Shown here: positions 1 to 32,136 of the stretch, piece after piece
Layout: each line of letters begins with the position of its first letter
Numbering within the stretch: the stretch's first letter is position 1
Source of the DNA: an uncultured Candidatus Pelagibacter sp.
GTDB lineage: Bacteria > Pseudomonadota > Alphaproteobacteria > Pelagibacterales > Pelagibacteraceae
Direction of reading: 5' to 3'
Assembly (NCBI GenBank): GCA_905612375.1
Contig: CAJQRS010000027.1
Location: forward strand, 1 to 32,136
Length of the DNA: 32,136 nt
The notes under the pieces: model-generated
What the model was told of the DNA's origin: nothing
The model's input: only the letters and a program-made list of their open reading frames with translations
The model's database searches: none
Position numbers and translations under genes: made by a program

Positions 1-2180
1 CTATCCTGAGTTTCTTTTGTTTCTATTAACTTCATAAAAGCATCTAACTCTAATTTAAACAAATCTTCTTCTGACAAAGTTTTATCTATACTTGTTTCGC
101 CACCACTTAAAACGTTAGCCAATTCTACTCCCACTGTCATACCATGATCTAAAATTATTTTATCATTATATAGTTTTTCTAAAATCTTAATCATTTTTTC
201 TTTAACTAAATTACCTGCAAGATTAAATGTCGTCTCAGGAGGTGCTTTAAAATCTCTATTGTTCGCCAAAATTTTCTTTGAAACTTCTAGTAAACTATTT
301 CTATTCATTATCTTTTTATCTTCAGGCTTTAAGTATTTCATTGGTATTGCTTCAACAGGTGATGTTGCAGTTTTACCATAACCAATAATATCAAACACTT
401 TTAATGATGCATAATGTGGATCTTGCTTAGCTTCTTCTGTATCAAGCCATCTAGCTAACATCTCTTTGCATCCGCCACCTGCAGGAATTAATCCAACAAT
501 TGTTTCAACTAAACCTACAACAATATTTGTATGTGAGGCCACAAAGTTGCTGTGCACCATAACTTCGAATCCTCCACCAAGCGTTAATCCCGATGGTGCA
601 GAAATAACTGGGTAATCAGAATATTTCAAATGTTTGCAGGTTTCTTGAAAATATTTAATAAATTTTTCAATAGAATTAAAATCTCCTTTATCAGCAAATT
701 CCATTGTGTAACTTAAATTTACACCAGCAGAAAATTGCATACTTTCGTTTATAATTATCAAAGGCTTGTCTGTAGCTTTCTTTAAAGCATCCATTGAATT
801 ATAATCAAGAGCATTTGCTTTAGTTGTAAATTCAACAACATTATAATCTTTAAATCTATAGATCTGCGCAGAACTATTCCCATCAATACTCATTGCAGTC
901 TTTTTAATTTTTCCTAAAGTTTCAATTTCAGTATATTTTTGTCTCTCTCCATAAAATTTTTCATCTTTAGTTTTTGCAAGATTTTCTAAAAAATTATTAT
1001 TTTGATATTCGTCAATCTTACTAAAAAAGTTAGCTACACCAATTTCTTCAAGCATTTCAAATGGTCCCTTGGCCCAATTAAAACCTAACCTCATAGCTTC
1101 ATCTATGTCATTAAATTCTTTTGTAATACCTGGAACTAAGGATGACGCATATTTGATAATTTTCGAAGTAACTGACCAAGCATATTTTCCATATTTATCA
1201 TCACGATTAATTAAACTTTTAAGATCAACTTTTTCAAATTTAATATCAATTTTTTTAGTGGGAAAATAATCTTCTGTATTTAGATTTAATGACTCTTTAA
1301 TTTTAAAACCCCCAGCTTTATTAATTCTGTAAAATCCACCTTTTCCTTTTCTACCAGTCATACCCATCGTTATCATTTTTTTGATCAATGGAATTTCTTT
1401 TGCTACTCCATGAAATTTATCTGACTTGGGAAGTTCTTTAATAAAGCTTTTTAAAACATCTGCCATTAAGTCTATTCCAATTAGATCATAAAGACCAAAT
1501 ATTCCAGTCTTAGGAATGCCCATTGGTCTTCCAAAAATTGCATCCGCTTCCTCAACAGATAGCTTCATCTTAAAGGCTTCAGTCATTGCAATTTGCATTG
1601 CGTAAACACCCACTCTGTTGCCCAAGAAGCCAGGTGTATCATTACAAACAATTGCACCTTTACCTAGTTCAATCTCACAAAACTTTTTTAAAAAGTTTAT
1701 TTTATCTAAATCATTATTCTCATTTTTAACTATTTCTAATAGCCCCATATACCTGACTGGATTAAAAAAATGAGTGATGCAAAAATCTTTTTTTTCTTCT
1801 TCAGACAAATGTTGAGATAAAACTTTAATAGGTATTGATGATGTGTTTGAGGAAACTATTGCACCATTTTTTCTTACATTAAATATTTTCTTATAGATAT
1901 CATGTTTAACATCTATTCTTTCAACAACAGCCTCTACCACCCAATCTGCTTCTCCTACTTCAGAAAAATTATCATAAATATTTCCAACTTTAATATTATT
2001 TATTTTTGATGTATCCAATAAGAGAGGTGGTTTTGATTTATGAATTCCATCTCTAGCTTGTTCACTTATCTCTGTCTTTAAGTCTAATAAAGTTACAGGG
2101 ATGTTTGCATTACATAAGTGTGCGGCAATTCCACTACCCATTGTTCCCGAACCAATAACTACTACTTTTTTTATTTCCAT
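1..2180 (-). CDS. fadN: 3-hydroxyacyl-CoA dehydrogenase / enoyl-CoA hydratase (FadN-type), C-terminus cut by window edge
   Basis: This is a bifunctional fatty acid beta-oxidation enzyme that hydrates enoyl-CoA and oxidises 3-hydroxyacyl-CoA with NAD+. I translated it from the sequence because the ORF track omits it (no stop inside the window). It starts MEIKKVVVIGSGTMGSG, a Rossmann NAD-binding loop, followed by a catalytic-type HFFNPVRYMGLLEIV segment and NDTPGFLGNRV, both hallmarks of hydroxyacyl-CoA dehydrogenase. The later part (about residues 430 to 727) is crotonase-like, with SGLTLGGGFE and VETIVGLIPAGGG. The dehydrogenase-first, hydratase-second order matches Bacillus FadN rather than E. 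coli FadB, where the hydratase comes first. At least 726 codons are visible and the end lies to the left of base 1. It follows potC after a 55-base gap, probably by readthrough. Confidence 0.9.
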   Translation of the reverse strand, partial: MEIKKVVVIGSGTMGSGIAAHLCNANIPVTLLDLKTEISEQARDGIHKSKPPLLLDTSKINNIKVGNIYDNFSEVGEADWVVEAVVERIDVKHDIYKKIFNVRKNGAIVSSNTSSIPIKVLSQHLSEEEKKDFCITHFFNPVRYMGLLEIVKNENNDLDKINFLKKFCEIELGKGAIVCNDTPGFLGNRVGVYAMQIAMTEAFKMKLSVEEADAIFGRPMGIPKTGIFGLYDLIGIDLMADVLKSFIKELPKSDKFHGVAKEIPLIKKMITMGMTGRKGKGGFYRINKAGGFKIKESLNLNTEDYFPTKKIDIKFEKVDLKSLINRDDKYGKYAWSVTSKIIKYASSLVPGITKEFNDIDEAMRLGFNWAKGPFEMLEEIGVANFFSKIDEYQNNNFLENLAKTKDEKFYGERQKYTEIETLGKIKKTAMSIDGNSSAQIYRFKDYNVVEFTTKANALDYNSMDALKKATDKPLIIINESMQFSAGVNLSYTMEFADKGDFNSIEKFIKYFQETCKHLKYSDYPVISAPSGLTLGGGFEVMVHSNFVASHTNIVVGLVETIVGLIPAGGGCKEMLARWLDTEEAKQDPHYASLKVFDIIGYGKTATSPVEAIPMKYLKPEDKKIMNRNSLLEVSKKILANNRDFKAPPETTFNLAGNLVKEKMIKILEKLYNDKIILDHGMTVGVELANVLSGGETSIDKTLSEEDLFKLELDAFMKLIETKETQD

Positions 2181-2235
2181 AAAATTTATAATTGAATTAT
2201 TGTTTATAATAAAAACTGTGAAATTAGTAAACGAA

Positions 2236-3090
2236 CTATCTGTTAATTCCTCTTAGTCTTTCAGATCTTCTTCGTAATAACTCAGCTGTAACTAAAATTA
2301 AAGTTGACATAACAATTAAACAAGTTGCAACAGCTAAAATTGTTGGACTTAATTGTTCTCTCAAACCAATCCACATCTGTATTGGGATAGTTGTGTTATC
2401 TAACCCTGCTAAGAAGAGTACAACTACAACTTCATCAAATGATGTTACAAAAGCAAACAATGCACCAGATATAACGCCTGGCGTGATTAATGGTAAAGTT
2501 ATCTTCATAAAAGTATTGTATGGAGTGCTTCCTAAACTTGCTGCAGCTCTAGTAACGCTATGGTCAAATCCGGATAAGGTTGCTGTTACAGTTATCACCA
2601 CAAAAGGTGTTCCTAATATTATATGTGCTAAAATTATTCCAGTGTGTGTTGCAGCCAAGCCAACTTTAGCCATAAAAAAGAATATTGCGACACCTGAAAT
2701 AATAAGTGGCACAATCATTGGTGAAATTAATATAGCCATAATAATTCCTTTATAGGGCATATGCCTACTGCTCAATCCTAAGGCTGCTAATGTTCCTAGA
2801 ATGACAGAACCTATTGTTGCAAAAAATGCTACTATCAAACTATTTTTTGCAGCTAAACCCCATGGGTTTTTAGTACCCCAAATCATATCTTTATACCACC
2901 TTGTAGAAAAAGCATCAGGATCAAGTCTTTTCATTCCATCAGAAAAAATTAAAAATTCATCACCACTAAAAGATAGTGGAAATATTACAAATAGAGGAGC
3001 AATCAAATATATAAATACAAATGTACATATTGATAAATAAATGTAGTGCCAAATTCTATATCTTGTTTCTGTATAACTTGGTAATGCCAT
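2236..3090 (-). CDS. potC: ABC transporter permease, PotC type (spermidine/putrescine-like)
   Basis: This is an inner-membrane permease subunit of a polyamine-type ABC importer. The 284-residue protein has about six hydrophobic helices, the first near residues 17-39. The conserved cytoplasmic EAA-like loop reads AAASLGSTPYNTFMKITLPL near residues 183-202, which is the contact site for the ATPase subunit. The length matches the PotC family. It starts two bases after the potB stop, so the two permeases are translated together. The binding protein (potD) and ATPase (potA) lie upstream on the same strand. The exact substrate cannot be told from the permease. Confidence 0.92.
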   Translation of the reverse strand: MALPSYTETRYRIWHYIYLSICTFVFIYLIAPLFVIFPLSFSGDEFLIFSDGMKRLDPDAFSTRWYKDMIWGTKNPWGLAAKNSLIVAFFATIGSVILGTLAALGLSSRHMPYKGIIMAILISPMIVPLIISGVAIFFFMAKVGLAATHTGIILAHIILGTPFVVITVTATLSGFDHSVTRAAASLGSTPYNTFMKITLPLITPGVISGALFAFVTSFDEVVVVLFLAGLDNTTIPIQMWIGLREQLSPTILAVATCLIVMSTLILVTAELLRRRSERLRGINR

Positions 3091-3092
3091 AA

Positions 3093-4346
3093 TTATCCTA
3101 ATTTTATATTATCAATTCCAACAAGCTTATTGTAAATCCAATAAACAGCCATTACACCAACAAGCAACATTAAACCCATTGCAGACGCAAAGCTCCAATC
3201 TAAAGTTTGTTTCATATGGTATGCTATTGAATTACTAATAAGTGTTCCAGAAGCTCCACCTACTAGTGCTGGAGTAATATAGTAACCAACAGCAAGTATA
3301 AAAACTAATAATGATCCTGCTCCAATGCCAGAGGTAGTTAAAGGAAAATAAATTTTCCAAAAAGATACAAATGGAGTTCCACCAAGGGATTTTCCAGCTC
3401 TCATTAAGCTCGGTGAGACTGTCTTCATTACACTATAAAGTGGTAAAACCATAAATGGTAATAGGATTTGCGTCATCGCTACATATGTGCCAACTATATT
3501 GTACATCATCTCAGGCCTATTATCGTCATCAACCAAACCAATCATTACAAAAAAATCATTTACTACACCTTGTTGTTGTAATAAAATCATCCAACTTGCA
3601 GTTCTGACAAGTAAAGAGGTCCAAAATGGTAAAAGGACACAAATCATCAATAGGTTACTATATTTCATTGGTATGGTTGCCAATAAATGTGCAATTGGAT
3701 AACCCATTAAAAAAGTAAAAAGTGTAACAAATAAAGCAACTTGAAGAGTTCTAAGCCAAAGCTTTATATATATTCTTCTGCCCTCTTCAACTCTAACTAT
3801 TTCTCCATTTTCATCAGTATACATATCCACTGCTTTTAAATACTTTGCTACTGTATATGGAGGTGCTGTTCTTTTTATTGCTCTCCAATAACTAACATCT
3901 TCAAATCTTTTATGAACAGATATTATCTGCTCTTTATAATTACCTTCTTCAAAATTTTTCATTTTTCTTATTAATTTTTTAAGAATCGAATTAAAACCAT
4001 TTTTTTCTTTATTTAATCTTTGACCAAGTTTTCCTTGTGTTTTAGCTTTGACTAAAATTTTGTAGTCAGATAAAAAACTTGCAAATACTTCTTCTGAGGG
4101 CAATTCTTGTCCATCCCATTTCTCCATCGCCTTAAATGTTTTAGGAAGCATATTTGTAACCATTTTATCATCAACACTTCTAGTAAGCAGTTCTCCTATG
4201 GGGGAAATATATGTGATAGCTAAAAAAAGTAGTAAAGGGACTACAAGTAAAAAGGCTTTAATTTTATTTCTTCTTTCAGCTTTTTTTAAGCTTTTTTCTA
4301 ACGGTATACCGTCTGAAGTTAAAATCTGTTTTGTTTCTGTATTCAT
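3093..4346 (-). CDS. potB: ABC transporter permease, PotB type, with large periplasmic insertion
   Basis: This is the partner permease of PotC. At 417 residues it is about 140 longer than the usual PotB (about 275). The extra length lies between the first helix (residues 31-50) and the second (near 200): a charged, lysine-rich stretch that should be periplasmic. The membrane core is normal, with an EAA-type loop AGKSLGGTPFVSFWKIYFPL near residues 317-336. A similar insertion occurs in some alphaproteobacterial PotB proteins, so it is likely a subfamily trait, though I could not check this. Transcription into the gene must pass an intrinsic terminator that lies directly before its start. Confidence 0.92.
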   Translation of the reverse strand: MNTETKQILTSDGIPLEKSLKKAERRNKIKAFLLVVPLLLFLAITYISPIGELLTRSVDDKMVTNMLPKTFKAMEKWDGQELPSEEVFASFLSDYKILVKAKTQGKLGQRLNKEKNGFNSILKKLIRKMKNFEEGNYKEQIISVHKRFEDVSYWRAIKRTAPPYTVAKYLKAVDMYTDENGEIVRVEEGRRIYIKLWLRTLQVALFVTLFTFLMGYPIAHLLATIPMKYSNLLMICVLLPFWTSLLVRTASWMILLQQQGVVNDFFVMIGLVDDDNRPEMMYNIVGTYVAMTQILLPFMVLPLYSVMKTVSPSLMRAGKSLGGTPFVSFWKIYFPLTTSGIGAGSLLVFILAVGYYITPALVGGASGTLISNSIAYHMKQTLDWSFASAMGLMLLVGVMAVYWIYNKLVGIDNIKLG

Positions 4347-4350
4347 AAAT

Positions 4351-4378
4351 AAAAAAAGGCGGTTATCAAATAACCGCC
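4351..4378 (-). terminator. Intrinsic terminator between potD and potB
   Basis: On the minus strand a 9-base-pair stem (GGCGGTTAT paired with ATAACCGCC, 3-base loop, 4358-4378) is followed by seven T residues (4351-4357). It lies 33 bases after the potD stop and just before the potB start. This is the shape of a Rho-independent terminator. Partial readthrough would give more binding protein than permease. Confidence 0.88.
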
Positions 4379-4410
4379 CATATATTTTTTTTTAAGCTTA
4401 AATGTTAAAA

Positions 4411-5535
4411 CTATTTAAGTGTTGCCTTCATAGCTTCAAATTTTTCACCAAGCTCTGTGCCATTATCAGCCCAGTAAACAGCGTCAACTAAGAAATAGTT
4501 TTTCGTGTTCTTTTTAGATGATGGCATTTCAGGTAACATATTTGTTTTACCATCTTTATACCAAGGCTCACCTGCTTTGATTACTGCTAAAGAAGACTTT
4601 CTAAAAGGTGCGTAAGCAATGTGTTTCGCAGATCCTGCTAAACCTTCAGTACTCATCATCTCTTTAAGAACTTTCATAGCGTCACCACTAGCAACGTTTG
4701 GTCCATCTTTAACCATAACCATGTACTGATAATCAAGACCTTGACCATCCCATACTTGTGTTAGGGGAGCACCACTCATCTGTGCACCAAAAAATCTACC
4801 ATTCCAACCAGTAGCCATTACAACTTCACCTGACATTAATAACTCAGGTGGTTTTGCTCCTGCAGACCAGAATACACATCCGCCCTTAGGATCATTACAT
4901 AATGCAGCAATTTTATCTATTGCTCTTTTAACACCTTTTTCAGTATTTAAAGCTTCATAGATTTTTGCACCACCTTTTCCAGGTTTGATTCCATCAGCGG
5001 CTAAAGCTATTTCTAGATTACTCACTGCGCTTCCATAAATTCCTCTTTTTCCAGGAAATTTTTTAGTGTTAAAGAAATCTTTTATAGTTGTTGGTTTTTT
5101 ACTTCCAATCGTATCGTGATTGTAAGCATAGTTCCAAGTATATAAAATATTTCCTACAGCACATTTACTAGGCATTGGTGCAAAGAAATCATCACTTGCT
5201 TTAACGCCATCTGAACCCGGTCCAAAATCTTTATCGAAATCGAATTCAACGAATAGACCTTCGTCACATCCATTAATAGTGTCCATTGCATAAACATCAA
5301 TGATGTCCCATGTAATTGCACCAGCTTCTTTTTGTGCTTTAATCTCTGATAATCCACCAGAATAGTCTACCCAATTAACTGGGATGCCTAATTTCTTAGC
5401 TGCAGGATCACCATAACCTAACTTTTGACTTTCTGTATAAGCTCCACCCCAAGACACTACAGTAACTGCAAATGCTGATGAAGTGATAGATAGTACAAAA
5501 GAAAGAGCTAGTAATAGTTTACTTAATTTTTTCAT
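4411..5535 (-). CDS. potD: Periplasmic substrate-binding protein, PotD type
   Basis: This is the extracytoplasmic solute receptor for the PotABC importer. The 374-residue protein has a clear signal peptide (MKKLSKLLLALSFVLSITSSAFA, cut near residue 23) followed at once by VTVVSWGGAYTESQK, the typical start of PotD-like cluster D binding proteins. The conserved GEVVMATGWNGR segment near residue 230 belongs to the ligand cleft. It has a good Shine-Dalgarno site (AGGAG, 5 bases from ATG), its own promoter-like sequence and a terminator directly after it, so it is likely a highly expressed separate unit. The substrate could be a polyamine or another small cationic or zwitterionic compound. The neighbouring ectoine-hydrolase-like gene makes the polyamine label uncertain. 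Confidence 0.9.
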   Translation of the reverse strand: MKKLSKLLLALSFVLSITSSAFAVTVVSWGGAYTESQKLGYGDPAAKKLGIPVNWVDYSGGLSEIKAQKEAGAITWDIIDVYAMDTINGCDEGLFVEFDFDKDFGPGSDGVKASDDFFAPMPSKCAVGNILYTWNYAYNHDTIGSKKPTTIKDFFNTKKFPGKRGIYGSAVSNLEIALAADGIKPGKGGAKIYEALNTEKGVKRAIDKIAALCNDPKGGCVFWSAGAKPPELLMSGEVVMATGWNGRFFGAQMSGAPLTQVWDGQGLDYQYMVMVKDGPNVASGDAMKVLKEMMSTEGLAGSAKHIAYAPFRKSSLAVIKAGEPWYKDGKTNMLPEMPSSKKNTKNYFLVDAVYWADNGTELGEKFEAMKATLK

Positions 5536-5549
5536 TTTCTCTCCTATTT

Positions 5550-5561
5550 AACGTTAACGTT
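5550..5561. promoter_or_regulatory. Palindrome AACGTTAACGTT in the potD leader
   Basis: This is a perfect 12-base palindrome made of two AACGTT half-sites. It lies in the potD leader, between the candidate -10 and the ribosome site. It could be an operator or an mRNA element. No regulator gene is nearby and its role is unknown. Confidence 0.3.
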
Positions 5562-5574
5562 TTATTAAAGAGAC

Positions 5575-5603
5575 ACTAAAACAATATAGGTGCGTTTAGT
5601 CAA
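5575..5603 (-). promoter_or_regulatory. Candidate sigma-70 promoter of potD
   Basis: On the minus strand TTGACT (5598-5603) is followed after 17 bases by TTTAGT (5575-5580). The -35 matches consensus at five of six positions and the -10 at four of six. The predicted transcript would start about 30 bases before the potD start codon. It lies in the longest spacer of the pot cluster, between potA and potD, as expected for a separate potD transcript. Confidence 0.5.
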
Positions 5604-5651
5604 CAGCTGATTATGGCTAATTTGCCTTTATTTTTTGGGATATTTAATGAC

Positions 5652-6740
5652 TTATTTTGGGTCTAGCGCTCTAGTGTCTTTACTATTCCAGCCAATATTA
5701 ATTTCGTTTCCCAATTTAATATCTAAGTTTGAAGTACTATTTGGAATTTTTAAAATGAATTGATCACTTCCTAATATGTTAATTCTTAACCTTGTATGGT
5801 CACCATGATAAATAACCTCTTCAATTTTACCTTTGTAATTATTATCCATTTTTTTTTCTGGATTAATTAAAGCTCTTTCAGGTCTTAAAGAAATAGTTGT
5901 TTTATCTCCTTTGGATTTAATTGAAATTGGGTTTGCTAATATCTCAGAACCATTTTCTAATTTGACTTTGCAAGTATCTCCATCAATATCACTTATAGTT
6001 CCATTAAATATATTATTTTCTCCTATAAATCCTGCTACAAATGAATTTTCAGGTTCTTCATATAATTTATCAGGACTTGAAAGTTGTTGAACTTTACCAT
6101 CATTAAATACTGCTATACGATTTGACATTGTTAAGGCTTCAGTTTGATCGTGAGTTACATAAACAACAGTCACACCTATGCTTTCATGAATATGTTTAAT
6201 TTCATATTGCATACTTTCTCTTAAATTTTTATCTAAAGCTCCTAATGGTTCATCCATTAATACCAATTGTGGATCAAAAACTAATGATCTTGCTACTGCT
6301 ACCCGTTGTTGTTGTCCTCCTGATAATTGCATAGGCATTCTTGTTTCAAAACCTTGCAGAGACACCATTGATAAAGCTTTATCAATTTTTTTATCAGCCT
6401 CATCTTTTGGAATTTTTCTAACTCTTAATGGAAATGCTAAATTTTCATAAACTGTCATATGTGGAAATAGAGCATAATTTTGAAACACCATTCCAATTCC
6501 TCTTTTGTGAGGTGGAATATTTGAAATAACTTTGTTGTCTAAATATATTTCTCCGTTAGTTGCAGTTTCAAATCCTGCCAACATCATCAAGCAAGTAGTT
6601 TTACCAGAACCAGAAGGTCCTAACATAGTTACAAACTCACCCTCTTCAATATCTAGATCTAGACCTTTTACTACTAAGGTTTTCCCGTCATAGCTTTTGT
6701 CTACATTGTCAAATTTTACGAATTCTTTATTTATTGCCAT
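5652..6740 (-). CDS. potA: ABC transporter ATP-binding protein, PotA type
   Basis: This is the cytoplasmic ATPase that powers the PotBCD importer. It has a Walker A (GPSGSGKTT, near residue 42), Q-loop region (GMVFQNYALFPH), signature LSGGQQQRVAVARS, Walker B (LVLMDEPLGALD) and switch histidine (VYVTHDQTEA). The C-terminal third (after about residue 240) is a TOBE-like regulatory domain, as in PotA/MalK-type ATPases. At 362 residues it is of normal length. It follows the M24 hydrolase gene by 59 bases and precedes potD. A GGAG ribosome site lies 5 bases before ATG. Confidence 0.93.
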   Translation of the reverse strand: MAINKEFVKFDNVDKSYDGKTLVVKGLDLDIEEGEFVTMLGPSGSGKTTCLMMLAGFETATNGEIYLDNKVISNIPPHKRGIGMVFQNYALFPHMTVYENLAFPLRVRKIPKDEADKKIDKALSMVSLQGFETRMPMQLSGGQQQRVAVARSLVFDPQLVLMDEPLGALDKNLRESMQYEIKHIHESIGVTVVYVTHDQTEALTMSNRIAVFNDGKVQQLSSPDKLYEEPENSFVAGFIGENNIFNGTISDIDGDTCKVKLENGSEILANPISIKSKGDKTTISLRPERALINPEKKMDNNYKGKIEEVIYHGDHTRLRINILGSDQFILKIPNSTSNLDIKLGNEINIGWNSKDTRALDPK

Positions 6741-6799
6741 ATTTTCTCCAGAGGATTTAAAACATTTGTTGAGTTTTTTATCAAGTTTTTTTATTTAAA

Positions 6800-7966
6800 C
6801 TACTTAATGTGAAGGCCTTTTGGAAAATTACAGAATAACTCGGACCCATTGTCAGTTATTCTTATTGCTTCAGATGCCTCAACCCCCCAATCACCAAATT
6901 GCATCACAGCAATCATGTGAAAAGTTACATTTGGCTCTAAAATTGTCATATCACCTTTTGATATATTTAAAGTATGTTCACCCCAATCTGGTGGATAACC
7001 AATGCCAATTGAATAACCAGTTCTAGATGTTTTTTCCATTCCATACTTATCTAATATTTTCCAAAATGCTTGAGCAACGTCATTGGCGGTCTTTCCAGGT
7101 TTTGCAGCATCAATACCAGCCTGTAATGCTTCATTTGTTTTATTCATGGTGTCAATTTTTATTTGGTCGGGCTTTCCGAGTAAAACTGTTCTAGCCATTG
7201 GACAGTGATATCTTTGGTACACACCAGATAACTCAATAATTGTAGCTTCTCCTTCAATAAATTTTTCTTGCGTTGCCGTTAAATGCGACGCTGAAGTTCC
7301 CTTTCCTGTCGGTAATAAAGTTGCAATACTTGAATACTCTCCACCAAATTCTGGAGTTCCGTAAAATAAGGATTTTTGGATTTCTCCAACCGCATCACAC
7401 TGTCTTACACCAGGATTTATCACATCAATTGCTGTTTTCATTCCTTTTTGAGAAATAAGCGCTGCTGATTTCATAAATGTAATTTCTGCATCAGATTTTA
7501 CAACTCTTGTCCAATTAACCAATCTTTCTGAATCTTTTAGTTTTGCGTTTGGCAATCCTTGTTTAATTTTTTCATAGCAATAAGCAGTGAAATAATGACT
7601 ATCCATTTCTAATCCAATTGTAAGCTTGTCCCATTTTTTTTTTTTAATAATAGCTACCAGATTATCATAAGGGTGAAGTGGCCATGTGTGAATATACTTC
7701 TCATCATAAATTAAAATATTTTCATCTTTTAAATAAGTTTTTATATAGGCTCCACCGGAGTCTTGTTTTCTAACCCAACACAGTGGCTCTTCAGCATTAA
7801 CATGGACTACCACTGCTTGAGCATAATAAAATGACCACGCATCATATCCTGTAAGATAATTCATATTGGCCGTATCATGAGAAATTAATAATTCTATACC
7901 TTTATCCTGCATAGATTTTTGAACTTTTTCTAATCTAGTCTTGTATTCTTCTTTACTAAAATTCAT
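6800..7966 (-). CDS. doeA: M24-family hydrolase (Xaa-Pro aminopeptidase/creatinase fold), closest in pattern to ectoine hydrolase DoeA
   Basis: This 388-residue protein has the pita-bread M24 layout: an N-terminal creatinase-like domain (about 1-160) and a C-terminal catalytic domain. Segments LLISHDTANMNYLTGYDAWSF, LVNWTRVVKS and YPPDWGEHT recall ectoine hydrolase DoeA/EutD as I remember it, and the length (about 390-400) agrees. Compared with metal-dependent aminopeptidase P, the first metal Asp reads Glu, the second reads Pro (HCPMART for GDITRT), and the histidine region lacks HGxxH. The late glutamates (ILEPN, VEASEA) remain. It is therefore probably a creatinase-like enzyme acting on a small amide or cyclic amidine. 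It lies between panB (3-base gap) and potA, so its substrate may be what the transporter imports. DoeA identity is probable, not proven. Confidence 0.72.
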   Translation of the reverse strand: MNFSKEEYKTRLEKVQKSMQDKGIELLISHDTANMNYLTGYDAWSFYYAQAVVVHVNAEEPLCWVRKQDSGGAYIKTYLKDENILIYDEKYIHTWPLHPYDNLVAIIKKKKWDKLTIGLEMDSHYFTAYCYEKIKQGLPNAKLKDSERLVNWTRVVKSDAEITFMKSAALISQKGMKTAIDVINPGVRQCDAVGEIQKSLFYGTPEFGGEYSSIATLLPTGKGTSASHLTATQEKFIEGEATIIELSGVYQRYHCPMARTVLLGKPDQIKIDTMNKTNEALQAGIDAAKPGKTANDVAQAFWKILDKYGMEKTSRTGYSIGIGYPPDWGEHTLNISKGDMTILEPNVTFHMIAVMQFGDWGVEASEAIRITDNGSELFCNFPKGLHIK

Positions 7967-7969
7967 ATT

Positions 7970-8743
7970 TTAATAACTGTTAATTTTCTTAGGAAATTTT
8001 TTATTTTTAACTTCATATTTATATTTAATTATAGCTGTGTTAATTTGTTTTGTAATATTTATAAATCTCTTAACAAATCTAACCTTTATTAGATTTAATC
8101 CAATTAGATCATCAGTAACTAAAACTTGTCCATCACAATGAACAGATGCTCCTATCCCAATAGTTGGAATATTTATAGTTTTTGTAATTTCTTTTGCTAA
8201 TGAGCTTTCTACACATTCTAATACAATAGAAAAAACACCTAATTCTTCTAAAATTTTAGCATCTTTTAGGAGATTATTTCTTTCAACTATTTTTTTTCCT
8301 TTAGCTTTAAAATTTTTAGCTGACTGAGGAAGAACTCCCAAATGTCCCATTACTGGAATTTTATTCTTAATTAATTTTTTGATTATATGGTATATTTTTT
8401 TACCACCTTCTAATTTAACTGCATCACATTTTGTTTTTAAAATTATTGCTTTTGCATTTCTTAAAGCTTCCGAGGTATTTCTATAAGTATTATGTGGCAT
8501 ATCAACAACCATGAGACTTTTCTTTATTCCCATTCTCACACTTTTAGAATGCTCTATCATCATATCAAGTGTTACGCTTCTAGTTGATTTATAGTTATAT
8601 AAAACAGAGCCCAAAGAATCTCCCACTAAAACGATGTCGCAATGTTTGTCTATAATCTGTGCAATGTTTTTAGAGTAAGCTGTTAGGCAAATAATTTTAG
8701 ATTTATTTTTTTTTTTGGAAATTTTTGAAAATTTATTTTTCAT
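7970..8743 (-). CDS. panB: 3-methyl-2-oxobutanoate hydroxymethyltransferase (ketopantoate hydroxymethyltransferase)
   Basis: PanB transfers a one-carbon unit from methylene-tetrahydrofolate to 2-oxoisovalerate, giving ketopantoate for pantothenate and coenzyme A. Family motifs are present in order: LTAYSKNIAQIID, VLVGDSLGSVLYNY (Mg-binding Asp), DMPHNTYRNT, AVKLEGG, MGHLGVLPQSAKNF, VLECV and IGIGAS...DGQVLVTDDLIGL. The 257 residues are near the usual 260-280. The gene is very AT-rich, with many Lys, Ile and Asn codons. No panC is seen in this window. A decayed glyoxalase fragment lies upstream and the M24 hydrolase starts three bases downstream. Confidence 0.93.
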   Translation of the reverse strand: MKNKFSKISKKKNKSKIICLTAYSKNIAQIIDKHCDIVLVGDSLGSVLYNYKSTRSVTLDMMIEHSKSVRMGIKKSLMVVDMPHNTYRNTSEALRNAKAIILKTKCDAVKLEGGKKIYHIIKKLIKNKIPVMGHLGVLPQSAKNFKAKGKKIVERNNLLKDAKILEELGVFSIVLECVESSLAKEITKTINIPTIGIGASVHCDGQVLVTDDLIGLNLIKVRFVKRFINITKQINTAIIKYKYEVKNKKFPKKINSY

Positions 8744-8769
8744 TGAAAGTTACCAAGTACCTATATTTT

Positions 8770-8847
8770 TCATACTAATCCATTGCAGTAGAAATTTAAT
8801 GATTTATCAACATTTGGGATTCTAATCATTGTGTGCAAGTATTTCAT
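8770..8847 (-). pseudogene. gloA: Vestigial glyoxalase I (lactoylglutathione lyase, GloA) N-terminal fragment
   Basis: This 25-codon reading frame is not in the ORF track. Its translation begins MKYLHTMIRIPNVDKSLNFY and ends CNGLV before TGA. It matches the conserved start of GloA proteins (MRxLHTMxRVxDLDxSLxFYxxxLG), including the metal-ligand His at position 5. After TGA the frame continues for only six codons before another stop, and panB begins 27 bases past the TGA. The remaining roughly 100 GloA residues and the other metal ligands are gone. I infer a deletion remnant of a former gloA that stood between guaA and panB. Alternatives are a chance resemblance or a tiny expressed peptide. 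Confidence 0.7.
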
Positions 8848-8873
8848 AATATCATGTTTTCTATAATAAATTA

Positions 8874-10439
8874 TTACTCTAATTCAATCGTACTCGGTGG
8901 TTTTGAAGTAACATCATAAACTACTCTATTAATTCCAACAATATTATTGATAATTTGATTAGAAATTTTTTGCATAAAACCTTTTGGAAAATCAAAGAAA
9001 TCGGCAGTCATTCCATCTTCAGAAGTAATTGCACGTAATAAACAGATATGTTCATAGGTTCTATTATCGCCCATAACACCAACTGTTTTTACAGGAAGTA
9101 AGGCTGCATAGGCTTGCCAAATTTTATGGTATAAACCGTGGTCACGTAAAGCTTTAATGAAATAAAAATCTGCTTCTTTTAGAATTTTAATTTTTTCATT
9201 AGTTATTATACCGGGCATTCTTATTGCTAAACCAGGGCCTGGGAATGGGTGTCTAGATATTATATCTTTAGATAAATTAAGCTCTAATCCTAATTTTCTA
9301 ACTTCATCTTTAAACAGGAATTTAAGTGGTTCAACTAATTTTAATTTCATTCGTTTGGGAAGGCCTCCCACATTATGGTGAGATTTTATTTTTGATGTTT
9401 GGCTGCCAGTTACCGATTTACTTTCAATTAGATCTGGATAAAGGGTTCCTTGAGCTAGAAATTTTACATTTTTAATTTTTTCTGCATATCTTTCAAATAT
9501 TTTAATGAATAAATTTCCAATAATTTTTCTTTTTTTTTCAGGATCAGAAACATTGGTAAGTTTTTTAATGAATTCTTTTTCAGCATTGACATATAATAAA
9601 TTTATCTTTAATTTATTTTTAAATGTATTAACAACTTGTGTTTCTTCATTTTTTCTCAACAATCCATTATTAACAAATATACATGTTAAATTTTTTCCTA
9701 TAGCTTTACTTAAAAGTTGTGCAACCACACTACTATCAACTCCACCTGATAGACCACAAATTACTTTGTTATCGCCTACTTGATCTTTGATTTCTTTTAT
9801 TAAATTTAGTTTTTGATCTTTAGGAGACCAATTTTTTTTAATCTTACAAATAAGAAAAATAAAATTATGTAATAAAATTTTTCCTTTAGGAGTATGTGTT
9901 ACTTCTGGGTGAAACTGAACACCATAAAAATTATCTTTAGTATTTTCAATTATTGTTAATTTGGAGTTTTTTGTTGAAGCGACTATTTTAAAATCTTTAG
10001 GCATTTTAGAGACTTGATCGGCATGACTCATCCAAACATTACTAATATTTTTGTTATTAAAAAAATTTTTAGTTAAAATACTATTTGAAACTTTAGTTAT
10101 AGTTGCAAGACCAAACTCTCTATGTTTTGACCTATTAACCCTTCCACCTAATTCTTTTGATAATATTTGATGTCCAAAGCATATGCCCATGACTGGTATG
10201 CCTAGTTTTAAAATTTTTTTATCGAATTTGAATTTATTATTTTCATAAACATTTAGAGGGCCTCCAGAAAGTATTATTCCACCTGTATTAAGTTTGACAA
10301 TCTTACTGATATTAATTTTTTTATGACTAATGATTTCTGAAAAAACACCAAACTCTCTTATTCTTCTAGCAATTAATTGTGTAAATTGAGACCCAAAATC
10401 TATTATTAGTATTTTACTTAAATTGTTACTAAGACTCAT
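8874..10439 (-). CDS. guaA: GMP synthase (glutamine-hydrolysing)
   Basis: GuaA amidates XMP to GMP with ATP and glutamine, the last step of GMP synthesis. The 521 residues have the normal two-part layout. An N-terminal class I glutamine amidotransferase has the triad in MGICFGHQ (Cys) and VQFHPEV (His, Glu). It is followed by an ATP pyrophosphatase with [10 protein letters not shown] (PP-loop) near residue 230, then the dimerisation domain with [15 protein letters not shown] and the end [10 protein letters not shown]. The start overlaps the end of the TPR gene by 11 bases, and guaB is one gene further upstream, so both GMP-branch enzymes are on one transcript. Confidence 0.97.
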
Positions 10440-10866
10440 TTTTAGGTTCTAAATTCTCTAAAGACTTTAAAATTAAAATCTTCTTATCACATAGTTTGTT
10501 ACAAATTTTAGTAAAATTTTCTGCTAATTCTTTGACCTTTGAATAATTAGATTTTTTAAGCTCTATTTCCATTAGTAAGTAGTTTGCTTCTTCATTTTTA
10601 GGATCTAATAAAAGTACAGTATTAATATTTTTTTCCTCTTCTCTCTTATTTTCTTCAAATTTATAAATTTTAGCTAAATATAAATATGATTCTGAATCCT
10701 TAGGATTGAAAACAATACTTCTTTGAAATAAAAATTTTGATTCTTCATATTTTTTTTCTTTATATTTAGTTTTTCCTTCCTCAAAGGAAATACTTTCTGC
10801 CAACACTGAGCTTATCAAAGTTACAGATATAACAAAAATTGAAACTAATTTAGTTATTTTTATCAT
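10429..10866 (-). CDS. Small exported TPR-like protein of unknown function
   Basis: This 145-residue protein has an N-terminal signal peptide ([23 protein letters not shown], probable cut after residue 23). The mature part carries two to three tetratricopeptide-like helical repeats, for example [33 protein letters not shown] near residues 36-68. Such repeats bind partner proteins, so a periplasmic scaffold role is plausible, but I do not recognise a specific family. It is wedged between guaB (stop and start share one base, TAATG) and guaA (11-base overlap), so it is translationally coupled to both. No link to purine synthesis is evident from the protein. Confidence 0.75.
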
Positions 10867-11948
10867 TAATATTTATTTTCATTTTTTACTTCATCAACGT
10901 TATGAACCATACTTTCATAAAAACCTGCTTTAGTTATTTTTACAAAATTTGGTTTATTTTTGAGATTAGGCACTTTCCTTGCACCAAGATATCCCATAGA
11001 TGATTTTAGTCCACCTATTAATTTAAAAATTATACTTTTAACATCGCCTTTATATTTAACAAAACCTTCCACACCTTCTGGCACATACTTAGATACATCT
11101 TTTTGCTTTGCTTGAAAATATCTGTCAGCAGATCCTTTATTCATTGCGCCAACAGACCCCATGCCTCTAAAGCTTTTGAACAATTTTCCATTTTTCTTAA
11201 TTAACTTACCAGGAGTTTCAGTGCTACCTGCAAACAAAGATCCTATCATTACTGCATCTGCTCCAGCAGATAATGCCTTAGCAATATCGCCTGAGTATTT
11301 AATTCCACCATCTGAAATAATTTTTGTTTTAATATTTTTTATACCTTTCTTTACATCAATTATTGCACTTAACTGAGGCACACCAATACCAGCTACTAAT
11401 CTAGTTGTACAAATTGATCCAGGTCCAATCCCAACTTTTACAATGTCTACCCCTAGCTTTATTAAAAATTTAGCAGCTTCAGCTGTTGCAATATTTCCTG
11501 CACATAAAGTTGTTTTATTCGTTTTTAATTTTTTTATTTCTTTTATAATTTCTGCAACTTTTTTACTATGGCCATGTGCGGTATCTACTACAATTAAATC
11601 TACTTTTTCTTTTAAAATTGCTGTTGCTCTTTGTAATTCTAAAGGACCAGCTCCAACTGCTGCCCCAACTAATAATTTTAATTTTTTTACTTTCTTAATT
11701 TCTTCAATTTGTTTTTTAATATCCAAATTTCTATGTATAACCCCAATACCCCCAGCTTTTGCTATTGCAATAGCCATTTTACTCTCAGTTACTGTGTCCA
11801 TTGCAGAGGATAATAAGGGAATTTTTAGTAATAAATTAGGTGATAATTTTGTGCTCGTATCTACTGCAGAAGGTAAAACTTCTGAGTATTTTGGTGCCAT
11901 TGTTACGTCATCAAAGGTCAGTGCTTCTTTTATAGGATCCATAATCAT
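10866..11948 (-). CDS. guaB: IMP dehydrogenase lacking the CBS (Bateman) domain
   Basis: GuaB oxidises IMP to XMP with NAD+, the first step of GMP synthesis. Catalytic features are intact: [15 protein letters not shown] near the start, [15 protein letters not shown] with catalytic Cys180, [15 protein letters not shown] and [10 protein letters not shown]. The protein is only 360 residues, against about 490 for the usual bacterial enzyme. The missing part is the pair of CBS domains: the chain passes from [16 protein letters not shown] straight to [12 protein letters not shown] near residues 75-101, where about 120 residues normally lie. CBS-less enzymes are known elsewhere (for example in Borrelia) and remain active, but should lack nucleotide control through this module. 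It starts 31 bases after the rlmE stop. Confidence 0.95.
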
Positions 11949-11979
11949 TTATATATGATTCTTTTTAAAATTAAAGTCC

Positions 11980-12591
11980 CTATCTTAATATTTTACAAAT
12001 AATAAAGCTTTCTTTAGATTCCTTTCTACTGGCTTTGGGCTTAAATACTTTTACTTCTTTAAAAATTGTTTTTCCTAGGGCAACTATCTCATTAAATGAT
12101 GATCCTAAGAATATTTTAGAGACGAAGCGTCCTTCTTTAACTAGCATTTCCTTAGCAAAGTTCATTGCTTCCATTGCAAGTTCTCCTGTATAAATTGCAT
12201 CAATATCTTTTATACCTGTTGTATTAACGGCCATATCAGACACAACAACGTCAACTTTTGATTTAAAAAATCCTTTAATCTTTGCCTGAGAATCTAACTC
12301 TGTAAAATCACCTTTAATTTGGATTGTGTTGTCAATTTCTTCCATACCCTTTATATCGATTGAAACTAATCTTCCACTCTTTACAGTTCTTGCGATATAT
12401 TGAGACCAACTACCCGGTGAGGCTCCTAAATCTATTACAGATATTCCATTTTTTAATATCTTAAATTTTTCATCAATCTCAATTAATTTATAAGCTGATC
12501 TTGCTCTATAGCCATCTACTTGAGACTGCCTAACATAAATGTCTCTTTTTTGTTTGTTGATCCAGTTTTTAGAAATTCTATTCTTTTTCAA
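11980..12591 (-). CDS. rlmE: 23S rRNA 2'-O-ribose methyltransferase (RlmE/FtsJ)
   Basis: RlmE methylates the 2'-hydroxyl of a U in the A-loop of 23S rRNA using S-adenosylmethionine. The 203 residues fit the family (about 209 in E. coli). Motifs: RSAYKLIEIDEKF (catalytic Lys), VIDLGASPGSWSQY (SAM-binding), VVSDMAVNTTG (catalytic Asp), GRFVSKIF (Lys) and SRKESKESFIICK (Glu). The start codon is TTG, which directly follows the TAA of the glycosyltransferase gene. No later Met precedes the catalytic Lys, so TTG is the likely true start. This rare start plus full coupling suggests low, upstream-dependent expression. Confidence 0.95.
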   Translation of the reverse strand: MKKNRISKNWINKQKRDIYVRQSQVDGYRARSAYKLIEIDEKFKILKNGISVIDLGASPGSWSQYIARTVKSGRLVSIDIKGMEEIDNTIQIKGDFTELDSQAKIKGFFKSKVDVVVSDMAVNTTGIKDIDAIYTGELAMEAMNFAKEMLVKEGRFVSKIFLGSSFNEIVALGKTIFKEVKVFKPKASRKESKESFIICKILR

Positions 12592-13503
12592 TTAATGACC
12601 AAATCTTAAACTTTTGGATAATATTTTTTTTTGAATAGATTGAATCTTAATTTCAACTTCTTTATCCAATCTCATATCTTTATCACCATCCCAAATTCCT
12701 GCAGCTAAATGCATAATTCCAATTTCATAATTTGGCAAATAAGGTTCAACAAATGTATTATTTATTTCATCAAATTTAGGTAACAAATTACTAGCAATCC
12801 AATTACAGTTTAATGGCAAAAATTCAGTCTCTAATTCGTCTATATACACTGACATGTTGATAGCAAGGCCTTCTGAGCCAAAAATATTTCCACTTTTTAA
12901 AGTTTGTTCAAGATTTTTTTGCCAAGAGATCCAACCAGGAGAATTTTTTTCTAGTGAAAAAACTCCAATATTTATGTGTGGAGCAAAAGCTAGTTTTCTT
13001 GCTTTTCTAATTCCTATCTTTGATTTGATTGCATGTTTAAAATTTTGAGACTTAATTATTGCTACTTTTCCAAATAACCAATTTACTTTTGACATTATTT
13101 TATATCCTGGTCCCAATGTTTGGGTAATTCCTAATTTACCATCTTCACAAGCTTTAAAATATAATTCAACAGAGTTCCAGTCATTCACCCAAGCATCACA
13201 GTCAATCCATAAATATTTTTCATAATTTGGAAAATATTTAGGAAGAAAGGCTCTTGATACTTGACTCTTTAACCACTCTCGTCCCTTAACTTTAAATGCA
13301 GGAACATCAATGTCCCATTCTGCTGATTTAATTTCATCAACTTTTTTGGATAAAATATTCTTCTGTTCTTCTGATAAACCAGCATCTAGAATGCAAATTG
13401 CTATATCTTTACTTTTCTCAAAACTTTTAATTGAATCGACTAATTCATTGAGTAATTCAAAATAATTTGAATCAGCGAGGGATACAATTACATTTTTTTT
13501 CAT
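12592..13503 (-). CDS. Putative glycosyltransferase, GT8-like (nucleotide-diphospho-sugar transferase fold)
   Basis: This 303-residue soluble protein begins MKKNVIVSLADSNYFELLNELVDSI, a beta-alpha start typical of GT-A glycosyltransferases. It has LWIDCDAWVND near residues 98-108, a DxD metal-binding motif as in family 8. A later MHLAAGIWDGDKDMRL segment resembles the C-terminal His/Gly motif of GT8 enzymes. There is no signal peptide or membrane helix. It abuts pssA upstream and rlmE downstream with no spacer. The neighbouring phospholipid genes suggest a lipid or envelope acceptor, but this is inference only; donor and acceptor are unknown. Confidence 0.65.
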   Translation of the reverse strand: MKKNVIVSLADSNYFELLNELVDSIKSFEKSKDIAICILDAGLSEEQKNILSKKVDEIKSAEWDIDVPAFKVKGREWLKSQVSRAFLPKYFPNYEKYLWIDCDAWVNDWNSVELYFKACEDGKLGITQTLGPGYKIMSKVNWLFGKVAIIKSQNFKHAIKSKIGIRKARKLAFAPHINIGVFSLEKNSPGWISWQKNLEQTLKSGNIFGSEGLAINMSVYIDELETEFLPLNCNWIASNLLPKFDEINNTFVEPYLPNYEIGIMHLAAGIWDGDKDMRLDKEVEIKIQSIQKKILSKSLRFGH

Positions 13504-14313
13504 TTATAAAATATCTTCTAAATCATCATTTTCATTTTTTTCAGTAACAATATTTTTTTCTTTTTTTATCTTTTTGTAATGAAAATAACTAACTGGAATT
13601 AAGCATAAATATAAAAAAATGCTAATTACTAAAACTTTAAAAGTGTAAACTAGTAATGCACCAAAAAATAAGACTATTCCAAATAATAAAAATTTTGTCA
13701 TAGATCTTGGGATAACTATTCTTTTAAAGGAATACGTCGGAACTATACTTATCAATAATATTGAAACCATAATAAAGAATGCAGGCACTACTAGATCATA
13801 ATCAATTTTGAAAAAAATTTCTCCTAATCCACTAAAGCTTAAGACTAAAGGCATTAAAACAATAATCCCCCCCGCTGGTGCTGGCACCCCTTCAAAAAAA
13901 TTATCTTTCCAAGATGGTTCTTCTTCGGAATTGACATTGAATCTAGCAAGTCTTAAGGCAACACAAACTACATACATCAAACAGACAAACCAACCTAATT
14001 TGTCTAAGTATTGCAAATTCCAGAAATACATTATAAATGCAGGAGCTACACCAAAACTAATTACATCTCCTAGGGAATCAAGTTCTTTACCCATTTTAGA
14101 TGTTCCTTTAATTAATCTTGCTATTCTTCCATCTAAGGCATCCATTAACCCTGCAAATAATATTGCGATTATAGCTAGTGCAAACTTTCCATCTAAAGCA
14201 AACTTAATTGAAGTTAAACCAATACAAACTCCGATCAATGTGATTGCATTAGGAAGAATCATTCTTGCTTTTTTGTCAGAAACTATTTTAAAATTATTTT
14301 TAGGTTGTTCCAT
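13504..14313 (-). CDS. pssA: CDP-diacylglycerol-serine O-phosphatidyltransferase
   Basis: PssA joins CDP-diacylglycerol and L-serine to make phosphatidylserine in the inner membrane. The CDP-alcohol phosphatidyltransferase signature is complete: DALDGRIARLIKGTSKMGKE followed by LDSLGD, fitting DGx2ARx8Gx3Dx3D, near residues 58-84. At 269 residues, with about seven hydrophobic helices and a charged C-terminal tail (KKIKKEKN...), it is the type II membrane form, unlike E. coli PssA, which belongs to the phospholipase D family. It follows psd by three bases, so the two consecutive steps to phosphatidylethanolamine are co-transcribed. Confidence 0.95.
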   Translation of the reverse strand: MEQPKNNFKIVSDKKARMILPNAITLIGVCIGLTSIKFALDGKFALAIIAILFAGLMDALDGRIARLIKGTSKMGKELDSLGDVISFGVAPAFIMYFWNLQYLDKLGWFVCLMYVVCVALRLARFNVNSEEEPSWKDNFFEGVPAPAGGIIVLMPLVLSFSGLGEIFFKIDYDLVVPAFFIMVSILLISIVPTYSFKRIVIPRSMTKFLLFGIVLFFGALLVYTFKVLVISIFLYLCLIPVSYFHYKKIKKEKNIVTEKNENDDLEDIL

Positions 14314-14316
14314 AAG

Positions 14317-14964
14317 CTACTTTTTAGCTAATAATGTTTCACCAGCAATTGTTTTTTGTCCCACTTTTACTAAAGTTTCATAATTTTCAAAATAAACATC
14401 TGCTCTACTTCCAAATCTAATCATTCCAATTCTTTCACCCTGCTGAAGTTGTTGATCCTTAGTAGATTCACAAACAATTCTCCTAGCAATTAGACCAGCA
14501 ATCTGAACAACAATAACATCTTCACCCTGATTGTTTATTATCTTGTAATAATTTCTTTCATTGTCTTCACTTGCTTTATCAAGCGATGCATTTAAAAATT
14601 TTCCTGGTTTATAGAGTATTTCTGAAATTTTACCTTCACAAGGAGTTCTGTTAACATGGCAATCAAAGACATTCATAAAAATACTAATCTTTGTAAATTT
14701 TTTACCCTCTAGGCCAAGCTCCTTAGGTCCATCAACTTCATGTACCATTAAAACTTCACCATCTGCTGGACTTGTTAAATAATTTTCATCATTTATTGAA
14801 ATTCGCTCTGGGTCTCTAAAAAAATAATAGACCCACACAGACAATACAAAACTAATTAATCCTAAAAAAGTGCTTAGAAAATATAGAATGATTGTTATGA
14901 ATATAGCTATTGCTAAAAATTTATATCCTTCTGAATGAATTTTTGGAAAAATCTTCTTTAACAT
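14317..14964 (-). CDS. psd: Phosphatidylserine decarboxylase proenzyme (short PSD-A type)
   Basis: Psd decarboxylates phosphatidylserine to phosphatidylethanolamine. The short 215-residue form has N-terminal membrane helices (about residues 15-50), then TSPADGEVLMVHEV, MNVFDCHVNRTPCEG and ARRIVCE. The self-cleavage site lies in GMIRFGSRADVYF near residue 185: the Gly-Ser bond is cut and the Ser becomes the pyruvoyl group. This is the compact type found in many alphaproteobacteria and archaea, shorter than E. coli Psd (322). It heads the psd-pssA directon and is divergent from icd across 77 bases. Confidence 0.95.
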   Translation of the reverse strand: MLKKIFPKIHSEGYKFLAIAIFITIILYFLSTFLGLISFVLSVWVYYFFRDPERISINDENYLTSPADGEVLMVHEVDGPKELGLEGKKFTKISIFMNVFDCHVNRTPCEGKISEILYKPGKFLNASLDKASEDNERNYYKIINNQGEDVIVVQIAGLIARRIVCESTKDQQLQQGERIGMIRFGSRADVYFENYETLVKVGQKTIAGETLLAKK

Positions 14965-14974
14965 AAGCTTCTAT

Positions 14975-15002
14975 TTGATAATTTTTTATTAATATGTATA
15001 TA
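14975..15002 (+). promoter_or_regulatory. Candidate sigma-70 promoter of icd
   Basis: TTGATA (14975-14980) and TATATA (14997-15002) are separated by 16 bases. Both hexamers match consensus at five of six or nearly so. The predicted start would give a leader of about 30 bases before the icd ATG. No clear Shine-Dalgarno site follows. In AT-rich DNA such matches are common, so confidence is moderate. Confidence 0.42.
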
Positions 15003-15041
15003 AAGCACTAAATTACAATTACTAATATATATTATTCAAAT

Positions 15042-16256
15042 ATGTCTAAAATTAAGGTTAAAAACCCAGTTGCTGAACTTGATGGCGATGAAATGACAAG
15101 AATAATATGGGAGTTTATCAAAAGTAAACTTATTCTTCCATATTTAGATTTGGGTATAGAATATTTTGATTTAGGCATGAAAAGCCGAGATAATACTAAT
15201 GATCAAATAACAATTGATTCAGCTGCTGCAATTAAAAAAATTGGAGTTGGTATTAAATGTGCAACAATTACCCCTGATGAAGCAAGAGTTAAAGAATTTG
15301 ATTTAAAAAAAATGTGGAGGTCTCCCAATGGAACTATAAGAAATATTATAGGAGGAACGGTATTTAGAGAACCCATAGTTTGTAAAAATATACCAAAATT
15401 AGTTCCTTCATGGACTGATCCTGTGATTATTGGAAGACATGCATTTGGAGATCAGTATAGAGCAACAGATTTTAAAGTTCCTGGAAAAGGTAAAATGGAG
15501 GTTAAATGGACGGCTGAAGATGGTAGCCAAGAAATAAAATATGAAGTTTTTAATTTCCCTGGACCTGGAATAGCTTTATCAATGTATAATTTAGATAAAT
15601 CAATTGAAGACTTTGCAAGATCATGTTTTGGTTATGGTTTAATTAAAGGATGGCCAGTGTATCTTTCAACAAAAAATACAATTTTAAAAGTTTATGATGG
15701 AAGATTTAAAGATATTTTTCAAAATATTTTTGATAAAGAATTTAAAACAAAATTTGAGAAATTAAAAATTACATACGAACACAGACTAATTGATGACATG
15801 GTAGCATGTGCTATGAAATGGAGTGGTAAATATATCTGGGCTTGTAAAAATTATGATGGCGATGTTCAATCTGATACTATGGCACAAGGTTATGGTTCTT
15901 TAGGGTTAATGACTAGCGTTCTACTAACTCCTGATGGAAAAATAATGGAGGCTGAGGCAGCTCATGGTACAGTTACAAGACATTATAGAATGCACCAACA
16001 GGGTAAAGAAACTTCTACAAACCCAATTGCATCAATATTTGCTTGGACAAGAGGTCTTGCGCACAGAGGAAAACTAGACGGAAATGAAGAACTAATTAAT
16101 TTTTCAAAAACTTTAGAAAATGTTTGTATTGATTGCGTTGAAAATGGATCAATGACCAAAGATTTAGCAATTTTAATTGGCCCTTCAAGTAAGTATTTAA
16201 CTACTAATGGTTTTTTAGATGAGCTCGATGGTCAGCTTAAAAAAAAACTTAATTAA
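15042..16256 (+). CDS. icd: Isocitrate dehydrogenase (NADP+), eukaryote-like type II
   Basis: Icd oxidises isocitrate to 2-oxoglutarate and CO2 in the TCA cycle, producing NADPH. The 404 residues match the homodimeric eukaryote-like class: [18 protein letters not shown] near the start, [38 protein letters not shown] (substrate loop), [36 protein letters not shown] and [11 protein letters not shown], whose RH pair is typical of NADP users. This is the usual alphaproteobacterial form, distinct from E. coli Icd. It is the only plus-strand gene between 1 and 23.6 kb and meets alaS tail to tail, overlapping by eight bases. Confidence 0.97.
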
Positions 16257-18918
16257 TTAATTTTTTAATATTCTCAAAAGACTCTTCAATTTTATCAGGC
16301 AATGTTCCACCAGCTTGCGCAAAGTCAGCTCTTCCACCACCACCTTTACCACCAATAACTTCAGAACCAGCTCTAACAATTTTTACAGCATCAAACTTTA
16401 CTTCTAATGTTTTGGTAACACCTACAGCTAATCCAACTTTATTATCATTGATAGCATAAATTATTACTAATCCTTCACCAATTTCTTTTTTTCCTTCATC
16501 TATTAACTTACGTAGATCTTTAAATGGTAAATCTATAATATTTTGAAACCTAACTTTAAATCCATTAATAATTTGATCATTGATTTTATTTTTTTCTTTA
16601 TCTTTTAATATTGAGTTAACTGAAAGTTGATCAAATTGTTTATTAAGGTCTTTTATTAAGGCTACTTGATCATTACTTTGAAGATTAGGTTTTCCTCCTA
16701 ATTTAATAATTTTCGTTTCTAATTCTTTTATAACTGCCTCATTTTTTTTATTTGACAGGTTAGACAAGTTTTCTTTTTCTTTTAAAAAGTTGACTAACTG
16801 AGTGTCTCTTAATGCTTCAATTCTCCTTACACCCGCTGCAATAGATGATTGGCTTATAATCTTAAATTTTCCAATATCTGCTGTATTTAAAACGTGTGTT
16901 CCTCCACATAATTCTGTTGAGAAAAATTTACCTTTCTCGTCACCCATAGATAAAACCCTGACCTCATCACCATATTTTTCTCCAAATAAAGCTAGGGCAC
17001 CATTCTCAACAGCTTCTTTAGGTGTCATTATTCTTGTTTTCACATCTGAATTTTTTTGAATTATTGAGTTAACATAATGTTCAATTTGCTCCATCTCGTC
17101 TTTCGAGATAGGTTTCATATGACTAAAATCAAATCTTAATCGATCAGACTGAACTAAAGATCCTTTTTGAGTTACATGCTCACCCAGAACTCTTCGTAAA
17201 GCTTCGTGCAATAAATGAGTAGCAGAATGATAGGCTCTAATATTGTTTCTTTTCTGTGTATCTATTTTTAATTCAACACTATCTTGTAATTTAACTGAAC
17301 CTTTTTTAACTTTTCCATAATGTACAAATAAATCTCCTAGTTTTTTTTGAACATCTAAAACCTCGAATTCAAAATTTTCATTTGAAATTATTCCCGTATC
17401 AGCTACTTGTCCACCAGATTCCCCATAAAAGGGTGTTTGATTTGTAATTATAATTCCTTCATCGTTTTCTTGTAGATCCTGGACTTCTTTATTATTCTTG
17501 AGAATTAGAGTTATTACACCTTCTGCTTTATCTGTGGCATATCCTAAAAAATCAGTTGCACCTAAACGATCTTTTATATTAAACCAGATTTGATCTAGTG
17601 AACTATCTCCTGATCCTTTCCAATTCTTTTTTGCTAATTCTTTACTTTCTTTCATTAATAAATCAAATTTTTTATCATCTACTGTTAATGATTTATTTTT
17701 TAAAATATCTGCTGTTAAATCTAATGGAAAACCAAATGTATCATAAAGTTTAAAGGCAACTTCACCTGGTAATACTTTTTTTACTTTAGTTATTTCTTCA
17801 TCTAATATTTTTATTCCCCTATCTAATAAAACTAAAAACTTTTCCTCTTCTGTTTTTAAAGTTTCTTTTATTAATGACTGTGCTCTTTCTAATTCAGGAT
17901 AATTATTTGACATCTCTTCTAATAATGTTTTAAAAATATCATAGAAAACTGGCTTCTTAGAACCTAACAAATGTGAATGTCTCATGCCACGTCTCATAAT
18001 TCTTCGAAGTACATATCCCCTCCCTTCATTCGATGGCAAAACTCCTTCTGCCAATAAAAAAGAGCTTGCACGTAAATGATCAGCTATCACCCTAAAACTA
18101 GATTGGTTAGCTTCGTTTACTTTAACATTCAACGAATCTGATGCTGATTGAATTAATTTTTTGAAGTGATCTGTTTCATAGTTGTCATGTGTTCCTTGCA
18201 ACAGTGCCACTATTCGTTCAAGACCCATGCCAGTATCTACAGATGGTTTTGGAAGATCGATCCTTTTATCTTTTGAAATTTGCTCATATTGCATGAATAC
18301 TAAATTCCATATTTCAATAAACCTATTGCCATCTTCATTTTTAGTACCAGGTAGTCCGCCTTCTAAATGATCACCATGGTCATAAAAAATTTCTGAACAA
18401 GGTCCACATGGTCCGGTATCTCCCATAGACCAGAAATTATCTGTTGTTGCTATCTTTATTATTCTATCATCACCAAAACCAGCTATTTTCTTCCAGTAAT
18501 TAAAAGCTTGTTCATCATCATGATACACAGTTACGTAGAGACGATTTTTATCAATTCCAAACTCTTTAGTTATTAAATTCCACGCATATGTAATTGCTTG
18601 TTCTTTGAAATAATCACCAAAGGAGAAGTTTCCTAGCATTTCAAAAAATGTGTGGTGTCTTGGTGTGTAGCCAACATTTTCAAGATCGTTGTGTTTTCCA
18701 CCTGCACGCACGCACTTTTGAGAAGTGGTTGCTCTTACATAGTCTCTTTTCTCTAATCCAGTAAATACATTTTTGAACTGCACCATACCAGAATTAGCAA
18801 ACATTAATGTTGGGTCATTATTTGGAACTAAATTACTAGACTCAACTATCTTATGATCATTTTTTTTAAAATAATCTAGAAATACATTTCTTATTTCATT
18901 TAAAGATTTGTCAGCCAT
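16249..18918 (-). CDS. alaS: Alanyl-tRNA synthetase
   Basis: AlaS charges tRNA-Ala and edits mischarged Ser and Gly. The 889 residues are full length. The class II catalytic domain (1 to about 240) holds [19 protein letters not shown] and [19 protein letters not shown]. The editing domain has [16 protein letters not shown] (HxxxH) and [11 protein letters not shown] (CxxxH), together the zinc site. The C-terminal DHHA1-like domain ends with [16 protein letters not shown], which binds the tRNA elbow. All key residues are visible. It lies downstream of the recA terminator, so it needs its own promoter within about 50 bases. Its last codons overlap the icd stop on the other strand. Confidence 0.98.
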
Positions 18919-18924
18919 ACATTT

Positions 18925-18952
18925 AAAATACAGCTTATTTATTTGTTGTCTA
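18925..18952 (-). promoter_or_regulatory. Possible promoter of alaS
   Basis: Minus-strand TAGACA (18947-18952) and TATTTT (18925-18930) are 16 bases apart, in the 48 bases between the recA terminator and alaS. This would give a leader of only a few bases. A promoter is expected here because the terminator blocks recA transcripts, but the match itself is weak. Confidence 0.28.
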
Positions 18953-18966
18953 GGTAAGTGTAAGGG

Positions 18967-18995
18967 AAAAAAGGCGCTTAAATTAAGCGCCTTTT
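18967..18995 (-). terminator. Intrinsic terminator of recA
   Basis: An 11-base-pair hairpin (AAAAGGCGCTT paired with AAGCGCCTTTT, 18969-18995, loop about 5) is followed on the minus strand by a T run completed at 18967. It lies 27 bases after the recA stop. The GC-rich core is striking against the AT-rich background. Confidence 0.88.
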
Positions 18996-19021
18996 AATAA
19001 CTAAAGATGACTTTACTTTAA

Positions 19022-20170
19022 CTAATCTTTTTTGGGTGGTGTAACTTCTTCATTGGTTTCCACCTTAGGGTCTTCTATTTGATCTTTTGCAGCTTTTTCT
19101 GGATCAAGTGGATTTCCCTCAATTTTTTTTACTATTACTCCAGCTTTTTCTCTTATTGCCATTTCTATCTCCGCAGCAATCTTGGGGTTTTGCTCTAAAT
19201 AAATCTTAGCATTTTCTCTGCCTTGACCAATTTTTTCACCTTTATAAGCATACCAAGCACCCGATTTTTCAACAATCTCAGCTTTTGCTCCAAGATCAAC
19301 TAATTCACCTACTTTACTAATACCTTTTCCATACATAAGGTCAAATTCTACAACTTTAAATGGAGGTGCTACTTTATTTTTAACTACTTTAACCCTTGTT
19401 GAGTTACCAATAATTTCATCACCATCTTTGATGGCACCAATTCTTCTGATGTCCATTCTTACTGATGAATAAAACTTAAGTGCATTTCCACCTGAAGTAG
19501 TCTCTGGACTTCCAAACATAACTCCAATCTTCATCCTAATTTGATTTATAAAAATCATCATAGTATTTGTGCTTGAGATTGAACCTGTTAACTTTCTTAA
19601 AGCCTGACTCATTAATCTTGATTGAAGTCCTACATGGTGATCTCCCATTTCTCCTTCAATTTCTGCTCTAGGGGTTAATGCTGCAACTGAATCAACAACA
19701 ATTACAGAAATGGAACCTGATTTAACTAACGTGTCAGCGATTTCCAATGCTTGTTCCCCTGTATCTGGTTGTGAAATTAATAATTCTTCTGTATTTACAC
19801 CAAGCTTTTTTGCATAAACTGGATCTAAAGCATGTTCCGCATCTATAAACGCACATATTCCACCTGTTTTTTGAGCTTCAGCTAAAACTTGTAGGGCTAG
19901 GGTTGTTTTTCCAGATGATTCAGGACCATAGATTTCAATTACCCTCCCTTTAGGTAGCCCACCTATCCCAAGCGCAACATCTAAACTTAATGAACCAGTT
20001 GATACCGATTCAATGTCCATTGCTCTTCTTTCACCAAGCTTCATTACAGAGCCTTTTCCAAAATTGTCTGTAATTTGTGCTATTGCTGCATCTAAAGCTT
20101 TAATTTTTTCATTGCCTTCAGCTTGCTGTGCTTTTGTAGTTTTAACTACTTTTAATTTATTTTTATTCAT
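19022..20170 (-). CDS. recA: Recombinase RecA
   Basis: RecA forms ATP-dependent filaments on single-stranded DNA for recombination and triggers self-cleavage of LexA/UmuD-type proteins. The 382-residue protein has [15 protein letters not shown] (Walker A) near residue 80, [34 protein letters not shown] (including the L2-adjacent segment) and [14 protein letters not shown]. The N-terminus is about 20 residues longer than E. coli RecA and the C-terminal tail is acidic, as in other RecA proteins. It is a single-gene unit with a terminator just downstream and a candidate LexA box upstream. This matters because umuDC lies 3.4 kb away. Confidence 0.98.
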
Positions 20171-20218
20171 TTTATGCCTTTTTTATTAAATAATTAGTAT
20201 TCGAATCGTGTTTTAAAT

Positions 20219-20233
20219 GTACACATTTTGTTC
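20219..20233. promoter_or_regulatory. Candidate LexA (SOS) box upstream of recA
   Basis: On the plus strand this reads GTAC-N7-GTTC (GTACACATTTTGTTC), one mismatch from the alphaproteobacterial LexA consensus GTTC-N7-GTTC. It is about 50 bases upstream of the recA start, where an operator would be expected. A much better box stands before umuD. Confidence 0.48.
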
Positions 20234-20273
20234 TCATTATCAATAGTTAATTTTTTATATTAAAAAATTGGCT

Positions 20274-21572
20274 TTATTTCTTAAGTTTTAGATGATTGCT
20301 ATTTAATTGGCCAATAAATTTTAGAATATTAAACTGAGCAAGCAGATAATTTCTTTCTGAATTTGATAAAGCAATTCTAGAATTGAGTAAAATAGAGTTA
20401 GATTGAATAACATCTAGAGTAGATCTTCCAAGTCCCGATTCATACTCAACTGTTATTCCTTCATTTGCAATTTCTGCGGCTTTAACTTGAGACTTAACTG
20501 AATTCAATAAACTTTTTGAAGTTTGAAGTGTAGACCATGAGATTGCTACATCGCTGTTATTAGTTTTTATAACACTAGCTAATAATAATTTTTTTCTATT
20601 TTGTAAGTTTCGGCTTTTACTCAATGAAGCTCTATTTTTTCCACCAGAAAATACTGGCCATGTAACAGTTGCTTTTAAAGTGTTCTTATTACTCTCATCA
20701 TATGATGAACTCAAATCTTGGGATCTAGAATTTTCATAAGAAAGTTTTGCAGAGGGTGATAGATCCGATCGTGAAATAAGAACATCTTTTTCTGATTGTT
20801 CATATTCTAACTTTGCTATAATTAATTCAGGATTATATTTTTTTGAAGTATCAATTGCATCATTCAGGCTATCTGGAAGCATAAGGTTAATATCAAAATC
20901 TTTATTTAAACTATTAATGTCTGCAATCGGTCCAATTACATTTTCATAATTTAACTTGTTTGATACGATTTCATTTTGGGATTGAATAAAATTTGCTTGA
21001 GCTTCAGCTAAAGAGGACTCAGATTGAGCCAAATCAGATAAAGTAATTTGTCCTCTTTCAAGTCTAGCTCTATTAGTTTCAACTTGTCGTTCTAACAAAT
21101 TAAGATTACTTTGATTAATCTTTAATTTTTCATTAGCCAGTATTAAACCTGAATAGGCTTCAATTGCTTTTAACAAAACTTCTTGTTCTTTTTTTAATAG
21201 TTTTGCACTCGCAAGATTAATTCCTATTTCATTTTTTTGGACATTAGCACTTCTACCAAAATCAATTAATGTTTGTTCAACTTTTATAGATTGAGTGGCA
21301 GGATCAACATCATTAACCGACTGCTCAACTCCAGCTCTATTAGTCAGTTTATCTGTGTCTTCTTGACTTTTGCTTCCAGAAATTGTGACAGAAGGTAAGT
21401 AATCACCTTTTGAGATTTTTAGATCTTCTTCTGAAATATTAATATTTTCTCTCTCTGCATTTAAGTCAGTATTGTTTTTGTAAGTTTCTGTAAGAGCTTC
21501 AAATAAAGTTACTGCAAAAACATGTTGATTTAAGAATAAAACTGAGAACAGTATTAAAATTGTTTTTTTCAT
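20274..21572 (-). CDS. tolC: TolC-family outer membrane efflux protein
   Basis: This is an outer-membrane channel for type I secretion or tripartite efflux. The 432-residue protein has a signal peptide (MKKTILILFSVLFLNQHVFA) followed by two repeated long helical-barrel halves. Typical pieces are TLFEALTETYKNNTDLNAERENI at the N-terminus, SLAEAQANFIQSQNEIVSNKLNYENVIG near residue 190, and EYESGLGRSTLDVIQSNSILLNSRIALSNSE near residue 380. No inner-membrane pump or adaptor gene is adjacent, so it probably serves systems encoded elsewhere. It overlaps the stop of the kinase gene upstream by one base. Confidence 0.92.
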   Translation of the reverse strand: MKKTILILFSVLFLNQHVFAVTLFEALTETYKNNTDLNAERENINISEEDLKISKGDYLPSVTISGSKSQEDTDKLTNRAGVEQSVNDVDPATQSIKVEQTLIDFGRSANVQKNEIGINLASAKLLKKEQEVLLKAIEAYSGLILANEKLKINQSNLNLLERQVETNRARLERGQITLSDLAQSESSLAEAQANFIQSQNEIVSNKLNYENVIGPIADINSLNKDFDINLMLPDSLNDAIDTSKKYNPELIIAKLEYEQSEKDVLISRSDLSPSAKLSYENSRSQDLSSSYDESNKNTLKATVTWPVFSGGKNRASLSKSRNLQNRKKLLLASVIKTNNSDVAISWSTLQTSKSLLNSVKSQVKAAEIANEGITVEYESGLGRSTLDVIQSNSILLNSRIALSNSERNYLLAQFNILKFIGQLNSNHLKLKK

Positions 21573-22498
21573 TATTTTTTAAATTTTATCTTTTCAATTT
21601 GATGATTGCTATTTAAATTCATTATTATAGATGAACTTTTTAGCGCATCTTTAAACATTTGTTGAGTGATTCTTTGATACGTTTGCATAAAATGTATGAC
21701 GTCCCCGCTACTCATAATCTTTAGGTTTTTTTTATTTTTTGTTTGAATCCAAAGCTTTCTCTCCTGTTTTAATCTCCATTCTCTTAATAGGCTAAAGTTT
21801 TTAGCTTTTAGATATAACAGTCCATCTAATTGTTTAAATAAAGTTTTATATTTAGTTTTTAATTGATTGTTAACATGGGCTCTCCATTTGGCTCCTTGAT
21901 CATATACTTTTTCAAGTGAGTTGATTGGTTTTTTAAGTTGGCTGCTTGATTGGGCTCTAGCTCCCACACACCATCCTTCAAAAATCACAACATCAGGCTT
22001 TGTTTTAATTTTGTGCCATGATATTTTTGAACATCTATCATCTATCGCTTTGTCAAATGTTGGAACCAGTAAACTCTTAAAGTTTTTATCTTTAATTTTT
22101 TTGAAAAAATTTAACATTAAATCTACATCGTGAGTTCCAGGAACTCCCCTTGTCATTAGTAAGGGATGTGTATTTTTAGATAATAATTTTCTATCTTTTC
22201 TTGTCTTATAAAAGTCATCGATGGAGATCTTAAAAACATTCAACTTAAAATATTTTTTTAAAATTAAAGTTAAAATTGATGAAATTGTTGTTTTGCCTGA
22301 GCCCTGTCCTCCTGCTAAACCAATTATTAATGATCTTTTTTTATTAACCCTTTTTGATATCCAGAAGCTGACAGGAATTAAAAAAGATTTAATCATCCTA
22401 TTTTTATTTTTAAATTTGTCCTTTTTTGTTTCTTGAGACAGGATAAACTTAAAATAATCTTTTTTTACTTTGTTGAAACAATTATTAACTTCTTGCAT
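21572..22498 (-). CDS. Glycerate 3-kinase-like P-loop kinase (GLYK family)
   Basis: This 308-residue cytoplasmic kinase has IIGLAGGQGSGKTTISS (Walker A near residues 63-70), then ISIDDFYKTRKDRKLLSKNTHPLLMTRGVPGTHDV, which is characteristic of D-glycerate 3-kinases of the plant GLYK / uridine-kinase-like superfamily. VPTFDKAIDDRCS and VVIFEGWCVGARAQ complete the pattern. Such enzymes convert D-glycerate to 3-phosphoglycerate, linking glycolate/serine metabolism to central carbon. The family also contains proteins of uncertain substrate, so glycerate is probable rather than certain. It sits between a GFA-domain gene and tolC with minimal spacers. Confidence 0.85.
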   Translation of the reverse strand: MQEVNNCFNKVKKDYFKFILSQETKKDKFKNKNRMIKSFLIPVSFWISKRVNKKRSLIIGLAGGQGSGKTTISSILTLILKKYFKLNVFKISIDDFYKTRKDRKLLSKNTHPLLMTRGVPGTHDVDLMLNFFKKIKDKNFKSLLVPTFDKAIDDRCSKISWHKIKTKPDVVIFEGWCVGARAQSSSQLKKPINSLEKVYDQGAKWRAHVNNQLKTKYKTLFKQLDGLLYLKAKNFSLLREWRLKQERKLWIQTKNKKNLKIMSSGDVIHFMQTYQRITQQMFKDALKSSSIIMNLNSNHQIEKIKFKK

Positions 22499-22504
22499 AA
22501 AAAA

Positions 22505-22867
22505 CTATTTTTTATCAAGAGGATGATTTTGACCATCGTTGACTGCAATATTTTCTAATTCAAAAGTATTTATTTCATCTACACATCCAAGATTAAATCC
22601 TGTCATAGCTGGATTGGCTCTTGGGTTATGATGTGTATAAATTCCACAATTGGAACAAAAATAGTGTTTCGCAATTTTTGAATGAAACTGATAAAGTTTT
22701 AATTTATCTTCACCTTTAATAATCTTAAAATCTTCATTCTTAACCATAGACATAATTGCCCCTTTTCTTTTACAAATTGAGCAGTTACATTTTAGAATTT
22801 TTTCTAAGTTATCAGGTACATTTATTTCTGCTTCTACTTCTCCACAGTGGCATGTTAGTTTTTTCAT
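22505..22867 (-). CDS. GFA-domain protein (glutathione-dependent formaldehyde-activating enzyme-like)
   Basis: This is a small zinc-binding beta-tent protein of 120 residues. The cysteine pattern is right: CHCGEV (6, 8), CNCSICKRKG (27, 29, 32) and FCSNCGIYTHH (71, 74). The founding member Gfa is proposed to bind glutathione and hydroxymethylglutathione, but many GFA-family proteins, especially short ones, have no known substrate. It abuts the SOUL gene upstream with no spacer and is followed six bases later by the kinase gene. A thiol or aldehyde detoxification role is possible but unproven. Confidence 0.9.
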   Translation of the reverse strand: MKKLTCHCGEVEAEINVPDNLEKILKCNCSICKRKGAIMSMVKNEDFKIIKGEDKLKLYQFHSKIAKHYFCSNCGIYTHHNPRANPAMTGFNLGCVDEINTFELENIAVNDGQNHPLDKK

Positions 22868-23437
22868 CTATATTACTCCTTTATCCTCTATATTAATCAC
22901 AAACATTGCCTCATTTCTTCTTAGCAAAGGTAGAGTGAATGGGTTATTATAAGTTGCTTTAATGGGTGGGCCTAAAATTGAGATATCATCTTTTTTTAAC
23001 TCATTTTCTAAAATATTTTTATGTTTAATAAAATTTTTATCAGAAGCTCTTCCTGAATATATAATAACTGCATAATAACCACCTTTAATATCTAATATTC
23101 TAATATCTGAATTAGATGGATTCGGTGCATTACTTTTATTAAATTTTAAAGGTAAATAGAATTGCATAGTCATATTTCCTTTTTTTTCTATTTGAGTAAC
23201 TGGTGTTGTCATCCTAATCTCCTCATTACTCTTATTATCACCAGAAATGTATTTAAATAATTTTCTAAAACTGCTGCCTTGATTTGATATTTCTACTTCA
23301 ATGGCTAAACGATCAGAATATTTTCTAATTTCATAAATTTCATTTTTCTTCATTACTTCATAGTTTGATTCTTCATAGGCCATACAGTTAGAGGTTATAA
23401 TTAAACCAAATAATATAATCGATAGAATTTTTTTCAT
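22868..23437 (-). CDS. SOUL-family heme-binding protein, exported
   Basis: The 189-residue protein has a signal peptide (MKKILSIILFGLIITSNCMA) and a SOUL domain: YEVMKKNEIYEIRKYSDRLAIEVE, the conserved EEIRMTTPVTQIE near residues 72-84, and LPLLRRNEAMFVI at the end. SOUL/HBP proteins bind heme or related tetrapyrroles. The bacterial exported forms are poorly characterised. The Cys at residue 18 lies within the signal peptide, but the sequence around it is not a clear lipobox. It is the first gene of a minus-strand set (SOUL, GFA, kinase, tolC) and is divergent from umuD. Confidence 0.92.
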   Translation of the reverse strand: MKKILSIILFGLIITSNCMAYEESNYEVMKKNEIYEIRKYSDRLAIEVEISNQGSSFRKLFKYISGDNKSNEEIRMTTPVTQIEKKGNMTMQFYLPLKFNKSNAPNPSNSDIRILDIKGGYYAVIIYSGRASDKNFIKHKNILENELKKDDISILGPPIKATYNNPFTLPLLRRNEAMFVINIEDKGVI

Positions 23438-23471
23438 TTTAGTATGGTGATTAAACTATCTCTGGTTGAAG

Positions 23472-23480
23472 TTATCCACA
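23472..23480 (+). promoter_or_regulatory. Single perfect DnaA-box sequence TTATCCACA
   Basis: This is an exact match to the E. coli high-affinity DnaA box, in the divergent spacer between the SOUL gene and umuD. One match per 32 kb is near what chance allows, and no cluster of boxes surrounds it, so it is not an origin. It might tune the neighbouring promoters. Confidence 0.25.
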
Positions 23481-23504
23481 AGGGCACAAAATGTAGTTTC
23501 AATG

Positions 23505-23530
23505 TTCACCTTTTGATTCACCTTTGATTC
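23505..23530 (+). repeat. Imperfect tandem repeat TTCACCTTTTGA / TTCACCTTTGA
   Basis: Two near-identical units stand head to tail, with a third partial TTCAG after them, between the divergent SOUL and umuD genes. The spacing (about 13 bases) is more than one helical turn. It may be a regulator site or simple slippage; no function is known. Confidence 0.4.
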
Positions 23531-23555
23531 AGTTACAGACTCAAAATACAATCTC

Positions 23556-23584
23556 TTGCGTGTATTGTATAACTACTCTATAAA
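23556..23584 (+). promoter_or_regulatory. Sigma-70 promoter of umuDC
   Basis: TTGCGT (23556-23561) and TATAAA (23579-23584) are separated by the ideal 17 bases. The predicted transcript start falls near 23591, inside the LexA box and only about 12 bases before the ATG, so the message is almost leaderless. Confidence 0.6.
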
Positions 23585-23587
23585 TAA

Positions 23588-23602
23588 GAACAAAACTAGA
23601 AC
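23588..23602. promoter_or_regulatory. LexA (SOS) operator of umuDC
   Basis: GAACAAAACTAGAAC is an exact GAAC-N7-GAAC, the reverse complement of the alphaproteobacterial LexA consensus GTTC-N7-GTTC. It overlaps the predicted transcription start and abuts the umuD ATG. A LexA dimer here would block transcription of an error-prone polymerase operon, as expected. Confidence 0.8.
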
Positions 23603-23998
23603 ATGAAATTAACTATCCCCTTTTATCTACATAAAGCAGGTGCAGGTTTTCCTTCTCCCGCAACAGACTACATAGAAGAAGATGTAGATCTTAACATTCA
23701 TCTGATCAAAAATGTTCCAGCAACTTTCATTATCAGGGTTCAAGGAAAATCGATGACCGATGTTGGTATTTATGATGGTGACCTATTAGTTGTTGATAGA
23801 AGTTTGAAACCTAAGAATTTTTCTACAGTTGTTGCAAATGTTCATGATGAATTAGTTGTTAAAAGTTTTGTTAAATCAAAGGATGGACAATTTTTGACAT
23901 CAGGTTCAAAAAATATTGAAGATAAAATAATTATTGGTGATGAAATGGAAGTATTTATTTGGGGGGTTGTGACTTATGTCATCCATTCAACGTACTAA
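23603..23998 (+). CDS. umuD: UmuD-like S24 autopeptidase, DNA polymerase V accessory subunit
   Basis: UmuD cleaves itself with help from RecA filaments, and the shortened form then partners UmuC in translesion synthesis. The 131-residue protein carries the Ser/Lys dyad in [15 protein letters not shown] (Ser50) and [11 protein letters not shown] (Lys87), spaced 37 apart as in E. coli (Ser60, Lys97). The expected cleavage site, 36 residues before the Ser, is Ala14-Gly15 in [11 protein letters not shown], where E. coli has Cys-Gly; LexA itself uses Ala-Gly. The umuC start lies inside its last codons (23-base overlap). An exact LexA box abuts the start codon. Confidence 0.95.
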
Positions 23999-25256
23999 AA
24001 AAATAGCACTTGTTGATTGCAATTCTTTTTACGTTTCTTGTGAAAGGTTATTTAATCCTAAAATTAGAAATAAACCTGTAGTCGTTTTATCTAATAATGA
24101 TGGCTGTATCATTGCAAGGTCTACAGAAGCTAAGGCTCTTGGTATTAAAATGGGAGAGCCTTACTTTAAGGCTAAAGATACAATACTTAAAAATAAAGTG
24201 TATGTTTTTTCTTCAAACTATTCTTTATACGGAGATTTATCTAGAAGGGTAATGAGAACTTTAAAAAGATTTAATCCTGAGTTAGAGATATATTCTATTG
24301 ACGAGGCTTTTTTAGATTTAAGTAATTATCCTGATGATGAAGTTGAAGATGTTGGAAAAGAAATAAGAAGTATCGTTTTGCAGTGGACGGGGATTCCAAC
24401 AAGTATTGGTATTGCGAAAACTAAAACATTAAGCAAGATTGCAAATCATATAGCTAAAAAAAAGCAATCTGGGGTTACTAACTTAATTGGTATTGAAAAT
24501 ATTGATCCAATGTTAGAAAAAATAGAAATCAATGATGTGTGGGGAGTTGGTAAACAGATGACAAAATTTTATCACCAAAATGGAATTTACAATGCTAAAC
24601 AATTAAAAAACATCTCTAATACTTGGATTAAAAAAAGTTCTAGTGTATTAAGTTCTAGAACTGCATTAGAACTTAGAGGTATTCCCTGTATTCCTATAGA
24701 TCTAAAAAGTTCTAAAAGAAAAAGTTGTGTAGTGTCAAGATCATTTGGTACAAGAGTAGAAAGGTTTCAAGAATTACAAGAAGCAGTAGCAAGTTATTGC
24801 TTAAATGCTTCAGAAAAAATTAGATCAGAGTCTTTAATCGCAAAATCAATAACTGTTTCAGTTAGAACAAGTCCATTTCAAAATAGAGGAGTTTATTATT
24901 CAAATGCTAAAACTATAGATTTTCCAATAGCTACCAACAATAGTATTGAAATAGTTAAAACTGCTTTAATTGCGTTAAATGAAATCTTTATAAATGGATA
25001 TAGGTATCAAAAAGCAGGCATAACATTAACTGGTTTAGTTAGTTCAGATGGAAGTAAAAATTTATTCTCCTCAGAAAAAGATGAGAAAATTAAAGGCTTA
25101 ATGAGGTCTATTGATAGTACAAATTACAGATATGGCAGATCAACACTAAGTTTAGCAAGTGCTGGAGTCAATAAAAGATGGAATATGAGGAAAGATCATT
25201 CTTCAAAGATAGATACTGCTAACTTTCACTCACTACCAATAATAAAAGCTATTTGA
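23976..25256 (+). CDS. umuC: UmuC, catalytic subunit of error-prone DNA polymerase V (Y family)
   Basis: This polymerase copies damaged DNA during the SOS response. The 426 residues match UmuC. It begins with [19 protein letters not shown] (first metal Asp and steric-gate Tyr region), then [27 protein letters not shown] (catalytic Asp-Glu) near residue 105, and a helix-hairpin-helix part ([19 protein letters not shown]). The little-finger domain follows, with [12 protein letters not shown]. It is co-transcribed with umuD, overlapping it by 23 bases, and ends in an eight-base tail overlap with the HELHH gene on the other strand. Confidence 0.97.
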
Positions 25257-26190
25257 GCGTAGCTGCAATATTTTCGTCTACACCCCAAATATAAAATCCA
25301 CCTTTTGCTCGATCCCAATCTCTGTATCTACAACTTGAACCAAACCTAGTTTTATGGCCAATTTTTTTATCTGGATTTTTTTTCATCTTGTTAATCACTT
25401 TTATAATTTTTTTATTTGTGTATTTACCTAATTTAAACAAACAGTTTACTTCGTATGGGTCGTAGGGAGTTTTAGAGCTTGGGGTTAAAAAAACTGAGTC
25501 TTGTAATTGTGGGCAATCTGACTTTCCGTGAGCATAAGTTGATCCAAGTTTTCGACCTTGAGTTAATTGTACTTTTTTTTCTTGATTAGAGTAATGTACA
25601 TTGCCACTCATGCCAGGCACACAACTATACCCTCCGCCATTACTATGATGCAGCTCATGCAAAGTTACTAATAATTTTTGCTCATCAGTTCCATTGTTGT
25701 TACTTTTTAAATAAGTTGTACCATAGCCAACACCTGCTTCACCACCATCAACATTGGAAAAGTCAGCAAAATTATAATAGTGTTTTTTAACATTATTCAT
25801 CCCCTTGACTTTGTTTAGAAAGGGTATGATGTCATTGTTTGCCCATTTGTGAAGATCTTTGTGTTTCATATCCATTCTAATAAATGTGATGTCTAATTTT
25901 CCATCTGCTCTATAATCAAATTTATATTTTCTAGCTACCCCATCACTTTTTTTATGTTCAGTCGTAGCTTTTAACATAGCCTCATTTAATTCTAATAAAA
26001 TTTTCTCCATTTTTCCATTAATATCCAATTCTCGATCTTCACTATCAGCTGCTAATAAATAATTAAAATGAATTTGATTGTCGTTTGTTACATCAGGCTG
26101 ATCTTCAAAAAATCTTCCCAGTTTTTGATCAGCTAAAACCAAATTACAAAAAAACAATCCCAGTAAAATTATTCCTAAAGGTTTTTTCAT
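25249..26190 (-). CDS. Secreted protein of unknown function with an HELHH (HExxH) metalloprotease-like motif
   Basis: I do not recognise a named family. The 313-residue protein has a signal peptide ([20 protein letters not shown]). Its middle holds [18 protein letters not shown] near residues 173-190. HELHH at 178-182 fits the zinc-peptidase HExxH helix and is followed by a Gly-rich turn. Four cysteines lie at or after this point (CVPG, SDCPQ, VNCLF, SSCRY), an even number that could form disulfides outside the cytoplasm. A third zinc ligand is not certain; candidates are the His in GNVHYS or YAHGKSD. It is translationally coupled (4-base overlap) behind two glycosyltransferase genes, so it may be their acceptor or a processing enzyme of the same pathway. 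Both are guesses. Confidence 0.7.
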
Positions 26191-27059
26191 TTAATTTTAT
26201 CAATACTCCCAATATTTTCTAAACAGTTATTAAATTCTGACATATTTTCTCTTTTAGATAATATGATTACTGAAATCATCATAATGATAACCCCAAGAAC
26301 TGGTATCAGTGTAATTACTGATATTTTTCCTATCACTAAAAATAAGTAAGCAATTAAAAATAATATGGACCTAATTAATAATAATGTTTTAAAAACAGCA
26401 ATAATTGAAAGAGAATGCTTTAGAAGCTTAACAAAGCTCATTTTAGAAGGACCAAAATATCTTTTTCCTCTTTCAGATGGAATGGATTTTCTATCTTTTG
26501 CTATTTTTGCTAAAGACCCTGAAAAACTACTCCATGTTGCTGATTCAGTAACCATTTTATCAACTACTGACTTTGGAAGGCATGTGTAGTTGCCATATTT
26601 AATAGTTTGTCCTGTAAAAACGAGAGTTAAATATTTATGTGTCTCATAACAAAATTTAAAAAAAAACCCTTCTGATCTTTTTACTCGATTGGCTGTAATA
26701 ACTGTATTTGGATATTCTTTGATCTTTTTAATTAGTAAACTTAATTCTTCTGGTCTATCTTCTCCATCACCATCCATTGGAATTACATAATCAAAGTCTT
26801 CTTTTTCATTTATATGTTTCAGTCCAGCTGCATTACACCTTGCATGCCCTTTATTTTCTTCCATATTAATAATTTGAATAAATTTTAATCTATCTAAATC
26901 AGCTGAAAAATCTGGTCTAGTTTCAGTAGAAGCATCGTTAACTATTATTACTGAAAATTCATCATCTAATACTGAAATTTTTGAATTAATATTCTCTAAT
27001 AATTTAAAAGCTGACTGCCAATCATTATAAATAGGTATTAATATTTTTATTTTGCTCAT
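26187..27059 (-). CDS. Glycosyltransferase family 2, membrane-anchored (polyprenyl-phosphate sugar transferase-like)
   Basis: The 290-residue protein starts KIKILIPIYNDWQSAFKLLENI, the GT2 nucleotide-sugar fold, with VIIVNDAST near residue 37 and VIPMDGDGEDRPEE near residue 91 (DxD motif). Two hydrophobic helices near residues 222-265 anchor it in the membrane. The layout resembles dolichyl/undecaprenyl-phosphate mannosyl- or glucosyltransferases, which load a sugar on the lipid carrier. Such enzymes often work with a GT-C transferase, and one (GT39-type) is encoded directly upstream with a 4-base overlap. Sugar and acceptor are unknown. Confidence 0.85.
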   Translation of the reverse strand: MSKIKILIPIYNDWQSAFKLLENINSKISVLDDEFSVIIVNDASTETRPDFSADLDRLKFIQIINMEENKGHARCNAAGLKHINEKEDFDYVIPMDGDGEDRPEELSLLIKKIKEYPNTVITANRVKRSEGFFFKFCYETHKYLTLVFTGQTIKYGNYTCLPKSVVDKMVTESATWSSFSGSLAKIAKDRKSIPSERGKRYFGPSKMSFVKLLKHSLSIIAVFKTLLLIRSILFLIAYLFLVIGKISVITLIPVLGVIIMMISVIILSKRENMSEFNNCLENIGSIDKIK

Positions 27060-28378
27060 CTATTTCCTACGCAGATATTATCAATACATATAAATTTTGA
27101 TAATAAATTTAACTTATTTTTTTTAATAACACCTTCCCAAGTAGGTCTAGATTTCAAATGATATGACAAATTTCCAGCAGCCCATTCATCTCCTAGTACA
27201 ACGTTAATTGGTTCTTTATAATTTTTACTCCAGACATATTGCACCTTAATTGCAATTTCTTTTCCAAGATAGTCAGTTCTCTTATCTGTTTCTGTAATTG
27301 AAATATAGGCATAAACAAAAGGTGAAAAGATAAATAAAATTAAAAATATTGCTATAAAGCTATTTAATTTTTTTAAGTTTATTTGTGCTTGAAAAATATA
27401 AACAATTAAAACGCCAAAGAATAAATAAAATGGTGTCATCCACATTGTTCTTATTTTTGATCCAGTCAATACTGAAGTTAAAAATATTAATCCTATTGGA
27501 ACTAGATTGATAAATATTAAAAATAATAACTTTCTATCTTTAAAAGATATTTTAAACTTAAATTTTTTTATCAGAAAAAATGACATTAGAAAAAATGGAA
27601 TTAATATTCCAATTTGTTTGCCTAAAAATATTAGTGGATAAGATATGTGGTCTAATAAATTTGAGTTTTCTAATCCAGTTCTTGCCAAACCATATGTAAT
27701 TGTAGCATAATCATTATTTGTTAGCCAAATTAAGTGAGGAACTAACAAAACAATAAAGACCTCTAAAGAAATTAAATATTTAAAATCAAATTTTTTATAC
27801 TTCCTTATAAAAATTACGTAAAAAAATAATGTATCTATTGCTACTAATAGATAAATAAAAAGATATTTTGATAAAAAACCAACACTAGCAAATATGCCCA
27901 GCAAAAAACAGTCTTTGATGCATATCTCTTGCCTATCAAATAATTTCCAAGAATAATAAACACACAGAGCCCAAAAAGGTAATTGGCAAACATTTACATT
28001 AAATTCTGGAGTTGTGAAGTTATAAAAGTAAATACCTTCAAGTAAAAGTACTGAAATTAAGCTTAAATTTTTATTTTTAAATAACTCTTCTGAAAATTTA
28101 AAAACTACAATAAAAGCAATCACAACAAATATTTGACTTAATAAATAATAAGCCCAATCTTGTGAACCAAAAATTTGATAAAAAACTTCAAGAAAAAAGG
28201 CAACTGCTGGTGGATGTTTATTAAAACCCCAATCTAAGTTACTGGCCCAAGCTAAATGCTCAATGGTATCAAGTGGCAAGTTATTATTTGTTAATGATGG
28301 AACTAATGTCCATAAAATTAAATGAACTGCAATGAAACTGTATAATAATTTATTTATACTTAATTTATTTAAACTCAT
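27056..28378 (-). CDS. GT39-type (ArnT/PMT-like) integral membrane glycosyltransferase
   Basis: The 440-residue protein has about 11-12 hydrophobic helices. The first outer loop holds LPLDTIEHLAWASNLDWGFNKHPPAVAFFLEVF, matching the GT-C pattern with acidic residues and the HPP motif seen in ArnT-like enzymes. The C-terminal part (after about 380) is a small soluble segment ending CIDNICVGNR with two Cys. Such enzymes take a sugar from polyprenyl phosphate and attach it to lipid A, another lipid or protein in the periplasm. It is the first gene of a coupled set with the GT2 enzyme (likely donor maker) and the secreted HELHH protein. Confidence 0.82.
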   Translation of the reverse strand: MSLNKLSINKLLYSFIAVHLILWTLVPSLTNNNLPLDTIEHLAWASNLDWGFNKHPPAVAFFLEVFYQIFGSQDWAYYLLSQIFVVIAFIVVFKFSEELFKNKNLSLISVLLLEGIYFYNFTTPEFNVNVCQLPFWALCVYYSWKLFDRQEICIKDCFLLGIFASVGFLSKYLFIYLLVAIDTLFFYVIFIRKYKKFDFKYLISLEVFIVLLVPHLIWLTNNDYATITYGLARTGLENSNLLDHISYPLIFLGKQIGILIPFFLMSFFLIKKFKFKISFKDRKLLFLIFINLVPIGLIFLTSVLTGSKIRTMWMTPFYLFFGVLIVYIFQAQINLKKLNSFIAIFLILFIFSPFVYAYISITETDKRTDYLGKEIAIKVQYVWSKNYKEPINVVLGDEWAAGNLSYHLKSRPTWEGVIKKNKLNLLSKFICIDNICVGNR

Positions 28379-28435
28379 AATGGACTTATAATATTATTGT
28401 TTACTTATATTTAAATTTATATGAATTAACCCTAC

Positions 28436-28463
28436 TTGACACGTATTAATTGCTGAATATACT
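28436..28463 (+). promoter_or_regulatory. Strong sigma-70 promoter of the dksA-like gene
   Basis: TTGACA (28436-28441, perfect) and TATACT (28458-28463, five of six) are 16 bases apart. The predicted transcript starts near 28470. This rules out the TTG start at 28450 used by the ORF track and supports ATG at 28486, with a leader of about 16 bases. Confidence 0.75.
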
Positions 28464-28485
28464 CCGGCCACTAAAATTTATATAT

Positions 28486-29025
28486 ATGCCTAAAATCTCA
28501 AAGCCCTCTGCTACAAAAACAATTAAAACAAAAAGGATTGCTACTGCAATAAAAAACTCCACTAAACCTATAAAAAAAGTTACTACTATTGAGAAAAAAA
28601 TAAAGGCACCAATTAAAATTTCAAAAAATTATATTCCAAAAGATACTGAAAAATACATGTGTGATAAACATATATCTTTTTTTAAAATAAAACTTACTGA
28701 TTGGAAAAAAGAATTAGTAAAAGCAAATAACGAGGCGCTTTACCATGGATCCATGGATGACAATAGTGTTTCAGCAGATGTTGTTGACCAAGCAAGTTCT
28801 TACACAGATAAAGCAGTAGAAATGAAAGCAATTAATAGACAAATAAAATTGATTTCTAAAATTGATCAAGCTTTATTAAGAATAAAAGATAAAATTTTTG
28901 GATTTTGTGCGGAGACAGCAGAACCAATAGGCTTAAAAAGATTAATGGCAAGACCTGTTGCTGACCTTTGTATTGCAGCCCAAGAAAAGCATGAAAAAGA
29001 AGAAAAAGTATACGCTGATGATTAA
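28486..29025 (+). CDS. dksA: DksA/TraR-family RNA polymerase-binding regulator with degenerate zinc finger
   Basis: DksA enters the secondary channel of RNA polymerase and, with ppGpp, redirects transcription under starvation. I chose ATG at 28486 (MPKISKPS) because the track's TTG start lies within the promoter; this gives 179 residues. The first 50 are Lys-rich and probably disordered. The coiled-coil tip region reads DDNSVSADVVDQASSYTDKAVEMKAINRQ, with the Asp-rich start usual in DksA (DxxDxA tip: ADVVDQAS). The zinc finger is degenerate: only two of four Cys remain (GFCAET and DLCIAA), as in some alphaproteobacterial homologues, so zinc binding is doubtful. Two microprotein genes follow by stop-start overlap. 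Confidence 0.9.
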   Translation: MPKISKPSATKTIKTKRIATAIKNSTKPIKKVTTIEKKIKAPIKISKNYIPKDTEKYMCDKHISFFKIKLTDWKKELVKANNEALYHGSMDDNSVSADVVDQASSYTDKAVEMKAINRQIKLISKIDQALLRIKDKIFGFCAETAEPIGLKRLMARPVADLCIAAQEKHEKEEKVYADD

Positions 29026-29141
29026 TGAAAAATAATAACTCTAAACAAAACTCAATTTCATTTCTTTTTGCAAAAAAACATATTTATTATTATTATGCTT
29101 TTATTTGGATAGTTTTATTATTATATCTATTTATCAAATGA
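29025..29141 (+). CDS. Predicted single-helix microprotein (38 residues)
   Basis: This frame is too short for the ORF track. It starts in a TAATG overlap with the dksA-like stop. The translation has a polar, basic start (MKNNNSKQNS), an aromatic run YYYY and a hydrophobic helix AFIWIVLLLYLFIK. It looks like a membrane microprotein. Support comes from coupling to the genes on both sides and from the absence of other use for this DNA. No family is recognised, and in AT-rich DNA hydrophobic short frames arise by chance. Confidence 0.45.
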   Translation: MKNNNSKQNSISFLFAKKHIYYYYAFIWIVLLLYLFIK

Positions 29142-29233
29142 GCAAAAAATTAATATTAATTATTATTATTGTATTGGCTATAGAGCTCTCAGGAAACGGT
29201 ATCTTAAGTTCTATATACAGATTAATGAGTTAA
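29138..29233 (+). CDS. Predicted single-helix microprotein (31 residues)
   Basis: This frame starts in an ATGA overlap with the previous small gene, so three genes would be chained by stop-start overlaps. Translation: MSKKLILIIIIVLAIELSGN and then GILSSIYRLMS. The two lysines before a hydrophobic stretch indicate a membrane helix with its N-terminus in the cytoplasm, or a tiny exported peptide. No family is recognised. It ends 10 bases before the convergent GST gene. Confidence 0.42.
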   Translation: MSKKLILIIIIVLAIELSGNGILSSIYRLMS

Positions 29234-29243
29234 AAAATTAAAA

Positions 29244-29870
29244 TTAAGGTTGAGGAGGAAACTCTTTTTTATTCATAAACTGATATCCTCTTATTACAGC
29301 TTCTCTTTTGGAAATATCAACATACCATCTTGATAAATTTTTATAATTCTTAAGCCCAATATCATGCCATTCATGTCTTGCTATCCAAGGCCATGTTGCA
29401 ATATCTGCAATTGTATAATCATTCCCAGCTAGGTATTTTGATGAAGATAATCTTTCATCTAGTTCACCATAAAGCCTTTTAGCAATTTTAAAAAACCTCT
29501 CTTCTCCAAATTGACTTTTACCAGGATTATAATGATGAAACTGATGATGTTGTCCAAGCATTGGTCCAATTGTTCCCGTCTGTGCCATTAACCATTGATT
29601 TATAGCATTACGATCTTTAGCTTCATAAAATTTATTATATTTTTCTGCTAAATACATAAGGATTGCTCCAGACTCAAATATAGATTCATTTTTTTCATGA
29701 TCTACTATTACGGGTATTTTACTGAAAGGGCTTATCTTTTTAAAATCAGTTTTAAATTGATCATCTTTTGATAAATCCATTATTGTAACTTTAAAATCAC
29801 AAGCTATTTCTTCTAATAATATAGTTATTTTTTTTCCATTCGGGGTATCCGAAGTGAAAAGCTCAATCAC
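29244..29870 (-). CDS. Glutathione S-transferase (Nu-class/YfcG-like)
   Basis: The 208-residue cytoplasmic protein has a thioredoxin-like N-terminal domain (MIELFTSDTPNGKKITILLEE, then SKIPVIVD with the cis-Pro, and ESGAILMYLAEKY for glutathione binding). An all-helical C-terminal domain includes KYLAGNDYTIADIATWPWIAR. TPNGKK near residue 9 is typical of the YfcG/Nu-class type, which often has disulfide-reductase activity with glutathione. The start is GTG, whose first base pairs with the last base of the reductase stop codon (one-base overlap). It closes the ferredoxin-reductase-GST set next to proteorhodopsin, suggesting a redox role. Confidence 0.93.
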   Translation of the reverse strand: MIELFTSDTPNGKKITILLEEIACDFKVTIMDLSKDDQFKTDFKKISPFSKIPVIVDHEKNESIFESGAILMYLAEKYNKFYEAKDRNAINQWLMAQTGTIGPMLGQHHQFHHYNPGKSQFGEERFFKIAKRLYGELDERLSSSKYLAGNDYTIADIATWPWIARHEWHDIGLKNYKNLSRWYVDISKREAVIRGYQFMNKKEFPPQP

Positions 29871-30883
29871 TACTTAACACCCAATCGATCTTTAACCGTT
29901 TTTGAAGATGTGGTGAATTCAAATCTATATTTTTCATCTGGTTTTGCATATTTAAAGCACCCTCTAGCAGCAAGAGCGCCCTCGTGAAACCCTGAAAGAA
30001 TTAATTTAAGCTTACCTGGATAAGAGCAAATATCTCCAATTGCAAAAATACCTTCTTTGTTAGTTTCAAAACTTTCTGTGTTTACCGGTATAGTCTTCTT
30101 ATCTAAATTTAAACCCCACTCAGCAATTGGTCCAAGCTTCATGATTAATCCAAAAAAACCCAGGACATAGTCTGTTTTAATCTCTTTCATGTTGTTATCA
30201 TCATGCTTAATATTAATATTTTCAATTTTTTCACTTCCTTTAACTGAATCTAATTGATATTTTGTATAAACTTCTATTTTACCTTCTTCTTTTAGTTGGT
30301 TAACTTTATCAATACTTGCTTGCATTCCTCTAAATTCGTCTCTTCTATGAACTAATGTAACTTTAGATGTATTTGATAATTCAATTGCCCAATCTAGCGC
30401 TGAGTCTCCTCCACCAAAAATAGTAACTGCTTTACCTTTAAAGACTGTTTTGTCTCTAATTGAATAAAGTATTTGTTTCCCCTCATATTTTTCAATTTCT
30501 TTTGTAGAAAATTTTCTTGGTTCAAAAGAACCCACTCCTGCAGCAATAATTATGCTTGATGCTTCAAATTCTGTTCCTTTATTTGTTTTAATTACCCATT
30601 TTTTTTCAACTTTTTTAATTTCTTCTACTCTTTCATTTAAATGAAAATTTGTTTTAAATGCTTTTATTTGTTTAATTAAGTTATTAGTTAACTCTTCTCC
30701 TGTACACTCAGGGACTGCAGGTATGTCATAAATAGGTTTGTCTGGATAAAGCTCGATACACTGTCCACCTATTTTATCTAAATTATCAACTACTTCACAT
30801 TTTAATCCAATTATTCCTAGTTGATGGACGCAAAATAATCCAACTGGTCCTGCTCCTATTATTAAAGTATCTGTTTTAATCAT
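29870..30883 (-). CDS. Ferredoxin-NADP+ reductase, thioredoxin-reductase-like type
   Basis: This FAD enzyme passes electrons between NADPH and ferredoxin. The 337 residues hold an FAD-binding GAGPVGLFCVHQLG, EVVDNLDKIGGQCIELYP, the NADPH-binding GGGDSALDWAIELSN near residues 157-171 and GIFAIGDICSYPGKLKLILSGFHEGA. The redox CxxC pair of real thioredoxin reductases is missing, while the C-terminal extension (KYRFEFTTSS) fits the YumC-type ferredoxin reductases. Older annotations may call it trxB, but the missing CxxC argues against that. The ferredoxin gene directly upstream (no spacer) is the natural partner. Confidence 0.92.
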   Translation of the reverse strand: MIKTDTLIIGAGPVGLFCVHQLGIIGLKCEVVDNLDKIGGQCIELYPDKPIYDIPAVPECTGEELTNNLIKQIKAFKTNFHLNERVEEIKKVEKKWVIKTNKGTEFEASSIIIAAGVGSFEPRKFSTKEIEKYEGKQILYSIRDKTVFKGKAVTIFGGGDSALDWAIELSNTSKVTLVHRRDEFRGMQASIDKVNQLKEEGKIEVYTKYQLDSVKGSEKIENINIKHDDNNMKEIKTDYVLGFFGLIMKLGPIAEWGLNLDKKTIPVNTESFETNKEGIFAIGDICSYPGKLKLILSGFHEGALAARGCFKYAKPDEKYRFEFTTSSKTVKDRLGVK

Positions 30884-31204
30884 TTAACCTTGCTTTGATG
30901 GAAGACTAACGGTAAGTCCGTCTAATTCATCTGAAACTAATAATTGGCAACTTAATCTGCTAAATGTATTTGGCTCAAACGCCATATCTAACATGTCCTC
31001 TTCTCCATCCTCTTTTTTTGGAAGTTTATCAAACCACTCTTCTTTGACATAAACGTGGCAAGTAGCACAAGCCATTCCTCCACCACAATCGGCATCAATT
31101 CCTGGAATATCATTTTGAACAGCACCTTCCATTACACTCAATCCATTAGCTATTTCTATGGTGTGTGAATTTCCACTATTCTCTATGTAAGTAACTTTTG
31201 CCAT
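30884..31204 (-). CDS. 2Fe-2S ferredoxin (adrenodoxin/putidaredoxin type)
   Basis: The 106-residue electron carrier has the cluster ligands [15 protein letters not shown] (Cys40, 46, 49) and RLSCQL (Cys86), fitting Cx5Cx2C-x36-C of vertebrate-type ferredoxins. GIDADC and acidic loops ([12 protein letters not shown]) are typical partner-docking regions. It is followed without spacer by the ferredoxin reductase. A hairpin terminator separates it from proteorhodopsin upstream. A weak promoter (TTGCCC, 16 bases, TATATA) is visible overlapping that terminator, so it could be expressed on its own as well as by readthrough. Confidence 0.95.
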
Positions 31205-31224
31205 TGAAATATATATAGTAACTT

Positions 31225-31263
31225 AAAAAAAAAGGGCAAGTACACAAAATGTACTCGCCCTTT
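31225..31263 (-). terminator. Intrinsic terminator of proteorhodopsin
   Basis: On the minus strand a hairpin of about 12 base pairs with one mismatch (AAAGGGC-A-AGTAC against GTACT-C-GCCCTTT, 31231-31263, loop of 7) is followed by nine T residues (31225-31233 read on the minus strand). It lies 24 bases after the rhodopsin stop and should limit transcription into the ferredoxin genes. Confidence 0.88.
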
Positions 31264-31287
31264 CTTGAATTATTTACGTGTTGCTAA

Positions 31288-32058
31288 TTACTTAGCTCTT
31301 TTTCCACTAGATTGCGTTGCTGCAGCCCAAATTACTAGACCAAATGCAATTTTGTTTAAAAAGTCAGCAAGGTTATAAACAACGTTTAGTGTGTTAGCAT
31401 CAACTCCACCTGTTAGGTAACCAAATACGTAACCTAATGGGTAAATTGCCCAACCTACTGTAACGATCATTCTCATTGCACCAAATGCAGTAACAAGAGA
31501 TTTGTTTCCACTTTTTGCTGCAGCTTTTCCTGCTTCACCTGAAAATACTTCATAAAGAATATAGAACCATCCAGCCATACCGATTACAAAACCAAGTGTA
31601 GCGTTAATGTATCCTGCTTCTCCTAAGTATCCACCAACTAGCATTACTACTGAACCAAGTAACAACCTCCAGAACATTCCAGAATTTGCTTTTCCTACAG
31701 CTGCTAGAATTAAGTAAAATTCTACCATTTGTAATGGCACAGTTATTAACCAGTCAATATATCTGTATACAGTTGGTGACTCACCAGTCGCTACCCAAAC
31801 ATCTCTCATGTACATGTAGTGAATAAATGCAATACCAGTAACTAGTCCTGCAACGATTATTGATGTTCTCCAACCTGCTGCTACACTACCACTCTCTAAG
31901 AAAAAGAAAGCAGTTGCTGCCAACATCCCCATTGAAATCACCCAAAATGAGATTCCAACAAAGTCATCAGAAGCTAACAACGCAGTTTCTGCGTTTGCTA
32001 CACCTGAAACACCCATTAGGGCTACAGCTGTAAGGGCAAACAATTTTAGTTTTTTCAT
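31288..32058 (-). CDS. Proteorhodopsin, light-driven proton pump (predicted blue-absorbing)
   Basis: This seven-helix retinal protein pumps protons out of the cell under light. The 256 residues include a signal peptide (MKKLKLFALTAVALMGVSGVANA). Key residues by alignment to green proteorhodopsin numbering: His80 (His75), Asp102 (Asp97, proton acceptor), Glu113 (Glu108, proton donor) and Lys236 (Lys231, retinal Schiff base), all with correct spacing. The tuning position 105 is Gln110 (TVPLQMVEFY), and Gln there is known to give blue absorption. A strong ribosome site, promoter and terminator mark it as a highly expressed single-gene unit. No retinal synthesis genes are in the window. Confidence 0.98.
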   Translation of the reverse strand: MKKLKLFALTAVALMGVSGVANAETALLASDDFVGISFWVISMGMLAATAFFFLESGSVAAGWRTSIIVAGLVTGIAFIHYMYMRDVWVATGESPTVYRYIDWLITVPLQMVEFYLILAAVGKANSGMFWRLLLGSVVMLVGGYLGEAGYINATLGFVIGMAGWFYILYEVFSGEAGKAAAKSGNKSLVTAFGAMRMIVTVGWAIYPLGYVFGYLTGGVDANTLNVVYNLADFLNKIAFGLVIWAAATQSSGKRAK

Positions 32059-32064
32059 AAAAAA

Positions 32065-32072
32065 CTCCCTCT
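32065..32072 (-). promoter_or_regulatory. Strong ribosome binding site of proteorhodopsin
   Basis: AGAGGGAG lies six bases before the ATG. Most genes in this window lack a clear Shine-Dalgarno site; this one and potD are the exceptions, as expected for abundant proteins. Confidence 0.75.
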
Positions 32073-32095
32073 TATGTTAGTTTTTAACTTTAGTT

Positions 32096-32125
32096 TATAT
32101 AAACTAGACTTAAACTAATGCTCAA
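32096..32125 (-). promoter_or_regulatory. Candidate sigma-70 promoter of proteorhodopsin
   Basis: Minus-strand TTGAGC (32120-32125) and TATATA (32096-32101) are 18 bases apart. The transcript would begin about 30 bases before the ATG and include the strong ribosome site. Confidence 0.5.
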
Positions 32126-32136
32126 GTCATGTTGAA

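Follow-up and report, generated by a model that had tools for sequence, protein, structure and literature searches.

SAR11 bacteria are a standard example of genome streamlining. According to passages in two papers on the group, the first SAR11 genome was reported to be without pseudogenes (PMC4285135, citing Giovannoni 2005), and pseudogenes in SAR11 are said to be few (PMC10308909). With so few pseudogenes, genes on their way to removal are seldom observed in these bacteria. This study concerns one such candidate in the window, i.e. the whole stretch of 32,136 nucleotides analyzed here, which belongs to an uncultured Candidatus Pelagibacter sp. (contig CAJQRS010000027.1). An initial annotation of this DNA had described the spacer between guaA and panB as the remnant of a glyoxalase I gene (gloA).

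The reference for the protein family is GloA (TIGR00068; E. coli, PDB 1F9Z), whose metal ligands in E. coli are His5, Glu56, His74 and Glu122. The intact SAR11 proteins encoded at the guaA-panB locus align with 1F9Z over residues 1-127, all four metal-ligand positions included, and themselves score about 100 bits against TIGR00068, which is under the family cut-off of 120. The relic in the window matches these SAR11 proteins with 24 N-terminal and 8 C-terminal residues; compared with the family, it lacks 107 internal codons, and its frame is broken. With the internal-deletion relics described from bacterial genome reduction it shares the disrupted frame, the intact orthologue in relatives and the signs of relaxed constraint, but here the host is a SAR11 bacterium. 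A gloA relic between guaA and panB was not met in the literature searched (titles, abstracts and a few passages from a limited collection), and the papers on Pelagibacter and glyoxalase, mostly concerned with mycotoxin degradation, held nothing on SAR11 gloA in their titles and the starts of their abstracts. The low pseudogene content of SAR11 is already established, and the mechanism discussed below is ordinary; it is the clarity of the intermediate that is unusual.

The spacer between guaA and panB

The spacer is flanked by two intact open reading frames on the minus strand, guaA upstream (GMP synthase, 8874-10439) and panB downstream (ketopantoate hydroxymethyltransferase, 7970-8743). The relic between them, also on the minus strand, comprises 98 nt (8847-8750), and panB starts 6 nt past its final TAA. 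The open reading frame at 8770-8847 reads MKYLHTMIRIPNVDKSLNFYCNGLV followed by a stop, exactly as annotated. The 5' part of the relic (8776-8847, minus strand) corresponds to codons 1-24 of gloA (MKYLHTMIRIPNVDKSLNFYCNGL); the same segment is present in a second Candidatus Pelagibacter genome, RIS_SAG_26 (G028). The 3' part (8750-8776, minus strand) holds the last eight codons and the stop, SMKNIGTW, in a frame that differs from that of the 5' part; the corresponding C-termini of intact relatives read SMKNTGSW, SMENTGTW and SMQNTGTW. Both ends are collinear and lie 27 nt apart in the reading. The deletion junction region (8770-8777, minus strand), aligned with the spacers of G028 and of a relative with an intact gene (G086), contains the motif GTATGA, which in the N-terminal frame is read as V and a stop. 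Given the 420-nt intact gene of G086 and the 98 nt that are kept, about 322 nt are missing from between the two ends, and this loss broke the frame and led to the early stop in the 25-residue ORF. The annotation was thus correct about the early stop, but not in regarding the rest of the gene as missing: the C-terminal end is still present, and the lesion is an internal deletion rather than a 3' truncation.

That the spacer derives from glyoxalase I is borne out by controls. Against the intact GloA of G086, the 25-residue ORF scores 108, whereas none of 20,000 shuffles exceeds 44. Of the 1068 short stop-to-stop peptides that the window contains, it matches GloA best. The runner-up among these 1068, with a score of 50, is the overlapping peptide in the other frame that ends with SMKNIGTW at 8750, i.e. 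the conserved GloA C-terminus; an equal C-terminal tail ahead of a stop was found in none of 20,000 shuffled spacers. A chance resemblance to GloA is ruled out by the shuffles together with the matching C-terminus. The 25 residues alone match the profiles TIGR00068 (E = 7.9e-4) and PF00903 (E = 0.005), at 19.3 bits for the former against its cut-off of 120. The metal ligand His5 is kept, as had been noted, and it is the only one left; judged by how the intact relative aligns with 1F9Z, the other three fall in the deleted part. A functional GloA would have a full-length domain above the TIGR00068 cut-off and four metal ligands, and the relic has neither. What it does show is characteristic of a pseudogene: an intact orthologue at the same locus, both gene ends with a disruptive lesion, and relaxed selection, the last judged from small counts.

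The spacer is almost certainly a pseudogene relic of a full-length gloA with an internal deletion. According to this model, guaA and panB would have been separated in an ancestor by a full-length gloA of about 139 codons. A deletion of about 322 nt would have removed roughly codons 25-131, including Glu56, His74 and Glu122 (E. coli numbering), and joined both ends out of frame, so that the predicted product is at most a dead 25-residue peptide. At least two species would subsequently have come to share the relic, either by inheritance or through recombination between them, and it would now be drifting there. We infer that a single deletion event lies behind it, presumably driven by genetic drift or by weak selection for a smaller genome.

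A shared scar under relaxed constraint

The same deletion junction occurs in G028, whose 98 nt differ from those of the window by nine substitutions. When 85,462 species genomes were scanned for the pattern of this junction, a single match emerged, in contig CAJQSF010000023.1 of this uncultured Candidatus Pelagibacter sp. RIS_SAG_26. Between the window and G028, the changes in the 24 relic codons amount to about 6.2 non-synonymous and 0.8 synonymous ones (dN/dS 1.68). The corresponding counts are 4.0 and 39.0 for guaA (dN/dS 0.024 over 304 codons) and 22.5 and 40.5 for panB (dN/dS 0.119); dN/dS of the next gene is 0.034. The relic differs from guaA with a Fisher p of 8.5e-5 and from panB with 0.014, although the test is a weak one with just seven substitutions in 24 codons. 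These comparisons point to a relic that is decaying between constrained neighbors, albeit on small counts.

The nucleotide identity of the two genomes is not uniform along the locus: it amounts to 95% in guaA and 92% in panB, falls to 86% in the next gene and is about 81% at the left end of the window. The peak at guaA and panB may mark a recombination tract. Because identity is higher here than further away, the scar common to both genomes may have been acquired by recombination instead of simple descent.

Variation of the locus within the genus

Spacers were located via GuaA across the genus, and 60 of them were compared. In line with the initial annotation, intact gloA is found in related SAR11 genomes exactly at this place. 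Of the first 20 spacers, drawn from the closest GuaA proteins, 16 contain an intact gloA of the guaA-panB type, usually directly between the two genes and sometimes with another gene beside it; the other 40 were picked almost wholly because no gloA of that type had been detected at the spot, and the proportions do not represent a random sample. Many species of the genus possess an intact, collinear gene in this interval, among them the fairly close G086 as well as G022, G006 and G012. In most spacers without gloA, guaA and panB abut or overlap, and no leader ORF is present. Searches of 399 genomes with the GloA N-terminus, which relics lacking the 5' end would escape, revealed broken copies only in the window's own genome (G000), in G028 and in G232. 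The last of these has an independent, differently broken gloA relic in the guaA-panB interval, MKYLHKMIRIKDVNESLRFICEGLGFKNKKNVKY followed by a stop. This relic (L064, 1001-1120) precedes panB, its frame changes after GLGF, and its deletion is unlike that of the window; an FkbM-like methyltransferase gene lies between it and guaA.

In two further genomes, panB itself carries traces of the former neighbor. The panB frame of G166 begins with MKYLHNKIINF, which equals the gloA start and its first five codons (L037, 960-1040), and panB of G179 (L038) starts after a gloA-like leader. Starts at or near the old start of gloA imply that the initiation region can be reused. In the panB phylogeny, the window and G028 are grouped with 99% support, and G086, with its intact gene, is placed with G166 and G179, which have lost it. 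On this tree, fewer than four changes cannot account for the distribution of intact and lost gloA; consequently, loss of the gene, or exchange of the locus, has recurred. Tentatively, we regard the guaA-panB spacer as a natural erosion series, which would run from intact gloA through the out-of-frame relic, the differently broken relic and the reuse of the gloA start region by panB to clean abutment, with the initiation region taken over by the neighbor before the DNA is fully purged. The annotation's description of a snapshot of streamlining by gene loss agrees with the relatives that retain the whole gene and with the related species that bears the same decaying scar.

Alternatively, the leftover ORF could have been retained to serve panB as a leader or in translational coupling, since the TGA overlaps an ATG (GTATGA) from which translation might restart through MKNIGTW toward panB, 6 nt beyond its stop. 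The ATGA overlap and the short spacing in the window would suit such a role, as would the panB starts of G166 and G179. However, G028 has TTG in place of the restart ATG, 5 of the 25 residues differ there through changes that are nearly all non-synonymous, and panB follows guaA without a leader in most relatives that lack gloA, all of which makes a retained function very improbable. The fragmented, 52% complete assembly of the window's genome might also raise the suspicion that an assembly error or a chimera conceals an intact gloA. This is practically out of the question, because the independently assembled genome of a second species contains this junction too, surrounded by substitutions; the deletion is genuine, common to both genomes and in decay.

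Remaining glyoxalase I capacity

A change in methylglyoxal detoxification, as proposed by the annotation, may have followed. No other gloA was found within the assembled 52% of the window's genome, and a second type of gloA is missing at its usual site. Glyoxalase I activity has likely been lost in this strain, but half of the genome is unseen, and at 51.55% completeness a gloA elsewhere is possible. A candidate on contig C43 (L002) proved to be a different protein of the VOC superfamily, with a FosB-like best NCBIfam match at 28.6 bits, far under the cut-off. Of the 399 genomes, about 115 contain the guaA-panB type, 36 the second type and 7 both; the rest, many of them incomplete, show neither. 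The two types are 32-39% identical, and the second passes the TIGR00068 cut-off. A third, longer GloA type was observed in the same genus (L004 of G032 and L005 of G016), with 195 bits to TIGR00068.

The second type belongs to a cluster with Rieske oxygenase, EutQ-like cupin, glutamine-synthetase-like and MetX-like genes, which is present in G028 (L097, 6627-11040), G179, G098 and G154, and in G166 up to the contig end. Even if the relic is real, glyoxalase I might have been replaced, with this unlike gene taking over before or after the deletion. In favor of such a replacement, G028, G166 and G179, with a relic or a loss at guaA-panB, all possess the second type, and G086, with the first type intact, has no cluster at that site. 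In the window's genome, however, the end of contig C7 (43235-43441) runs from the gene flanking the cluster on one side into the first part of its opposite flanking gene, whose far neighbor in relatives is the window's first gene; the cluster is thus absent from that site, as in G086. This assembled edge weakens a simple replacement by the second type. Furthermore, both types coexist in seven genomes, most genomes show neither, and G322 (one contig, 99% complete) yielded no gloA match. We therefore consider replacement unlikely. Contig C7 and the 1-2180 end of the window (C27) are apparently adjacent, separated just by the remainder of one gene.

Under the preferred reading of an internally deleted, decaying gloA, several stages of erosion at one locus make it possible to measure how large deletion steps are, how long relics last and how neighboring genes are affected. 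The window's genome (C31) and G322 both have glyoxalase II. The locus also suggests that many Pelagibacter can perhaps do without glyoxalase I but keep glyoxalase II, which bears on how these bacteria handle methylglyoxal.
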